Assembly (NCBI GenBank): GCA_009773355.1
Contig: WRPG01000004.1
Coordinates: forward strand, 1 to 64,000
Direction of reading: 5' to 3'
Source: Limisphaerales bacterium
GTDB lineage: Bacteria; Verrucomicrobiota; Verrucomicrobiia; Limisphaerales; SXTU01
Length of the DNA: 64,000 bases
In this document: one piece after another, positions 1 to 64,000 of the stretch
How the letters are laid out: every line of letters starts with the position of its first letter
How positions within the stretch are numbered: the stretch's first letter is position 1
Program-made: the position numbers and the translations under genes
The notes under the pieces: generated by a model
Database searches by the model: none
Seen by the model: only the letters and a program-made list of their open reading frames with translations
What the model was told of the DNA's origin: nothing

Positions 1-207
1 AGAGTAAAGCACCCACGCGAGGCCGAGCTGTTTGAGGTTGTTGGTGCATTTGGTCATGCTGCCCTTGAGCTTGGCCTTCGAGAGCACCGGCAGGAGCATC
101 CCCGCGAGAATCGCTATGATGGCGATGACGACGAGCAGTTCGATGAGGGTGAAGCCTCGCGCAAAAATTGCGCGCCGAGAAAGCTGGCTGGCATTGGTGA
201 CTTTCAT
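1..207 (-). CDS. Type II secretion pseudopilin, N-terminal part (cut by window edge)
   Basis: The minus strand opens with ATG at 207 and runs out of the window without a stop, giving about 69 residues. It reads as a basic leader followed by the prepilin cleavage and methylation motif [18 protein letters not shown], with the conserved Glu at +5, then the segment [12 protein letters not shown] typical of verrucomicrobial and planctomycete pseudopilin-like secreted proteins. The family is processed by a prepilin peptidase and inserted through the hydrophobic helix. The globular C-terminal part lies outside the window, so the role cannot be stated. Identification of the N-terminus is secure. Confidence 0.85.
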
Positions 208-311
208 GGTGCGCAAAATTTGTCCGCCTAAAACCGTTCCCTGTCAAGCGCGCAGAACGGACGATCCGTTTAGAAGAAGGGGAGCAACGGGGTGCTAAAA
301 CAAGCACTGTT

Positions 312-479
312 TCAAGCGGGTTTGAGTTCGTGATTCATCTGCAACCGGAGCTTTCGCATCACGGCGGCCAGCGCGGCTCTGGCGGGTTTGCCCATCGGCT
401 GCGCCCCATCCGTCGCCGGGCCGAACTGCGGGTTTGCCAAAGCCCGCGCCACCGCCGACATTCCGCCCTGCTTTCGGAA
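312..479 (-). pseudogene. Transposase C-terminal remnant, IS110-like (tentative)
   Basis: A short open stretch on the minus strand ends in TGA at 312-314 and reads ...GKPARAALAAVMRKLRLQMN followed by HELKPA. The pattern GKP-x-x-AL-x-AVMRKL-x-x-x-x-N is what I know from the extreme C-terminus of IS110-family (Transposase_20) proteins. Nothing else of a transposase is present; upstream the reading frame runs antisense into the start of the Mrp ATPase gene. I infer an old truncated insertion. A chance open frame in GC-rich DNA is the alternative. Confidence 0.4.
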
Positions 480-493
480 AGCGTTTGAAACCC

Positions 494-1546
494 ATGCTGA
501 CTCAAGAAGCCATCCTCGACGCGCTCAAGGCCGTGAAATATCCCGGCTACTCGCGTGACATCGTCTCCTTCGGCCTCGTCAAGCACGTCGCCGTCAATGG
601 CGGCGCGGTGAACGTCCGGCTCGAACTCACCTCGCCCAACCCCGACGCCGCCAAGATCATCAAGGCCGAGTGCGAGAACGTCCTGCGCGGCCAGCCCGGC
701 GTCACCCACGTCTTCGTCGAGATGAAGCAGCCCGCCGGCCCCGCGCCCGGAGCCGCGCCCGCCGGTGGCAACGCGTTCCAAAATCAGAACAAAGTTCCCG
801 GCATCAAGCGCATCATCGCTGTGGCCAGCGGCAAGGGCGGCGTGGGCAAGTCCACCTGCTCCGTGAACCTCGCCTGCGCCCTCAACCACCTCGGCGCACG
901 CGTCGGCCTGCTGGACTGCGACATCTACGGCCCCAGCATCCCGCTCATGATGGGCATCCACCAGCGGCCCGTGGTGAGCGACGACGAGAAGCTCATCCCG
1001 CCCAGCAACCACGGCGTGAAGCTGATGAGCATGGGTTTCCTCCTCACCGACGACCAGCCGGTCATCTGGCGCGGCCCGATGATTCAGAAGACCATCCAGC
1101 AGTTCATCACGCAGGTGGAGTGGGGCCAGCTCGACTACCTCCTCGTGGACCTCCCGCCTGGCACCGGCGACGCCCAGCTCTCCCTCTGCCAGACCGTGCC
1201 GCTGGACGGCGGCGTCATCGTCACCACTCCGCAGGAGGCCTCGCTCGGCGTCGTGCGCAAGGGCATCGCGATGTTCGAGAAGGTGAACGTCCCGCTCCTG
1301 GGCATCGTGGAGAACATGAGTTATTTCATCGCCCCCGGCGGCCAGCGCGTGGAAATCTTCGGTCACGGCGGCGGCCGCGCCGAAGCCGAGCGGCAGGAAA
1401 TCCCCTTCCTCGGCGAAGTCCCGCTCTACATCGAAATCCGCGAGGGCGGCGACAAGGGCATCCCCGTCGTCATCTCCCACCCGGCGGACCCGCAGGGCAA
1501 GGCGTTCCTCCAGATCGCCGAGACGCTGCGGCAGAAGCTGGGGTAG
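494..1546 (+). CDS. apbC: Mrp/NBP35 family iron-sulfur carrier ATPase (ApbC)
   Basis: 350 residues from ATG 494 (MLTQEAILDALK); an in-frame codon at 434 would add a low-complexity stretch and is unlikely. Residues 1-80 are a DUF59/MIP18 domain; after a Pro/Ala-rich linker comes the deviant Walker A GKGGVGKST (about residue 114), then DCDIYGPSIP and LVDLPPGTGD, the hallmarks of Mrp. The family carries and transfers Fe-S clusters in the cytosol. The usual CPxC cysteine pair after ENMSYF is absent: here the text is ENMSYFIAPGGQRVEIFGHG, so cluster binding through that pair is not possible. The TAG stop lies inside the left arm of a palindromic element shared with the convergent downstream gene. 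Confidence 0.93.
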   Translation: MLTQEAILDALKAVKYPGYSRDIVSFGLVKHVAVNGGAVNVRLELTSPNPDAAKIIKAECENVLRGQPGVTHVFVEMKQPAGPAPGAAPAGGNAFQNQNKVPGIKRIIAVASGKGGVGKSTCSVNLACALNHLGARVGLLDCDIYGPSIPLMMGIHQRPVVSDDEKLIPPSNHGVKLMSMGFLLTDDQPVIWRGPMIQKTIQQFITQVEWGQLDYLLVDLPPGTGDAQLSLCQTVPLDGGVIVTTPQEASLGVVRKGIAMFEKVNVPLLGIVENMSYFIAPGGQRVEIFGHGGGRAEAERQEIPFLGEVPLYIEIREGGDKGIPVVISHPADPQGKAFLQIAETLRQKLG

Positions 1547-1609
1547 TCGCAACCTTCAGGTTGCGCACCGGTTGTCATCTCGAAGCGCAGGCTGAAGCCC
1601 GCGACTACC
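1542..1609. repeat. Palindromic element between convergent genes, supplies both stop codons
   Basis: Left arm 1542-1566 starts GGTAGTCGC and contains the hairpin GCAACCTTCAGGTTGC (7 bp stem). Right arm 1585-1609 ends GCGACTACC and carries its own hairpin, which in left-arm orientation is GCGGGCTTCAGCCTGC. Outer parts match; the inner words differ but each arm keeps its own stem (one G-T wobble in the right arm). The TAG of apbC (1544-1546) and the TAG of the minus-strand oxidoreductase (1605-1607) are both the TAG in the outer GGTAG edges. Confidence 0.85.
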
Positions 1610-2528
1610 GCTTCTTTGTGCTGCCCGCCAGCACCTTGATGAGCGCGCTGTTGTCCAGCGCGCCCAGGCCAGCCCGCTCGGCGGCTTCGAGGAGCTGCCG
1701 GTGGACGCGCGTGAAGGGCAGCCGGAAGCGTGCGGCCCGCGCGGCCTTCAGCATGAGGCGAACGTCCTTCAAGTGCTGCGAAAGCCGGGCCTGCGGCGTG
1801 AAGTCCTCCGTGACCATCTTCTCGCCTTTGGTGTCCATGATGGTCGAGTAAGCCTTGCTGGCCAGCAGCACTTCGAGCGCGGCGCGGCGGGTGAAGCCGA
1901 GCCGTTCCGCGAAGCACAGCCCCTCCGCCAGCGCGGCGCGGTTCAGGCCCAGCACGAGGTTCGTCACCAGCTTCATCCGCGCGCCGCTGCCGCTGGGGCC
2001 GACGTGCCGCACCCGTGGCGTGAGCGCGCGCAACAGCCCGCGCGCGGCGGCGAAGGCGTCCGCGTCCCCGCCCACCATCGTGAGCACGTCGTCCCCCGCC
2101 GCCACCTGCCCGCTGTTGCCGGAGATGGTGGTGTCGAGATAGCGGACGCCACGCGCGGCAAGCCGGCGATGGATGGCCACGGTCTGCGCAGGTTCGCCGG
2201 TGGTCGTGTCCAGGAGCAGATGGCCGGGCCGCAGGGCGCGCTTCGCTTCGGCAAGGACGGTTTCCGTCTCCCGCAGGGTCGGCAGGCTCAACACCACGCG
2301 GTCGCAGCCGGCGAAAACTTCCGCCGCGTCGCGCGCGAGTTGCACGCCGAGGCTGCGGGCGCGCCGGCGGCAGGCGGGCGAGAGATCGAAGCCGAGCACC
2401 TCCCAGCCGGCGGCCCGCAGCCGTTGCGCAAAGGCGGCCCCCATCAGCCCGAGGCCGATGAGGCCGGCGCGCCTTGTCCTGACCATGTGGGGTGACTTGC
2501 GGCGGACTGTTTTGGAATTCGTCTTCAT
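1605..2528 (-). CDS. NAD(P)-dependent oxidoreductase, 3-hydroxyisobutyrate dehydrogenase family
   Basis: 307 residues from ATG 2528 (MKTNSKTVRR); TTG 2543, which overlaps the upstream stop, and ATG 2486 just before the Rossmann fold are alternatives. The dinucleotide motif GLIGLGLMGAAFA is followed by the beta-hydroxyacid dehydrogenase pattern LLDTTTGEP, YLDTTISGN, a GPSGSGARMKLVTNL segment with the catalytic-type Lys and an all-alpha C-terminal domain. Members oxidise or reduce small beta-hydroxyacids or semialdehydes with NAD(P); the substrate cannot be read from sequence. The upstream neighbour is a lytic transglycosylase, with no obvious pathway link. Confidence 0.85.
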   Translation of the reverse strand: MKTNSKTVRRKSPHMVRTRRAGLIGLGLMGAAFAQRLRAAGWEVLGFDLSPACRRRARSLGVQLARDAAEVFAGCDRVVLSLPTLRETETVLAEAKRALRPGHLLLDTTTGEPAQTVAIHRRLAARGVRYLDTTISGNSGQVAAGDDVLTMVGGDADAFAAARGLLRALTPRVRHVGPSGSGARMKLVTNLVLGLNRAALAEGLCFAERLGFTRRAALEVLLASKAYSTIMDTKGEKMVTEDFTPQARLSQHLKDVRLMLKAARAARFRLPFTRVHRQLLEAAERAGLGALDNSALIKVLAGSTKKR

Positions 2529-2539
2529 GGCGTGCTTGG

Positions 2540-3139
2540 TCAATTGGCAGGCGGGACGGTAGGAAACTCATCGCGATAGCGCTCGCGTCGCTGCATCACG
2601 GTCTCAATGTATCGGCGGGTGCCGGGGAAGGTCATCTGCGCGAGGAACTGCTGGCTGTTCGTGGCCGCCGCGCCCTGGTTCCACTTCAGCACATTGCCGC
2701 GCCCGGCGTTGTAGTCGGCAAGCGCGTAGGGCACGGGGTCGTCGCACTGCGGGTAGCGGCGGAGCAGCTTCGCAAGATACCAAGCACCGGCGAGGGTGTT
2801 CGAGCCGGGGTCGAGGATGTGCTCGTGCTGAAAGCCGGCGAGTCGCTCGGCCTCGGCCCATTCGCGCGCGGCCGGCTCTCGGATTTGCATGAGGCCGATT
2901 TCACCCGCCTTGCCGCGCGCCATCGGATCGAACCAGCTCTCGCGCCACACGACGGCCTTCACCAGCGCGCCGTCCACCGCGTAGCGCGCGGCGGCGGCGC
3001 GGATGACCGCGTCCTGGCTGTGCTCGCGCCGCCAGCGATAGTAGAACCAGCCACCGACCGCGTCCGCGATGAGCACGAGCGCGAGGATGGGCAGCCACTT
3101 GCGCCTCCAGCCTATTCCGGTGCGTTCTTTGTTCGCCAT
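2540..3139 (-). CDS. Lytic transglycosylase, SLT domain, membrane-anchored
   Basis: 199 residues. A basic N-terminus and one hydrophobic helix (about residues 14-34) precede an SLT domain: catalytic Glu in VVWRESWFDP (about residue 68), GEIGLMQI, and ALADYNAGRGN, the three signature blocks of family 1 soluble-type transglycosylases. It should cleave the MurNAc-GlcNAc bond of peptidoglycan at the outer face of the inner membrane with formation of 1,6-anhydro ends. The length fits a minimal catalytic domain without accessory domains. The next gene downstream begins just after this stop, suggesting co-transcription. An inverted short-period repeat lies directly upstream. Confidence 0.93.
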   Translation of the reverse strand: MANKERTGIGWRRKWLPILALVLIADAVGGWFYYRWRREHSQDAVIRAAAARYAVDGALVKAVVWRESWFDPMARGKAGEIGLMQIREPAAREWAEAERLAGFQHEHILDPGSNTLAGAWYLAKLLRRYPQCDDPVPYALADYNAGRGNVLKWNQGAAATNSQQFLAQMTFPGTRRYIETVMQRRERYRDEFPTVPPAN

Positions 3140-3151
3140 GCTTGGGAGACT

Positions 3152-3212
3152 ATTCAGTGTTCAATGTGATGTTCCGCACGCTCGGTCTGACTGAACACTG
3201 ATTACTGAACAC
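3152..3212. repeat. Short-period inverted element (ACTGAAC 7-mers)
   Basis: Left arm ATTCAGTGTTCA (3152-3163); right arm from 3190 reads ACTGAAC, ACTGATT, ACTGAAC, AC, a perfect 7-nt phase. It fills the gap between the transglycosylase start and the oppF stop. The same words recur at 58711-58792. Confidence 0.8.
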
Positions 3213-3223
3213 TTCTCCCCAAC

Positions 3224-4189
3224 TCACTTCGCCAGGTGGCACGCCGCGAAATGCCCGGCCGCGACCTCGCGCAACGCCGGCACCTCCGTCTTGCACCGTG
3301 CCTCGGCCACGGGACAGCGCGGGTGGAAGGGGCAGCCGCTGGGCGGATTGATGGGCGAGGGCACGTCGCCGGGCAACACGATGCGCTGGCGTTTCGAGTC
3401 GGGGTCCACCACGGGCACGGCGGAGAGCAGCGCCTGCGTGTAGGGATGCTTCGGCGCGTTGATGATGGCCTTCGACTCGGCGCTCTCGACGACCTTGCCG
3501 AGATACATCACGACCACGCGATGGCTGATGTGCTCCACCACCGCGAGGTCGTGCGCGATGAAAAGGTAGGCCAGCCCGTGCTCGCGCTGGAGGTCTTGCA
3601 GGAGGTTGATGATTTGCGCCTGCACCGAGACGTCGAGCGCGCTGACCGGCTCGTCGCAGACAATCAACTTCGGCTCCACGGCCAGCGCACGGGCGATGCC
3701 GATGCGCTGCCTCTGGCCGCCGCTGAACTCGTGCGGGTAACGCTGCGCGTGCTGCGGGTTCAGCCCCACGTCCTCCAGCAGCTTGCCGATGCGCGCCTCC
3801 CGCGCCTGCTCGTCCGCCGCGAGCCGGTGAATGTCCAGCGCCTCGCCGATGATCTGGCCGACGGTCATGCGCGGGTTCAGCGAGCCGACGGGGTCCTGGA
3901 AAATCATCTGGAAGCGCCGCCGCCGCTCGCGGAGCGCCGCGCCCTCCAGCGTGGTGATGTCCTCGCCCTCGAAGGTGACGCTGCCGGCGGTCGGCTCCAG
4001 CAGGCGGATGATGGCGCGGCCCAGCGTGGTCTTGCCGCAGCCGCTCTCGCCCACGAGGCCGACGGTCTCGCCCGGCGCGACGGTGAGGCTCACGTCATCC
4101 ACGGCCTTCACCCACGCGTTGACGCGGCTGAAGACCCCGTGCTTGACCGGGAAGTGGACTTTGAGATTGCGGACTTCGAGGAGGTTCAT
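3224..4189 (-). CDS. oppF: Oligopeptide ABC transporter ATP-binding protein OppF-like
   Basis: 321 residues. Walker [11 protein letters not shown]-loop [12 protein letters not shown], signature [15 protein letters not shown], Walker [13 protein letters not shown] and the oligopeptide/dipeptide C-terminal extension [11 protein letters not shown] with its cysteines. With OppD it forms the cytoplasmic nucleotide-binding pair that powers peptide import through OppB and OppC. Its ATG overlaps the stop of the small DUF433 gene by four bases, so it is translated coupled to that gene rather than to oppD, from which it is separated by two unrelated genes. OppF versus DppF cannot be decided by sequence. 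Confidence 0.93.
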
Positions 4190-4419
4190 GTCGGAGCGAG
4201 CACCAGATGGTCGGCCTGGCGGGCGGCAAACTCAATGCAGGCAAGGACGTCGTCGCACTCAAGGAAGGGGTAGTCGGCGAGAATCTCGTCGTGGCTGGCC
4301 CCGGCGCTGAGGAGCTCCAATACGTCCTTCACGCGCATTCGCTGGCCGCGAACGCACGGCCTGCCGCCGCATTTGCCCGGCTCAAGCGTGATGCGTTTAA
4401 GCAGTTGGGCGTTGCGCAT
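4186..4419 (-). CDS. DUF433 small protein (antitoxin-like)
   Basis: 77 residues matching the DUF433 pattern: [57 protein letters not shown]. The family is a small helix-turn-helix-like protein, often the antitoxin or DNA-binding half of a pair with a DUF5615 PIN-like toxin. No toxin partner follows: the downstream overlapping gene is oppF. Its presence inside a peptide transporter operon is odd and looks like an insertion of accessory genes. Regulation of oppF translation by coupling (ATGA overlap) is likely. Confidence 0.85.
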
Positions 4420-4542
4420 GTGGGAAACTATGAGCCGTCGTGCGTTTGCTTCGCAAGGCTGCTCTCCAGCTCGGTCATTCGGTTGCTCACATTCGTGTGG
4501 CGGAAGCGATTCGCAAACGAATGGGGGCAGGCGAATGGACGT

Positions 4543-5196
4543 TCAGACGGCATCCTGCTTTCGAGGCAAGCGGCTTTTGCGGCGTCTCGGCGATGTAGAA
4601 ACTGATTTAGACTTCGTTCGCCCAGATGCTCGCAACAAACTGGCAAGCTCGGCTTTGCCTTCCTTCTCGGCGACCTCAAGTGCAGAGAATTTGAGCGGTC
4701 CTCGGTGGTGCGGATCTGCGCCCGCATCAAGGAGAAGCTCGGTGATCTCAGTGTAATCGTATGTGACCGCTTGGATGAGCGCCGTTAGTCCAGTGTCGGG
4801 ATTTTGCCCGTTTGCGTCCGCGCCATGCTGAAGCAGATAGCGCGTAACGAGAAGTTTGCCATCTGTCGCTGCGCTGACCAAGGGCCGCATTGCTATTCCA
4901 TCAAGATTCGGGTCCGCACCTACTTCCAGAAGCATTTTCACGACCGCGTCTTCACAGTATCCAACTGCGAAGCCGAGGGCAGTAGCTCGGTAAGGATATG
5001 GACTTTTCCAATCAACATTTGCTCCGGCCTCGACCAAAAGCGGAACCAGTCCTGGGTGTTTGTTCTTCAGAGCGAGGAGAACTGCCGCTTCACACGGTGG
5101 GATGCCGTGACGTTTCAATGTCTGAAGCCGACGAACATTGTTTTGGCGAATTGCCAAATCATATTCAAAGTCAGTATTGCCTCGAATCGCACTCAT
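4543..5196 (-). CDS. Ankyrin repeat protein
   Basis: 217 residues from ATG 5196 (MSAIRGNTDF); the longer frame from 5283 would overlap oppD and is rejected. At least four ankyrin units are visible, for example HPGLVPLLVEAGANVDW, DAVVKMLLEVGADPNLDG, LLVTRYLLQHGADANGQN and YTEITELLLDAGADPHHRG. No enzymatic domain, signal peptide or membrane segment; a basic C-terminal tail. Probably a cytosolic protein-binding scaffold. Base composition is visibly lower in GC than the flanking opp genes, which with its position between oppD and DUF433/oppF suggests later arrival. Confidence 0.88.
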   Translation of the reverse strand: MSAIRGNTDFEYDLAIRQNNVRRLQTLKRHGIPPCEAAVLLALKNKHPGLVPLLVEAGANVDWKSPYPYRATALGFAVGYCEDAVVKMLLEVGADPNLDGIAMRPLVSAATDGKLLVTRYLLQHGADANGQNPDTGLTALIQAVTYDYTEITELLLDAGADPHHRGPLKFSALEVAEKEGKAELASLLRASGRTKSKSVSTSPRRRKSRLPRKQDAV

Positions 5197-5255
5197 GTTC
5201 AGCGGTGATCCACTTCTTTGGGCGGCGTTTCGCGAATGTCCCTTTGTCCAGCGTG

Positions 5256-6212
<957 letters not shown>

Positions 6213-6222
6213 GGGGGAAAGC

Positions 6223-6295
6223 TTACGTTTTACGCATTACGCATTACGCGATGTTCAGTGGGTGGCATAAAACGTAATGCGTAATGCGTAACATC
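6223..6295. repeat. Short-period inverted element (TTACGCA 7-mers)
   Basis: Left arm 6223-6255 holds ACGCATT, ACGCATT, ACGC in 7-nt phase; right arm 6267-6295 is its approximate reverse complement (AATGCGTAATGCGTAAC). The core is 11 nt. It lies between oppC and oppD and could form a hairpin in their shared transcript. Confidence 0.85.
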
Positions 6296-6301
6296 TCGTT
6301 C

Positions 6302-7372
6302 TCATGAGCTTTTGGTGTCCGCCGCATCTCGTAAGCCGTCGCCGAGGAAGTTGAAAGCCAGAACGGTGATGAAGATGGCCGCGCCGGGCGCGAGCAGCCA
6401 CGGGTAGCTGCGGAGATGCTCGGTGTTCTGCGCGGCGGTGAGCATGTTGCCCCAGCTCGCCTGCGGTTCCTGGATGCCCACGGCGAGGTAGCTCAGGACG
6501 ACTTCGCCGAGGATGTAGTAAGGCACGCTCAGGGTCGCGGCCACGATGACGTAGCTAAACGTGCTCGGGAGAATATGCCGCGTGATGATGCGCCACGGGG
6601 TCGCGCCCAGCGCGCGCGCGGCGAGGACGAATTGCCGCTCGCGCAGGCTCAACGCCATGCCGCGCACCACGCGCGCCATGCTCGCCCAGCCGATGAAGCT
6701 GAGGATGACGATGATCATCGCGTAGGCCTGCGTGGAGGAGATGTTCGAGGGAAAGGTGTTGCGCAGCGCGAGGATGAGGTAGAGCGACGGGATGGACATG
6801 ATGAGTTCGCACACGCGCATGATGCTCGTGTCAATGCGCCCGCCGAAGTAGCCGGAGATGCCGCCGTTGAGCATCCCGAAGCTGAACGAGAGCGTGATGC
6901 CGATGAGGCCGATGCTCAGGGAAATTTGCGAGCCGTAGAGGATGCGCGAGAAGACGTCGCGCCCGAACTGGTCCGTGCCGAACAGGTAGATGGGGTGGCT
7001 CTTCTCGCCGGTGCCGAAGAAGTGCGTCTCGCACGGGATGAGGGCGAACAGCTTGTATTTGTCGCCCTGCACGAAGAAGCGGACTGGCTTGGTGTCGCCG
7101 GGGATGGGCGCATACTTGAACTGTCCCGTCTTCTGTTCCCAACGCGGGACGACCAACCGCAGGCCGTCGAGCTTCGGGAGAATCGGCGGGTGGAAGAAGC
7201 GGTCGCGGTCGTCGCTCTCGTAGTGATACGGCGCGACGAAGCCGGCGAGCAGCGCCATGAGGTAGAGCACCGCGAGGATGACACCGCCCGCCATCGCCGA
7301 ACGCCGGGCGCGGAGGCGCTTCCAGAAAAGCTGGCGCGGCGAGAGCGGGAAGTTGGCGACGGGTTCGCTCAT
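6302..7372 (-). CDS. oppC: Oligopeptide ABC transporter permease OppC-like
   Basis: 356 residues from ATG 7372 ([20 protein letters not shown]); longer starts run into unrelated sequence. Layout: cytoplasmic N-terminus, TM1 ([20 protein letters not shown]), an enlarged periplasmic segment of roughly 100 residues, then [20 protein letters not shown] and the BPD_transp_1 domain with the EAA loop [20 protein letters not shown]. It forms the membrane channel with OppB. Genes of this subtype with a large loop after TM1 occur in Verrucomicrobia and relatives. oppB lies upstream, but a small gene on the opposite strand sits between them. Confidence 0.92.
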
Positions 7373-7392
7373 GTGGTCGCGGAAGCTCCAAC

Positions 7393-7407
7393 CCCCGAAT
7401 TTCGGGG
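7393..7407. promoter_or_regulatory. Short perfect palindrome between divergent genes
   Basis: CCCCGAATTTCGGGG, 7 bp arms around one base, in the 87-base gap between oppC (minus) and the small plus-strand gene. Its position would suit an operator, but it also has the 7-bp arm size of the palindromic elements elsewhere in the window. Function is not established. Confidence 0.4.
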
Positions 7408-7459
7408 CTGGCCCAATTGCCGGCTTGAACCACGCCCGGCTTTCGCCGATATACAGGGC

Positions 7460-7693
7460 ATGACGGCAGACGAACTCAGACCGCTCCTCCGCTCCTCCGC
7501 GACCCGCCCCATCACCGTCCACGCCGACGGCAAGGCGTATCCCATTTCGCATCCCGAGTTCGCCTTCCTCACTGGAGCCGGCGGCACGCTCATAATCCTG
7601 CACCGGGACGACAACGGGTTTGAACTGCTGGACGTGCCTTTAATCGCCCGGGTCGAAGTCCACGGGAACGGCGTGGCTTCTTCCGGCCAATAG
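7460..7693 (+). CDS. Small conserved protein of verrucomicrobial/planctomycete type, function unknown
   Basis: 77 residues, ATG 7460 to TAG 7693. The pattern LRPLLRSSATRPITVHADGK, YPISHPEFAFLT, and ILHRDDNGFELLDVPLIARV fits a small all-beta protein found widely in Planctomycetes and Verrucomicrobia; I recognise the pattern but know no name or function. It lies on the plus strand between oppB and oppC, which are both on the minus strand, so it splits the transporter operon. No signal peptide. Confidence 0.7.
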   Translation: MTADELRPLLRSSATRPITVHADGKAYPISHPEFAFLTGAGGTLIILHRDDNGFELLDVPLIARVEVHGNGVASSGQ

Positions 7694-7769
7694 CAAGGAG
7701 CGGTTCCATCCACTGGTCGCGCCACGCGGGTCTTGGTCGTTGCGTCGTTCATTGGGCCTTGGTTGCGTA

Positions 7770-8738
7770 TCATTCCTTCAAACGAATCCGCGGGTCGCTC
7801 CACGCCAGCATCACGTCCGCGACGAAGTTGCCGACGATGAGCAGCGCCGTGGCCATGACCACGGAGTCCACCACGAGCATCGAGTCCTTCGCGGTGTAAG
7901 CCTCGATGGTCAGGCGGCCCAGGCCAGGCCACGCCATGATGTTCTCGACAATGAACGCGCCGGAGAGCAGGCCCGCCAGCGAGTAGCCGAAGATGGTCAG
8001 CAACGGGTTGATGGCGTTGCGGAGCGCGTGCTTGTAGATGACCCAGCCCTCGCCGAGGCCCTTGGCGCGCGCGGCGGTGACGTAGTCGGCGCGGAGGGTG
8101 TCGAGGAGGTTCGAGCGCATCTGGCGCATGATGCCGGCGAGCGAGCTGGCCGCCAGCACCAGCACCGGCAGCACTAGATGATGCGCGCGGTTCCAGAACC
8201 GCTCGGTCGGCGACATCAGGTCGTAGAGCGAGCCTTGCGCGCCGCCGATGGGGAACCAACCCGTGGCCGCCGCGAACATCAGCGCGAGCAGCGCGAGCAG
8301 GATTTCCGGGATGGACAGCCCGACGAACGCGATGAGCGAACACGCGCGGTCCACGAGCGAATCCTTGTTCACCGCCGCCCAGATGCCCAGCGGCACGGCG
8401 ATGCACCACGCGACCACCGTGGCGAAGAACGACAGCAGAAAGGTGTTCCAGAGCCGCGCCAGGATGAGGTCGGTCGCGGAGATTTTGTATTGGATGGAGT
8501 AGCCGAAATCCCCGGTGGCGACGTTCTTGAGCCAGTGGACGTATTGGACATACCACGGCTTGTCCAAGTGGAACTTGGCGAGGAGCTTCTCGACCGTCTC
8601 GGGGGAGATTTGCGGGTTCTGCTTGAGGCTTTGCAGGTAGCCGCCGGGCGTGAGCGACATGAGCAGGAACGTCAGCAACGAGACCCCGAGCAGAATCGGA
8701 ATCATGTGCAGCAGGCGTTTCAGGATGAACGTGCCCAT
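7770..8738 (-). CDS. oppB: Oligopeptide ABC transporter permease OppB-like
   Basis: 322 residues from ATG 8738 (MGTFILKRLLHMIPILLGVS), the usual start of the family. The first membrane helix is followed by the extracytoplasmic stretch NPQISPETVEKLLAKFHLDK, a BPD_transp_1 domain and the EAA-type loop TAARAKGLGEGWVIYKHALR, ending with the characteristic DPRIRLKE. It pairs with OppC to form the peptide channel. About 40 bases separate it from the upstream exporter membrane gene, so one long transcript from 11269 downwards is plausible. Confidence 0.93.
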   Translation of the reverse strand: MGTFILKRLLHMIPILLGVSLLTFLLMSLTPGGYLQSLKQNPQISPETVEKLLAKFHLDKPWYVQYVHWLKNVATGDFGYSIQYKISATDLILARLWNTFLLSFFATVVAWCIAVPLGIWAAVNKDSLVDRACSLIAFVGLSIPEILLALLALMFAAATGWFPIGGAQGSLYDLMSPTERFWNRAHHLVLPVLVLAASSLAGIMRQMRSNLLDTLRADYVTAARAKGLGEGWVIYKHALRNAINPLLTIFGYSLAGLLSGAFIVENIMAWPGLGRLTIEAYTAKDSMLVVDSVVMATALLIVGNFVADVMLAWSDPRIRLKE

Positions 8739-8780
8739 GTGTTTGCGCGAGGGTGCGGACTGCGCGGCGCGGCGCAAAGT

Positions 8781-10538
8781 TCAAACTTTCCAGCCGCCGT
8801 CCCACGCCTCGGACTGGGACTTGGAAGGCGTGTAATCGAACCGGTTGCGCGCCACCAGCCGGCCGTAGAACCACTGGAACCCAAACGACGCGCCCATCGC
8901 CAGCAGGCCCGCCGGCACCGCGCTCCAATGCGGCGCGAAGACCGCGATCAACCCGGCCACGCCGAACACCACATAGGCCGGCAGCGCGCCAGCCAGCACC
9001 ACCAGCGCCCAGAGGCTCATCCGGTGCGTGTCGTTCGTTCCGGTGGACCAGCGCGTGGCCGCCAGCAAGGGGCGCAACGCCCAGAAAAACCAGACCACGC
9101 GCACCCCTTGGAGCGGCCCGGCCCACCACGGGTCATGCGGGCCGCCGTATTTGAGGAACAGAAAGGTGGCGAAGGCCAGCGCCAGCGGCAGCGCCGCGAC
9201 GGCCCGCACCGTCGCAATCTTCCACGCCAGACGCGTGAACTCTCGGTAGGCCAGCGGAAAGCCGGCGTGGAAAGTGAACGTCGCGCCGCCGGCCCAATAC
9301 GGCCCGCACGCGCGGCCCAGACCGCTGCCAATCGGCAACACCGCGAGGGCTGCTGCGCCACCGCCGATGAGGTAGGCCAGCCAGAACCACTCGACCTTCA
9401 ACACCTCCAGCCCAAGGCCGACGCAGATGCTGAACACCAGGCCCTTCGCGCCCCACACCCAGTTCCTCGACCAGTCTGGAGGCCCGGGCATCATCACCTC
9501 CGCCAGTGTCCGTTCGCGCGCCGTGAGCCAGCGTTCCACCTGCCGCTCAATCCAGCCACGCGGTGGCCAGGCCTCCACCGCGAGCCACGCCCGGCTGCGG
9601 ATGAAGTCCTCCAGTTCGGTCGGGCCGGCCTTCGCGGTGGGAGCGACGACATCCGGCTGAACTGGCAGGCCGGTGGTCGCCGCCTCACACTCGTCGTGGT
9701 CAAAGTCGTCCATCGGCACGCTGAACATCGGCTCCTCCGGCGCGTAGCTCGCGGCCACCCGCCGTCGCGCCATGCTGATAGAAACAAGGAGTGCCACCGC
9801 CGGCACGGCGAGCAGCAACGCCAAGCCTGGTCCATGCTGCAACGTGTCCGCCAGCAACCGGCCCGGCCAGGCGGTGGGCAGGAGCAATGACAAGAGCGGT
9901 TCCACCGCGTCGAGCGCGGACCGGGCGAGCTTCGCGGTCCAAGGGATGAAACCGAGCAGCAGCAGGCCGACCGTCCCGATGCTGAACCAGAACAGTCCCC
10001 GGCTCCAGCCCAGCAGGACAACCCACAGGCCGGTCGCGAGGCCCACGCCCCACGCGACCACGCCCGCCGCTGCCGCGCCAACCATCTTCCAGCCAGTGTG
10101 GCCTTCCATCGCTGCGAGCATGGCCATCCCCGCCGCCAGCCCCGGCAACACGGTGAGCGCCTGCCCAAGGACAGTCTGCCGCCACTGGAAGGCGAACGTG
10201 TCCGCGTCGGCGATGGGCAGGTTGCGTAATGCCAGCGCGTCGGGCGAACTGAACAGCCGGGCGCGGAGCAAGTTTGTGAACGCGGCTCCCGCCCACAATG
10301 CATACAACGCGAGGGCCAGCCGCGCTCCAGATGACTCCAGCCGCCGCCACATGACGAGCAACGGCAGCAGCGGAAAAAAGGCTGCCAGCATGAACCCACC
10401 CAGTTGGCGCAGCATGGTCCCGCGCGCTGTCCGCCGGCCCTGCTGGTGCATGCGCCAGTCCGCCGGGCGCTTGCGACATGTCCCCCGAACCCGCGCGGCG
10501 GCCCGCGCCTCGAAGGCGGGGGAATGCAGTTCCGTCAC
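8781..10538 (-). CDS. Polytopic membrane protein, probable ABC exporter permease
   Basis: 585 residues with about a dozen hydrophobic segments in two clusters (roughly residues 45-270 and 385-560) separated by a charged cytoplasmic stretch. The first 40 residues are basic and non-membrane. Its ATG overlaps the stop of an ABC ATPase gene by four bases (10535-10538), so it is very probably that ATPase's membrane partner, an ABC-2-like exporter. No substrate-specific motif is visible. I infer function only from the coupling to the ATPase. Confidence 0.7.
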   Translation of the reverse strand: MTELHSPAFEARAAARVRGTCRKRPADWRMHQQGRRTARGTMLRQLGGFMLAAFFPLLPLLVMWRRLESSGARLALALYALWAGAAFTNLLRARLFSSPDALALRNLPIADADTFAFQWRQTVLGQALTVLPGLAAGMAMLAAMEGHTGWKMVGAAAAGVVAWGVGLATGLWVVLLGWSRGLFWFSIGTVGLLLLGFIPWTAKLARSALDAVEPLLSLLLPTAWPGRLLADTLQHGPGLALLLAVPAVALLVSISMARRRVAASYAPEEPMFSVPMDDFDHDECEAATTGLPVQPDVVAPTAKAGPTELEDFIRSRAWLAVEAWPPRGWIERQVERWLTARERTLAEVMMPGPPDWSRNWVWGAKGLVFSICVGLGLEVLKVEWFWLAYLIGGGAAALAVLPIGSGLGRACGPYWAGGATFTFHAGFPLAYREFTRLAWKIATVRAVAALPLALAFATFLFLKYGGPHDPWWAGPLQGVRVVWFFWALRPLLAATRWSTGTNDTHRMSLWALVVLAGALPAYVVFGVAGLIAVFAPHWSAVPAGLLAMGASFGFQWFYGRLVARNRFDYTPSKSQSEAWDGGWKV

Positions 10539-11269
10539 AGGGCCGCCTCCCGGAGCGAGTCGAGCAGGCTTTGCAGCACGTTGGCCTTGTCCGCCGCTTG
10601 TTCACGGAGCTGGGTGACGGACGCAAACGCGCGGATTTCCCCCTGCTGAATCACGCACGCGCGGTCGCAGAAGCGCTCGGCCACCTCGAGGATTTGCGTC
10701 GAGTAAATCACTGTGCGCCCCCGCGCCACGGCGGTCCGGGCGTGCGTCTTGAACGCGTTGATGGCGTGCGGGTCCATGCCGGAGGCGAACGGCTCGTCCA
10801 GCAGCCACAGGTCCGGGTCCACGGCCAGAAGCCCGACGAGCGCGGTCTTGTAGCTTTGGCCGCGCGAGAGTGCCGCCACGGGCATCTGCGCCAGCGGCAG
10901 CAGGTCGAACTCGCGCAGCAGCGCCAGCACCCGGTCCTCCGCGCCGGAACCGTCTGCCTCGTAGAGCCGCAGGATGATGCTGATGTTTCGCAGCACCGTC
11001 TTCTCGGGGAAGAGAAACGGGAAGTCCGGCAGGAAGGCGAACCGCCGCCGTTGGTCGAGCCGGTCGCGGCGAAACGGTTCGTCGTCGAAGTAAATGTCGC
11101 CCTTGCTGGGCGCGATGACGCCGCCGAGGCAACGGAGCAGGGTGCTCTTGCCCGCGCCGTTCGCGCCGAGCAGCGCGACAATCTGGCCGGGCGCGAACTC
11201 GAGCTTCACATGATCCAGCGCGCGGGTGCCGCCGTAGTCCTTGAGAACGCCGCGAAGTTCGATGCGCAT
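10535..11269 (-). CDS. ABC exporter ATP-binding protein
   Basis: 244 residues from ATG 11269 (MRIELRGVLKDYGG); the open frame extends further upstream but only with low-quality sequence overlapping oppA. Walker A GANGAGKST, signature ALSRGQSYKTALVGLL (LSRGQ instead of LSGGQ), Walker B LWLLDEPFASGMD. The short ABC-2 exporter type, coupled to the overlapping membrane gene. Its 5' end faces oppA, which starts at 11379 on the other strand, so the 109 bases between them must contain both promoters; no convincing -35/-10 pair was recognised. Confidence 0.88.
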   Translation of the reverse strand: MRIELRGVLKDYGGTRALDHVKLEFAPGQIVALLGANGAGKSTLLRCLGGVIAPSKGDIYFDDEPFRRDRLDQRRRFAFLPDFPFLFPEKTVLRNISIILRLYEADGSGAEDRVLALLREFDLLPLAQMPVAALSRGQSYKTALVGLLAVDPDLWLLDEPFASGMDPHAINAFKTHARTAVARGRTVIYSTQILEVAERFCDRACVIQQGEIRAFASVTQLREQAADKANVLQSLLDSLREAAL

Positions 11270-11378
11270 GGGATGTTCCGTGGATGAGTTGGCGCATCGT
11301 GAGCCAAGGCGCGTCCGCCTCAAGCCAAAAGCAGCTTGTTTCCTCGACTCGCCCGGCGGTGGGTGGAAATCTCCCGAC

Positions 11379-13430
11379 ATGACACGCTTGAAAAGCAGTT
11401 CGCTCTGCCTTGGGGTCGCCGCCGTGGCGACGCTGCTGTTCACCGGTTGCAAGAAGGAGGAGGCCGCCCCGCCCGGCGGCAAGCCCGGCGCTCCGGCCAC
11501 CGGCAAGGCGCTGGCCGACCCGCCGCAAATCACCGACTGCGAGCCGGGCACGCGCGGCGGGCGGCTGGTCATCGCCACCTTCGGCGACCCGAAGACCTTC
11601 AACCCCATCACCGAAAACGAGTCCTCCTCGCGCGACATCATCCGGCTGCTGTTCATCGCGCTGGTCGAGTTCGACTGGCAGACGGAGCAGGTGAAGCCCG
11701 GCCTTGCGCACGCGTGGACGGTCGAGCCGGACGGGATGACCTGGACGTTCAAACTGCGCAAAGGAGTGAAGTGGAGCGACGGCCAGCCGCTCACGGCGGA
11801 CGATGTGGTCTTCACCTGGAACGACGTGATTTACAATCCGCACATCATCAACGTCACGCGCGACCTGTTCACGATTGACGGGAAGATTTTCGCGGTGAGC
11901 AAGGTGGACGACCACACCGTGCGCGTCATCACGCCGGACATCTACGCGCCGTTCCTCGAATACTTCGGCAGCGTCTCCATCCTCCCGAAGCACAAGCTCG
12001 CGCAGGCGGTGGCGGAGAAGAAATTCGAGTCCGCCTACGGCATCAACACGCCGCCCGACCAGCTCGTGGGCAGCGGCCCCTACAAGCTCAAGCAATACAA
12101 GGCCGGCGAGTTCACGCTGCTCGAGCGCAACCCGCTCTTCCATGTGCAGGACAAGGCCGGCACGCAGCTCCCTTACCTCGACAACCTCATCTACAGCGTC
12201 GTGCCGGACATGAGCGCGATGTCGCTGCGCTTCCTCGCCGGCGAGAGCGACATCCACGAGAACGTGCGGCCGGACGAGTTCGAGCGCTTCAAGGCCGGGG
12301 CGGACGCCGGCAAGTTCAAGCTGGAGTCCCTCGGCGTCGGGCCGGAGCGCGCGTTCTTCTGGTTCAACCTGAACACCAACGCCGCCACGCAGCTTCAGTT
12401 CTCCGTGGACGTGCCCGGGGCCGAGGTCGTCGTCGAGAAGCGCAAGCTCCAGAAACTGCCCGACCTCAAGCGCGTCTTCGTGGGCGCGCTCGACGTGAGC
12501 CTGAAGGTCGGTGCCGGGCCGGAGCAGAAGAAGACCATCATCATCACGCCCGGCGCGGCGCTTCCCATCACCGTGAAGTTCGACGGCGCGACGCTCACCA
12601 TCAAAGACCCGGCGAACGCCGCGACCGTCGTCGCCAAGCCGCTCGTGGACGCGAAAAAGATGCGCTGGTTCGGGAATCCCAAGTTCCGCCAGGCGATGCA
12701 GCACGCGATTGACCGGCCCAGCATCATCAAGAGCATCTACGCCAGCCGTGCGGACCTGGCCCACGGCTACGTCTCCACCGCGCTCAAGCGCTGGCACAAC
12801 AATGCCGTGCCGCAGTATGCCTTTGACCCCGCCCGCGCCCGCGCCTTGCTCAAGGAAATCGGCATCGAGGACCGCAACGGCGACGGCACGCTGGAGGACG
12901 CGCAGGGCAACGCGCTGGAGTTCGAGCTGAACACCAACGTCGGCAACAATGTGCGCGAGAAGGTCGCCGTCTTCGTGCAGTCCGACCTCAAGAAGCTCGG
13001 CATCAAGCTCAACTTCCGCCCCGTGGACTTCAACGCGCTGGTCAGCAAGATTGACGACACCTTCGACTACGACTGCATCCTGCTGGGGCTGGGCGGCGGC
13101 GGCACGGACCCCGCGTCGAGCCTGAACGTGCTCAAGAGCGACGGCTTCACCCACTTCTGGTTCCCGCAGCAGAAGCAGCCCGCCAGTGCGTGGGAAGCCC
13201 GCGTGGACAAGCTGATGAACGACCAGCTCAAGACGCTGGACTACGCGCAGCGCCGGAAGCTCTTCGACGAGGTGCAGGTCACGATGTCCACCGAGCTGCC
13301 GTTCATCTACACCGTCGCGCAGCACAACTTCGCCGCCTACCGCAAGGACCTCGGCAACGTGCGCCCCACCGTCCTGAGCAGCTACCGCGTGACGTGGAAC
13401 GCGGAGGAGCTTTACCTCAGGAAGAAGTAG
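11379..13430 (+). CDS. oppA: Oligopeptide-binding lipoprotein OppA-like (SBP_bac_5)
   Basis: 683 residues from ATG 11379. Lipoprotein signal MTRLKSSSLCLGVAAVATLL followed by the lipobox LFTGC. The SBP_bac_5 fold is recognisable by FGDPKTFNPITENE, WTFKLRKGVKWSDGQPLTAD, LVGSGPYKLKQY and PKFRQAMQHAIDRPSI. It should capture peptides outside the inner membrane for OppBCDF encoded divergently. It is longer than the usual 530-600 residues: between FFWFNLNTN (residue 330) and KKMRWFGNPKFR (residue 427) lies an extra segment of some 85-90 residues, rich in Val, Lys and beta-like patterns, absent from typical members. Confidence 0.92.
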   Translation: MTRLKSSSLCLGVAAVATLLFTGCKKEEAAPPGGKPGAPATGKALADPPQITDCEPGTRGGRLVIATFGDPKTFNPITENESSSRDIIRLLFIALVEFDWQTEQVKPGLAHAWTVEPDGMTWTFKLRKGVKWSDGQPLTADDVVFTWNDVIYNPHIINVTRDLFTIDGKIFAVSKVDDHTVRVITPDIYAPFLEYFGSVSILPKHKLAQAVAEKKFESAYGINTPPDQLVGSGPYKLKQYKAGEFTLLERNPLFHVQDKAGTQLPYLDNLIYSVVPDMSAMSLRFLAGESDIHENVRPDEFERFKAGADAGKFKLESLGVGPERAFFWFNLNTNAATQLQFSVDVPGAEVVVEKRKLQKLPDLKRVFVGALDVSLKVGAGPEQKKTIIITPGAALPITVKFDGATLTIKDPANAATVVAKPLVDAKKMRWFGNPKFRQAMQHAIDRPSIIKSIYASRADLAHGYVSTALKRWHNNAVPQYAFDPARARALLKEIGIEDRNGDGTLEDAQGNALEFELNTNVGNNVREKVAVFVQSDLKKLGIKLNFRPVDFNALVSKIDDTFDYDCILLGLGGGGTDPASSLNVLKSDGFTHFWFPQQKQPASAWEARVDKLMNDQLKTLDYAQRRKLFDEVQVTMSTELPFIYTVAQHNFAAYRKDLGNVRPTVLSSYRVTWNAEELYLRKK

Positions 13431-13440
13431 CGGCAGAACC

Positions 13441-13505
13441 GGAGCGCAGGTGTCCAACCTGCGTGTCAGACAGGGTTGAACGCGCAGGTTGGACACCTGC
13501 GCTCC
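13441..13505. repeat. GGAGCGC-edged perfect palindrome, copy 1
   Basis: Arms 13441-13463 and 13483-13505 are perfect 23-base reverse complements; each contains the hairpin GCAGGTGTCCAACCTGC. The 19-base core is unique. It lies between the convergent oppA and PepSY-like genes and may act as a two-way terminator. Copies with the same arms and other cores are at 16983 and 36319. Confidence 0.95.
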
Positions 13506-13518
13506 ACTTTGCTACGCG

Positions 13519-14001
13519 CTACTTCCCTTCGTTGTCGTCCTGTTGCAACTCCTTTTTCAGCGGGCGGCCCTGTTCGTCGGTCGAGATGGCGTAGCGCCGG
13601 CCGTCAAGGCGCGCCTCGAAGGAATCGGAGAGCCGCTGCCGCCGCGTGCCAGCCTCTTGAACGAGTCGCGCACTGCGAAGCTGGGCCAGGCTCTGGTCCT
13701 CCGCGTCGTTGTAGTCCTTCAACTCCACGCGCAGGACGATGCCCCGCAGGTTGATGCGAACGCGGTATTCCAAACCCTTGTGGCTGACCGTCGCCTCGTA
13801 TTGCTGGCGGCCGTCCTCGTTCACGCGGCCCAGTTCAACGATGCGCCCGCCCTCGGCTTCCTTCTGAAGCGCGGTCTTCACGGCGGCGGGGACTTCGACA
13901 GCCACGGTGTTCGCGGGTTTTTCGTCTTGTGCGGGAACCAGACCGACACCGGCGACGATAACGAGGGCGAGGCCAAGGCGGGGAAGGAGATTCGTTTTCA
14001 T
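13519..14001 (-). CDS. Secreted PepSY-like protein
   Basis: 160 residues from ATG 14001 (MKTNLLPRLGLALVIVAGVG); signal peptide with probable cleavage after VPAQ. The mature part, AAVKTALQKEAEGGRIVELG, then DGRQQYEATVSHKGLEYRV and GIVLRVELKD, has the helix plus beta-hairpin pattern of PepSY-like domains. Such domains are thought to inhibit or regulate extracytoplasmic proteases or bind metals; no specific role can be assigned. It is monocistronic as far as can be seen. Confidence 0.65.
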   Translation of the reverse strand: MKTNLLPRLGLALVIVAGVGLVPAQDEKPANTVAVEVPAAVKTALQKEAEGGRIVELGRVNEDGRQQYEATVSHKGLEYRVRINLRGIVLRVELKDYNDAEDQSLAQLRSARLVQEAGTRRQRLSDSFEARLDGRRYAISTDEQGRPLKKELQQDDNEGK

Positions 14002-14105
14002 GGTGCCGACTTTGGAAATCTGCGGTGTCTTCAGCACCGCTCTTCGGCGGGCTGGAAGTCATGGGCGGGGCCGCTCGCATCGCTTCGCTCGCTGACGCGG
14101 GAGAT

Positions 14106-14125
14106 GGCCGACCGGCAGGTCGGCC
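14106..14125. repeat. Single word hairpin
   Basis: GGCCGACCGGCAGGTCGGCC: 8-bp stem, 4-base loop, directly followed by CTACC, which gives the TAG stop of the remnant on the minus strand. It looks like one arm of a palindromic element without its partner. Confidence 0.6.
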
Positions 14126-14248
14126 CTACCGGGGTGGGGTGAGCACGTGGCCTTTGTCGGCGTGGCTGCAACGTGGTGGCTCGTTGACCGCGCCGAGGGT
14201 GTAGGTGCCGCCGGTGGGATAGGTGAATGATTTGCTCTCGGGACACAT
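14126..14248 (-). pseudogene. Remnant of a verrucomicrobial pseudopilin-like C-terminus
   Basis: The minus strand reads MCPESKSFTYPTGGTYTLGA then VNEPPRCSHADKGHVLTPPR and stops. The pattern C-P-x-GGTYTLGAV-x-x-x-PxCS-x-x-GH-x-L is, to my knowledge, the typical ending of small verrucomicrobial prepilin-like secreted proteins. No N-terminal methylation motif is upstream; the sequence before it belongs to another gene's end. I infer a broken gene fragment. The 260-base region 14002-14261 holds nothing else. Confidence 0.45.
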
Positions 14249-14261
14249 CCGTCGGGGCTGG

Positions 14262-14621
14262 CTAAGAAAGCCGCGTGAATCGAGTGAATGCTCTGAGGCC
14301 CTCCTTCGGCTTTTCGAAGGGTCTGCCATCCGGCCAAAACTCAACTTCAGTTGCGCAATTCAAACAAGCCAACAGGAGAGTCTGGTGGGGTAACTTCAGC
14401 CGCGAAACGGAGTATCCCGGAGCTGGGTTCCAGTGATACCCGCAATGCCGGAGCCTGCTAGCGACATCTTCTCCATAAAGCTGGCCACACTTCGGGCAGT
14501 TCATGGAACGAAGCCTAATGGCGAGCCGCTTGCGCCGGCGGGAGCTAACCCATCCGCTAATGGCTATTGGGGCCAACACCACAAAAGTCGCCAAAAGAAT
14601 TCCTTGGATAACGGGAATCAT
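14262..14621 (-). CDS. Small membrane protein with CxxC zinc-ribbon-like motif
   Basis: 119 residues. One N-terminal membrane helix (about residues 3-26), a basic stretch SRRRKRLAIRLR, then NCPKCGQLYG and, later, LLACLNCATEVEFWPDG: two CxxC pairs that could bind zinc. No family recognised. It ends close to the remnant at 14126-14248. GC content is visibly lower than the surroundings. The gene starts six bases after the stop of the beta-propeller gene, so co-transcription is likely. Confidence 0.6.
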   Translation of the reverse strand: MIPVIQGILLATFVVLAPIAISGWVSSRRRKRLAIRLRSMNCPKCGQLYGEDVASRLRHCGYHWNPAPGYSVSRLKLPHQTLLLACLNCATEVEFWPDGRPFEKPKEGLRAFTRFTRLS

Positions 14622-14627
14622 GTCGCA

Positions 14628-17075
14628 TCACTCCTTCGGCACCTGATTCAGCGTGTAGTGCAGCGTGTCATTCCGCAGCGCGTCGCCGCGATGGTTCTTC
14701 AATCCCAGTGCTCGCAGCATGATGACGTGGCGCGGCTTCTGGCCCTCCAGCGTCAGGCGCACGGTGAGCTTGTCGGCGGCGACCTCGGCCTTCAGCACGC
14801 GCACGGGCGGGCCGGGGATTTTCTCGTCGCGGTCCTTCTCGGGCGCGTTGTGTTTGCCGTCGTAGGCGTAGGTGTATTGCGTCGCGTCCCAGTTCTCGGC
14901 GTCGCCGGCGAGCTTGGCGTCCACCGGCTGCGTGAAGGCCACCTCGAAGCCGTTCGTGCGCGCGGCCACGGTCTTGAACTCGAAGGGCACGCGCCCGGAG
15001 AACTTCACGCGGTCCAGCGAGTGCGGCTGCGGCGCGATGCTCGTCCAGTGCCCGAAGCGCAGCCCGCCCACGTAGAGCCGGCTGTCCGGCCCGTAGGCGA
15101 GCCGGTTCACGCCGGACGCGAAGCCCTTCACGAACGGCAGCACCGCGCCCTGCCACTGGCCGTTCACCTTCTCCAGCGCCACGCGCACGACGCTGGCGTT
15201 CTGAAACTCGCCCACGAGCATCTGCCCGCCGAACGGCCCGAAGCGGAAGTCGCCGACTGTCGCAAGGCCGCTCGCCGACCGCACCCACGCGTAGGGAAAC
15301 CACACGGCGGGCGGCGTGAAGTTCGGGTCGCCGTCGAAGTGCGCGGGCGGCGACGGCGACGAGCTGGGGTGGCCGTAGAAGTTCGTGAGTTGAAGATGGT
15401 TCAGCTTGTTCGCGGCAATCCAGTGGCCCTGGTTGTCGGTCATGAAGAGGTCGCCGCGGAATTCGCCGAAGCCATTCGGCACGCGCAGGCCGGAGCAGAA
15501 CGGGTCGGTGCGCCACACGTCGGTGAAGGGGACTTCGCCGGTGTTGCTCGGGTGCGGGGAAATTTTCAGACACCAGCCCATCGCGGGGACTTCGCGCATC
15601 GCGCGGTGGCCGGTGATGAGCGCGCCGAGAATGCCGCTCTCGTCCACGAGCGGCCCGGTGGCGAAGGAGTGGTAGTTGCCGGTGTAGCCCCACGCGTCGC
15701 TCACGCACTCTAAGACATCCGCCACGCCGTCGCCGTCCGCGTCGCGCAGGCGGGTCAGCTCGCACTTCTGCATCACGTAAATCGCGCCGTCCACCACGCG
15801 CAGGCCGCCCGGCTCGTTGAGGCCGCGCGCGAAGCGCCGCCACCGCGCGGCCTTCGCGTCGCCGGTCGCGCCCTCGACGATGAACACCTCGCCCTGATAC
15901 GTCGCGATGGCGAGGCTGCCGTCCGGCAGGAAGTCCATTCCCGCGACGGTGAGCTTGAGCTCCTTCGGCACGGGGAAATGCTCGACGGTGTAGAACTCAT
16001 CGCCGCCCGGTTTGTCGGTGAAGTTCGGGTCGGGGAGGAAAACGGGCGCGGCGTTCGTGGCTTTCGCGGGCGCGGGCAACGGCTTCACCGGCCCGGCAAG
16101 CTGCTTCGCCAGCGCGCTCGCGGCGTTCAAGTCCGCGACGACGGCAGAAGCAACTTCAAACGTCTGCGGCTGCTCGTTCGGCGGAACGGCGACGCGCAGC
16201 GTGACCTTGCGACCGGCGACAACATTCGTGACGACTGCAGACCAAGGCCCCTTGCCGTCGCGCTCGGAGTTGAGGATTTCCGTGACCGGCGTGCTGGTGA
16301 CGAGCGGGAGGAAGTTGCCGCCCGGCAGGCCGCGCAGCACCGCGACGAGCACGCCCGCCGGCGTGCGGATGCCTTGCGCGCCGGAGACGCCGAAGATGTT
16401 GACCGGGTCGCCGGGTTCGTCGTGCGCGTTGAGCCGGACGCGGCGAGAAAGCGGGGCGACTTCAAAGCGCCGGATGATGACGTTGTGCCCGCCGACTTGC
16501 TCCAGTCGGGGCGATTCAATGACGGCGACGGGCGCATCGCCGGGCGGATACAGCTCATACACGAACGAGGTCGCGCCGCCGAAGGTGCTGTGGCCCTTGA
16601 AGCGCGTGAGCGGCCCGGTGGCGTCCGCCGCGACGGCATCGAACACCCACGGGCTGCGCGCGAGGCTGCCCCAGAGGCGCGTGCCGGTGAAGTCGCACAC
16701 GAAGCGCGTGGACGTGCCGTTGTAGGGCGGGCCGTAAAGGTTGAGCGAGTCGCCTTGCCAAACCGTGTGCGTGCGGAGGAGCTGCGCGTCGAAGGCGAGG
16801 TGAAGGTTCGTTCCGAACGATACCACGATGCTGCGGCTGGACTGCGCCATCGGCGCGCGACGGAACGGGAGGTCGGCGGGGTCGTGGAAAGCGGGAACGG
16901 GGGCGGGGGCTTTCGGTGAGGGCTTGGGCGTCTGCGCGAAGGTGGAACTGGCCAGCAGCAAGGCGGCGAGCGCCGTTGCGCAGGAGCGCAGGTGTCCAAC
17001 CTGCGTCAGTGCGGGAGTCAGTTTCGCGCAGGTTGGACACCTGCGCTCCACGCTGCGGGTGAATGGGAGTCGCAC
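14628..17075 (-). CDS. Secreted beta-propeller protein related to PQQ-type sugar dehydrogenases
   Basis: About 815 residues from GTG 17075 (VRLPFTRS...). The N-terminal half (residues about 60-400) is a beta-rich region I cannot name with certainty (possibly DUF6797); the C-terminal half is a six-bladed propeller with DFLPDGSLAIATYQGEVFIV, RLRDADGDGVADV, SGLRVPNGFGEFRGDLFMTD and LYVGGLRFG, as in verrucomicrobial/planctomycete membrane-bound dehydrogenase-like proteins. No CxxCH haem motif. Export: the hydrophobic stretch CATALAALLLASSTFAQ is a normal signal core, but a 67-base palindromic element lies between the basic n-region VRLPFTRS and this core, adding about 23 residues in frame. Without the element the signal peptide would be ordinary. 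Confidence 0.75.
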   Translation of the reverse strand: MRLPFTRSVERRCPTCAKLTPALTQVGHLRSCATALAALLLASSTFAQTPKPSPKAPAPVPAFHDPADLPFRRAPMAQSSRSIVVSFGTNLHLAFDAQLLRTHTVWQGDSLNLYGPPYNGTSTRFVCDFTGTRLWGSLARSPWVFDAVAADATGPLTRFKGHSTFGGATSFVYELYPPGDAPVAVIESPRLEQVGGHNVIIRRFEVAPLSRRVRLNAHDEPGDPVNIFGVSGAQGIRTPAGVLVAVLRGLPGGNFLPLVTSTPVTEILNSERDGKGPWSAVVTNVVAGRKVTLRVAVPPNEQPQTFEVASAVVADLNAASALAKQLAGPVKPLPAPAKATNAAPVFLPDPNFTDKPGGDEFYTVEHFPVPKELKLTVAGMDFLPDGSLAIATYQGEVFIVEGATGDAKAARWRRFARGLNEPGGLRVVDGAIYVMQKCELTRLRDADGDGVADVLECVSDAWGYTGNYHSFATGPLVDESGILGALITGHRAMREVPAMGWCLKISPHPSNTGEVPFTDVWRTDPFCSGLRVPNGFGEFRGDLFMTDNQGHWIAANKLNHLQLTNFYGHPSSSPSPPAHFDGDPNFTPPAVWFPYAWVRSASGLATVGDFRFGPFGGQMLVGEFQNASVVRVALEKVNGQWQGAVLPFVKGFASGVNRLAYGPDSRLYVGGLRFGHWTSIAPQPHSLDRVKFSGRVPFEFKTVAARTNGFEVAFTQPVDAKLAGDAENWDATQYTYAYDGKHNAPEKDRDEKIPGPPVRVLKAEVAADKLTVRLTLEGQKPRHVIMLRALGLKNHRGDALRNDTLHYTLNQVPKE
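16983..17049. repeat. GGAGCGC-edged perfect palindrome, copy 2, inside a signal peptide
   Basis: Arms 16983-17005 and 17027-17049 are identical in sequence to copies 1 and 3 (23-base perfect reverse complements); the 21-base core is different. On the minus strand it is translated in frame as VERRCPTCAKLTPALTQVGH followed by LRS between the two halves of a signal peptide. Confidence 0.92.
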
Positions 17076-17169
17076 GCAGGCAGGGTAGCGCAACGCACTC
17101 CGGCGGCGAGCGGGAAGTGAGCGATTTGGAGTGCGGCGGCAGAGCGCAGCGGCGGAGGCGCTTTCGTTT

Positions 17170-17224
17170 GGTGTCCACGCTTTAGCGGTGTCGGTGCGCT
17201 GGAACACCCTGAAGGGTGGACACC
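17170..17224. repeat. GGTGTCCAC-edged palindromic element with covarying arms
   Basis: Left arm 17170-17191 (GGTGTCCACGCTTTAGCGGT plus GT) and right arm 17203-17224, whose reverse complement is GGTGTCCACCCTTCAGGGTG plus TT. Outer edges agree; the inner hairpin words differ (CGCT/AGCG against CACCCT/AGGGTG) while pairing is kept within each arm. It is in the gap between divergent genes at 17075 and 17287. Confidence 0.75.
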
Positions 17225-17286
17225 GAACGGCGGCTCGCGAGGACGCTCGCCCCACCTCGGCGGATTTGCTAAACACCCGCCTCGTC

Positions 17287-18681
17287 GTGAACAAACGCGC
17301 CCTCGGCATCGCCGCCGCCATCCTGCTCTTCGCGGGGCTGGTGACGTTGCAGGTGGTGAACACCAGCAGGCCGCACTTGCCGCCGGCGGTCACACTGCCG
17401 GACGGCTCGACACTGCGGCTCGAATCGGTGAGCTACGGCAAGGAGCACTTCCGGCCCGGCGTGTGGTGGCATCCGCTCGCGCGGCGGCTGCCGTCGGACT
17501 GGCAGCGGAAGCTGAAGGTGGACACCGGCCCGGCGATGTCCACCGCCGAGCCGTCGCTGGGCGTGTGGCTGGGTTGGGACAAGACAAACGCAAGCGGGAT
17601 GGAGCAGTGGGACTTTGGCCTGGTGGACGAGCACGGCGTGGAGGTTCCGGTGCAGAGCCGGAGCAACCACGGTGCGACGCGCGCCGGCCTGCCACACTCA
17701 TTGGGCCGGGTGTTTCCCATCTTTCCCCGACGCAGCTCGGTGATGACACTGCGCTTCTACGAACGGAAGCCAGGCGGCGAGCGGATGCTGGCCGCGTCGT
17801 TTCAGTTTCCCAATCCGGTGCGCGACAAATTCCCCGAGTGGCGGCCGCAGCCAGTCCCGGCCGTCGTCAAGCAGGGCGACTTGGAAATCACCTTCAAGCG
17901 GTTGCTGGTCGGCGTGACGCCTGCCGGAAAGCCGGCCGGGCTTCTCAGCGGGCGCTCGCAACGGATGCCATTCGGGAGCGGGAATTTCGAACACCGGCCG
18001 GCTGCGTCGCCTCCGGGCGAGGAGGCGTGGGCACGGGCGGAGTTCGACGTGAAGGAAACCGGGACGCCGAGTGACGTGTGGTTTCCCGACGGCATCGAGT
18101 TGTCGGATGCGACGGGGAACAAGCTCCGGCAAAACTCGTGGTCCAGCGGTGTGCAGGGCGGCACGGCGCACCTGCGCTGGCGACCCTACCTCTGGCCGAG
18201 CGAGGCGGCGTGGAAAATCCGCGTCGAGTTCATGCGCAACCATGAAAAGGCGGTGTTCAGCACAAATGAACTGGTCGGCGTGACTGGCCTTGCGCTGCCA
18301 GCGGTGGACAGCGTCACGGAGCTGAACCTTTCGACCAACCGCCTCGGCCACACGGTGCGGGTGCTGGGTCTGACGCACGGCAAAGGACAGTTCTCCAGCC
18401 GGAGCCATTCGATGGGCGGCAACGGGATGCGCATCGAGGTGGACGTGTCGCCCGAACTCGGAACGGGCAGGCGGCTGACCATCATGGGCGTGCGCGACGA
18501 TCAGGGCCGGAAGCTGGACAGCCGGGGCGCGGGACGCGGCGGTGGCTCGTATGCCTTCAGCTACGAGCCGAAGCCCGACGCCAAATCACTCGACTTCACG
18601 CTCGTCGTGCAGGAGGTGGTGACGGCGGAGTTCCTCGTGAAGCCGGAGTTGTTCAAGCCGGCGAGTGCGGCGGGCAAGTGA
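17287..18681 (+). CDS. Secreted or membrane-anchored protein of unknown function
   Basis: 464 residues from GTG 17287 (VNKRALGIAAAILLFAGLVT), which gives a clean signal-anchor; no ATG is available before the hydrophobic core. The rest is beta-rich with two similar blocks on predicted extracellular side (LPDGSTLRLESVSYGKEHFR early; VRDDQGRKLDSRGAGRGGGS late). Similar long secreted proteins beginning with a small hydrophobic anchor and TLRLxxVxYGxxH are common in Verrucomicrobia; I know no function. A palindromic element is just upstream. Confidence 0.7.
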   Translation: MNKRALGIAAAILLFAGLVTLQVVNTSRPHLPPAVTLPDGSTLRLESVSYGKEHFRPGVWWHPLARRLPSDWQRKLKVDTGPAMSTAEPSLGVWLGWDKTNASGMEQWDFGLVDEHGVEVPVQSRSNHGATRAGLPHSLGRVFPIFPRRSSVMTLRFYERKPGGERMLAASFQFPNPVRDKFPEWRPQPVPAVVKQGDLEITFKRLLVGVTPAGKPAGLLSGRSQRMPFGSGNFEHRPAASPPGEEAWARAEFDVKETGTPSDVWFPDGIELSDATGNKLRQNSWSSGVQGGTAHLRWRPYLWPSEAAWKIRVEFMRNHEKAVFSTNELVGVTGLALPAVDSVTELNLSTNRLGHTVRVLGLTHGKGQFSSRSHSMGGNGMRIEVDVSPELGTGRRLTIMGVRDDQGRKLDSRGAGRGGGSYAFSYEPKPDAKSLDFTLVVQEVVTAEFLVKPELFKPASAAGK

Positions 18682-18739
18682 ATCGGCGGCGCGAACTTTG
18701 CACTTTGAACTTTGGCCGTTCGCCCTACCCTCCGCCGCC

Positions 18740-19630
18740 ATGAGTGACCGTCCCGAGACGCGGCTTGCCCGCTGGCCTTCCGTCCTGCCGTTCCTGATTG
18801 GCGCGGTGCTGCTGGATTACTTCGCCTGGTGGGTCGTCGAGAAGAGCGAGCATCCCATCAACATCTGGATGGGCGTGCTGGCGCTGGTGTCCGTGGCGGG
18901 CGCGGCGTGGGTCTCGGTCATCCCGTTTCTCACCGACGCGGAGAACGCCACCAAGCTCGAAGAGTTGGACAAGCTTCAGTCCGCCGCGAACCAGATTCAA
19001 AACCTCGAGAAAGTCGGGACGCAGATCGCGATTGCCACCGCGCAGTGGCAGAACGTGCAGGAGCACAACGCCAAGGCCATCGAGTCCGCGAAGCAGGTTT
19101 CCGAGGAGATGTCCGCCGAGGCGCTGCGCTTCGCCGACTTCATGAAGCAGGCCAACGATTCCGAAAAGGCCACGCTGCGGCTCGAGGTCGAGAAGCTCAA
19201 GCGCGCCGAGACCGACTGGCTCCAGGTGCTCGTGCGCGTGCTGGACCATGTGTATGCGCTGCACCGCGCGGCGAAGCACTCCGGCCAGCCGAACCTCATG
19301 GAGCAGCTCGCGCACTTCCAGAACGCCTGCCGCGACGCCGCGCGCCGTGTGGGCCTGGTGGCGTTCGCGCCGGCGGCGGGCGACGGCTTCGAGCCGGGCC
19401 AGCACCAGACGGCGGACGGGCGCAAGGACATCCCCGACGACGCGAAGATTTTCGAGACCGTGGCCACCGGCTACACGTTCCAAGGCCAGATGCTCCGTCC
19501 CGCGCTCGTGTTGATCGAGGCACCCAAAGCGCCGCTGCCGGTGCAGTCCGCCGTCACGGCAAAACCGGTCGTTCCCGCCGAAGCCCCGGCCCAGCCGGCG
19601 GGTGGCAGCGCGGAATTGCCGCTCGCGTGA
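18740..19630 (+). CDS. Membrane protein with coiled coil and GrpE-like C-terminal domain
   Basis: 296 residues from ATG 18740. Two hydrophobic helices (LPFLIGAVLLDYFAWWVV and MGVLALVSVAGAAWVSVIPF), a long coiled coil (about residues 75-160), then VRVLDHVYALHRAAKHSGQP, FETVATGYTFQGQMLRPALV. The last part has the four-helix plus beta-domain pattern of GrpE, including the closing GY-x-x-x-G-x-x-LRPA-x-V. GrpE is the nucleotide exchange factor of DnaK and is normally soluble; a membrane-tethered version is unusual. No dnaK or dnaJ is nearby. Ala/Pro-rich tail. Confidence 0.7.
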   Translation: MSDRPETRLARWPSVLPFLIGAVLLDYFAWWVVEKSEHPINIWMGVLALVSVAGAAWVSVIPFLTDAENATKLEELDKLQSAANQIQNLEKVGTQIAIATAQWQNVQEHNAKAIESAKQVSEEMSAEALRFADFMKQANDSEKATLRLEVEKLKRAETDWLQVLVRVLDHVYALHRAAKHSGQPNLMEQLAHFQNACRDAARRVGLVAFAPAAGDGFEPGQHQTADGRKDIPDDAKIFETVATGYTFQGQMLRPALVLIEAPKAPLPVQSAVTAKPVVPAEAPAQPAGGSAELPLA

Positions 19631-19719
19631 CGGGCGGCGGCGGGGCTTGGCGCACAGCTCCAAAGAGCTACTGACACCCGGCGAATCCCGTGCATACTCG
19701 CGGGCGTCAAAAGCTCGCA

Positions 19720-23037
<3,318 letters not shown>

Positions 23038-23085
23038 GGCGGGTGGGTTTGACGGAACGCGACGGGCGGAACTACTTTGCCAACG

Positions 23086-23640
23086 ATGCTGAAGACGACC
23101 GAAGAGCTGTTGACGGCGGATGATTACCGGGACTTGCCGGAGGGACCACCGCACTTCCAGCTCGTCGAAGGGAAGCTCTACATGACGCCGTCACCCGAGT
23201 TTTATCACCAGAGTGTCGCGGGAAACATCTATCACCTGCTGCGCTGCCACTTGCGCGAGCATCCGCTTGGCAAGGTTGCCATCGCGCCCAGCGACGTGCA
23301 GCTCGACTTTGTGAACGTCCATCAGCCGGACGTGTATTTCATCTCCAACGAACGGCTCAACATCCTCACCAAGCAAGGCCCCGTCGGCGCGCCGGACCTC
23401 GTGGTGGAGGTGCTCTCCCGCAGCACGGCTCGACTGGACAAGGGTTCGAAGCTCCGTGTCTATGCCCGCTCCGGAGTGAAGGAGCTTTGGCTCGTGGACA
23501 AGGAGCGAAGGGAAGTCGTGGTCTATCGCTTCGCGGAGGACATCAGTGAGCCGGTCGCGACCGTGCGCAGCCGGCAGAAGCTCACCACGTCGTTGCTGCC
23601 GGGCTTGAGGCTGGCGCTGGCGGAGGTGTTTGAGGAATGA
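23086..23640 (+). CDS. Uma2 family (DUF820) putative endonuclease
   Basis: 184 residues from ATG 23086 (MLKTTEELLTADDYRDLPEG); a TTG nine bases upstream is possible. Matches the Uma2 fold: HFQLVEGKLYMTPSPEFYHQ, VHQPDVYFIS, GAPDLVVEVLSRSTARLDKG with the PD-(D/E)xK-like core (Asp, then ExL) and YARSGVKELWLVDKERREVV. The family is abundant in Planctomycetes, cyanobacteria and Verrucomicrobia and has restriction-endonuclease-like fold, but its biological role is unsettled. Its stop overlaps the next gene's ATG by four bases. Confidence 0.88.
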   Translation: MLKTTEELLTADDYRDLPEGPPHFQLVEGKLYMTPSPEFYHQSVAGNIYHLLRCHLREHPLGKVAIAPSDVQLDFVNVHQPDVYFISNERLNILTKQGPVGAPDLVVEVLSRSTARLDKGSKLRVYARSGVKELWLVDKERREVVVYRFAEDISEPVATVRSRQKLTTSLLPGLRLALAEVFEE

Positions 23641-24158
23641 GTAACCGCAGGAAAAGAGTGATGCTGTGGAGCGCGTTTAGCGTTTGTGCGTTGGTATTAC
23701 TTGGAATGCTTCTGCCGTTGCTCGCTGGCTCGTCCAACTGCGGCGGCAATTCGGCTGCGCTCGCCTACTCAAAGATGGTTCTCCTGAGTTTTCAGGTTGC
23801 TGCTGGCGAACGGGGGGCATTCAAGCCATCGGTTCTCAGTATCGAGGACAGGAGCGACCTTGCACGTAGGATGACTCGCCTCAGGGGCTGGACCGGAGGA
23901 GCCACATTGCTCGTTCGAACCAACATTCAGTTTACCGCCGATTCAGCAAGACGTGAGCTCGTGATAGTTTGCGACAAGCAGTTTGGCAACGTGCCAAAGC
24001 CGACACCCTTGAACTTGTGGCGGCAGAATCCAAGCCACGCCGCCGGATATTCCGATGGCACCGTGCAACTAATCTCACTCGACGCGTTTCGCGCCCTGAA
24101 CCTAAGTGGGTTTGTGGATGCCCGAGTCTTCGAAGCTCATGATGTCGCAGCGAACTGA
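23637..24158 (+). CDS. Small exported protein, function unknown
   Basis: 173 residues starting at the ATGA overlap with Uma2. N-terminus MSNRRKRVMLWSAFSVCALV then a hydrophobic core and SSNCGGNSAALAYSK; one membrane helix or a signal peptide. The C-terminal half is mixed alpha/beta without known motif. Short proteins with a CGGNSAAL motif after a membrane helix are seen in Verrucomicrobia. Lower GC than neighbours. It is coupled to Uma2 on one side and followed after 23 bases by the DUF1501 gene. Confidence 0.6.
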   Translation: MSNRRKRVMLWSAFSVCALVLLGMLLPLLAGSSNCGGNSAALAYSKMVLLSFQVAAGERGAFKPSVLSIEDRSDLARRMTRLRGWTGGATLLVRTNIQFTADSARRELVIVCDKQFGNVPKPTPLNLWRQNPSHAAGYSDGTVQLISLDAFRALNLSGFVDARVFEAHDVAAN

Positions 24159-24181
24159 TTTCCCTTTTCTTGAATTGACCC

Positions 24182-25606
24182 ATGAAAAAATACGGCTGCA
24201 ACCAAGTTGACTGGGCGTTGTCCCGCCGCGACTTCCTCTCCAAGACCGGCGCGGGCTTTGGCGCGGTCGCGCTGAGTTCTCTGCTCGCGGAGAACCCGTT
24301 GCGCGCCGCGCCCGCCATCGCGCCGCTCGCGCACTACGCCGCGAAGGCCAAGAGCGTCATCTTCCTGTTCATGGAGGGCGGGCCGAGCCACCTCGACACT
24401 TTCGACCCGAAGGAGGCGCTCAAGAAGCACGCGGGCAAGCCGCTGCCACCGAGCTTCACCAAGGGCCTCATCACCGCGATGGGTGAAATCAACTCGCCCA
24501 TCTTCCCCGACCAGCGAAAGTGGCAGCAATACGGCCAGGCCGGCCTCTGGATTTCCGACTGGTGCAAGCACGTCGCCGAGTGCGCGGATGACCTCGCCGT
24601 GCTGCGCTCCTGCTGGGCGAACGGCATCGTCCACTCCAACGGCGTCTGCCAGATGAACACCGGCTCCATCCTCGCGGGCCGGCCCTCGCTCGGCGCATGG
24701 GTGAGCTACGGCCTCGGCACGCAGAACCAGAACCTGCCGGCCTTCGTGGTGATGCAGGACAGCAACAGCACCGTCACCAACGGCCCGCGCAACTGGGGCG
24801 CCGGCTTCATGCCCGCCGTCTATCAGGGCACGCGCATCCTGCCCGGCAACGAACCCATCGCGAACCTCAACACGCCCGAGGGGGTCAGCGACGAGCAGCA
24901 GCGCGGCAAGCTGGACTTCCTCAACGCCGTCAACCGCCAGCACGCCACCGCCCGCCCACAGCAGTCCGAACTCGACGCCCGCATCGCCGCCTACGAACTC
25001 GCCTTCCGCATGCAGGCCGAGGCACCCGACGCCGTGGACCTCTCGAAGGAAACCGAAGCGACGAAGAAGCTCTACGGCATGGATGATTCCGTGGCCGCGC
25101 CGTTTGGCCGCATGTGCCTGCTCTCGCGCCGGCTCGTCGAGCGCGGCGTGCGGTTCGTGCAGCTCTACAGCGGCGCGGGCAGCAAGTGGGACGCGCACAG
25201 CGGCATCGAGAAGAACCACGGCGACCGCTTCCGCGAGACCGACCAGCCCATCGCCGGCCTGCTGAAGGACTTGAAGTCACGCGGGCTGCTGGACTCAACG
25301 CTCGTCATCTGGGGCGGTGAATTTGGCCGCACGCCGATGAGCGAAAAGGGCACGGGCCGCGACCACAACCCGACCGGCTTCACGATGTGGATGGCGGGCG
25401 GCGGCGTAAAGGGCGGCCAGGTCATCGGCACGACCGACGAGTTCGGCCTCTACGCCGTCGAGGACCGCCTGCATGTCCACGACCTGCACGCGACCATCCT
25501 CCATTTGCTCGGCATCAACCACGAGAACCTGGTCTACAGCTACAAGGGCCGCCCCGAGCGTGCGACGATGAACGAGGGCGAGATTTACCGGAAGATTGCC
25601 GGATGA
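24182..25606 (+). CDS. DUF1501 Tat-exported protein
   Basis: 474 residues with a twin-arginine signal (SRRDFLSKTGAGFGAVALSS) and the DUF1501 pattern: FLFMEGGPSHLDTFDPK, LAVLRSCWANGIVHSNG, RFVQLYSGAGSKWDAHSGIE, STLVIWGGEFGRTPMSE and GRDHNPTGFTMWMAGGGVKG. The fold is sulfatase/alkaline-phosphatase-like; the activity is not established. In Planctomycetes and Verrucomicrobia it is nearly always the partner of a PSD1 protein, here separated by Uma2 and a small gene. Its TGA overlaps the next start (ATGA at 25603). Confidence 0.93.
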   Translation: MKKYGCNQVDWALSRRDFLSKTGAGFGAVALSSLLAENPLRAAPAIAPLAHYAAKAKSVIFLFMEGGPSHLDTFDPKEALKKHAGKPLPPSFTKGLITAMGEINSPIFPDQRKWQQYGQAGLWISDWCKHVAECADDLAVLRSCWANGIVHSNGVCQMNTGSILAGRPSLGAWVSYGLGTQNQNLPAFVVMQDSNSTVTNGPRNWGAGFMPAVYQGTRILPGNEPIANLNTPEGVSDEQQRGKLDFLNAVNRQHATARPQQSELDARIAAYELAFRMQAEAPDAVDLSKETEATKKLYGMDDSVAAPFGRMCLLSRRLVERGVRFVQLYSGAGSKWDAHSGIEKNHGDRFRETDQPIAGLLKDLKSRGLLDSTLVIWGGEFGRTPMSEKGTGRDHNPTGFTMWMAGGGVKGGQVIGTTDEFGLYAVEDRLHVHDLHATILHLLGINHENLVYSYKGRPERATMNEGEIYRKIAG

Positions 25607-26682
25607 GCGCAGTTCTCCGGCTTGGTCAAGGTGGCCTCATTCAGTCCGCACCCCGTTGGGGCAGCCACGTTGCCGCGCTGCTGGCGCTGTGGCTCGGTGC
25701 TCTCTCTTCTTCCGCTGCCGAACCCGCTGACACCCGCGCCGCCTTCCTCAAGTTGCTCGACCGCCCGCGCGTCGAGCTGGCCCCCGAGGTCAAACCTCCC
25801 GCCGGCACGAACGGTCTGCGCACTGTCCACTTCTCCTTCGCGGCCGAGGCCGGGGTCCGCGTGCCGGGATTGCTGATCCACCGTGGTGAAGCGCAGGGCC
25901 GCCGCCCCGTCGTCATCGTCTTGCACGGCACCGGGGCGAACAAGGAGAGCCAGTTGTCCCTGCTGACCGACCTCGCCAAGCGCGGCTTCCTCGCGGTGGC
26001 GATTGATGGGCGGCACCACGGCGCGCGCACCAAGGCGGGCCGCGGTTCCGCCGAGTATCACGAGGCGATTCTCAACGCGTGGTTCGGCAGCAAGAAACTT
26101 CCCTTCCTCTACGACACGGCGTGGGACGTGATGCGGCTCGTGGACTATCTCGGCACGCGCGACGACGTGGATGCCGCGCGCATCGGCCTCATCGGCTTCT
26201 CGAAGGGCGGGATGGAAGGCTACCTCGCCGCCGCCGCCGATCCGCGCATCGCGGTCGTGGTGCCGTGCATCGGCGTGCAGAGCTTCAAGTGGGCGCTGGA
26301 CAACGAGAGCTGGCGTTCGCGCGTCGAGACGTTCAAGCCCGCCCTCGACGCCGCCGCGAAGGACGAGGGCGAGACGGTCAGCGCCGCCTTCGTCCGCCGC
26401 TTTTACGACCGCGTGGTGCCCGGCATCTACGGCCAGTTCGACGGCCCCGCCATGCTCCCGCTCATCGCGCCGCGTCCGCTGCTGGTCATCAACGGCGAAG
26501 CCGATATGCGCACGCCGCTGCCCGGCGTGAACGAGTGCCTAACCGCCGCGCGCACGGCGTATCGGGCCGCCGGGGCTGAGCCGAAGCTGCAAGTCATCCT
26601 CCAGCCGCAAACCGGCCACAAGGTTACGGTCGAGGCGCGGCAGGCGGCAGTGGACTGGTTCGTGAAGTGGCTGCGCCCGTGA
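25603..26682 (+). CDS. Secreted alpha/beta hydrolase (dienelactone hydrolase / xylan esterase type)
   Basis: 359 residues from ATG 25603 by the ATGA overlap. A hydrophobic segment (SHVAALLALWLGALSSSAAE) is a signal peptide with a long n-region. Fold motifs: IVLHGTGANKESQLSL (oxyanion region), GFSKGGMEGYLAA (nucleophile Ser in GxSxG), LLVINGEADMRTP (acid) and QTGHKVTVEAR (His). An esterase or related hydrolase in the periplasm; the substrate is unknown, but the operon with PSD1 and DUF1501 suggests a carbohydrate ester. Its stop overlaps the next gene (GTGA). Confidence 0.85.
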   Translation: MSAVLRLGQGGLIQSAPRWGSHVAALLALWLGALSSSAAEPADTRAAFLKLLDRPRVELAPEVKPPAGTNGLRTVHFSFAAEAGVRVPGLLIHRGEAQGRRPVVIVLHGTGANKESQLSLLTDLAKRGFLAVAIDGRHHGARTKAGRGSAEYHEAILNAWFGSKKLPFLYDTAWDVMRLVDYLGTRDDVDAARIGLIGFSKGGMEGYLAAAADPRIAVVVPCIGVQSFKWALDNESWRSRVETFKPALDAAAKDEGETVSAAFVRRFYDRVVPGIYGQFDGPAMLPLIAPRPLLVINGEADMRTPLPGVNECLTAARTAYRAAGAEPKLQVILQPQTGHKVTVEARQAAVDWFVKWLRP

Positions 26683-27245
26683 GCCATGACGCGGCCATTA
26701 TCGCGGCGACCCGGCACTGGGTGGAGCGCGCCGTCATCGGACTGAACCTCTGTCCCTTCGCGAAGGCCGTCGAGCGGCGCGGACAGGTGCGCTATGTCGT
26801 GAGCCGGGCGGAGACGGAGGAGCAGTTGCTCGCGGACCTGCGGGCGGAACTGCAACACCTCGCAGCAACACCAGCGGACGTGACGGACAACACCTTGTTG
26901 ATTCATCCCGGTGTGCTGCGGGAGTTCTTCGCGTTCCAGGCTTTTCTCCCACGCACCGAGGCGGCTTTGCGCAAGGCTGGCTTTGAAGGTGTGTTCCAAG
27001 TCGCGAGCTTTCATCCTGACTACCAGTTCGCCGACGCCGAGCCTGACGACCTCGGCAACCTCACCAACCGCGCGCCGTATCCCACGCTGCACCTGCTGCG
27101 CGAGGCGAGCATCACGCAGGCGGTGCGCGACTTCCCCGCCGCCGAGACCATTTACGAGCGGAATATCGCGACGCTGAACGAGCTTGGCCGCGAGGGCTGG
27201 GAGAAGCTCGGCATCAAGCCCGCGGCTGATCCAAAACCCCAGTGA
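26679..27245 (+). CDS. DUF1415 family protein
   Basis: 188 residues from GTG 26679, overlapping the hydrolase stop by four bases; GTG 26667 is the alternative. DUF1415 pattern: RHWVERAVIGLNLCPFAKAV, LLIHPGVLREFFAFQAFLP, GVFQVASFHPDYQFADAEPD, NRAPYPTLHLLREASI. The family is of unknown function and cytosolic; the conserved Cys in NLCPFA and His in FHPDYQF suggest metal or redox use. Last gene of a run that begins with the PSD1 gene at 19720. Confidence 0.88.
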   Translation: MSHDAAIIAATRHWVERAVIGLNLCPFAKAVERRGQVRYVVSRAETEEQLLADLRAELQHLAATPADVTDNTLLIHPGVLREFFAFQAFLPRTEAALRKAGFEGVFQVASFHPDYQFADAEPDDLGNLTNRAPYPTLHLLREASITQAVRDFPAAETIYERNIATLNELGREGWEKLGIKPAADPKPQ

Positions 27246-27299
27246 TCTTCGGCCGGAAATGCTCGTCGCACCGGAGCCGTTCATCCTCTCCGTGAACTC

Positions 27300-27395
27300 G
27301 TGCCGGCGACTTGCAGTCGCCGCGTTGCGGGTGGACCACTCGGAGCCGCCTCGAACTGCTGTTCCCCACAGGCGGCGACTGCAAGTCGCCGGCAC
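27300..27395. repeat. GTGCCGG-edged perfect palindrome
   Basis: Arms 27300-27323 and 27372-27395 are perfect 24-base reverse complements; each contains GGCGACTTGCAGTCGCC (7-bp stem). Core 48 bases. Related copies are at 46458, 62095 and, diverged and in frame, in dnaG at 35639. With the next element it fills the 312-base intergenic stretch 27246-27557; no gene is seen there. Confidence 0.93.
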
Positions 27396-27440
27396 GGGTT
27401 CAGGATCCCAATGCGCGGCGCGAAAGCCGTGGCCGCTGCC

Positions 27441-27562
27441 CTGAACCGGAGCGCGGGACTCCGGCCCGCTGCAGCCACCTCAACCCGGGAGCACTTCGGA
27501 AACTCGCACGCTGCACTGTGCAAGTTGCCGCTGCGGCCCGGAGGGCCGCGCTCCGGTTCAGG
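27441..27562. repeat. GGAGCGC-edged palindromic element with covarying arms
   Basis: Outer edges CTGAACCGGAGCGCGG (from 27441) and CCGCGCTCCGGTTCAG (to 27561) are inverted. The inner hairpins are GCGGGACTCCGGCCCGC in the left arm and, in the same orientation, GCGGCCCTCCGGGCCGC in the right arm: sequence changed, pairing kept. The right arm overlaps the TGA (27558-27560) of the minus-strand permease gene. Confidence 0.85.
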
Positions 27563-28757
27563 ACACCGGCACAAGGTTCTCCGCCACGTTGGTGCGATAC
27601 GCCTTGAGCGCGGGAACCACGCCGGCCAGCGCGCTCAGGCCAATCATCGTCAACGGCACCCACGCGAAAATGGGCTGCCAGGCAAATGGCTCCAGCACCA
27701 CGCCGGTCTCCGCACGGATGATGCCCGCCGCCACGGTCGTGATGCCCAGATACACGGCAAAGGCGGCCACCATGCCCAGCACTGCGATGGCCGCGCACTC
27801 CATCACCACGGCGAGGAAGATCGTGTGCGCCCGCGCGCCGAGCGCCCGCAGGATGGCGATGTCGCGACGACGCTCATTCATCGAGTTGTAGATGCTCGCG
27901 AGCACCGAGCCGGTCGCCACGGCGGCCACCAGCCACGCCACCAGCGCCAGCACGCGGTCGAACCACGCGATTTTGCCGAACAGCTCCGCGACCACCTGCG
28001 CGATGGGCCACGCGAACGTCAGCCGGTTCCCCTGCTTGTTATACATCAGCTCCAGCCCGCGCCCGGCGATGGGGTTCTTGAGCTTCACCAGCACGGCGCT
28101 GATTTCAGCGGCGCTCTTGGCGTCGTGGCCCTTCATGTTCTGGATGCCTTCGAGCGGAATCCAGATCACGCGGTCGGCGGGCGTGTTCGACGGCTCCAGG
28201 ATGCCGGTGACGACGTAGGTTTCCGCGTGCTGCTGCTTCTCGTCGAAGATGAGGCCGTGGAACGGATGGAACTTGTCGCCCACCTTGAGTTTCAACTGCT
28301 GCGCCGCGAAGCTGCCCAAGACCGCCTCCATGTAGCCGGCGAGAAACGGCTCGCCCTCGGCGACGCGGAACTTGCGTCCCGGCCTGTGCTCGACGGCGAA
28401 GAGGTTGGTCGTGGTGCCGACGAGCCGGTAGCCGTGGTAGTTGTCACCGACGGCGATGGGCAGCGCGAGGGCGACGGCGGCGTTCGTGGAAATGTCCTCG
28501 TAGTCGGCCCACGGGAGATTTCCGGGCGAGGCTTCGAGGTGGAAAATGGCGTTGAGCACGAGCTGGAGCTTGGCGCTGCGCGCGCCGAGCACGGCGTCGA
28601 AGCCGGCGTTCTGCTTCGTGAACGCGTCGTTCGACTGCGTCTTCACCACCCAGACCGCCATGAGCAGCCCGCCCGCGAGCGCGATGGACGCCGCCGTCAC
28701 CACCGTGGAGAGCAGGTGCTGCCGGAGCGATTTGGCGACGATGAGCGGTAACGTCAT
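27558..28757 (-). CDS. ABC transporter permease, MacB/LolC-FtsX type
   Basis: 399 residues from ATG 28757 (MTLPLIVAKSLRQHLLSTVV). One N-terminal membrane helix, a periplasmic MacB-like domain of about 220 residues (QNAGFDAVLGARSAKLQLVL ... GRKFRVAEGEPF), then an FtsX domain with three helices and NERRRDIAILRALGARAHTI. Partner of the ATPase encoded upstream at 28906. Such pairs export or extract lipoproteins, peptides or antibiotics mechanically. The 5' gap to the ATPase is filled by a GGAGCTT short-period element; the stop lies in a palindromic element. Confidence 0.9.
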   Translation of the reverse strand: MTLPLIVAKSLRQHLLSTVVTAASIALAGGLLMAVWVVKTQSNDAFTKQNAGFDAVLGARSAKLQLVLNAIFHLEASPGNLPWADYEDISTNAAVALALPIAVGDNYHGYRLVGTTTNLFAVEHRPGRKFRVAEGEPFLAGYMEAVLGSFAAQQLKLKVGDKFHPFHGLIFDEKQQHAETYVVTGILEPSNTPADRVIWIPLEGIQNMKGHDAKSAAEISAVLVKLKNPIAGRGLELMYNKQGNRLTFAWPIAQVVAELFGKIAWFDRVLALVAWLVAAVATGSVLASIYNSMNERRRDIAILRALGARAHTIFLAVVMECAAIAVLGMVAAFAVYLGITTVAAGIIRAETGVVLEPFAWQPIFAWVPLTMIGLSALAGVVPALKAYRTNVAENLVPVS

Positions 28758-28762
28758 GGGCG

Positions 28763-28902
28763 AAGCTCCAAATCCCAAGTTCCAAGCTCCAAAGAAGCTC
28801 CAAACACCAAGCTCCAAACGCCAAAGACCGCCGTTCGACTCCACGGCTCATCGGAGCTTGGAGCTTGGGGTTTCTTTGGAGCTTGGAACTTGGAGCTTGG
28901 GA
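28763..28902. repeat. AGCTCCA/GGAGCTT 7-mer inverted element with one 11-nt unit, copy 1
   Basis: Left arm from 28764: AGCTCCA, AATCCCA, AGTTCCA, AGCTCCA, AAGAAGCTCCA (11 nt), AACACCA, AGCTCCA, AACGCCA. Right arm from about 28852 is the inverted counterpart with TCTTTGGAGCT as the 11-nt unit. It fills the gap between ABC ATPase stop and permease start, both minus strand. Confidence 0.93.
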
Positions 28903-28905
28903 TTT

Positions 28906-29583
28906 TCACGTTGGCTGCATGGCCGCCCGGTTCAATTTCGCCAGCTCCTGCACCGACTCGAACTGCCCGAGCACCTCGCGGTCGTGGCTCACGAGCAGGA
29001 GCGCCGCGCCATTCTCACGGCAGGCCTCGCGGATGAGCTTGAGCGACTCACCCGCGTTCGTGTGGTCAAGGTTGCCGGTCGGCTCGTCGGCGAGGACCAG
29101 CTTGGGCCGGTTCGCCAGCGCACGCGCGACGGCCACGCGCTGCTGCTGGCCGGTGGAGAGCTGGCGCGGCAGATGGTTCAACTTCGCCTCCAGGCCGACA
29201 CGTTTGAGCAGCGCCTTCGCAAATTCGCGGTCCGCGCCCGGCCCGAAGCTCATGCCCAGCAGCACGTTTTCCAGCGCGGTGTAGCCTTGCAGCAGGTTAA
29301 AGGTCTGGAAGATGTAGCCAATCGTCGTCGCCCGGATGCGGTCGCGCGCGGACTCGCGCAGGCCGGCGAGTTCCTGGCCGTTGAGTTTAATGGAGCCGGT
29401 GTCGGGCGCGAGGATGCCGGCGATGAGGTTGAGGAAGGTCGTCTTGCCCGAGCCGCTCTCGCCGCTCAACGCCACCTGTGCCTGCGCCACCAGCTTGAAG
29501 TCCGGCACGTCCACGACGACGTGCGTGCCGCCATCGGGCGCGGCGTAAGACTTTTTCAGATTGCTGACTTCCAGCAGGGGCAT
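28906..29583 (-). CDS. ABC transporter ATP-binding protein, LolD/MacB type
   Basis: 225 residues. Walker A SGESGSGKTT, Q-loop YIFQTFNLLQGYTALENVLL, signature QLSTGQQQRVAVARAL (LSTGQ), Walker B LVLADEPTGNLD, H-loop LVSHDREVLGQF. The TGQQQRVA signature and EPTGNLD are typical of LolD/MacB ATPases. Works with the FtsX-type permease immediately downstream on the same strand. It starts 12 bases after the stop of the DUF362 gene. Confidence 0.93.
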   Translation of the reverse strand: MPLLEVSNLKKSYAAPDGGTHVVVDVPDFKLVAQAQVALSGESGSGKTTFLNLIAGILAPDTGSIKLNGQELAGLRESARDRIRATTIGYIFQTFNLLQGYTALENVLLGMSFGPGADREFAKALLKRVGLEAKLNHLPRQLSTGQQQRVAVARALANRPKLVLADEPTGNLDHTNAGESLKLIREACRENGAALLLVSHDREVLGQFESVQELAKLNRAAMQPT

Positions 29584-29594
29584 GGGGCGAAAAA

Positions 29595-30731
29595 TTACTT
29601 CATCTCGACGCGGATCTGCCGGGCGTCGTTCAGGCCAAGTTCGAGCAGGGCGGCGTTCTTGTAGAGTTCGGCGGCGAATTTCGCGGAGGGAATCCCCGCC
29701 TTCTGCCGCTGCGCCTCCAGTTCCGCCAGCGAGAGGGTATCGAGCGCGACGGGGTCCTTCGAGAAACGGAGCTGGCTCAACGGCGCGGCGTAGTGCAGCC
29801 GCGTGAGCTGCTCACCCTGATACTGGCAGATCAGCGCGTCGGTGATGCAGAGCGCGAGCCGGTCGTAGAGTGCGGGCAGCGCGAAAATCTCCGGCACCGC
29901 CTCGGCGAGCGCGCGGGCGGTGGACTCGAAGCGCAGGGTGTTGTCCACGCTGCCCAGCGCGAGGCTGTAGAAGTGCCCGCCCACGCCGGCGAGGTTGTGG
30001 TTCATCAGCGGCGCGATGCTGATGTGCCGCGTGATGTCCCGCGCGACCAGCTTCGAGAAGTGGGACTTGCGCCCGATGCCGTCGCCCTTCCTGCCGAACT
30101 CGGCGTCGCCCCAGATCAAGTTCCCGAGCAGCGAGTTTTCGTAATAGGTCTTGTCGTCCCAGCCCGCGCTGGCGGCGGAGGAGATGCGCACGCCGTAGCG
30201 GGCCGCCAGCTCGAAGTAGCCGGCGATGCGCAAGTCCACGAGCTGCTTGTCCCAGATGACGATGTGCTTGGGCGGCAGCCCGGCGGCGAGCAGGCCCTCC
30301 ACCACCGCCGCGACCACCGACGGTCTGGTCCCGCTCGTGTGGCCGGCCCCGGAGAAAACTTTTAGCCCGACCACATCGTTGGTCTTCACCACGCTGCGCC
30401 AGGCCTCCGCAACGGTCGGCTTGCCCGTGTGCGCAAGGATGCCGCGCTCCATCATCGCGCGAACCACGTCCGGTCGCGGCGTGAAGGCTTCCATCGCCTG
30501 CGCATCCTGCACGACGACGACGCGGGCCTGCGGGAGCTGCGGCGGAGCGGTGAGCGGCGGGGCGGCGGCGAAGCTCCAAATCCCAAGCTCCAAGCTCCAG
30601 AGAATCACCAAGCTCCAAATCCCAAGAGCACGCGGGCCCAATCCGACGCTCGCCTCTCTTGGAGCTTGGTGTTTGGGGCTTCTTTGGAGCTTGGAGCTTG
30701 GAGCTTGGGCTTTATCCCCACGCGCATCCAT
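29595..30731 (-). CDS. DUF362-like protein with repeat-derived N-terminus
   Basis: 378 residues from ATG 30731 (MDARGDKAQ); GTG 30791 would add 20 residues. From about residue 65 on it matches DUF362: RVVVVQDAQAMEAF, VGLKVFSGAGHTSGTRPSVV, HIVIWDKQLVDLRIAGYFEL, HISIAPLMNHNLAGVGGHFY. The family is a predicted iron-sulfur or metal-dependent protein of unknown reaction. The first 60 residues are translated from the palindromic short-period element at 30572-30709: SSKLQRSPKHQAP, then LGIWSLVILWSLELGIWSFA, which is hydrophobic enough to be a signal peptide core ending SFAAAPP. No other export signal is present. Confidence 0.78.
   Translation of the reverse strand: MDARGDKAQAPSSKLQRSPKHQAPREASVGLGPRALGIWSLVILWSLELGIWSFAAAPPLTAPPQLPQARVVVVQDAQAMEAFTPRPDVVRAMMERGILAHTGKPTVAEAWRSVVKTNDVVGLKVFSGAGHTSGTRPSVVAAVVEGLLAAGLPPKHIVIWDKQLVDLRIAGYFELAARYGVRISSAASAGWDDKTYYENSLLGNLIWGDAEFGRKGDGIGRKSHFSKLVARDITRHISIAPLMNHNLAGVGGHFYSLALGSVDNTLRFESTARALAEAVPEIFALPALYDRLALCITDALICQYQGEQLTRLHYAAPLSQLRFSKDPVALDTLSLAELEAQRQKAGIPSAKFAAELYKNAALLELGLNDARQIRVEMK
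30572..30709. repeat. AGCTCCA/GGAGCTT 7-mer inverted element with one 11-nt unit, copy 2
   Basis: Left arm: AGCTCCA, AATCCCA, AGCTCCA, AGCTCCA, GAGAATCACCA (11 nt), AGCTCCA, AATCCCA. Right arm: TGGAGCT, TGGTGTT, TGGGGCT, TCTTTGGAGCT (11 nt), TGGAGCT, TGGAGCT. The 11-nt unit stands in the same place as in copies 1 and 3. Translated on the minus strand as the N-terminal hydrophobic region of the DUF362 protein. Confidence 0.93.
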
Positions 30732-30821
30732 CGCCGCGCTTGCTTCCGCAAACCAGCCTTTCCCGGCGCTTTCCTGTGCGTTTCTTGACACTGCGAGCGG
30801 CGGATGTTACCGACGGTCACG

Positions 30822-32471
30822 ATGCTGACCAATCAAAAGTGCGCCGCCGTTGGACGCTGCGCCGCCCTCGCGCTGCTCATGGCGCTCGCGGCCTGCATGC
30901 CGCCGGGGCCGCGCGCGCTGCTGAACGGCGAGCGGCTCATCAAGGAAGGCAAGTTCGACGCCGCCATCGCCGCGCTCACCGAGGCCACGCTCCAGCTCCC
31001 GCGCAACGCGCAGGCGTGGAACCACCTCGGCCTCGCCAACCACAACGCCGGCCGTGCCAACGACGCCCTCCGCGCCTACCGCAAGGCGCTCGACGTGGAC
31101 GTGAACCTCGCCGCCGCGCGCTTCAACCTTGGCTGCCTGCTGCTGGAGATCAACCAGCCGGCCGCTGCCGCCGGCGAGTTTGCCGCCTACACGATGGCGC
31201 AGCCCAAGGCCGTGGACGGCTGGCTCAAGCGCGGTCGCGCCGAGATGCTCGCGCGGCAGCACGACGCCGCAGACAAGAGCTTGCGCGCCGCGCTCACGCT
31301 GAATCCGAAGCAGCCGGAGGTCTGGAACACGCTCGGCATCGTGCAGCTCTATCGCGCCCAGGCCGATCCCCGGCGTGCGGTGGAGCGCTACGCCGACGCC
31401 TTCCTCGCCTTCAACAACGGCGTGCAGCAGCAGGCGAACTACGCGCCCGCGCTCTTCAACGCCGCGCTAGTCTCGCACTTCTACCTGTCCCACCCGGCAC
31501 GCCGCGGGGTGGACCAGCGGCCGTTCGCTTTGGAGAAATACAAGGCCTTCCTGGCCCTGAACCCGACCGTGGACAACCTCGAAGCCATCCAGCAGGTCGT
31601 CGCGCACCTCGAAACGGAGCTTTCGCCGAAGCCGCCGGCCCCCAAGTTTGTCATCGCTCCGCCAACCAACCCGCCGCCCGCCGTCGCTGTCGCGCCGAAA
31701 CCAGAACCACCGCCGCTGCCCCGGCCCGTGCCACCGGTGGAGCCGGTCGCGGCCCCCAAGAAGCCCGAGCCGGAGCCGGTCAAGCCCGTCGTCGTCGCCG
31801 CCGTTGTGAAGCCGGAGCCGCCCGCGCCCAAGCCCGCCCCGGTCGTTCCCAAACCCGCTCCGCCGGCGCCGGTGCCCGTCTTCCGGCCGGAGCCGGTCGC
31901 GCCCGCGCCCAAGCCCGCGCCCCCGCGCGTCGGGGAGGACATCGCGCCCGGCTGGGCTGGTCCGCGCTACGCCTACCTGACGCCCGACGCGCCCACGCCC
32001 GGCTCGCGCGCCGACGCGCAGACGCACTTCGCGGAGGGCCTCGCCATGCAGCGCATCGGCAAGAACAGCGACGCGCTCGCCTCCTATCAGCGGGCCATCC
32101 GCGCGGACGGCGCGTTCTTCGAGGCGTATCACAACCTCGGCATCGTCGCCGCGCAGATGGGCGATCTGCTCAAGTCCACCGCCGCCTACGAGACCGCGCT
32201 GGCGTTGGAGCCGGACTCGGCGAGCGCGCGCTTCAACTTCGCCCTCGCCCTCCAACGCGGCGGCTACCTGCGCGACGCGGCGACGGAGTTGACCAAGCTG
32301 CTCGCGAAGACCCCGGACGACGCGGGCGCGCACTTCGTCCTGGCGAACCTCTACTCGCAGAACTTCAACCAGCCGGGGAAGGCCCGCCCGCATTACGTCC
32401 GCGTGCTGGAGCTGCGCCCGCAGCATCCGCAGGCCACCGCCATCCGCTTCTGGCTGCGGGAAAATCCCTGA
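30822..32471 (+). CDS. TPR-repeat lipoprotein with proline-rich linker
   Basis: 549 residues from ATG 30822 (MLTNQKCAAVGRCAALALLM); ATG 30804 is in frame too. Lipobox LAAC. First TPR block about residues 30-230 (AQAWNHLGLANHNAGRANDA, PEVWNTLGIVQLYRA), then a Pro/Lys/Ala-rich linker of about 110 residues (PPAVAVAPKPEPPPLP and similar), then a second TPR block (FEAYHNLGIVAAQMGDLLKS). TPR proteins mediate protein-protein contacts; as a lipoprotein it would sit on the periplasmic face of a membrane with the linker spanning distance. Partners unknown. Confidence 0.85.
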   Translation: MLTNQKCAAVGRCAALALLMALAACMPPGPRALLNGERLIKEGKFDAAIAALTEATLQLPRNAQAWNHLGLANHNAGRANDALRAYRKALDVDVNLAAARFNLGCLLLEINQPAAAAGEFAAYTMAQPKAVDGWLKRGRAEMLARQHDAADKSLRAALTLNPKQPEVWNTLGIVQLYRAQADPRRAVERYADAFLAFNNGVQQQANYAPALFNAALVSHFYLSHPARRGVDQRPFALEKYKAFLALNPTVDNLEAIQQVVAHLETELSPKPPAPKFVIAPPTNPPPAVAVAPKPEPPPLPRPVPPVEPVAAPKKPEPEPVKPVVVAAVVKPEPPAPKPAPVVPKPAPPAPVPVFRPEPVAPAPKPAPPRVGEDIAPGWAGPRYAYLTPDAPTPGSRADAQTHFAEGLAMQRIGKNSDALASYQRAIRADGAFFEAYHNLGIVAAQMGDLLKSTAAYETALALEPDSASARFNFALALQRGGYLRDAATELTKLLAKTPDDAGAHFVLANLYSQNFNQPGKARPHYVRVLELRPQHPQATAIRFWLRENP

Positions 32472-32476
32472 GCCGG

Positions 32477-33190
32477 CTACTGCGGGAAGACGAAGCGGTT
32501 GGCGTTGGGGCCGGATTCGGCGGCGGCCTGCCGCACCTGCGTTTGCAGACCCGAGGTGGTGATTTGCTGCACGCTTCCGTCGCCAAGCGCGACGTTCCCG
32601 GCCAGGTCGTGATGGGCCATTCTCGTGGACCACACAAGGTTGGTGCTCATGGGGACGAAGGGGGCTGCGCCTCGACTGCTGTAGAGCGGCGCGGAAGCTG
32701 ACGGCGCAACATTGCAGTCACCAGTAAGAATGGCGTTGGGCGTATTGGACCGCGCCCCGATGCCGATGAAGAAGCTCACCGCGTTGTTCTGCATTCGGAC
32801 CAGACTGTCGGACGGGGCCGCAACTCCCCACCCGAACTCTGTGGCTGCTGACCGCCCTGACGTGTCACCGGGGCACCAGAGAATCTTCGCGCTCCCCAGC
32901 TCGTTGGACAGGACGAGGAACTGTGTCCAAGCGCGCCGGTCAAGGCCGCGATCTGTCAGCTCGGGCGTTTCAAAGGGAAAGCGCCCGTCGTGGTCATGGG
33001 CGAATACTTTGAAGGCTAGGGCGACTTGCTTGAGGTTGTTCGCGCACTTGATACGCGGGGCCTTGGCCTTGCAGTTGGGCAGCGCAGGCAGGAGCACTCC
33101 GGCCAGGATGACAATGAGTCCGACGACTACGATCGCTTCAATGAGCGTGAACGCTTGCCGCCGGACTGAGGTCGGGGTTGGAGGTTTCAT
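32477..33190 (-). CDS. Type II secretion pseudopilin-like protein (DUF1559/GspG type)
   Basis: 237 residues. Leader MKPPTPTSVRRQA then FTLIEAIVVVGLIVILAG: a prepilin-type motif, but with Ala instead of Gly before the cleavage site and EA instead of EL. It continues CANNLKQVALAFKVFAHDHD, ILWCPGDTSG and ends with DLAGNVALGDGSVQQITTSG, the H-x-x-GxNVLFxDGHV-like C-terminal block of verrucomicrobial pseudopilins. Processed by a prepilin peptidase if the Ala is tolerated. Lower GC than neighbours. It ends six bases from the convergent TPR gene. Confidence 0.88.
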   Translation of the reverse strand: MKPPTPTSVRRQAFTLIEAIVVVGLIVILAGVLLPALPNCKAKAPRIKCANNLKQVALAFKVFAHDHDGRFPFETPELTDRGLDRRAWTQFLVLSNELGSAKILWCPGDTSGRSAATEFGWGVAAPSDSLVRMQNNAVSFFIGIGARSNTPNAILTGDCNVAPSASAPLYSSRGAAPFVPMSTNLVWSTRMAHHDLAGNVALGDGSVQQITTSGLQTQVRQAAAESGPNANRFVFPQ

Positions 33191-33371
33191 GGTTCACTGG
33201 GTGTTGGTTGGTTGACTGCCGTGGAAAGCAGGCGCGGTGCCGGAGCGATTTCCGCATGAAACCGATACTTTCGCCCACCACGTTGCGCGAGCCACACTCA
33301 CCCGGCGGCTTCCTCACGCCCGCCGCACATTTCCCCTTCTTTTTCCCCCCGCGACGCGGCAAGTTCTCGCC

Positions 33372-34145
33372 ATGCAAGTTGAAGTTGCGAGCTGGCTCAA
33401 CGGACTGACCCCGATGTTCGCCGCCGCCGCCGAGACGGCGACCAAGGCCGCCGCGAAGGCTGGCGAAACCACCGCCGCCGGGCCGTCCGCCGGCCTCTTC
33501 GATGTCCTGCTCATCATCGCCATCGGCCTGGGCTGCTGGCGCGGCAAGAAGCGCGGCATCTCGGAGGAGTTGCTCGATTTCCTGCAATGGCTCGTCATCA
33601 TCGTGGCGGCGGGCTTCCTCTACGCGATGGTGGGCGACCTGCTGGTCCAAGCGAAGCTCCCGCGCCTGTGGGCGAACATCGGCGGCTACATCGCGGTGAT
33701 GATCGTGGTCTCCATCATCTTCGGCCTCATCAAGAAGAGCGTCGGCAACAAGATGGTGGAGAGCGACTTCTTCGGCGGCTGGGAATACCGCCTGGGCATG
33801 GTGGCCGGCGCGATCCGCTACCTGTGCATCTGGATCGTGGTCCTCGCGATGCTGTCCGCGCGCTACTTTGATGCCGCCACCGTCGAGGCGCAGCGCAAGC
33901 TTCAGGAAAAGGAGGTCGGCATCGTCCTCATTCCGTCCTGGGGGATGCTCAATCGCATGGCGTTCTACGACAGCTTCACCGGCCCCTACATCCGCCAGTA
34001 TCTCGCGCACCAGTTGATGCAGCCCGTCGGGCTGGTGAAGCCGCCGCCCAGCGAAAACACCATCGGCAAGCAGCAGCAGCGCGTGCTCGACGACGTGACC
34101 TCCACGCCCAAGCCGACGCCCGCCCCGCCGCCGGAGAAGAAGTAA
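33372..34145 (+). CDS. CvpA family membrane protein
   Basis: 257 residues from ATG 33372 (MQVEVASWLNGL). After an Ala/Thr-rich N-terminus come four hydrophobic helices with the CvpA pattern LFDVLLIIAIGLGCWRGKKR, GISEELLDFLQWLVIIVAAG and FFGGWEYRLGMVAGAIRYLC. E. coli CvpA is linked to colicin V production and envelope stress; the function here is unknown. Pro-rich C-terminal tail. dnaG follows after a short-period repeat element, possibly in the same transcript. Confidence 0.82.
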   Translation: MQVEVASWLNGLTPMFAAAAETATKAAAKAGETTAAGPSAGLFDVLLIIAIGLGCWRGKKRGISEELLDFLQWLVIIVAAGFLYAMVGDLLVQAKLPRLWANIGGYIAVMIVVSIIFGLIKKSVGNKMVESDFFGGWEYRLGMVAGAIRYLCIWIVVLAMLSARYFDAATVEAQRKLQEKEVGIVLIPSWGMLNRMAFYDSFTGPYIRQYLAHQLMQPVGLVKPPPSENTIGKQQQRVLDDVTSTPKPTPAPPPEKK

Positions 34146-34149
34146 TGGA

Positions 34150-34283
34150 AGCCCCAAGCTCCAAGCTCCAAGCTCCAAAGAAACTCCAAGCACCAAGTTC
34201 CAAGGTCAACCGTCGGGAGCTTCGGTTTGGGGATTTGAAATTTGGGATTCCTCTGGAGCTTGGAGCTTGGGATTTGGAGCTTT
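34150..34283. repeat. AGCTCCA/GGAGCTT 7-mer inverted element with one 11-nt unit, copy 3
   Basis: Left arm: three AGCTCCA units, AAGAAACTCCA (11 nt), AGCACCA, AGTTCCA. Right arm: GGAGCTT, CGGTTTG, GGGATTT, GAAATTT, GGGATTCCTCT (11 nt), GGAGCTT, GGAGCTT, GGGATTT, GGAGCTT. It ends one base before the dnaG ATG, so the dnaG leader is the repeat itself. Confidence 0.92.
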
Positions 34284-34284
34284 C

Positions 34285-36318
34285 ATGGCCGGCCTGATTC
34301 CACCGCAGAAGCTCGAGGAAATCCGCGCGGCCAGCGACATCGTGGATGTCATCGGTGGCTACCTCGGTCCGCTCAAGCGCGCGGGCGCAAACTTCGTCAC
34401 GCTCTGCCCGTTCCACCGCGAGAAGTCGCCGAGCTTCAACGTCAATCCGGGCCGCCAGATCTTCCATTGCTTCGGCTGCCACAAGGGCGGCGACGTGTTC
34501 ACCTTCGTCAAGGAATACGAGAACCTCTCCTTCATTGAGGCCGTCCGCCGCCTCGCCGAGCGCGCGCGCATCGTGCTGGAGTTCGAGGACAACCCCCACG
34601 CGAAGCAGGCGCGCGGCGAGAAGGAGTCGCTCCTCCACCTCCACGAGGAAATCTGCAAGCGCTGGCAGACCGCGCTGGCCAACGATGCCGCCGGCCAGAT
34701 CGCCCGCGATTACCTCGCCAAGCGCGGCGTCTCCGCCGAGGCCGTGAAACTCTTCCGCCTCGGCTACGCGCCGGATCTGTGGGACGACACGGTGAACTGG
34801 GCGAAGTCCAAAAACTTCGACCTCAAGCTCGTGGAGCGCGGCGGCCTCGTCATCCGCAAGGAAGGGGCCGACCATTTCTACGACCGCTTCCGGGGCCGGC
34901 TCATGTTCCCGATCTGCGACGAGCAGGGCCGCGTCATCGGCTTCAGCGGGCGCGTGCTCGCGGGCGACGAGAAGACCGCGAAGTATGTCAACTCGCCGGA
35001 GACGCCCATCTTCACCAAGGGCCGCGTCATCTTCGGCCTCGACAAGTCCAAGCGCGCCGTCGCCGACAAGGACTGCGCCATCATCTGCGAGGGCCAACTC
35101 GATCTCATCGCCTGCTTCATGGCCGACGTGAAGAACGTCGTCGCGCCGCAGGGCACCGCGCTCACCGCCGACCACTGCCGCATTCTCAAGCGCTACGCGG
35201 ACGAGGTCGTCCTCTGCTTCGACTCCGACAACGCCGGGCAAAACGCCGCCGTCCGCTCGCTGGACATTTTGCTCGCGAGCGGCCTCGCCATCCGCGTTGC
35301 CACCGTGCCCGCGCCGCACGACCCGGACAGCTACATCAAGGCGAACGGCGGCCCGGCCTTCGAGCAGCTCATCGAGCGCGCGGAAAACTTCTTCGACTAC
35401 TACCTCAACCGGCTGTGTGTGCAGAACGACCTCGGCGCGGACAAGGGGCGTCTCGCCGTCCTGCACGCGATGGGCGAGGCCACGCAGAAGACCGGCAACG
35501 CGGTGCTGATTGACACCTACGCGCAGAAGACCGCCGCGCGGCTCGGCGTGGCGCCGGAGGCCGCACGCGCGGAGTTCAAGAAGATCGCCGCCGCCAAGCC
35601 CAAGTTCGTCCTGCGCACCGACGCGCAGCCCGCAGCCCGTGCCGGTGGTTTGCAACCGCCGTCCACCGCTCCCGGCACGCCCAAGCGCGGCGATTCCAAA
35701 TCGCCGGCACCGGACCCCGACAGTCCGCCCGACGATTACTACGACTCCCAGCCCGCCGCACCCAGCGAAGGCCATTCCGGCGACGTGCTGCCCGGCACCG
35801 ACCCGGCACCGGAGCCGGAAGCCCCGCCGTCGAAGCAGGAGTTCTGGCTGCTACAGGCGCTCTTCCACAGCGACGATCAGATGGAGTGGCTGGCGAACAC
35901 GCTGCGGCTCGAATGGCTCACCCACTTGGGCGTGCGGCAGATCGTCGCCCATCGGCTCGCGGGTTACGCGAACCAGTCGTGGCACGGCCCCGCGCAGTTG
36001 CTCGGTGAGTTGCCCGACGACGCTGCCCGCTCGCTCTGCACGCAGGCGATGGCCGAGAGTGACCGGATGCTGGCGACCCCGCAGCCCCGCGAAGGTGAAG
36101 ATGCCGCGCGCGCGACGCGCATCCAGGCCGAGCGCGAGAAGGCCCGTCTCGCCATGCTCCGCGACGTGCTCACGCGGCTGCGCAACGACTTCATTGACCG
36201 CCGCATGTCGGAGCTGAACCGCGAGCTGAACGCGCCGCAGCTCGAAGACTCCGAGCAAAACTCCCTGCTCCGCGAGCGCGAGCAGTTGCGCCAGCAGAAG
36301 AAGCAGCCGCTGGCGTGA
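34285..36318 (+). CDS. dnaG: DNA primase
   Basis: 677 residues from ATG 34285 (MAGLIPPQKLEEIRAASDIV). Zinc-binding CHC2 domain (CPFHREKSPSF ... HCFGCHKGGDVF), catalytic N-terminal fold, TOPRIM with EGQLDLIACF and LCFDSDNAGQNAA, then a C-terminal helicase-binding region. Synthesises RNA primers at the replication fork. Residues about 452-476, between TOPRIM core and C-terminal domain, are translated from a palindromic element (35639-35710); the flanking stretch is disordered-looking (PDSPPDDYYDSQPA). The start is chosen from the family; the repeat element just upstream replaces a normal leader. Confidence 0.96.
   Translation: MAGLIPPQKLEEIRAASDIVDVIGGYLGPLKRAGANFVTLCPFHREKSPSFNVNPGRQIFHCFGCHKGGDVFTFVKEYENLSFIEAVRRLAERARIVLEFEDNPHAKQARGEKESLLHLHEEICKRWQTALANDAAGQIARDYLAKRGVSAEAVKLFRLGYAPDLWDDTVNWAKSKNFDLKLVERGGLVIRKEGADHFYDRFRGRLMFPICDEQGRVIGFSGRVLAGDEKTAKYVNSPETPIFTKGRVIFGLDKSKRAVADKDCAIICEGQLDLIACFMADVKNVVAPQGTALTADHCRILKRYADEVVLCFDSDNAGQNAAVRSLDILLASGLAIRVATVPAPHDPDSYIKANGGPAFEQLIERAENFFDYYLNRLCVQNDLGADKGRLAVLHAMGEATQKTGNAVLIDTYAQKTAARLGVAPEAARAEFKKIAAAKPKFVLRTDAQPAARAGGLQPPSTAPGTPKRGDSKSPAPDPDSPPDDYYDSQPAAPSEGHSGDVLPGTDPAPEPEAPPSKQEFWLLQALFHSDDQMEWLANTLRLEWLTHLGVRQIVAHRLAGYANQSWHGPAQLLGELPDDAARSLCTQAMAESDRMLATPQPREGEDAARATRIQAEREKARLAMLRDVLTRLRNDFIDRRMSELNRELNAPQLEDSEQNSLLREREQLRQQKKQPLA
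35639..35710. repeat. GTGCCGG-edged palindromic element inside dnaG, arms covarying
   Basis: Left arm 35639-35661 and right arm 35688-35710. Outer edges GTGCCGG and CCGGCAC as in the intergenic copy at 27300. Inner hairpins differ: GGTGGTTTGCAACCGCC (one G-T pair) on the left, GGCGATTCCAAATCGCC on the right. Read in frame as AGGLQPPSTAPGTPKRGDSK. Confidence 0.85.
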
Positions 36319-36383
36319 GGAGCGCAGGTGTCCAACCTGCGGTCAGGTTCTCCTGCATCGCGCAGGTTGGACACCTGCGCTCC
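36319..36383. repeat. GGAGCGC-edged perfect palindrome, copy 3
   Basis: Arms 36319-36341 and 36361-36383, identical to copies 1 and 2, core 19 bases. It begins at the base after the dnaG TGA and ends three bases before the stop of the convergent transporter gene, so it is the entire intergenic region and could terminate both transcripts. Confidence 0.95.
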
Positions 36384-36386
36384 ACT

Positions 36387-37706
36387 TCAGAACACCCGCC
36401 AGCGCGAGAAGAACATCAGCGCCACGAGCGCGAAGAACGGCACGAGGATGGGCAGCGCGTAGCGGAAAAAGTAGTCGCCGAAGCTCGGCGTCTTCACCTT
36501 TGCGGCCTCGGCGATGGACTTGACCATGAAGTTCGGGCCGTTGCCGATGTAGGTCATCGCGCCGAAGAAGACCGCGCCCAGCGAGATGGCGATGAGTTCG
36601 TGGTCGTGCTGCGCGACGAAGGTGGTCATGTCCGCCGGATTGCTCAGGCTCAGATGATGCCGGCCCATCGCGGCGGCGAGAAAGGTCAGGTAGGTGGGCG
36701 CGTTGTCCAGCACGCCGGAGAGCGCGCCGGTGAACCAGTAGAACTTCATCTCGCTGTTGAGGCCCAGCTTGTCCGCGTGGAGTTCGAGGTAATCGAGCGC
36801 GGGCACCATCGTCGCGAAGATGCCCACGAAGAGCCACGCGACCTCCTTCACGGGCGCGAAGGTGAAGTCGTTGGCCTCGTGCACGGGCTTGGGCGTGGTG
36901 AAGTAGGAGCCGACGGCGGCGGCGACCATGAGCGCCTCGCTCAGACCGGGCGGGTTGCGCAGGAAGACGGCGGCAAGGATGAGGCCGAGGAAACCGAGGT
37001 TGTGCAGGCCGTCAATCTTCCACGTCTCCTGCGCGGTTTCCTTGTCGCGGACGGGCTTGGGCGCGCGCAGAAAGTTCTTCGAGTCGAAGGCGTAAAAGAT
37101 GCCAATCAGCCCGAACACCGCGACGCCCCACGCCTCCCAGCAGCGCTCCAGCGTCCACCAGAACGGCACGCCGCGCAGATAGCCGAGGAAGAGCGGCGGG
37201 TCGCCGATGGGCGTGAGGCAGCCGCCGACGTTGCTGACGATGAAGATGAAAAACACGATGTGGAACGCGGTGATGCGATACTTGTTCATCCGAATCCACG
37301 GGCGGATGAGCAGCATGGACGCGCCGGTGGTGCCGATGAAGTTCGCCAGCACCGCGCCGACGAGGAGGAAGACGCAGTTCACCCCCGGTGTGGCCTCGCC
37401 CTTCACGCGGATGTGGATGCCGCCGCTCACCACGAAGAGCGAGCCGATCAGCGCGATGAAGCTGACGTATTCGTGCCCGACGTGAAGCATCCGCACCGGC
37501 GCGTTCAGCGCGAGGACGTAGTAGCCCGCCGTGATCGCGCCCAGCGCGAGCGCGACGTGGTGGTAGTGGTGCTCCCACCAATGCTTGTTGATGAACGGCC
37601 CGGTGGCGATGGCCGCGAGCAGCAACACGAAGGGGAGAATCATCCCCGGATGCGGATCAAGCGTCGGGCCGGCGGCGGCGAGCAGGGTTGGCAGGGCGGC
37701 AAACAT
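36387..37706 (-). CDS. Ion transporter, NhaD/CitM-like sodium:proton antiporter
   Basis: 439 residues with about 11-12 membrane helices. Landmarks of the ion transporter superfamily: NFIGTTGASMLLIRPWIRMN and VSNVGGCLTPIGDPPLFLGY in the first half, and LSGVLDNAPTYLTFLAAAMG plus GAMTYIGNGPNFMVKSIAEA in the second half, the two inverted hairpin repeats. Close in pattern to UIT/NhaD-type antiporters annotated in Bacteroidota and Verrucomicrobiota. Sodium/proton exchange is the likely function; citrate or arsenite-like transport cannot be excluded. Confidence 0.82.
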   Translation of the reverse strand: MFAALPTLLAAAGPTLDPHPGMILPFVLLLAAIATGPFINKHWWEHHYHHVALALGAITAGYYVLALNAPVRMLHVGHEYVSFIALIGSLFVVSGGIHIRVKGEATPGVNCVFLLVGAVLANFIGTTGASMLLIRPWIRMNKYRITAFHIVFFIFIVSNVGGCLTPIGDPPLFLGYLRGVPFWWTLERCWEAWGVAVFGLIGIFYAFDSKNFLRAPKPVRDKETAQETWKIDGLHNLGFLGLILAAVFLRNPPGLSEALMVAAAVGSYFTTPKPVHEANDFTFAPVKEVAWLFVGIFATMVPALDYLELHADKLGLNSEMKFYWFTGALSGVLDNAPTYLTFLAAAMGRHHLSLSNPADMTTFVAQHDHELIAISLGAVFFGAMTYIGNGPNFMVKSIAEAAKVKTPSFGDYFFRYALPILVPFFALVALMFFSRWRVF

Positions 37707-37751
37707 CGCGGCGGATGATTTGGGAAGCGGCGGGACGCGGCAAGTGTCAAT

Positions 37752-37900
37752 GGAGCGCGGACGCCCACGTCCGCATCGCCCTCCTTTCCTCTAGATCCTA
37801 ATCCTGCTCCCGCCGCTGCCTTGCGTGTGAGCAAGATCAGGACTGGGTGGGGAGCTGTGGAATCCTCCACGCCAAATGCGGACGTGGGCGTCCGCGCTCC
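37752..37900. repeat. GGAGCGC-edged perfect palindrome with long core
   Basis: Arms 37752-37776 and 37876-37900 are perfect 25-base reverse complements containing GCGGACGCCCACGTCCGC. The core is 99 bases, the longest among the perfect copies. It lies between the divergent transporter and methyltransferase-glycosyltransferase genes. Confidence 0.95.
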
Positions 37901-37953
37901 AGCCCATTTGCCGCTCGCCAGCCCGCGCCGCTTCCGGTAGCTAGAAGCCGCCC

Positions 37954-39348
37954 ATGACCAGCCGACGCGACTTCTACGAGCAGCGCGCCCCGCAGCGCGT
38001 CCGCGAGGCCGACCGCCACTATCACACGCTGCTCAACCGCCACTTCGCCTTCCTCATCCCGCCCGGCCAGCGCGTGCTCGAGCTCGGCTGCGGCCTCGGC
38101 GACACCCTCGCCGCCGTGAAGCCCGCCCGCGGCGTCGGCGTGGACTTCAGCCCCGCGATGGTCGAGCTGGCCAAGACCCGCCATCCGCAGCTCGAATTCC
38201 GCGTCGCCGAGGCGCTCGACTTCACCAGCGCCGAGCCGTTCGATTACATCATCCTCTCCGAACTCGTGAACGACCTGCCGGACGTGCAGGCCGTCCTCGA
38301 ACGCGTGCGCGCCCTCGCGCATCCGAAGACCCGCCTCGTGCTGAACTTCTTCAACCAGCTCTGGAAACCCGTCCTCAGCCTAGCGGAGTCGTGCGGCTGG
38401 AAGGCCCCGACGCTCCAGCAGAACTGGCTTTCCGCCGGCGACATGCGGAACCTCCTCCACCTCGCCGGCTGGGAGGTCGTCAAGCAGGACACCCGCATCA
38501 CCTGGCCGCTGGCCACGCCGCTCGTGGACCGCGCCTGCAACCGCTGGCTCGGCCCGCTCTTCCCCAACCTCTCCCTCGCCGTCTTCATCGTCGCGCGCCC
38601 GCGCCCCGCCGTGCCGCCCGACCGCCACTACACCTGCTCCGTCGTCATCCCCGCGCGCAACGAGGCCGGCAACATCGAGGCCGCCGTCCTGCGCACGCCG
38701 GAGCTGGGCAAGGGCACGGAAATCATCTTCATCGAGGGCCATTCCAAGGACAACACCTGGGAGGAAATCCAGCGCGTCGCCGCCAAGTATCCCCAGCGCA
38801 ACATCAAGATTCTCAAGCAGCAGAGCAAAGGGAAGGGCGGCGCGTGCCGCGAGGCCTTCGCCGCCGCCACCGGGGACATCCTCATGATCCTCGACGCCGA
38901 CCTCACCATGCCGCCGGAGGAGCTGCCCAAGTTCTACGAGGTCGCCCGCAGCGGCGCGGCAGATTTCGTGAACGGCGTGCGCCTCGTCTATCCGATGGAG
39001 CAGGAAGCCATGCGCTTCCTGAACATGATCGGCAACCACTTCTTCAGCCACGCCTTCTCGTGGATTCTCGGCCAGCGCATCAAGGACACCCTCTGCGGCA
39101 CCAAGGTTCTTTTCCGCCAGGACTACGAACTCATCGCCGCGAACCGCGGCTACTTCGGCGAGTTCGACCCCTTCGGCGACTTCGACCTGCTCTTCGGCGC
39201 GGCGAAGCTGAACCTGCGCATCCTCGATCTGCCCATCCGCTACAAGGCCCGCACCTACGGCGACACGAACATCGAGCGCTGGAAGCACGGCCTGCTCCTC
39301 CTGCGCATGACCGCGTTCGCCGCGCGGAGAATGAAGTTCATCCGCTAG
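37954..39348 (+). CDS. Fused SAM methyltransferase and family 2 glycosyltransferase
   Basis: 464 residues. Residues about 1-215: class I methyltransferase (RVLELGCGLGDTLAAVKPAR for SAM binding, VGVDFSPAMVELAK, FDYIILSELVNDLPD). Residues about 225-464: GT2 (CSVVIPARNEAGNIEAAVLR, IIFIEGHSKDNTWEEI, ILDADLTMPPEELPKFYE with DxD, GTKVLFRQDYELIAANRGYF), dolichol-phosphate-mannose-synthase-like with no membrane helices. Possibly transfers a sugar from a nucleotide donor to a lipid carrier and methylates the product or another substrate. Both halves appear intact; no stop or frame change lies between them. Confidence 0.88.
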   Translation: MTSRRDFYEQRAPQRVREADRHYHTLLNRHFAFLIPPGQRVLELGCGLGDTLAAVKPARGVGVDFSPAMVELAKTRHPQLEFRVAEALDFTSAEPFDYIILSELVNDLPDVQAVLERVRALAHPKTRLVLNFFNQLWKPVLSLAESCGWKAPTLQQNWLSAGDMRNLLHLAGWEVVKQDTRITWPLATPLVDRACNRWLGPLFPNLSLAVFIVARPRPAVPPDRHYTCSVVIPARNEAGNIEAAVLRTPELGKGTEIIFIEGHSKDNTWEEIQRVAAKYPQRNIKILKQQSKGKGGACREAFAAATGDILMILDADLTMPPEELPKFYEVARSGAADFVNGVRLVYPMEQEAMRFLNMIGNHFFSHAFSWILGQRIKDTLCGTKVLFRQDYELIAANRGYFGEFDPFGDFDLLFGAAKLNLRILDLPIRYKARTYGDTNIERWKHGLLLLRMTAFAARRMKFIR

Positions 39349-39368
39349 GCGCACGCGGGGCGCGTGTA

Positions 39369-39430
39369 GCTCGACATTCCAATGTCGAGCCAAGGACGGT
39401 GGCGACCCCACTCGACATTGGAATGTCGAG
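39369..39430. repeat. Palindromic element (CGACATT word)
   Basis: Left GCTCGACATTCCAATGTCGA then GC (39369-39390), right CTCGACATTGGAATGTCGAG (39411-39430). Each half is itself a hairpin with a 7-bp CGACATT/AATGTCG stem and a 2-base loop. Located between two genes on the plus strand. Confidence 0.9.
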
Positions 39431-39487
39431 CCACACTGTCCGCCCCGCGCATTGACACCAGCCCTGCGCCTCTGGTGTCATCCGCGC

Positions 39488-40093
39488 ATGGCCAAAAAGA
39501 ATTCCAAGCTCCCCAAGAAGAAAGTCCTCATCCCCATCGGCGACGCCACGGAAGTCATGGACACGCTCTACCCCATCTTCCGCCTCCCGGAGGACGGCTT
39601 CGAGGCGGTCGTGTGCGGGCCGGAGGCGCGGCTCTATCATGGCGTGCTGCACGAGATTCCGCCCACCGCCGAGGGCGAGCCGAAGTGGGACATCACGCGC
39701 GAAAGCCCCGCCTATCACGTCCGCGCCACCGTCGCCTTCCGCGACATCAAGCCGGAGGAGTATTGCGGCCTGTTCATCTCCGGCGGACGCGCGCCGGAAT
39801 ACCTGCGCTACGACCAGGACCTGCTGCGCATCACGCGCCACTTCTTCGCCGCGAACAAGCCCGTGGCCAGCGTCTGCCACGGCATCGAGATTCTCACCGC
39901 CGCCGATGTCATCAAGGGCCGCACCGTCACGACCGTGGCGAAGTGCCAGCTCGACGCCGAGCAAGGCGGCGCGAACTACGTGAACCAGCGCGTGGTCGTT
40001 GACGGCAACCTCGTCTGCTCCCGCGTGTGGATGGACAACACCTGGCTGCTGAAGGAGTTCATGGCGATGCTCAAGCGGTATGTGGGTGAGTGA
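39488..40093 (+). CDS. DJ-1/PfpI family protein
   Basis: 201 residues from ATG 39488 (MAKKNSKLPKKKVLIPIGDA). DJ-1/PfpI fold: nucleophile elbow ASVCHGIEILTAA (Cys-His), acidic residue in VVCGPEARLYHG, GLFISGGRAPEYLR. Members are cysteine hydrolases, glyoxalases or deglycases; the exact activity is unclear. The family usually has about 170-200 residues. No signal peptide, so cytosolic. Preceded by a palindromic element. Confidence 0.88.
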   Translation: MAKKNSKLPKKKVLIPIGDATEVMDTLYPIFRLPEDGFEAVVCGPEARLYHGVLHEIPPTAEGEPKWDITRESPAYHVRATVAFRDIKPEEYCGLFISGGRAPEYLRYDQDLLRITRHFFAANKPVASVCHGIEILTAADVIKGRTVTTVAKCQLDAEQGGANYVNQRVVVDGNLVCSRVWMDNTWLLKEFMAMLKRYVGE

Positions 40094-40206
40094 AATGCTC
40101 GGGGCCCGCCCGCTATGCTAATGACCTTGGGCCGAACTGAATTCCGAAGCGCAATGGGATACACGAACAAGCTGTCGCAAATTGACTGCTAGGCCGCTTC
40201 ACTCGC

Positions 40207-40851
40207 ATGGACGCTCGTAATCAGTTTCTCGCCCAAATCAAACAGGTGTTTGCGCCTGTGCTCAGGGCCGACGGGTTCACCGGAAGCGGCAGCACTTACC
40301 GGCGTGTTACCGGCGACGTCATTCACATAGTGGCGCTACAGGGTTCGGTCAGTGGAGGCAAGTGCTGCGCGTGTCTCGGCGTTCACCTCAGTTTTCTTCC
40401 CGGCCAAGGTTCTCTCACTCCGCCAGACCTCAAGACGATTGAAGAGCCGGACTGTGAGTTTCGCGCGCGCCTTTCGCCACCGGGCCAGTCCGATGCGTGG
40501 TGGCCATACGGCACGACTGAGCAAGAGGCCCGAGAGTCGGCGGAAGCCATTCGTGGGCTCTATGAGCAGGTTGGAGCACCTTTCTTTCAGCGGTTTTCCA
40601 CTTTCCCAGAGGATTTCACCCGCGTCACGCCAGCGATGCTAGCGGTCGGGGGAGAGTTGCCATTTCCAGCCGGCTGCACTTTCGTCCGACTTGCACTCGC
40701 GCTTGCTCGCATCGCGCAGCGGGTAGGTCGCACCGATGAGGCGCGTCAGTTCGCCGAGGCTGGACTAGCGCGGGTTGGACCCGCCACGTCACTCAAACAT
40801 GCATTCAGACAGATTATTTCAGCGACCGGGTCGTTGAGTTTGAGTCGTTAA
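40207..40851 (+). CDS. DUF4304 family protein
   Basis: 214 residues. N-terminal part fits DUF4304: FAPVLRADGFTGSGSTYRRV, IHIVALQGSVSGGKCCACLG, VHLSFLPGQG, then a central WWPYGTTEQEARESAEAIRG. No signal peptide or catalytic motif. The function of the family is unknown; it is common as a lone accessory gene. Visibly lower GC than the surrounding genes. The following gene starts three bases after its stop, but the two are probably unrelated. The 113-base gap before it holds nothing recognisable. Confidence 0.75.
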   Translation: MDARNQFLAQIKQVFAPVLRADGFTGSGSTYRRVTGDVIHIVALQGSVSGGKCCACLGVHLSFLPGQGSLTPPDLKTIEEPDCEFRARLSPPGQSDAWWPYGTTEQEARESAEAIRGLYEQVGAPFFQRFSTFPEDFTRVTPAMLAVGGELPFPAGCTFVRLALALARIAQRVGRTDEARQFAEAGLARVGPATSLKHAFRQIISATGSLSLSR

Positions 40852-40854
40852 GCC

Positions 40855-41769
40855 ATGAACCACCCCTCCACTCGCCGCCAGTTTCTCGCGACCGCTGCCT
40901 TGGCCGCGTGCTCGCTTTCCGCCGCCGCGCCCGCCCGCCGCGTCGGCCTCGGCTTCAGCCTTTACGGCATGAAGACGCTGCCCGTCGCGGACGCGCTGCG
41001 CGTCTGCGCGGAGGCGGGCTTTCACGATGTCGAGTTCGCGCTTAACCCCGGCTACCCCACCGAGCCGAAGCTGCTTTCCGCCGAACAGCGCAAGGACCTC
41101 CGCGCCCAGCTCGCCGCGCGCGGCCTGCGCCTCGCCGCGTTGATGGACAACCTCAGCCTCACGGTTGACGACGCCACGCACGCGAAGAACCTGGAGCGCA
41201 TCAAGGTCGCCGCGCAGCTCGCGCACGACCTCGCCCCCGACGCGCCGCCCGTGCTCGAAACCGTCATGGGCGGCAAGCCCGCCGAGTGGGACAAGGTCAA
41301 GGCGCAGATGGCCGCGCGCCTCGCCGATTGGGGCAGGGCCGCCGCCGCCGGCCGGCTCACGCTCTGCATCAAGCCGCACGTCGGCAGCGCCGCGCACTTG
41401 CCGGAGCACGGACTGTGGCTGCTGGAGCAGGTGAAAAGTCCGGCGGTGAAGCTGGCCTACGATTTCAGCCATTACCAACTGCGCGGCGTGGACCTCGGCC
41501 AGTCGCTCGACGCGCTGCTGCCGCACACGCGGTTCATCCATGTGAAGGACTCCGTCGGCGAGCTGGGCAAGTTCCTGTTCGTGCTGCCCGGCGAGGGGAG
41601 GATTGACTACGCCGACTACTTCCGCCGCCTCAAGGCCGCGAACTGGTCCGGCTCCGTCTGCGTGGAAGTCAGCGGCCAGGTCTTCAGCAAACCCGGCTAC
41701 GACCCGGTGGTGGCGGCGAAGAAGTCTTTTGCGGCGCTCGCGCCGGCATTCAAGGCGGCGGGACTGTAA
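40855..41769 (+). CDS. Tat-exported sugar phosphate isomerase/epimerase-like TIM barrel
   Basis: 304 residues. Twin-arginine-like signal TRRQFLATAALAACSLSAAA, then an AP_endonuc_2/xylose isomerase-like barrel: VGLGFSLYGMKTLPVADALR, GFHDVEFALNPGYPTEPKL, LCIKPHVGSAAHLPEHG (metal-binding His), LAYDFSHYQLRGVDL (Asp/His) and FIHVKDSVGELGKFLFVLPG. Such exported barrels are very common in Verrucomicrobia and Planctomycetes next to Gfo/Idh oxidoreductases and probably act on sugars or inositols in the periplasm. Substrate unknown. Confidence 0.88.
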   Translation: MNHPSTRRQFLATAALAACSLSAAAPARRVGLGFSLYGMKTLPVADALRVCAEAGFHDVEFALNPGYPTEPKLLSAEQRKDLRAQLAARGLRLAALMDNLSLTVDDATHAKNLERIKVAAQLAHDLAPDAPPVLETVMGGKPAEWDKVKAQMAARLADWGRAAAAGRLTLCIKPHVGSAAHLPEHGLWLLEQVKSPAVKLAYDFSHYQLRGVDLGQSLDALLPHTRFIHVKDSVGELGKFLFVLPGEGRIDYADYFRRLKAANWSGSVCVEVSGQVFSKPGYDPVVAAKKSFAALAPAFKAAGL

Positions 41770-41772
41770 GTT

Positions 41773-42348
41773 TCACAGCCGCTTCGCCAGCGCCGCGCTG
41801 CTCGCGGCGAGGACTTCCTTGTGCAGCGAGTTGCCGTGCGCGTCCATCGTGACGACGGCCGGGAAGTTTTCGATCTCCAGCTCCCAGATGGCCTCGGGCG
41901 AGCCGAATTCTTCGAGGAAATACACGTTGCGCACCCGCTTCACGCACTCGGCGAGCACCTGCGCCGCGCCGCCGATGGCGTGCAGATAAACGCAGCCGTG
42001 CTCCTTGCAGGCCGCAAGTGTCTTCTCGCCCATGCCGCCCTTGCCGATGACGCCGCGCACGCCGAAGTCACGGATGATCTGCCATTGATAGGGCTCCTCG
42101 CGGATGGACGTGGTGGGGCCGGCGGCGGTGCATTTGTAGGAACCGTCGGGCTGCTTCATCATCACGGGGCCGCAATGGTAGATGATGCCGTCGCGCAGCG
42201 AGACGCCCGGCGGCAGCGCGCCGCCCTCATGCAGATACTTGTGCACCGCATCGCGCCCGGTGAAGACAATGCCCGAGATGGACACCTCGTCGCCGACTTT
42301 GAGCGCGCGGACCTGGGCTTCGGTGAAGGGGAAGGTGAGGGTGGTCAT
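41773..42348 (-). CDS. Class I fumarate hydratase, beta subunit / C-terminal domain
   Basis: 191 residues from ATG 42348 (MTTLTFPFTEAQVRALKVGD); ATG 42366 is possible. Signature blocks of the iron-sulfur hydro-lyase beta part: DEVSISGIVFTGRDAVHKYL, IIYHCGPVMM, CTAAGPTTSIREEPYQW, GVIGKGGMGEKTL. With the alpha subunit it forms a [4Fe-4S] fumarase (or tartrate dehydratase), oxygen sensitive, in the citric acid cycle. The alpha gene is at 44152 on the same strand, but a DUF262 gene of 1.7 kb sits between the two halves. Confidence 0.92.
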   Translation of the reverse strand: MTTLTFPFTEAQVRALKVGDEVSISGIVFTGRDAVHKYLHEGGALPPGVSLRDGIIYHCGPVMMKQPDGSYKCTAAGPTTSIREEPYQWQIIRDFGVRGVIGKGGMGEKTLAACKEHGCVYLHAIGGAAQVLAECVKRVRNVYFLEEFGSPEAIWELEIENFPAVVTMDAHGNSLHKEVLAASSAALAKRL

Positions 42349-42414
42349 GGTTGTTTTGAGATCCATCAAGGTAGCCTGCGCTAAGGTTCGTCCGTCAAAA
42401 CTGAGGCTAAAAAC

Positions 42415-44112
42415 TCAAATCCGCCAAATTGCGGTCGCCAGCTTTGCCATGTGCGCCTGCCTGCCCTCAATGTTTTGTGCCGTCCAGTCGGGGGCTGAAA
42501 ACTGTTTGGTAGTCGGATACTGGCTTTGCTGGTAGATGGGCAGCTTCTCCGTCAGTGGTTTGTTGGCGGCTTCCTTTGAGTTCAGCTTGGACTCCAAGAG
42601 CAGGTAATTGCCCAGCCGGCTGACATACCGCTCGTGAAGTTCACCCGGGAAGTCCTGCATCCATTCGGCTGAGGGGCTCTCCGGCAGGACGTGCTCAATT
42701 GTCGCTGGCGTGTTCTCCCAATCGTAGTCCACGTTGTGTTCCTGCTTCTCCAAAGCGCACAGGATGTAGCGTAGCAACCGGGTCTTCCGCCCGCCTGTCG
42801 GGATGGTTCGCTTGGCGAACGCCTCCTTGAATTCGTCGTCCGAAACGTAAACAACCTGCAAGGCCTTCTGAACGTCCGCTGCCGTGGCCAGCGTTCCCTT
42901 ATGCACCGCCACCGCAACGTCATTGTAAACCTCCTCCAGCCTGTTCGTGTTGCGCTGGCTGATCATGTTGTAGCGGAATGACACCACGTCACACACTCGG
43001 AGCACAGGCGCGAGATCGGCTCGGTTGAGCTTTCGCCAGACCGCGAAGACCAATGGCCGATACTGCACCACGCCATACAACCTCAGGTGGCGCACTGATT
43101 TCTTGGCATCTGGAATCTCATCCCACAACGCGTGCGTCGGATCCTCCAAAGCCTCGTTTAGCAGAGCGGCTCGCTTAAGCTCATCCAGCAGTTGAAAAAT
43201 CTGCTGCGGCTTCGTCACGTCTGAGCGAATGGTTTTGTAAACTCGTTCCTGCCGCACGAACGGTCGTGTGCTGTTCAGATAGTGCCGCAGGAATTCGGCG
43301 ATTTCCCTGGCAGGAATTCGCTCCGTGATTTCTAGCCACCGCTGCTGCGTCAAGCGGAGGTTACCGTCCCCTGTGGGGTGAATCACTGACAGGAGGTAGT
43401 TCTTCAGCAGATCCCCCGCGGTGAGTTCCAATCCTCGTGCATTCAACGTCTCAAAGACCGTGTAAGCGCCTGCCTCGTCTTCGACGATCACTTGGATGAA
43501 CAACAGCTTGGTTGCAATCGTTTCGTAAACGAATTTGGCCAGAGCGGCCCCGTCACGTTTCGTAACAAACTTCTCCCGTAGTTTGTTTTCAAAAAACACC
43601 AAGGCATCCCACAGCGGTCGTTCCGTTGGAGGGAGCGACGCGACGCTGGGAGGCGTTTGCAAGTCAAGCAAGGTTCCCTCGTAGAAACGGCGGTTTGCCT
43701 GGTTCAACGTCAACTTGGGGGTGGTCTTCAAGGTCACGGGATGTTCCGAGCCAAGGAAAGCAGTCCGCAGGAGGTCAACGCGTTTCTTGTTGTCCACGGC
43801 TTCCACACCAGCAGCAATCAACTCGTTTAAGCAACGAAGAGCCCCCACTACTAACACGCTTAGTGTGGCAAGGCGTTGTTGGCCATCAATGACCCGAAAG
43901 TCGTCCGATTGCTCTTCTTCGAGCACCAATGCGCCCATGTAGTGCTGACGCCCAGTCCCCTCCAATTCCAGAAGGTCAAACCAGAGATCTTCCCAATGCT
44001 CCTCTTTCCATGAGTAGTCTCGTTGGTATGGCGGCACCTCATACCGCTTCCCATTCGCCAGCAAAGTTCGCAGGTTGATCGTGCTGGTTCCGAGCAAATT
44101 CTGTTTAGCCAT
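42415..44112 (-). CDS. DUF262/DUF1524 protein, GmrSD-like putative nuclease
   Basis: 565 residues from ATG 44112 (MAKQNLLGTSTINLRTLLAN). N-terminal DUF262 (ParB/Srx-like NTPase fold): YEVPPYQRDYSWKEEHWEDL, VIDGQQRLATLSVLVVGALR with the DGQQR motif. C-terminal DUF1524 HNH-type: TPATIEHVLPESPSAEWM, RLGNYLLLESKLNSKEA. Full-length fused proteins of this type include type IV modification-dependent restriction enzymes and other phage defence nucleases. The gene is lower in GC than the fumarase genes on both sides and lies between them on the same strand, 39 bases after alpha and 66 before beta, which suggests it was inserted into a former fumarase operon. No methylase or specificity partner nearby. 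Confidence 0.9.
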   Translation of the reverse strand: MAKQNLLGTSTINLRTLLANGKRYEVPPYQRDYSWKEEHWEDLWFDLLELEGTGRQHYMGALVLEEEQSDDFRVIDGQQRLATLSVLVVGALRCLNELIAAGVEAVDNKKRVDLLRTAFLGSEHPVTLKTTPKLTLNQANRRFYEGTLLDLQTPPSVASLPPTERPLWDALVFFENKLREKFVTKRDGAALAKFVYETIATKLLFIQVIVEDEAGAYTVFETLNARGLELTAGDLLKNYLLSVIHPTGDGNLRLTQQRWLEITERIPAREIAEFLRHYLNSTRPFVRQERVYKTIRSDVTKPQQIFQLLDELKRAALLNEALEDPTHALWDEIPDAKKSVRHLRLYGVVQYRPLVFAVWRKLNRADLAPVLRVCDVVSFRYNMISQRNTNRLEEVYNDVAVAVHKGTLATAADVQKALQVVYVSDDEFKEAFAKRTIPTGGRKTRLLRYILCALEKQEHNVDYDWENTPATIEHVLPESPSAEWMQDFPGELHERYVSRLGNYLLLESKLNSKEAANKPLTEKLPIYQQSQYPTTKQFSAPDWTAQNIEGRQAHMAKLATAIWRI

Positions 44113-44151
44113 ACGGGTAGTGTGACAAGCTTCGAAGAAATTAGCGCCCAA

Positions 44152-45030
44152 TCAATACAGCCACTTCTCAATCTTCCCATCCGCCCCCAGCGTCACGCCT
44201 TGGCGACGGTAGGCCCAGCACATGTAGCTGACGCTCACGAAGAACGACGCGGGCACGCGGTTGGCCGCGCAGATTTTCACGCCGAGCAGCGTCGTCCGGC
44301 CGCCGAAGCCCATCGGGCCGATGCCGAGGTCGTTCGCGGTCTTCATCACTTCCTGCTCTAGCGCGTCCAGCTCCGGGTTCGAATTGCGGTCGTCGAGCAG
44401 GCGCAGGAACTGTTGCTTGCTGAACTCGTAGCCCGTCGCGCGGTCGCCGCCGATGCACACGCCGAGGATGCCCGGCCCGCAGCCCTTGCCTTGCGCCTGG
44501 AGCACGGCGTCGAGGATGACCCGGCGGCAGCCGTCGAGGTCGCGGTTGGCGTGGAGCTTCTCGGCGGGCAGCGAGTATTGCGCGCCGACGTTTTCGCAGC
44601 CGCCGCCCTTGAGCACGAGCCGCACGGCGATTTCCGGCGAGCGATGCTGGTGGAAGTGAACCGCCGGTGCGCCGGGGCCGAGGTTGGTGCCGTCGTTCTT
44701 GCCGGTGAGGGAGTCCACCGAGTTCTGGCGCAGGAAACCTTTGGCGGTCGCCTCCTTCACCGCCTCGCGGGCGGCCTCCTCGCAGGCGATCTGGTCGAAA
44801 CCCACGGGGCACTCGACGTAGAAGATCACGCTGCCGGTGTCCTGGCAGATGGGCTGGGACTTGCGCTTCGCCAGTTCGATGTTCTGCTCGATGATCTTGA
44901 GCGCGCTGGCGGCGATGGTGCCCTTCTTCTCGTTCTCCAGCGCGGTGACCAGCGCGCGGTTCACGTCATCGGGAATCTCGGCGGAGGTCCGGCGGATCAG
45001 CTCCACCAGCGAGTCTTTCAAAGCGTTCAT
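44152..45030 (-). CDS. Class I fumarate hydratase, alpha subunit / N-terminal domain
   Basis: 292 residues. Iron-sulfur hydro-lyase alpha blocks: KSQPICQDTGSVIFYVECPV (cluster Cys), GTNLGPGAPAVHFHQH, LKGGGCENVGAQYSLP (Cys), GKGCGPGILGVCIGGDRATG (Cys), MGFGGRTTLLGVKICAANRV. Forms the catalytic [4Fe-4S] fumarase with the beta subunit encoded at 41773. The DUF262 gene that follows directly may be transcribed with it. Confidence 0.93.
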   Translation of the reverse strand: MNALKDSLVELIRRTSAEIPDDVNRALVTALENEKKGTIAASALKIIEQNIELAKRKSQPICQDTGSVIFYVECPVGFDQIACEEAAREAVKEATAKGFLRQNSVDSLTGKNDGTNLGPGAPAVHFHQHRSPEIAVRLVLKGGGCENVGAQYSLPAEKLHANRDLDGCRRVILDAVLQAQGKGCGPGILGVCIGGDRATGYEFSKQQFLRLLDDRNSNPELDALEQEVMKTANDLGIGPMGFGGRTTLLGVKICAANRVPASFFVSVSYMCWAYRRQGVTLGADGKIEKWLY

Positions 45031-45160
45031 GCCTCGGCACGGTAGGAAGCGGGCGGGGACGTGTCAACGAAGCGGGCGGCTCATGACTCGTGCGGCCGGC
45101 CGGGGAGCCGGCACTTCGCCTGAATAACCGCCCTGTCCGGGGCACTCCAATTGCCCACGC

Positions 45161-46453
45161 ATGAACCACTCACTAAACCGTCGTCGTTTCCTCGCCACCA
45201 CCGCCAGCACCCTGGCCGCGCCGTATTTTCTCCGCAGCCAAGGCTCGCCGAACAGCAAGCTCAACATCGGCTGCATCGGCACGGCGGGCCGCGCGGCGGG
45301 CGACATCGAAGGCGTGAAGGGCGAGAACATCGTCGCGCTGTGCGACGTGGATTCGGCCAACCTCGCCAAGGCGGGGGAGAAATTCCCGGGAGCCAGGCGG
45401 TATGCGGACTTCCGAAAAATGCTCGAGCAAAAGGACATTGACGCCGTGGTCGTCGGCACACCGGACCACACGCACGCCGTGTGCGCCGTGTATGCGATGC
45501 GCAGCGGACGCCATGTGTATTGCGAGAAGCCGCTCGCGCGCACGGTGTCCGAGGTGCGCGCGATGAGCGACACGGCGGCGAAGACGAAGCGCGTGACGCA
45601 GATGGGCAACCAAATCCACTCGCACTCGGGGAACAACTACCGCCGCTGCGTCGAGCTGGTGCAGAGCGGGGCCATCGGCGCGGTGAAGGAAGTTCACGTC
45701 TGGGCGGGTGCGATTTACGGCAACAAGACGGTCGTCGCCAACCCGCCGCCACCGCCCGCCACGCTCGACTACGACCTCTGGCTCGGCCCGGTGCAATACG
45801 TCAGCTACCGGCCCGAGTTTGTGCCCTTCCACTGGCGGCACTTCTGGCACTTCGGTGGCGGCACGCTGGCGGATTTCTGGTGCCACTTTGGCGACCTCGC
45901 GCACTGGGCGCTGGACTTGAAGTATCCGCTGACCATCGAAGCCGAAGGCCCCGCCGTGGACCCGGAACTGGTGCCCATTGACCTCAAGGTCCGCTACGAA
46001 TACCCCGCGCGTGGCAAGCAGCCGCCGGTGAAGCTCACCTGGTATCAGGGCAAGTATCGGCCCACCGAGGAACTCGGCCCGCTGCTCGACAAGTGGAAGG
46101 GCGGCGGTGTGCTCTTCGTCGGCGACAAGGGCCGGCTGCTCGCCAACTACACACAACGCCTGCTCCTGCCCGAGGACAAGTTCGCGAACTTCCAGCCGCC
46201 CGCGCCCTTCGTGCCCGACGCGAAGGGCAACAACTGGCATCACGAGCAGTGGATTCAGGCCATCAAGACCGGCGGCAAGGCCGAGTGCGACTTCGCCTAC
46301 GGCGGCCCGCTCTCTGAGGCTGGCCTGCTGGGCAACGTCGCCTTCCGCGTCGGCAAGAAGCTGGTGTGGGACGCGAAGACGTTGAAGGCCAAGGGCTGTC
46401 CCGAGGCCGACCAGTTCATCCAGCACAAGTATCGCGAAGGCTGGAAGATTTAG
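45161..46453 (+). CDS. Tat-exported Gfo/Idh/MocA oxidoreductase
   Basis: 430 residues. Twin-arginine signal NRRRFLATTASTLAAPYFLR, then a Rossmann domain (LNIGCIGTAGRAAGDIEGVK, VVVGTPDHTHAVCAVYAMRS, HVYCEKPLARTVSEVRAM with the catalytic EKP) and the C-terminal alpha/beta domain with WHHEQWIQAIKTGGKAE, typical of the exported verrucomicrobial/planctomycete group. Uses NAD(P) on sugars or inositols; exported members may carry cofactor folded in. No clear partner gene next to it. Confidence 0.92.
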   Translation: MNHSLNRRRFLATTASTLAAPYFLRSQGSPNSKLNIGCIGTAGRAAGDIEGVKGENIVALCDVDSANLAKAGEKFPGARRYADFRKMLEQKDIDAVVVGTPDHTHAVCAVYAMRSGRHVYCEKPLARTVSEVRAMSDTAAKTKRVTQMGNQIHSHSGNNYRRCVELVQSGAIGAVKEVHVWAGAIYGNKTVVANPPPPPATLDYDLWLGPVQYVSYRPEFVPFHWRHFWHFGGGTLADFWCHFGDLAHWALDLKYPLTIEAEGPAVDPELVPIDLKVRYEYPARGKQPPVKLTWYQGKYRPTEELGPLLDKWKGGGVLFVGDKGRLLANYTQRLLLPEDKFANFQPPAPFVPDAKGNNWHHEQWIQAIKTGGKAECDFAYGGPLSEAGLLGNVAFRVGKKLVWDAKTLKAKGCPEADQFIQHKYREGWKI

Positions 46454-46457
46454 GCTG

Positions 46458-46552
46458 GTGCGGGCGACTTGCAGTCGCCGCGTTGCGGGTGGGTTGTTCT
46501 GAACCACCTCATGATGTTTCATCCACCGACCACGACTGCAAGTCGCCGGCAC
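46458..46552. repeat. GTGCCGG-type palindromic element, diverged
   Basis: Left arm from 46458 (GTGCGGGCGACTTGCAGTCG) and right arm 46533-46552 (CGACTGCAAGTCGCCGGCAC). After the left arm comes CGCGTTGCGGGTGG, the same 14 bases as in the element at 27300, so the two copies share part of the core. Between the plus-strand genes at 46453 and 46605. Confidence 0.85.
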
Positions 46553-46604
46553 GGGCTTCCAATTTGATTGCCGCTCCCGCCTTTGCCTTGCCACAGTGTT
46601 TGCG

Positions 46605-47180
46605 ATGAACGACTGGGTTTCCGACTACATCGCCAAGCAGAAGGCCGCGCTCGACTCCATCCCGGCGGACGCCGTGGCCCGCCTCATTGAGAAGTTCCGG
46701 CAGGCGCACCGTGAGGAGCGGCAAATCTTCGTCTTCGGCAACGGCGGCAGCGCGGCCAACGCCTCGCACTTCGCCACCGACCTCGGCAAGGGCGCGTCCG
46801 ACAAGCTCGGCAAGCGCTTCCGCGTGCTCTCGCTCAACGACAACGTGAGCTGGCTCACCGCGCTGGGCAACGACTACTCCTACGCCGACGTCTTCGCCGG
46901 CCAGCTCCAGAACTACGGCCGCCCCGGCGACATCGCGCTGACCATGAGCGTGAGCGGCAGTTCGCTGAACTGCGTGAAGGCCATCGAGTGGGCCAACGCA
47001 AACGGCCTGCACACTATCGCCCTCGTCGGAGCCAAGCGCGGCAAGCTCGCGGAGATTGCGAAGGACGTCATCGTCATCGCCGACACGCACTACGGCCGCG
47101 TCGAGGACGCGCACATGGGCATCTGCCATCTGCTGTGCTACGCGTTCATGGAGCGGCCGGAGCTGGCGAAGCAGACTTGA
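46605..47180 (+). CDS. SIS domain protein, GmhA-like phosphosugar isomerase
   Basis: 191 residues from ATG 46605. SIS fold with the phosphosugar-binding FVFGNGGSAANASHFATDLG, LSLNDNVSWLTALGNDYSYA, LTMSVSGSSLNCVKAIEWAN and VEDAHMGICHLLCYAFME. This is the pattern of sedoheptulose-7-phosphate isomerase GmhA/DiaA-like proteins, at the usual length. It could serve heptose synthesis for lipopolysaccharide; no other heptose gene is in the window, so the substrate stays uncertain. Confidence 0.87.
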   Translation: MNDWVSDYIAKQKAALDSIPADAVARLIEKFRQAHREERQIFVFGNGGSAANASHFATDLGKGASDKLGKRFRVLSLNDNVSWLTALGNDYSYADVFAGQLQNYGRPGDIALTMSVSGSSLNCVKAIEWANANGLHTIALVGAKRGKLAEIAKDVIVIADTHYGRVEDAHMGICHLLCYAFMERPELAKQT

Positions 47181-47224
47181 AAAGCCGCTGGCTGCGGCGC
47201 GGGCGGTGCGCTAGTTTGCCTCCC

Positions 47225-47467
47225 ATGAAGCTCCGCCTTGACCTGCTCAAATACCTCACTGATGAGGACATCATGGAGGAGGCCTTGGCCAATACTCACC
47301 GTTACAAGCCGGAACCCCTCTTTGCCAAGACCGGCAAGGGCTACCTGCGTCCCGCCACGCCGGAGGAGAAGGAGGAGGACATGCGGCGCAGCGAGGCGTT
47401 TATCGCCCGCATCAAGGCCCGGGCCGAAGCTGACCAGAAGAAGGAACCGCCGACCTCCACCGTTTGA
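47225..47467 (+). CDS. Small conserved-looking protein, unknown function
   Basis: 80 residues from ATG 47225 (MKLRLDLLKYLTDEDIMEEA). Mostly alpha-helical and charged, with NTHRYKPEPLFAKTGKGYLR in the middle and a C-terminal helix rich in Glu, Arg and Lys. No membrane segment or known motif. It follows the SIS gene by 44 bases. Codon use is like its neighbours, which supports a real gene. Confidence 0.5.
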   Translation: MKLRLDLLKYLTDEDIMEEALANTHRYKPEPLFAKTGKGYLRPATPEEKEEDMRRSEAFIARIKARAEADQKKEPPTSTV

Positions 47468-47492
47468 TGTCATCGCTGAAATTCTTCCAAGC

Positions 47493-47990
47493 TTGAATCC
47501 GCAAGAAGAAGCCGTCCTTAGAATTCCTCAGGCCCCCAAGGGCAATCCTCTCATGCTCTTCTTGGTTGGGGCCGCTCTTGCCATCTTTACTTGGGTTTCT
47601 GCTGATGGAGACACAACCACGATTGCTTTTGCGGTTCTTTTTGCGTTCTTCGCCTTGGGGTGGACGCTCTCGGTTGACATCGAACTTTGCCCTGAGGCCC
47701 AACAAGTGAGACGCGTGACGCGCTTGTTCGGATTGGTTCCCTTGCATGTGAAACGATTGCCTTTCAACGCCTTCTCGGAAATTCACGTTCGCAATTCCAT
47801 CGTGGTCGGGATTGATGGCCCGAGCACATCCGATTGCAGCATCGAGCTGGTCAGTGCGGAAAGGGATCGGTTACGGATCGCACTTTTCTCAAAGCCCGGA
47901 GCTGAACCCGGCTGGCATGACGCGGAGTCTCTTGTTGCTCGCCTCGCTGAAATGACCTCCTTTCCCGTAGTTCGAGAGAACTGTCGGTGA
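47493..47990 (+). CDS. Small membrane protein, unknown function
   Basis: About 165 residues if TTG 47493 is the start; no ATG fits before the membrane part, and the true start is uncertain. Two hydrophobic helices (NPLMLFLVGAALAIFTWVSA and IAFAVLFAFFALGWTLSVDI) are followed by a beta-rich cytoplasmic or periplasmic domain (RRVTRLFGLVPLHVKRLPFN, FSEIHVRNSIVVGIDG), the arrangement seen in small PH-like membrane proteins. Lower GC than uvrC next door. Confidence 0.55.
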   Translation: MNPQEEAVLRIPQAPKGNPLMLFLVGAALAIFTWVSADGDTTTIAFAVLFAFFALGWTLSVDIELCPEAQQVRRVTRLFGLVPLHVKRLPFNAFSEIHVRNSIVVGIDGPSTSDCSIELVSAERDRLRIALFSKPGAEPGWHDAESLVARLAEMTSFPVVRENCR

Positions 47991-48013
47991 ATCGCCTTTG
48001 ACGTTGTTTGCAG

Positions 48014-49747
48014 ATGCCCGTCACCGACCACATCCGCAGCAAGCTCTCGCAGGTGCCGCACCGGCCGGGCGTGTATCTGCACAAGGACCGCTTCGGCACG
48101 GTGATTTACGTCGGCAAGGCGCGCGACCTCCGCAAGCGCGTCGCCCAGTATTTCCAATCATCTCGCCGCCTCGGCTGGGACTTGAAGTTCAACGCCCTCG
48201 TCGAAGCCATCCACGACTTCGACTGCCACGTCGTGAAGTCCGACGCCGAGGCCGTGCTGCTCGAGGGCAAGCTCATCAAGGAGTTTCACCCGCGCTACAA
48301 CGTCTCCTTCCGCGACGACAAGCGCTTCCTGATGCTCAAGGTCAACCTCAACGACCCCATCCCGCGCTTCACCCTCACTCGCCTCAAGCTCGACGACGGC
48401 GCGCGTTACTTCGGGCCGTTCGCCAGCGGCGGCGCGCTGCGGCGCACGCTGAATCTGGTCCGCCACAAGTTCAACCTGCGCGGCTGCCGCCCGCTCACGC
48501 CCGATGCCAGCGATTACAAGCACTGCCTCTACGCGCACATGAAGGTCTGCACCGCGCCGTGCATCGGCAACGTGACGCGCGAGCAGTATCTCATGCAGGT
48601 CACCGCCGGCTGCGACTTCCTCGACGGCCAGTGCGACGAGATGGCGACCGAACTGGAGGCGCAGATGAAGAAGGCCGCCGCCGCGCAGGACTTCGAGCAG
48701 GCCGCGCAGCTCCGCGACCTGCTGGCGGACATCAAGCGCTCGACGAAGAAGACCAAGTCCTTCGAGCGCGTGCCTTACTCCCTGCCCGTGTCCGTCCACC
48801 CGGAGCGCGACTTGGAGGAACTGGCGAAGGTGCTCGGCCTGGCCGCGCCGCCGCAGCGCATCGAGGGCTTCGACATCTCGAACATCAGCGGGACGTTCGC
48901 CGTGGCGTCGCTCGTGAGCTTCTGGCACGGCCGCCCCGACCGGACGAACTACCGGCGCTTCAAGATCAAGACCGTGACGGGCCAAGACGACTTCGCCTGC
49001 ATGGCGGAGACGATTCGCCGACGCTACTCGCGGCTGAAGAAGGAAGTGGGACAGGAAATGTCGAACGGCGAATTGCGAGTGTCGAATGCTCCGACCGATG
49101 CCGCCGCCGATTCGTCATTCGTCATTCGACATTCGTCATTGCCCGACGAGGGCGAGGAAGCCCCCGAGACCCGCCCCACCTCCGCCTTCGATGCCATCGT
49201 CCACGATGCTGCCAGCCGCGACGAGATGACCGCGCCGTGGGTGCCCAAGACGCCTTCCGCAGTGCGCCTGCCGGACCTCATCCTGATTGACGGCGGCCGG
49301 GGCCAGCTCAACGCCGCGTGCGCCGAGCTGGCGAAGCTTGGCCTTGGCCACATCGCCATCATCGGCCTCGCGAAGGAGTTCGAGGAAATCTACCAGCCCG
49401 GCGAGAGCGCCCCGCTGCGCCTCGGCCTCGACCATCCGGCGGTGAAACTCCTCCAGCGCGTGCGCGACGAGTCCCACCGCGTCGCCAACAGCTACAACGC
49501 CCAGCTCCGGCTGCGGAAGATTTCAGAGAGCATCCTCGATGAGTTCCCCGGCGTGGGTGATGCGAGGAAGCAGGTGCTCCTGAAAAAGTTTGGCTCCATC
49601 CACCGCCTGCGCCTCGCGACCGTCGAGCAGATCGCCGAAGTCCCCGGCTTCGGCGGCAGGACCGCGCAGGAGTTGAAAGCCTTCCTCGAAACGCGCACAG
49701 AGCGGCCGGCTGCAAAGCAGCTTCCAGAAGAATCAGGAAGCCCCTGA
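48014..49747 (+). CDS. uvrC: Excinuclease ABC subunit C
   Basis: 577 residues from ATG 48014 (MPVTDHIRSKLSQVPHRPGV). GIY-YIG nuclease (GVYLHKDRFGTVIYVGKARD), a Cys-containing region (CLYAHMKVCTAPCIGNV), UVR helix (AAAQDFEQAAQLRDLLADIK), RNase H-like second nuclease (IEGFDISNISGTFAVASLVS, DLILIDGGRGQLNAA) and C-terminal helix-hairpin-helix motifs (FPGVGDARKQVLLKKFGSIH). Makes both incisions in nucleotide excision repair. About 60 residues between RRRYSRLKKE and LPDLILIDGG are extra; roughly half of them are translated from a short-period inverted element (49058-49140). Confidence 0.95.
   Translation: MPVTDHIRSKLSQVPHRPGVYLHKDRFGTVIYVGKARDLRKRVAQYFQSSRRLGWDLKFNALVEAIHDFDCHVVKSDAEAVLLEGKLIKEFHPRYNVSFRDDKRFLMLKVNLNDPIPRFTLTRLKLDDGARYFGPFASGGALRRTLNLVRHKFNLRGCRPLTPDASDYKHCLYAHMKVCTAPCIGNVTREQYLMQVTAGCDFLDGQCDEMATELEAQMKKAAAAQDFEQAAQLRDLLADIKRSTKKTKSFERVPYSLPVSVHPERDLEELAKVLGLAAPPQRIEGFDISNISGTFAVASLVSFWHGRPDRTNYRRFKIKTVTGQDDFACMAETIRRRYSRLKKEVGQEMSNGELRVSNAPTDAAADSSFVIRHSSLPDEGEEAPETRPTSAFDAIVHDAASRDEMTAPWVPKTPSAVRLPDLILIDGGRGQLNAACAELAKLGLGHIAIIGLAKEFEEIYQPGESAPLRLGLDHPAVKLLQRVRDESHRVANSYNAQLRLRKISESILDEFPGVGDARKQVLLKKFGSIHRLRLATVEQIAEVPGFGGRTAQELKAFLETRTERPAAKQLPEESGSP
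49058..49140. repeat. Inverted 7-mer element inside uvrC
   Basis: Left: ATGTCGA, ACGGCGA, ATTGCGA, GTGTCGA from 49058. Right, from 49110: ATTCG, TCATTCG, TCATTCG, ACATTCG, TCATT. Exact 7-nt phase in both arms. Read in frame as MSNGELRVSNAPTDAAADSS then FVIRHSSL. Confidence 0.92.
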
Positions 49748-49932
49748 AGAGGTCGTGGCAGGGCGCACCGTTCAAGCGTCGCTCCGCAGCGGTTCTGGCT
49801 GGCGAGTTCCGCGGGTTGAAACCCACGGCTACCCTCGGACGGCCACTACGCGGTCATGGACTGAGGGAGAGTGTCCGACCGCTGCGGGCGCTGCGCGACG
49901 CGCACCGGAAGACGACGCGGCCACGCCGACTC

Positions 49933-50117
49933 CCCTCTCCCAGCGGGAGAGGGAAAGGGTGAGGGAGAACGGCGACGAGATGTTGTGATTCTCAGACTTG
50001 CCGACGGTGGCTGGCGTGGCCTGAACTTGAACCGGCTTTGCCTTGGTGGTGGATGCGTTGCCCAAAGATTGTGCGGGGCCGCTCTCCCTCACCCCGGCCC
50101 TCTCCCGCTGGGAGAGG
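49933..50117. repeat. Large inverted element (CTCTCCC word), intergenic
   Basis: Left arm about 49933-49966 contains CTCTCCCAGCGGGAGAG (7-bp stem, 3-base loop) followed by GGAAAGGGTGAGGGAG; right arm 50084-50117 is the inverted counterpart (CTCCCTCACCCCGGCCCTCT and CCCGCTGGGAGAGG). Core about 117 bases. It fills most of the 424-base gap 49748-50171 between convergent genes. The rest of the gap has a hairpin GGGTTGAAACCC near 49814 and no gene. Confidence 0.85.
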
Positions 50118-50171
50118 GAGGAACTTCGACCACTGCGGGCGCTACGCGATGCGCGCCGAGAGATGACATGG

Positions 50172-50702
50172 CTACGCTGGCTCCCTTGTCCCATCATCTG
50201 GGCGTTTGGTGATAGTTAGTTGAATCCTTACCAAATCGTCTCGAATTTGGTTTGAGGCCGTCCCACGACGGTCTGCAGATTCGCAAGTCACTCGCTCTAC
50301 CTTGCTACTGCCTTTCGAGTAAGAAACGAAAGTGACCTCATCCCTTCTATCCTCGGCGAGAGCTGTCTCGGAAGTGTCAATGTGCGCGTGAGCAAGTAGG
50401 TTGCGAAACTCACGAAGCTCTTCAAGTTGAGCCTTCAAGTTTGGATGCGCCGCGACAAGCGGCGGAAACTCTTGTTCAAGTATCGTAAACAGAAGGCGCG
50501 TTTTGCGCTCGAAAGGCATCCGTTGGGCAATCTCAGTAAAGAAAAGCGAACGCCGGCGCGTATCACAACAAAAGTAGCCAGCAAGGATATCTGCTAGCAG
50601 GGGTTCGATCCATGTAGTTGCACCCAGAAACTTCCCTCGCAGGGTATTGGCAAATTCGTGCAGGCGATGAGATTGATCCAGTTGTTTCTGATTCGGTGTC
50701 AT
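50172..50702 (-). CDS. HEPN-like protein of unknown function
   Basis: 176 residues from ATG 50702 (MTPNQKQLDQSHRLHEFANT). All-alpha; PLVAAHPNLKAQLEELREFR leads into RNLLAHAHID, which contains an R-x4-H motif like that of HEPN ribonucleases and MAE_28990-type proteins. The C-terminal part is beta-like. HEPN proteins are frequent in toxin-antitoxin and phage defence settings; no nucleotidyltransferase partner is next to it. Clearly lower GC than uvrC and uvrA. A non-catalytic role is possible. Confidence 0.5.
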   Translation of the reverse strand: MTPNQKQLDQSHRLHEFANTLRGKFLGATTWIEPLLADILAGYFCCDTRRRSLFFTEIAQRMPFERKTRLLFTILEQEFPPLVAAHPNLKAQLEELREFRNLLAHAHIDTSETALAEDRRDEVTFVSYSKGSSKVERVTCESADRRGTASNQIRDDLVRIQLTITKRPDDGTREPA

Positions 50703-50781
50703 GTGTAGGAACCAATTCGAAGCAGCGAGCGGGCAAAATGCCTTTGCAAATAGGTCTTCAACCATTCATTGCCATAGCACT

Positions 50782-51954
50782 CTACTTCCCCGTCTCATTC
50801 CACAGCACGCGCAGGTTCTTCGTCGCGCGGCCGGCGAGGATGAGGTCGGGCTTGCCGTCGCCGTTGAGGTCGGCGGCTTTCATGTCTTCGATGGCCACTT
50901 CGGCGGCGGAGAGGTCGGTCTTGCGCCATTGCTTGCCGTCCTTGTCCAAGGGGGTGAGGAGGCGCACGCCGGGCACGCCCTTGGGGTTCATCCCGCGCCA
51001 GCCGATGGCAATCTGGTCGCTGCCCACGCCGAGGAAGTCCGCCACGGCGACGGCATGGCCGTCCTTCAAAGTGTCGTCGAGGACGAGGCGGGTCCAGAGG
51101 CCCTTGTTGTTCGCGGGCTGGGTGTAGACGGCGCTGGTGGTGCCGTGCATCGGCTCGATGGTGGCGAGGAAGCGCGTGCCGCCGGGGAGCTTGCCGTCGC
51201 GGACCTCGCCGGTCCACTGGTCGGAGATTTGCCGCTTCTTCCACTCGCCGGTGCTGCGGCCAAACCAGAAGACGCCCTCCTTCGCGCCGGTGACGAGTTC
51301 GTGCTCGGGGTCGGCGTCCCAGTTGATGGGCTGGAAGTTGTGGCTGGCGTGGGTGAAGTCGCTGACGAGGGAGAGCTTCCACGCGTCCTTCGGGTTGGCA
51401 GGCATGGTGTAGGCGAAGACCTTGCTGCCGTCGCCGGCGTTGCCTTTGTTGCCGCGCCCGTGCAGGGGCTTGACGATGAGGTCCCACTTGCCGGACGGCG
51501 CCTTGACCCAGTGCATGCGGTGAACGGTCGGCTCGTGGTGGAGTTTCACCGGCTCCCACTTCTGCGTGCGGTTTTTGGGTGCGATGAGGAAGAAGACCGC
51601 GCCGCTCTTGGTCGCGTCAGTGGTTTCGCTGGGGTTCCAGCCCGCGCCAATGGCGACCTCGCATTTGCCGTCGCCGTCAATGTCCTGCGCGGCGATGCAG
51701 ACGTGGTCCTGCGGGGTGAGGTTCTCGGCGATGACGTGCTTCTTCCACGAAGGGTTCTGATACCACTGCACGGTGTTCTTGTCGGCGAGGAGGATGTCGG
51801 GGCGTTTGTCGCCGTCCACGTCGGCGATGGCGATGCCGTAGCCGATGTTCACCGCGGTATCAATGTCCTGCGCGCGGAACTTGGGCTGCGGCGGCTCGGC
51901 AGCGAGGGTGGTAGCGGCGGCAAGGGAAAGACAGGCGAGGAGGGAAGTTTTCAT
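50782..51954 (-). CDS. Secreted FG-GAP/VCBS repeat protein
   Basis: 390 residues from ATG 51954 with signal peptide (MKTSLLACLSLAAATTLAAE). Repeated calcium-binding-like blades: IGYGIAIADVDGDKRPDILL, VCIAAQDIDGDGKCEVAIGA, INWDADPEHELVTGAKEG, VEDMKAADLNGDGKPDLILA-like. This is a seven-bladed FG-GAP propeller as found in many verrucomicrobial and planctomycete exported proteins. Probably binds ligands or surfaces; no enzymatic motif. Its 5' end faces uvrA1 across a palindromic element. Confidence 0.85.
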   Translation of the reverse strand: MKTSLLACLSLAAATTLAAEPPQPKFRAQDIDTAVNIGYGIAIADVDGDKRPDILLADKNTVQWYQNPSWKKHVIAENLTPQDHVCIAAQDIDGDGKCEVAIGAGWNPSETTDATKSGAVFFLIAPKNRTQKWEPVKLHHEPTVHRMHWVKAPSGKWDLIVKPLHGRGNKGNAGDGSKVFAYTMPANPKDAWKLSLVSDFTHASHNFQPINWDADPEHELVTGAKEGVFWFGRSTGEWKKRQISDQWTGEVRDGKLPGGTRFLATIEPMHGTTSAVYTQPANNKGLWTRLVLDDTLKDGHAVAVADFLGVGSDQIAIGWRGMNPKGVPGVRLLTPLDKDGKQWRKTDLSAAEVAIEDMKAADLNGDGKPDLILAGRATKNLRVLWNETGK

Positions 51955-52007
51955 AGCGAGTTGTTGGAAGCGTAGTCGCGCAGACCGGCACTCCAAGAAG
52001 AAACTTT

Positions 52008-52089
52008 GCCCGCGAAACACGCGAAACAACGCGAAAGGAGGAACTGCTTCGGTCATTCCCTTTCGCGTCTTTTCGCGTGTTTCGCGGGC
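52008..52089. repeat. Inverted element (CGCGAAACA words) upstream of uvrA1
   Basis: Left arm 52008-52038 and right arm 52059-52089 are 29/31 complementary; the repeating word GCGAAACA recurs every 9-10 bases. Core 20 bases. It sits in the divergent gap between the FG-GAP gene and uvrA1, where both promoters should be. Confidence 0.88.
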
Positions 52090-52142
52090 CACGCCTTCCC
52101 CCACTTGCCTCGCGCGATTCCCTCTCCTAACTTCCGCGCCGC

Positions 52143-55100
52143 ATGTCGAAGCCGTCGCCCGCCAACTTCATCCGCCTCCGCGGCGTGCGGCACAACAACC
52201 TCAAGGGCTTCGACCTGGACCTGCCGCTGGGGAAGCTCATCGTCATCACGGGCTTGAGCGGCTCGGGGAAGTCCTCGCTGGCGTTCGACACGCTTTTCGC
52301 CGAGGGCCAGCGGCGCTACATCGAGACCTTCTCGCCGTATGCGCGGCAGTTCTTCGACCGCATGGACAAGCCGGCGGTGGACAGCATCGAAGGCATCCCG
52401 CCGGCCATCGCCATCGAGCAGCGCAACGCCGTGCGCACCACGCGCAGCACCGTCGGCACGATGACGGAAATCTGCGACCACCTGAAGGTGCTCTGGCCGC
52501 ACCTCGCCACGCTGCATTGCCGCAAGTGCGGGAAGCCCGTGGAGAAGGAGCCGCCGCAGAAGGTGTGGGAAGTGGTAGCAGCCGACGTGAGGAGGCTCCA
52601 TTCAAATGCGGAGCGCGGAACGCAGAATGCGGAATGTCTGGTGACGTTCGACCTCGCGTTGTCGGAGAAGCTCTCGCTGAAGGAATCGCTCTCCCTCCTC
52701 GCCAAGCAAGGCTACCAGCGCCTCCTCGTCAGCGGCGAAGTCGTCCGCCTCGAAGACGCAGCCCCCAAACTACGGAGCGCCGAGCATTGCTCGGCCGATG
52801 CAAGCGAACCCGCCCAAGCCGAGCAATGCTCGGCGCTCCGCCAAGTCCCAGCCGCCCTTACTGTCCTCCAAGACCGCCTCCGCCTCACCCCCGCCATCCG
52901 CTCCCGTTTCATCGAAGCCTGCGAACAAGCCTACCACTTCGGCAAAGGCCGCCTCGCCGTTCACCTACTTCCCAGCGCCTCCCCCCCAGACCCCAGACCC
53001 CAGACGCTAGACCCAATTCCCCATTCCCCATCCCCCATTCCCTTTTCAAATCGCTTCCACTGCGCCCCCTGCGATCTCGACTACCGCGAGCCGTCCCCCG
53101 CGCTCTTCAGCTTCAACCACCCCGTCGGCGCGTGCCCCGCGTGCAAGGGCTTCGGACGCGTCATCGGCATTGACTACGAGTTGGCGATTCCCGACCGCTC
53201 GCTCTCGCTGGCTGCCGGCGCGGTGAAGCCTTGGCGCACCGGCACCGGCGCGGAGTCGTTGGCCGACTTGGCGAAGTTCTGCAAGAAGCTCGGCGTGCCG
53301 ATGGACGTGCCCTTCCGCGACTTGAGCGAGGCGCACCAACGCTGGGTCATCGAAGGCGACCCCGGCTACGACAGCAACGACCCCGCGAACGCCTGGCCGA
53401 AGAAGTGGTATGGCGTGAAGGGCTACTTCCGCTGGCTGGAGAGCAAGAGCTACAAGATGCACGTCCGCGTGCTGCTCTCGCGCTACCGCAGCTACACGCG
53501 TTGCCCGAGCTGCGAGGGGCGGCGGTTTCAGCCGGAAGCGTTGCTCTACCAAGTCCCCGTAGGTGACGACGTAAGGAGTCTCCATTCAAACGCGGAACGC
53601 GGAACGCAGAGCGCGGAACAGAAGTCAGAGACTCCTCACGTCGTCTCCTACCCGCGACTCACCCTCGCCGACTTCTACGCCCTCCCTGTCACCCGCGCCC
53701 TCGAAGTCATCGAATCGCTCGCCGCGCGTTTCCCCCAATCGGCAATCGGCAATCGGCAATCGCCCATTCATCACGCCTTGGAGGAGGTTTCCTCCCGCCT
53801 CCGCTACCTCGCCGAAGTTGGCCTCGGCTACCTCACGCTGGACCGTGCCACGCGCACGCTCTCCGGCGGCGAGACCGAGCGCGTGAACCTCACCACCTGT
53901 CTCGGCACGCGCCTCGTCAACACGCTCTACGTCCTCGACGAGCCGAGCGTCGGCCTGCACCCGCGCGACACCGCGCGCCTCGTCGTCATCCTTCAACGCC
54001 TCCGCGACCTCGGTAACACCGTCATCGTCGTCGAGCACGAAGCCGCCGTCATGCGCGCCGCCGACCAGATTGTGGACCTCGGCCCCGGCCACGGGGAGAC
54101 GGGCGGCGAACTGGTCTTTCAAGGCACGCTGACCGAATTGCTGAAGCACCCCCTCTCGCTCACGGGGCAATACTTGAGCGGGCGGATGCAGGTGGAGACG
54201 CGAGCGCGACGGCCCATTCATGGCGAAGCAGGTGAGAAAGTGGGAAAGCGAGAAAGTGAGAGGGGCTCCACCGCTCACTCTCCCACTTTCTCACCTGCTC
54301 ACTTTCTCACGCTGACCGGCGCTTCCGCTCACAACCTCAAAAACCTAACCATCTCCATCCCGCTGGGCCGTTTCGTCTGCCTCACGGGCGTGAGCGGCTC
54401 CGGCAAGTCCACCCTCGTCCGCGACTGCCTCCTGCCCGCGATCCAAGCCAAACTTCAAGCCGCCGCCAAAGCCACCGACCACCCAGAAGCCACCGGCGAA
54501 GCCGACGACTCCCCCACCGAAGCCCCATCTCCTATCACCCATTCCCCATCCCCTCTTTCCCTCACCGGAGCGGAGCGACTGTCCCGCGCCATCCTCGTTG
54601 ACCAAACCTCCCTCGGCAAAACTCCGCGCTCCAACCCCGCCGTCTACATCGGCGCCTTTGACCATCTCCGCGACCTCTTCGCCGCCACGGAACTCGCCAA
54701 GCAGCGCGGCCTGAACAGCAGCGCCTTCAGCTTCAACTCCGCTGTCGGCCAGTGCGACCGCTGCCGGGGCGCGGGCTTCGAGAAAATTGAAATGCAGTTC
54801 CTCAGCGATGTGTTCATCAAGTGCCCGGCGTGCGAGGGAAGGCGGTATCGTGAGCACGTTTTGGAAGTGAAGATCGAGGCGGTGGGGAAAGTAATTAGTG
54901 AGGAAGTGATTAGTAAGAAGTCCCCGAGCCGCGCCCGCTCCAAGTCCCCACTAAGCACTCAATCACTAATCACTAATTACTCTTGGTCCATCGCCGACCT
55001 CCTCGCCGCCAGCGTGGACGAATCCCTCGCCTTCCTCGCCGCCCTGCCCGACTCGAAGCCCGCCGCCCGCGCCGCCGCTGCGCTGCGTGTCTTGCAGGAA

Positions 55101-55619
55101 GTCGGCCTCGGCTACCTGCGCCTTGGCCAGCCCATCAACACCTTGAGCGGCGGCGAAAGCCAGCGCCTCAAGCTCGCCGCGCACCTCGCCGAATCCGTAG
55201 GAGACGACGTGAGGAGTCTCACTTCAAAAACCACCGTGGACGACATCCGCGCTTGGGCCAAGGAGCGGAAAGCTCCCCCCCAGACGCCAGACGCCAGACC
55301 CCATCCCCTCCCGGAAAGTCAGAGACTCCTCACGTCGTCACCTACGCTATTCGTCTTCGACGAGCCGACGACTGGCCTGCACTTCGACGACGTGCGCGTG
55401 CTCGTCGCCGTCTTCCAGCGGCTTGTGGACGCGGGCCACACCGTCCTCGTCATCGAGCACAACCTCGATGTCATCCGCGCCGCCGACTGGCTCATTGACC
55501 TCGGCCCCGAGGCCGGCGACGCCGGCGGCGAACTCGTCATCGCCGGCACGCCGGAGCAAGTCGCCGCCTGCGAGCGGAGTCACACGGGAGCAGCGTTGCG
55601 AATGTCCAATGCCCAATAA
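52143..55619 (+). CDS. uvrA: UvrA paralogue 1 with many in-frame repeat insertions
   Basis: 1158 residues, about 200 longer than usual. NBD1: Walker A TGLSGSGKSS, TRSTVGTMTEICDHL, zinc motifs (CAPCDLDYREPSPALFSFNH, CPACKGFG, CPSCEGRRF), signature TLSGGETERVNL, Walker B YVLDEPSVGLH. NBD2: [65 protein letters not shown]. All catalytic motifs are intact. UvrA recognises DNA damage and loads UvrB. Nine stretches are translations of repeat elements: 52575, 52774, 52984, 53559, 53736, 54228, 54523, 54891 and 55197. They fall in surface or linker regions, one of them between the NBD2 signature and Walker B. uvrC is encoded 2.4 kb upstream, uvrA2 follows; uvrB is absent. Confidence 0.93.
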   Translation: MSKPSPANFIRLRGVRHNNLKGFDLDLPLGKLIVITGLSGSGKSSLAFDTLFAEGQRRYIETFSPYARQFFDRMDKPAVDSIEGIPPAIAIEQRNAVRTTRSTVGTMTEICDHLKVLWPHLATLHCRKCGKPVEKEPPQKVWEVVAADVRRLHSNAERGTQNAECLVTFDLALSEKLSLKESLSLLAKQGYQRLLVSGEVVRLEDAAPKLRSAEHCSADASEPAQAEQCSALRQVPAALTVLQDRLRLTPAIRSRFIEACEQAYHFGKGRLAVHLLPSASPPDPRPQTLDPIPHSPSPIPFSNRFHCAPCDLDYREPSPALFSFNHPVGACPACKGFGRVIGIDYELAIPDRSLSLAAGAVKPWRTGTGAESLADLAKFCKKLGVPMDVPFRDLSEAHQRWVIEGDPGYDSNDPANAWPKKWYGVKGYFRWLESKSYKMHVRVLLSRYRSYTRCPSCEGRRFQPEALLYQVPVGDDVRSLHSNAERGTQSAEQKSETPHVVSYPRLTLADFYALPVTRALEVIESLAARFPQSAIGNRQSPIHHALEEVSSRLRYLAEVGLGYLTLDRATRTLSGGETERVNLTTCLGTRLVNTLYVLDEPSVGLHPRDTARLVVILQRLRDLGNTVIVVEHEAAVMRAADQIVDLGPGHGETGGELVFQGTLTELLKHPLSLTGQYLSGRMQVETRARRPIHGEAGEKVGKRESERGSTAHSPTFSPAHFLTLTGASAHNLKNLTISIPLGRFVCLTGVSGSGKSTLVRDCLLPAIQAKLQAAAKATDHPEATGEADDSPTEAPSPITHSPSPLSLTGAERLSRAILVDQTSLGKTPRSNPAVYIGAFDHLRDLFAATELAKQRGLNSSAFSFNSAVGQCDRCRGAGFEKIEMQFLSDVFIKCPACEGRRYREHVLEVKIEAVGKVISEEVISKKSPSRARSKSPLSTQSLITNYSWSIADLLAASVDESLAFLAALPDSKPAARAAAALRVLQEVGLGYLRLGQPINTLSGGESQRLKLAAHLAESVGDDVRSLTSKTTVDDIRAWAKERKAPPQTPDARPHPLPESQRLLTSSPTLFVFDEPTTGLHFDDVRVLVAVFQRLVDAGHTVLVIEHNLDVIRAADWLIDLGPEAGDAGGELVIAGTPEQVAACERSHTGAALRMSNAQ
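52575..52637. repeat. Half element plus 7-mer array in uvrA1
   Basis: GTAGCAGCCGACGTGAGGAG then GCTC (52575-52598) matches the left arm of the palindrome at 56874, followed by GCGGAGC, GCGGAAC, GCAGAAT, GCGGAAT (52608-52635). No right arm is present. Read as [20 protein letters not shown]. Confidence 0.88.
52774..52839. repeat. GGAGCGC-edged perfect palindrome in uvrA1
   Basis: Arms 52774-52795 and 52818-52839, perfect 22-base reverse complements with the hairpin GCCGAGCATTGCTCGGC; core 22 bases. Read in frame as [20 protein letters not shown]. One arm alone recurs in uvrA2 at 57794. Confidence 0.95.
52984..53046. repeat. Nine consecutive 7-mers in uvrA1
   Basis: CCCCAGA three times, CGCTAGA, CCCAATT, CCCCATT, CCCCATC, CCCCATT, CCCTTTT: 63 bases = 21 codons, read PPDPRPQTLDPIPHSPSPIP. 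Similar words recur at 54523 and 55279. Confidence 0.93.
53559..53651. repeat. GACGTGAGGAG-type palindrome with 7-mer core in uvrA1
   Basis: Arms 53559-53582 and 53628-53651 match at 22 of 24 positions. The core contains CGCGGAA, CGCGGAA, CGCAGAG, CGCGGAA. Read in frame between VPVGDDVRSLHSNAERG and TPHVVSYPRLTLADF. Confidence 0.92.
53736..53763. repeat. CAATCGG 7-mer array in uvrA1
   Basis: CAATCGG three times and CAATCGC, read QSAIGNRQSP. The same array stands in the PSD1 gene at 20213. Confidence 0.9.
54228..54310. repeat. Inverted 8-mer element in uvrA1
   Basis: Left TGAGAAAG, TGGGAAAG, CGAGAAAG, TGAGAG; right CTCACTCT, CCCACTTT, CTCACCTG, CTCACTTT, CTCAC. An 8-nt period rather than 7. 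It stands just before the NBD2 start (LTLTGASAHNLKN), the same place as the related element at 57537 in uvrA2. Confidence 0.9.
54523..54558. repeat. 7-mer array in uvrA1
   Basis: CCCATCT, CCTATCA, CCCATTC, CCCATCC, CCTCTTT from 54524, read APSPITHSPSPLSL, in the region between NBD2 Walker A and its ATP-lid. Confidence 0.8.
54891..54980. repeat. Inverted 7-mer element (CTAATCA words) in uvrA1
   Basis: Left GTAATTAGTGAGGAAGTGAT (54891 on), right AATCACTAATCACTAATTAC (54961-54980). Read VISEEVISKKSPSRARSKSP then LSTQSLITNYS. Same words as the PSD1 element at 21652. Confidence 0.9.
55197..55345. repeat. GACGTGAGGAG-type palindrome between NBD2 signature and Walker B of uvrA1
   Basis: Arms 55197-55220 and 55322-55345 match at nearly all 24 positions. 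The core is 101 bases and includes CAGACGC, CAGACGC, CAGACCC. Read VGDDVRSLTSKTTVDDIRAW ... SQRLLTSSP, about 50 residues where UvrA proteins normally have five to ten. Confidence 0.93.
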
Positions 55620-55644
55620 CACAATGACCATTCCGCAACCCAGA

Positions 55645-55742
55645 GGAGCGCGGCCTTCAGGCCGCTTCGACGTGCGAAAACCCTTATCATCGCCATCGCC
55701 CGTTGGGCTGCGGACGTTGAAGCGGCGTGAACGCCGCGCTCC
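55645..55742. repeat. GGAGCGC-edged palindrome with compensating arm changes
   Basis: Left arm 55645-55672 with hairpin GCGGCCTTCAGGCCGC; right arm 55715-55742, in the same orientation GCGGCGTTCACGCCGC. The two inner words differ at paired positions, so each hairpin stays perfect. Core 42 bases. In the gap between uvrA1 and uvrA2. Confidence 0.93.
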
Positions 55743-55756
55743 ACCCGCCGCGCGCC

Positions 55757-55791
55757 AACCTTGAACCTGGAACCCGAAACCTTGAACGAGC
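55757..55791. repeat. 7-mer array containing the start of uvrA2
   Basis: AACCTTG, AACCTGG, AACCCGA, AACCTTG, AACGAGC. The TTG codons at 55761 and 55782 are the only plausible uvrA2 starts. Confidence 0.88.
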
Positions 55792-58703
55792 CAAACGAGA
55801 TTTCCATCCACGGCGCGCGGCATCACAACCTGAAGAACCTCTCGCTCGCCATCCCGCGCGGGAAGTTCGTGGTCGTCACGGGCGTCAGCGGCAGCGGCAA
55901 GAGCACGCTCGCCTTCGACCTCATCTTCGCCGAGGGCCAGCGGCGCTTCCTCGATGCGATGAACGCCTACGCGCGGCAGTTCGTGGAGCAGATGGCGCGA
56001 CCCGACGTGGACCTCATCACCGGCATCCCGCCCACCGTCAGCATCGAGCAGCGGAACTCGCGCGGCGGCGGCAAGTCCACCGTCGCCACGGTCACGGAGA
56101 TTCACCACTTCCTGCGCCTGCTCTTCGCCAAGCTCGGCACGCAGTTCTGCCCGCAGTGCAACGTCCCCGTCACCGGCCAGACGCGTGACGCGCTGGCGGC
56201 GAACTTGCAGAACGAACTCAAACAGCGCGGCGACCTGTTGCTGCTCGCGCCCGTGGTGAAGAATCGCAAAGGCTTCCACAGCGAAGTCGCCACCTGGGCC
56301 GCGAAGAACGGCTACGCCGAAATCCGCGCGGACGGGAGGATGTTCCGCACGGACGAACACTTCCGCCTCGACCGCTTCAAGGAGCACGATGTGGAAATCG
56401 TCGTGGGCGTGCTGGAGAAGCGGCGGAGCGCGGGCGTCCCCGCCCGCAGCGCGTCCGAACGCAAGCAGGGCTTACGCATCTCCGAAGTGTCCCCTGCGAG
56501 CGAAGCCGCTGCGGGCGGGGACGCCCGCGCTCCACAGCAGCTCGTGGACATCGCCCTCAAACTCGGCCACGGCACACTCTACGCGCTGGACAATCACCGC
56601 CAGCTCACCGTCCACAGCACCGAGCGCGCGTGCCCGACGTGCCACGCCAGCTTCGCCGCGCTCGACCCGAAGAACTTCAGCTACAACTCCGCGCAGGGCT
56701 GGTGCCCCCAATGCCGCGGCTTCGGCGAACTCTTTTACATCCCCGACGTGGAGCGCGGCGCGAACGCGGACTCGGTCGAGGAGAGCTGGTGGAGCTGGGC
56801 GCAGGAGCGGGAGGTGTGCCCGGAGTGCCACGGTGCGCGGTTGAACCCCGTGGCGCGTGCGGTGCGTCTCGTGGTAGCAGCCGACGTGAGGAGGCTCACT
56901 TCGACTTCCGCCCTCGCTGGCCGAAAGAAAAAGTCAGAGCCTCCTCACGTCGGCTGCTACGCGGACGGGGTGACGATTGACTTCTTCTCCACCGCGAACG
57001 TGGACGCCGCGCTCGCTTACTTCTCCGCGCTGAAGCTCGCCGGGCGCGATGCCGACATCGCGCGCGACATCCTGCCGGAGATTCGCGAGCGGCTGAAGTT
57101 CCTGAGCGAAGTGGGCCTCGGCTACCTCCAGCTTGGCCGTGCTGCGCCGACGCTGTCCGGCGGCGAGGCGCAGCGGATGCGCCTGGCCGCCCAACTCGGC
57201 TCGAACCTCAGCGGCGTCCTCTATGTCCTCGACGAGCCGACCATCGGCCTGCACGCGCGCGACAACGCCCTGCTGCTTGGCGCGCTCAAGCAGCTCCAGT
57301 CGCGCGGCAACTCGCTGCTCGTGGTCGAGCACGACGAGGACACGATGCGCCATGCCGACTGGGTGATTGACCTGGGCCCCGGCGCGGGCGTGAAGGGCGG
57401 CGAAGTCATTGCCAGCGGGACGTTGAAGGAGTTGCTGCGGCACAAGGAGAGCATCACCGGCCAGCAACTCCGCGCGCAGGAGGGGAAAAAGTATCCGAGC
57501 CGGGGCGAACGGCGAGCAGTGGCAGGCCGAAACGGAGCAGGTGAGAAAGTGGGAAGGCGGGAAAGTGAGAAGCAGGCCGGGCGCGGGCGAGCCACAGGCT
57601 CACTTTCTCACTCTCACACTTTCCCACCCGCTCACTGTCTCACTCTCGCCAACGCTTCCACCCACAACCTCAAAGACCTCACCGTCCGCTTCCCGCTGAA
57701 CCGGTTCGTGGTCATCACCGGCGTGAGCGGCAGCGGCAAGAGCACGTTGATTCGCGAGTGCTTGTTGCCTGCCGTGCAAACCGCGCTCGCCAAGCCGAGC
57801 AATGCTCGGCGCTCCGCCCCAGACGCCAGACGCCAGACCTCATCCGCTCCCCGTCTCGCCGGCCACGAGTCCCTCTCCGCTGTTTACGAGGTTGACCAGT
57901 CGCCCATCGGCCGCACGCCGCGCAGCACGCCCGCGACTTACGTGGGCTTTTTCGATGACATCCGCGCGCTGTTCGCGCAGGTGCCGGAGGCGCGGATGCG
58001 CGGCTACGGGCCGGGGCGCTTCAGCTTCAACAGCCCGGCGGGCCGCTGTCCCGGCTGCGACGGCGCAGGCGAGGTGAAATTAGAAATGAACTTTCTCCCG
58101 CCCGCCTACGTGCGCTGTGAGGTCTGCAACGGCCTGCGCTTCAATCCCGAGACGCTTGATGTGCTCTTCAACGGCAAGAACATCGCGCAGGTGCTCGACC
58201 TCAGCGTGGCCGAGGCGCTGGAGTTCTTCGCCGCGCAGAAGCGCATCCGCCGTCCGCTGGAGGCTCTCCGCGACACCGGCCTCGACTACCTCAAGCTCGG
58301 CCAGACCAGCCCGACATTGAGCGGCGGCGAGGCGCAGCGCGTGAAGCTCGTGACGCACTTGCTCGGCGGGTTGAAGGATGCGTCCGCTGACAAGCTGCCT
58401 GACCCGCGATTTCAAACCCGAAACGCCAAGCTCTTCATCCTCGAAGAACCAACCATCGGCCTGCACATGAGTGACGTGCAGCGGCTGGTGGCTGTGCTGC
58501 AGCGCCTCGTGGACGCCGGCCACAGCGTCATCGTCATCGAGCACAACCTTGACCTCATCGCCGAGGCGGACTGGGTGATTGACCTCGGCCCGGAGGCGGG
58601 CGACGCGGGCGGAGGGCTGGTGGCCGAGGGGACTCCGGAGGAAGTGGCGCGTTGCGAGCGGTCGCACACGGGCCGGTTTCTCAGCGGGCTGGTCGGACGC
58701 TGA
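55761..58703 (+). CDS. UvrA paralogue 2
   Basis: 980 residues from TTG 55761 (or TTG 55782); no ATG precedes the conserved [19 protein letters not shown]1: [30 protein letters not shown], zinc motifs [28 protein letters not shown] and [37 protein letters not shown]2: [53 protein letters not shown] and [11 protein letters not shown], where the Walker B Asp is Glu. Diverged from UvrA1 and probably a UvrA2-like protein used in damage tolerance or drug resistance. It contains repeat insertions at 56425, 56874, 57537 and 57794. uvrA1 lies 141 bases upstream on the same strand. Confidence 0.9.
56425..56533. repeat. GGAGCGC-edged perfect palindrome in uvrA2
   Basis: Arms 56425-56451 and 56507-56533, perfect 27-base reverse complements containing GCGGGCGTCCCCGCCCGC; core 55 bases. 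Read in frame as [20 protein letters not shown] ... [12 protein letters not shown]. Confidence 0.95.
56874..56960. repeat. GACGTGAGGAG-type perfect palindrome in uvrA2
   Basis: Arms 56874-56897 and 56937-56960, perfect 24-base reverse complements (GTAGCAGCCGACGTGAGGAG plus GCTC). Core 39 bases. Read [20 protein letters not shown] ... [10 protein letters not shown] after the zinc motif. Confidence 0.95.
57537..57648. repeat. Inverted 8-mer element in uvrA2
   Basis: Left TGAGAAAG, TGGGAAGG, CGGGAAAG, TGAGAAGC; right CTCACTTT, CTCACTCT, CACACTTT, CCCACCCG, CTCACTGT, CTCACTCT. Placed directly before the NBD2 start, as in uvrA1. Confidence 0.9.
57794..57842. repeat. Single arm plus 7-mers in uvrA2
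   Basis: 57794-57815 equals the right arm of the uvrA1 palindrome at 52818 (GCCGAGCAATGCTCGGCGCT plus CC). It is followed by CAGACGC, CAGACGC, CAGACC. Read [20 protein letters not shown] after NBD2 Walker A. Confidence 0.9.
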
Positions 58704-58710
58704 GAGAACA

Positions 58711-58792
58711 AGTATTCAGTGTTCAGTCATCAGTATTCAGTGGGCGGCCCGGACGGTCTCTGACTGAATACTGAAAACTGCTTACTGAACAC
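58711..58792. repeat. Inverted 7-mer element (ATTCAGT words)
   Basis: Left ATTCAGT, GTTCAGT, CATCAGT, ATTCAGT; right ACTGAAT, ACTGAAA, ACTGCTT, ACTGAAC. Same family as 3152-3212. It lies between uvrA2 and Uma2 and ends six bases before the Uma2 start. Confidence 0.93.
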
Positions 58793-58797
58793 CGTCC

Positions 58798-59301
58798 TTG
58801 AGCCTCGACTACGAAGAAATCATCGAAGGCGTGTCCGTCCTGCGTCGCGCGTCGGCGGGTCGGCACGAGGAGGTTTGCGAGGCGCTGCACGCGGCATTTG
58901 CCGCCGCGCTTGCGGGTGTCGCCGTTGCGCGACTGCTGGAGCCGCGTTCCATCGTCCAGCTTTCGCCCGGCTCGCTGCTGCGGCCTGACCTCGCGCTCGT
59001 CACCGCCGCGACGGGCAAGCTCTGGCTTGCCGCCGAGGTGGTGAGTTCCACCGACCATCGCTGGGACACAGTGACCAAGAAGGAGCTTTACGAGAGCTTT
59101 GCCGTGCCCCGGCTCTGGATGGTGGACCCGCGCTACGACAACGTGGAGGTCTATCACGGCAGCCCGCACGGCCTCGCGCTCCAGCACATCTACGCCGGGC
59201 GCGAGGTGCTCGCAGAGAAGCTGCTGCCGGCCTTGCAGGTGACCGTGGCGGAGTTGTTCGCCGCCGGCGGCAAGGCCGGCGCAAAAGATTTATCGGAATA
59301 A
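58798..59301 (+). CDS. Uma2 family (DUF820) putative endonuclease
   Basis: 167 residues from TTG 58798 (MSLDYEEIIEGVSVLRR); no ATG lies between the repeat element and the conserved region. Pattern: RHEEVCEALHAAFAAAL, LLRPDLALVTAATGKLWLAA (Asp), EVVSSTDHRWDTVTKKELYE (Glu/Lys), FAVPRLWMVDPRYDNVEVYH. Shorter at the N-terminus than the copy at 23086, so the repeat insertion may have replaced the original start. Function of the family is unsettled. Confidence 0.82.
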   Translation: MSLDYEEIIEGVSVLRRASAGRHEEVCEALHAAFAAALAGVAVARLLEPRSIVQLSPGSLLRPDLALVTAATGKLWLAAEVVSSTDHRWDTVTKKELYESFAVPRLWMVDPRYDNVEVYHGSPHGLALQHIYAGREVLAEKLLPALQVTVAELFAAGGKAGAKDLSE

Positions 59302-59466
59302 CTGTTGTATTCGCGGGGGAAACCGTCAGGGTGCGCCCGCACTTAGATTGCTCGTAGTTTTAGCTAGGCATGGTGAATCGTCAGGTGAACGTGGTTCGGT
59401 GATGATTTGAAACCCGGTGTTCGGGAACAGTCGGCGAAGCAGGAGTGGTTTTAGTCATCACAACAA

Positions 59467-59790
59467 ATGAACAACAAACTGTTTGTAGGAAATCTTTCCT
59501 TCAACACCACCGAGAATGACCTCCAGGACACGTTTGCCGCCCACGGCACGGTCATGGAAGTCAACCTGATGATGGATCGCATGACCGGCAAGTCCCGCGG
59601 TTTCGCCTTCGTCACCATGGATTCCGACCAGTCCGCCCAGGCGGCCATCGCCGGTCTCCACGGCAAGAACATGGGCGGTCGTGACCTCACCGTGAACGTC
59701 GCTCGTCCCCGCGAGGAGCGTCCCCGTGGTGGTGGCGGCGGCGGCGGCTACGGTGGTGGTGGTGGCGAGCGCCGCGAGCGCCGCTACTAA
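59467..59790 (+). CDS. RRM-type RNA-binding protein with glycine-rich tail
   Basis: 107 residues. Single RRM: RNP2 [23 protein letters not shown]1 [20 protein letters not shown], then [20 protein letters not shown] and a Gly/Arg tail. This is the small bacterial RRM family of cyanobacteria, Verrucomicrobia and others, often cold-induced, binding single-stranded RNA. The gene has a 165-base leader (59302-59466) after Uma2 that contains GTGCGCCCGCAC at 59330 and no gene; a regulated 5' leader is possible. A strong terminator follows. Confidence 0.94.
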
Positions 59791-59811
59791 TCGGCCAGTT
59801 GGATTTCGCAG

Positions 59812-59850
59812 GGTGCGGGAGGCCGCGAGGCTTCCCGCACCTTTTTCCTT
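59812..59850 (+). terminator. Rho-independent terminator after the RRM gene
   Basis: GGTGCGGGAGGC and GCTTCCCGCACC form a 12-position stem (one G-T pair) with a small CGCGAG loop, followed by TTTTTCCTTTT. The best canonical terminator in the window. It separates the RRM gene from infA. Confidence 0.88.
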
Positions 59851-59893
59851 TTCCACCGCGCGGACCGCACTCAACCCATTTCAATCCTTTCCC

Positions 59894-60106
59894 ATGGAAG
59901 AACCCATCGTGGTCGAAGGCCACATCACCATCGTCCTGCCTGGCACGATGTTCCGGGTGAAGCTGGACAACCAGCACGAGGTGCTCGCCCACATCTGCGG
60001 CAAGATGCGCAAGCGCTTCGTCCGCCTGACCGCCGGTGACCGCGTGAAGATGGAGATGTCGCCCTACGACCTCTCGAAGGCGCGCATCGTCTATCGCCTG
60101 CGCTGA
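59894..60106 (+). CDS. infA: Translation initiation factor IF-1
   Basis: 70 residues from ATG 59894 ([20 protein letters not shown]). OB-fold of IF-1: [51 protein letters not shown]. The usual length is 71-72. Binds the 30S A site during initiation. It stands alone rather than next to ribosomal protein genes; the RRM gene with its terminator is upstream. Confidence 0.96.
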
Positions 60107-60157
60107 GGCGCGGTCATTCTCCTTGAGCCGAAGCCTCGCGTGGCCTACACCGGGGCC

Positions 60158-60970
60158 ATGCGCCTGCTGAATTTCGTCCGTCTGTCGGTCCTTCTCTCCT
60201 CGCTGTCGCTCTGCGCTGGCGTTTCCGCCGCCGAGCCAATCAAGCTCCCCGCGAAGGAAAGGCTCCATCTCTACCTCCTCATCGGCCAGTCGAACATGGC
60301 CGGTCGCGGCGTGGTGGAGGAGCAGGACAAGATCCCGCCTCCGCGCGTGCTCAAGTTCACGAAGGAGAACGCCTGGGCGCCCGCCATTCCCCCGCTGCAC
60401 TTCGACAAGCCCGCCATCGCGGGCGTCGGCCTCGGCTCCAGCTTTGGGCGCGCGATGGCGGAGGCGAACCCGGACGCAACCATCGGCCTCATTCCCTGCG
60501 CGGTTGGCGGCACGCCGCTCTCGCGCTGGAGCAAGGGTGGCGACCTCTACGCGCAGGCGCTCGAACGGGCGAAGCTCGCGCTCAAGGACGGCACGCTGAA
60601 AGGCATTCTCTGGCATCAGGGCGAGGCCGACTCCGGCAACGAGCAGCTCGCGAAATCCTACGGCGAACGGCTGGCAAAGATGGTGAAAGATCTCCGTGCC
60701 GACCTCGGCGCGGGGGAAGTCCCCTTCGTCGCGGGCAAGCTCGGCGAGTTCCTCAAGCGTGAGGACAAGGACGGCAAGCCCTCGCTCTGGCCGAAAGTCA
60801 ACGAGCAGATCGGCGCGATCTCGAAGTCGGTTCCCAACACCGCCGCCGTGGAGTCCGCCGGCCTGATGCCCAAGAGCGATGTTGTCCACTTCGACACGCC
60901 GTCCCTGCGCGAGTTCGGCCAGCGCTACGCCGAGGCGATGAGGAAGTTGCAGGCGGGCAAGGCTCGCTGA
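60158..60970 (+). CDS. Secreted SASA-domain esterase (sialate O-acetylesterase-like, CE6 type)
   Basis: 270 residues from ATG 60158 (MRLLNFVRLSVLLSSLSLCA), signal peptide ending VSAAE; GTG 60140 is also in frame. SASA/DUF303 motifs: LYLLIGQSNMAGRGVV with the nucleophile Ser, IPCAVGGTPLSRWS, LWHQGEADSGNEQL, VVHFDTPSLREFGQRYAEAM with His. Removes acetyl groups from sialic acids, xylan or other polysaccharides in the periplasm. Followed by another secreted hydrolase 61 bases later. Confidence 0.9.
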   Translation: MRLLNFVRLSVLLSSLSLCAGVSAAEPIKLPAKERLHLYLLIGQSNMAGRGVVEEQDKIPPPRVLKFTKENAWAPAIPPLHFDKPAIAGVGLGSSFGRAMAEANPDATIGLIPCAVGGTPLSRWSKGGDLYAQALERAKLALKDGTLKGILWHQGEADSGNEQLAKSYGERLAKMVKDLRADLGAGEVPFVAGKLGEFLKREDKDGKPSLWPKVNEQIGAISKSVPNTAAVESAGLMPKSDVVHFDTPSLREFGQRYAEAMRKLQAGKAR

Positions 60971-61031
60971 CCTCGTCGCGCGGGCGCAGCTTCGGTTTGA
61001 CACTGCTTCGCCGTGGCCCGACAACGAGGCC

Positions 61032-62078
61032 ATGAAGCCCTTCAGCCTGTTTGCCGCAGCCTGGTTACTACCGTTGACCCTCGCCGCCAGCGAGCCATCG
61101 CGCACTTACGAGAACAAGCTCGTCCGCCTTCAGGACCCGCCGCCGCTGCTGGCCGACCACCCGGAGTTCATCGCGCCGGTGAGGGAGCTGGTGCGCTACG
61201 AGGCTCCGACGCTGGTGGACGACGCATCCGCCGACCTGCTCGTGCGCGCGTGGCGCTTCTCCTACAACGCGCGCGGCATCATCGAGGTGCCCAACCGTCT
61301 GCGCGCCGCCGACACCGCCATCATCTTCGTGCATCCGTGGGGCATTGACGACGGGCAGGGCTGGCGCACGCCGGAGCCGGCGGGCGTGGCGGACTTCTGC
61401 ACGCTGGAGAAGAACCAGCTCGCCGCCCGCCACACGCGCGAGGTCATCGTGCCGTTCATCAAGTCGCTGCGCGGCAAGGTGAAGCTCGTCATGCACTCGC
61501 TGCCGGGGAGTGAAGACACCATCCGCCGCAAGCTCTACCGCTCGTTCACGCGCACGCCGTCCGCCGCCGAGCGGGCCGAGGGCGCGAAGGAGCTGGACGC
61601 GAAGCTGAACGCCTTCAATTACCGGGGCGAACCGCTGCCCGCACAGCTCAAGGTCTCTTCGGGCAAGGCGGTCGTTGACTACTTCAAGCAGTTCCCCGGC
61701 CTCGATGCCGGGGCGCGCTACAACGGCGAGGGCTTCTGGAGCCTGCCCATCCCCGTCACGCGCGATGCTGATGCGCAGCCGGACGACGTGGTGATTTACG
61801 ATTCGGCCGGCTACGAGCCGCTGAAGAAGTTTCTCGCGGACAGCGGCGTCCGCCATGTGCTCCTCGTCGGCTACGCGACCGACATGTGCTACTGCCGCAC
61901 CACGGCGGGCTACGAGAACCTGCGCAAGGACTTCAACGTCTTCCTCGTCGGCGACGCGACGCTCGCGACCTTCCCGGCCAACGACTCCCCGCGCCACGCG
62001 ACCAACGCCCACATCAGCTACGCCGCGCTCAACAACCTCGTGACGCAGGTGAGCTGGGTGAAGCTGGTAAAACCCTGA
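61032..62078 (+). CDS. Secreted isochorismatase-like cysteine hydrolase
   Basis: 348 residues with signal peptide (MKPFSLFAAAWLLPLTLAAS). The C-terminal part reads VLLVGYATDMCYCRTTAGYE and NVFLVGDATLATFPA, the nucleophile-Cys block of the isochorismatase-like family; an earlier strand AADTAIIFVHPWGIDDGQGW stands where the family normally has the catalytic Asp in a D-x-Q-N/V-D-F motif, so the acid residue is shifted or changed. A larger N-terminal region than typical members (about 180-220 residues). Substrate unknown. Confidence 0.75.
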   Translation: MKPFSLFAAAWLLPLTLAASEPSRTYENKLVRLQDPPPLLADHPEFIAPVRELVRYEAPTLVDDASADLLVRAWRFSYNARGIIEVPNRLRAADTAIIFVHPWGIDDGQGWRTPEPAGVADFCTLEKNQLAARHTREVIVPFIKSLRGKVKLVMHSLPGSEDTIRRKLYRSFTRTPSAAERAEGAKELDAKLNAFNYRGEPLPAQLKVSSGKAVVDYFKQFPGLDAGARYNGEGFWSLPIPVTRDADAQPDDVVIYDSAGYEPLKKFLADSGVRHVLLVGYATDMCYCRTTAGYENLRKDFNVFLVGDATLATFPANDSPRHATNAHISYAALNNLVTQVSWVKLVKP

Positions 62079-62094
62079 ACCCCATGCCGGCGGC

Positions 62095-62152
62095 TTGCAC
62101 TCGCCGTCGGTGAGCACCGCAGCCTGCGGAGCAGCGACTGCAAGTCGCCGGC
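62095..62152. repeat. GTGCCGG-type palindromic element, diverged
   Basis: Left arm around 62095-62106 (GCCGGCGGCTTGCACTCGCC) and right arm 62133-62152 (GCGACTGCAAGTCGCCGGCG) with mismatches. It ends seven bases before the stop of the convergent gene at 62159. Confidence 0.75.
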
Positions 62153-62158
62153 GCAAAA

Positions 62159-63406
62159 CTACTGTCCCGCAAGCCACAAACGCGCGAGACCGGTCGGCAC
62201 AAACTTCGCCTCCGCTGCTGACAGCGTGAGGGTCACTTTGGTTTCGCGGCCTTTCGTGGTCGTGGCGGTGACGGTGGCGGTGAGCGGCGCGGCGGTGGGC
62301 TTGCGGTCCACGCCGGCTGGCGCGACCCGGACGGCTTTGCCCGCCTTGATCTGTTTCGCCACGTCACCGCCTTCGTTGAAGAGGGTCAATTTCAGTTCCT
62401 TGCCGCTGGACTCGTCCATGTAACCCGGCGCGCCCTCCTTGAGGATGCGGGCGGCGTGGACGGCTTTCTGTTCGGTCTGAAACTTCACGAGGCTCTCATC
62501 GTCGAGAAAGACTTCCCATGCGATGCGCCGCTTGCCCGAGCCTGCGCCGTGGGTCTTGGTGCGCAGCTTGTCGCCGACCTTGATGTCCGTGAACTTGGCG
62601 GGCGCGCCGGCTTTCCAAAAGCGCGTCTCGCCGTCGGTCTCGATGAGCACATTGGTCATGCGGATGAAGCTCTTGTCGAAGTTGGCCCAGGTGCAGTCCA
62701 CCGCCCGCCTCACCGCATCAATCTTGTCCACATGGAAATACTCCTTGTGGCCGTTGAGCATGTTCATCTCGTCCTGGAGGTAGGTGAGCCAGACCCACTC
62801 GCCCTTCTCGTTTTCGTGCAGGCGGAAGATGGCGCGCTCGCCGATGCGGAAGTCCTGCAAGTCACCGCTGGCCGCGTGATGCAACAGCTCGGCGTAGGGC
62901 AAAACGGTGAAGCTCATCACCGTGTCGTCGCCCTCGTTGCGGAACTTTCCGGTGCGCGTCTTGAGGTCGAGGCTGATGAGTTCGCCCCACGGACGGCGCA
63001 TCTCGCCGGTGCCCGTCGGGACGATGACCTGGCCGGGGATGATCTTGGCCTTCGGCTTGGCGGGCTGCCATTGCCACGAAGTCAGCTCGTGCTTGCCGTC
63101 GAGCTTGCGCCAGACGACGGCGTCGGCAATGCGGTTGGTGCCGTGATCTTCAACCTTCAACCTCAGCCGGAAGTTCATTCCGGCCACCACCTGCCGCTGC
63201 GCCTGGTCAACGCCCAGCAACTTGAGCTGCGAGTCGCGGGCCAGCACGGCGAACTTCGCCGCCGCCTGCACCTGCACGTCGGTCGGCGGCGCGGCGGCGA
63301 AACCGCTGGGAACCTGCGCCCAGCCCTGTCCAATCAGCGCCAGTCCAAGGGTGGCGGCCAGCAACCAAAGATGGTTCTTCATCGGCATCCTCACGGGTTG
63401 GGTCAT
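62159..63406 (-). CDS. Secreted protein of unknown function
   Basis: 415 residues from ATG 63406, whose ATGA overlaps the upstream stop; ATG 63382 (MKNHLWLLAATLGLALIGQG) is the start nearer the signal peptide. After cleavage (WAQ) the chain is mixed alpha/beta with three similar blocks: LKVEDHGTNRIADAVVWRKL, GDLQDFRIGERAIFRLHENE, FTDIKVGDKLRTKTHGAGSG; these look like OB or S1-like small beta domains with a 'metal/ionic strength' pattern seen in verrucomicrobial exported proteins. No enzyme motif. Confidence 0.65.
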   Translation of the reverse strand: MTQPVRMPMKNHLWLLAATLGLALIGQGWAQVPSGFAAAPPTDVQVQAAAKFAVLARDSQLKLLGVDQAQRQVVAGMNFRLRLKVEDHGTNRIADAVVWRKLDGKHELTSWQWQPAKPKAKIIPGQVIVPTGTGEMRRPWGELISLDLKTRTGKFRNEGDDTVMSFTVLPYAELLHHAASGDLQDFRIGERAIFRLHENEKGEWVWLTYLQDEMNMLNGHKEYFHVDKIDAVRRAVDCTWANFDKSFIRMTNVLIETDGETRFWKAGAPAKFTDIKVGDKLRTKTHGAGSGKRRIAWEVFLDDESLVKFQTEQKAVHAARILKEGAPGYMDESSGKELKLTLFNEGGDVAKQIKAGKAVRVAPAGVDRKPTAAPLTATVTATTTKGRETKVTLTLSAAEAKFVPTGLARLWLAGQ

Positions 63407-64000
63407 TCGAACTTCAGCGCCGCGTTGGGCAGCAGCCTCTTCACCGCCGCCTGCAACTCCGGGCTGAACTTCTCTCGGCTGGACGGGGTCACGCGCAGTG
63501 CCTTCAAGTGCGCGAAGTCCTTCAGCAACGCCAGCCGCGCCTCGGGCAGTGCGAGGCCGCCGAGTTCCAGGTTCTCCACCTGCTTCAGCGCGGCGATGCG
63601 CCGGAGGTCGTCGTCGGCCATCGCCTTGCAACTGGTGATGGTCAGTCGCTTGAGCGTCTTGAGCGGCTTCAAGTAAGGCAGGGAGGCGGGCGAATCGAAG
63701 CCCTCGCCGAGCTGGAGATACTCCAGCGGCAACCCGGCGACGTGCCGCAGGCTCGCGGAGGTGGCGTTATGCGTGCCGAGTTCCAGGCCCTTGAGCTGGG
63801 TGAGCTTCGCGAGGTGCGGCGCGCTGGCGTCGGTGAACTTGGCGTGGGCGAGCACGAGGCTCTCCAGCTTCGGGAAGCGCTCGCAGATGTTTTTCAACCC
63901 CTCGTCATCAATGCTGCTGCCGCGGAAGCTGCACCGCGAAAGCTGCGTCCAGCCGGTGAACTTCGCGAAGGCATGCCCCTTCATCGCCGTGCCGACGTAG
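63403..64000 (-). CDS. Leucine-rich repeat protein, C-terminal part
   Basis: At least 198 residues; the frame continues beyond the right window edge (YVGTAMKGHAF precedes the first in-window ATG at 63984). Repeats of the cysteine-containing/RNI-like type: LESLVLAHAKFTDASAPHLA, LKGLELGTHNATSASLRHVA, LKRLTITSCKAMADDDLRRI, VENLELGGLALPEARLALLK. Such LRR proteins bind other proteins and are common in Verrucomicrobia. The stop is overlapped by the following secreted protein's ATG, so they are coupled. Confidence 0.85.
   Translation of the reverse strand, partial: YVGTAMKGHAFAKFTGWTQLSRCSFRGSSIDDEGLKNICERFPKLESLVLAHAKFTDASAPHLAKLTQLKGLELGTHNATSASLRHVAGLPLEYLQLGEGFDSPASLPYLKPLKTLKRLTITSCKAMADDDLRRIAALKQVENLELGGLALPEARLALLKDFAHLKALRVTPSSREKFSPELQAAVKRLLPNAALKFE

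Follow-up and report, generated by a model that had tools for sequence, protein, structure and literature searches.

Part of a bacterial signal peptide made from a mobile repeat has been described before: in Yersinia, the RU-2/YPAL MITE is fused to YPO1552, where it forms amino acids 1–30 of a signal peptide predicted by SignalP in a putative exported protein (Delihas 2007, PMC2759123; reviewed in PMC2229807). Rickettsia palindromic elements (RPEs) are palindromes of ~100–150 bp that lie in frame inside conserved genes; they are said to occupy assorted positions in non-structured segments and have not been reported to act as signal peptides. The origin of targeting sequences is usually argued from random-sequence experiments. 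In 1983 Ohno and Epplen reportedly noted, as part of a theory of the first proteins, that when the length of a repeated oligomer is not divisible by three, every reading frame gives the same repeating peptide; in the present case, this would account for the conversion of a mobile repeat into a targeting sequence in living genomes.

The locus described here lies in a window of 64,000 nucleotides (the whole stretch of DNA that was analysed) from a Limisphaerales bacterium. A palindrome of 7-nt units lies in frame near the start of a gene for a DUF362 protein, and comparisons with relatives make it probable that the 3′ arm of this repeat element has been reused as the core of the protein's signal peptide. 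As in YPO1552, a small palindromic mobile sequence makes the N-terminal part of a putative signal peptide. Unlike the single locus and putative protein of YPO1552, many known exported families are involved here, with congeners that have the element and others that lack it, together with several unrelated repeat families and a frame-invariant 7-nt build. As with RPEs, to judge by their published description, the palindrome is in frame inside a conserved open reading frame. The features that seem to be new are that the phenomenon recurs in several exported families, that repeat families are exchanged for one another among orthologues and that the build is frame-invariant; open-licence PMC papers yielded none on signal peptides repeatedly made from repeats, which is weak evidence of absence.

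The element in the leader of the DUF362 gene

The coordinates of the gene, its leader and the neighbouring copies of the element are collected in Table 1. The reading frame encodes 378 amino acids, and its product matches the Pfam DUF362 profile (PF04015) above the curated cut-off (27.4 versus 24 bits, E 4.2e-6). Read from the ATG, the protein consists of MDARGD, the first arm KAQAPSSKLQRSPKHQAPRE, the loop, the second arm LGIWSLVILWSLELGIWSF (residues 36–54), AAAPPLTA and the conserved domain. An earlier note on this DNA had the front of the protein translated wholly from the GGAGCTT element; this stands for approximately residues 7–53, the 27-nt loop included, and fails for residues 1–6, which are not element sequence. 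The inverted repeat arms (30576–30628 and 30656–30708) are 79% complementary, with AAGCTCC as the unit of the first arm in the gene direction and GGAGCTT as that of the second. They are predicted to form a hairpin of -94.4 kcal/mol (z = -5.8), which none of 200 shuffles equalled.

Table 1. Positions of the element, the DUF362 gene and associated features in the window.
Feature	Position	Strand	Remarks
Palindromic element, 7-nt units (AAGCTCC / GGAGCTT)	30571..30713		~143 bp, in frame in the DUF362 gene
Second element copy	28763..28905		Between ABC ATPase and permease genes
Third element copy	34145..34286		Directly upstream of a primase-like ORF; ATG adjoins the last GGAGCTT
DUF362 gene	29595..30731	-	ATG 30731 to stop 29595; element inside, near the 5′ end
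5′ arm in gene direction	30656..30713	-	Codes the KAQAPSSKLQRSPKHQAPRE stretch; basic, hydrophilic n-region
Loop between arms	30629..30655	-	Alternative TTG start within (MGPRALGIWS...)
3′ arm in gene direction	30570..30628	-	Codes LGIWSLVILWSLELGIWSF, putative h-region; best 12-aa Kyte-Doolittle mean 2.05
AAAPPLTA, non-element	30546..30569	-	c-region and likely cleavage zone (e.g. SFA/AAPP); conserved in congeners
Likely sigma-70-type promoter, divergent TPR gene	30785..30813	+	TTGACA, 17 nt, TACCGA, upstream TG

By composition only, the leader resembles a signal peptide of Sec type: K/R are present in the n-region, the best 12-residue hydropathy is 2.05, and both S-F-A before A and A-A-A are available at its end, where cleavage may fall, for example, between SFA and AAPP. 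The likeness to a signal peptide core and cleavage site that had been remarked on in the element stretch plus AAPP is borne out by the basic arm, the hydropathy and the small residues after the core. The earlier remark that the gene has no other export signal agrees with the hydrophobic segment in the window being supplied by the element only. The putative h-region contains a glutamate (E48) and several tryptophans. An AlphaFold model of the protein built with 13 homologues (mean pLDDT 53.5, residues 1–67 below 50) was too weak for a fold search, and no sequence relative of the protein was found in the PDB.

The start codon in use is probably, not certainly, the ATG at 30731. It is kept at the aligned place in one congener, G010 (L013), and not in G008 or G009, which would need GTG as a start. 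Upstream of the gene, the reading HPPLA-V-SRNAQ was considered as a conserved N-terminus and rejected, because TGTCAAGAAAC is invariant in the genus at the DNA level (identical in 10/10 aligned members), because the start codon is not kept everywhere (E replaces V in L021, L037 and L050) and because the segment fits the promoter of the divergent gene, which it likely is.

Orthologues and competing readings

The mature part of the DUF362 protein was found in 38 of 40 relatives. Named records yielded 15 of the orthologue loci, several being from identical contigs, and 37 loci were kept for the hydropathy comparison after eight duplicate or truncated ones had been dropped. On in-frame upstream reading, every orthologue locus with a 5′ end has a hydrophobic, signal-peptide-like run directly before the conserved ARVVVVQD strand; orthologues without the repeat, to which the earlier note had pointed for comparison, thus have such a segment of their own. 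The best 12-residue Kyte-Doolittle mean is 2.05 in the window, 2.09 in G008 and 1.94 in G009, against 2.27 +/- 0.36 (minimum 1.57) at the 34 other loci, among which those of G005, G007 and G010 are possibly element-derived themselves. The element run lies within the orthologue range and would therefore take the place of the ordinary signal.

Ten members of the genus with the DUF362 gene were aligned. The element is present, in frame and with an identical 3′ junction, in the window's own genome (G000) and in G008 and G009. Over 48 nt anchored at the junction, identity to the window is 40 in both G008 and G009, 34 in G005, 24 in G010 and 23 in G007 (shuffle p <=0.0008 in each), and 20 in G001, 16 in G002, 15 in G006 and 12 in G004 (p 0.02 to 0.8; raw values from 27 tests). 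On this alignment the copy in G005 is a diverged one, the leaders of G007 and G010 may be remnants of the element, and those of G001, G002, G004 and G006 are to all appearances unrelated to it. The core glutamate of the window is replaced by alanine in G008 and glycine in G005. A tree of three genes groups G000, G002, G007, G010, G008 and G009 (support 0.86) with G005 outside. The simplest reading would be a single early insertion that later decayed or was replaced; the same spot may instead have been hit more than once, or sequence may have passed between species. The corresponding segment at the same place in orthologues, together with the in-frame element in two congeners, supports the suggestion that a targeting sequence was here born from a repeat.

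Two further observations concern these loci. In G005 (L017), an extra insertion of ~300 nt with other palindrome-like sequence stands before the diverged element upstream of the DUF362 gene. Five records (L039, L040, L041, L044 and L051) are labelled Akkermansia muciniphila or Proteobacteria; their gene fits Limisphaerales/Pedosphaera, and the labels look unreliable.

Different starts or fates of the leader would lead to other readings. If translation began downstream, where the first GTG in frame stands 19 codons past the element, the element would be an untranslated leader and the protein cytosolic. A strong hairpin does precede the domain, and many other copies stand upstream of a start; however, this GTG lies inside the conserved ARVVVVQD strand, the element is open and in frame in two congeners, and such a start is disfavoured because it would remove the hydrophobic segment present in all orthologues with a 5′ end, making this reading very improbable. 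A start inside the element (the TTG of the loop, or a GTG or TTG of the 3′ arm) would leave the 3′ arm alone as the signal peptide, with the n-region MGPRA- in the window or MQSRRA- in G008 and G009. We think this unlikely without being far-fetched: the resulting signal peptide has a compact shape, a GTG occurs at that place in G008 and G009, where no upstream ATG is left, and R-A-L is common to five genus members, but the start would fall near the apex of a long hairpin, and the DctP and TPR genes, which belong to the same class, keep the ATG that precedes the 5′ arm.

An uncleaved membrane anchor in place of a cleaved signal peptide would suit the Trp-rich core with its Glu and the long n-region, but small AAA residues follow directly on the core, as they do in orthologues with ordinary leaders, and we rate this reading as distinctly unlikely. 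It is scarcely credible that the element is a meaningless neutral hitchhiker in a gene, or an export function, in decay: elements do occur at many gene starts, yet the mature part is intact and 79–89% identical in congeners, the frame is maintained in G008 and G009, and the 3′ arms of fused genes are acid-poor. The reading that we prefer, reuse of the 3′ arm as the signal peptide core, draws on the in-frame position, the orthologue segment, the recurrence in other genes and the frame invariance, all of which can be read from the DNA itself. Against it stand the glutamate and tryptophans of the h-region, the start codon that G008 and G009 lack, and the hairpin of -94 kcal/mol, which, if ATG 30731 is the start, lies just behind it and should hinder initiation or elongation.

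Copies of the element and fusions to other exported-type genes

The pattern GGAGCTTGGAGCTTGG matches exactly at 46 places in the genome, and at none when read backwards; with up to two mismatches there are 244 matches, compared with 24 for the reversed control. Of 288 genomes across the phylum, only 9 contain the exact pattern, among them that of the window; the others have 1 to 11 matches each, so the repeat family is rare outside the genus. In 57 clusters in G000, drawn from part of the 244 sites and with at least two elements split into halves, the AAGCTCC arm precedes the GGAGCTT arm in 47, the reverse order occurs in none, and ten have one arm.

At the place of the copy between the transporter genes, the four congeners with both flanking genes in range (G007, G008, G009 and G010) all have an empty site, in which the ATG of the permease lies within a few bases of the ATPase gene. 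Dispersed copies of a short inverted repeat, and relatives in which a site is empty, are characteristic of MITEs. The element resembles MITEs and REP sequences moved by a transposase in trans, which are likewise dispersed short palindromes mostly between genes. By comparison with these, no target-site duplication is evident by eye at this single empty site; neither a transposase linked to the element nor an autonomous partner element was found, and the Y1 transposase profile (PF01797) has three matches in G000.

Many copies are followed immediately by a start codon, including both other copies in the window (the one at 34145–34286 stands before an ORF whose protein reads as primase-like) and those at L061, L068, L074, L080, L090 and others. 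GGAG lies within 26 nt of the ATG in 27 of 38 genes preceded by such a copy, and at 4–12 nt in 16 of those. The last GGAG would then be at Shine-Dalgarno distance, and the palindrome could hide it, a possible translation switch.

In 11 of the 57 clusters, chosen by eye with their signal-like look in view, reading runs straight from the second arm into a protein of exported type, and the next ATG lies 18 codons or more beyond the element; a GTG or TTG follows within 13 codons in 4 of the 11. Besides DUF362, Pfam assigns the ten fused genes to two sulfatases, DctP, PSCyt1/PSCyt2, DUF3999, an MGH1-like glycoside hydrolase, a phosphodiesterase and two TPR proteins, with one gene having no match. 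Nine of the 11 have an ATG no more than ~25 nt ahead of the 5′ arm, and in the DctP and L063 TPR genes its position is common to several element-less congeners. The last 22 residues of the 3′ arm hold on average 0.64 acidic residues in the 11 fused genes and 2.14 in 43 other open readings, some of which are not real genes (p = 5e-4; the test is not blind, because the 11 were picked with sequences in view), and the best 12-residue hydropathy of the arm is 1.67 versus 1.07 (p = 0.002). Such acid-poor second arms are as selection for an h-region would give.

Orthologues were compared for 8 of the 11 fused genes, DUF362 included, and where species have the element in common it joins the mature part at an identical point. 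In DctP, the element is also in G003; a WTLDLGLW repeat takes the place in G004, G005 and G010 and VIGHWSL in G002, and the leaders of G007, G008 and G009 look ordinary (G006 is ambiguous). The L063 TPR gene has the element also in G004, FTFAFCL repeats in G001, G003 and G005, an AETQRTQR-type leader in G002 and ordinary leaders in G007 and G010. The L099 TPR gene shares the element with G006, has another repeat in G002 and is ordinary in G004, G005 and G010; the DUF3999 gene shares it with G005, and G001, G002 and G004 are without it. The L057 gene has the element also in G004, HPSSFILHP-type repeats in G002, G007, G008 and G009, two further kinds of repeat in G010 and G005, and ordinary leaders in G001, G003 and G006. 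For the sulfatase L093 and the MGH1-like gene there are few other copies, all without the element. Across the eight genes, 18 of 47 orthologue copies outside G000 show a strong 7-nt period (19 of 28) within the 150 nt that precede the mature part; this is not a genome-wide rate because the genes were chosen for the element in G000. The same 47 copies gave 0/47 in 150 nt of the mature part and none at periods of 5, 8, 10, 11 or 13.

Within the element loop of L063 (G000 C26) is a further repeat-like stretch (AKAQRTQRSAEE...LCAFAF), which may be an insertion nested in the leader. At 150.6–153.2 kb of G000 C59 (L076, L191), a PSCyt-type ORF of 1242 amino acids contains four distinct clusters of 7-nt repeats, of which one is a putative signal peptide.

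Frame geometry and 7-nt repeats at gene starts

Because 7 and 3 are coprime, the GGAGCTT repeat reads as the same heptapeptide, GAWSLEL, in all three frames (in three phases), and its complement reads as KLQAPSS. The basic arm always comes first because the palindrome looks alike from both strands. In 282 readings of 47 palindromic copies, 96% of the second arms lack a stop codon, compared with 43% when shuffled, and their best 12-residue hydropathy is 0.96 (0.49 shuffled); the first arms have a mean net charge of +2.6 and are positive in 95%, and 74% of whole copies are open. An element inserted shortly after a start codon, whatever its frame or orientation, would therefore offer a basic n-region and, behind it, a hydrophobic h-region.

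On this model, a mobile-looking palindrome of 7-nt units would have landed in the leader of the putatively exported DUF362 protein, and its 3′ arm would now serve as the hydrophobic core of a signal peptide, assumed to be of Sec type. Exported proteins may tolerate or recruit n- and h-regions inserted in this way; acidic residues would later be lost, and the repeat would decay to an ordinary signal peptide or be overwritten by another repeat family. That export depends on the element segment, and the order of these events, are what we infer from the comparisons. A broader proposal, which we hold tentatively and at somewhat less than even chances, is that signal peptides in this genus turn over via mobile repeats. 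Several palindromic 7-nt families would act as portable signals independent of frame and orientation, some with first arms (GATGAAG, TGACCAA, AATGGCG) that bring an ATG. The element would provide GGAG at Shine-Dalgarno distance when placed before a start and a signal peptide when placed behind it, and new signals would lose acidic residues and mature into ordinary ones. A succession of stages can be read in living relatives: a fresh repeat, one with acid lost, a diverged copy, a remnant and replacement by another repeat. A unit length coprime with three would be a simple reason for such insertions being tolerated or useful. Gene-callers and signal-peptide studies should take into account that leaders in such genomes may be repeat-made.

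The distribution of 7-nt repeats was also assessed in 1.30 Mb of sequence taken regardless of the element. Clusters with a period of 7 (at 24 of 35) number 87, in excess of the 2–17 found at other periods that are not multiples of three. Repeats (19 of 28) occur in 5/169 signal-like regions, 44/621 other gene starts and 6/790 mid-gene stretches; they are commoner in signal-like regions than mid-gene (p = 0.03) and not commoner there than at other gene starts, where p = 0.05 in the opposite direction. The repeats therefore gather at gene starts and not at signal peptides in particular, and the idea that they are aimed at signal peptides is not supported. Sulfatases taken alone are too small a sample, with eight genes in the 1.30 Mb, one of which has a 7-nt repeat.

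Thirty of 82 7-nt repeat clusters lie inside genes without an evident link to export, with a hydrophilic bias that is suggestive only (p = 0.06, n = 30). In the window, in-frame repeats of this kind occur inside long genes at 20195–20259, 49099–49153, 52964–53057, 53587–53781 and 57797–57846. They read as peptides such as IGNRQSAIGN, two of them in one ORF of 1162 amino acids, and belong to several families; these internal inserts are RPE-like.
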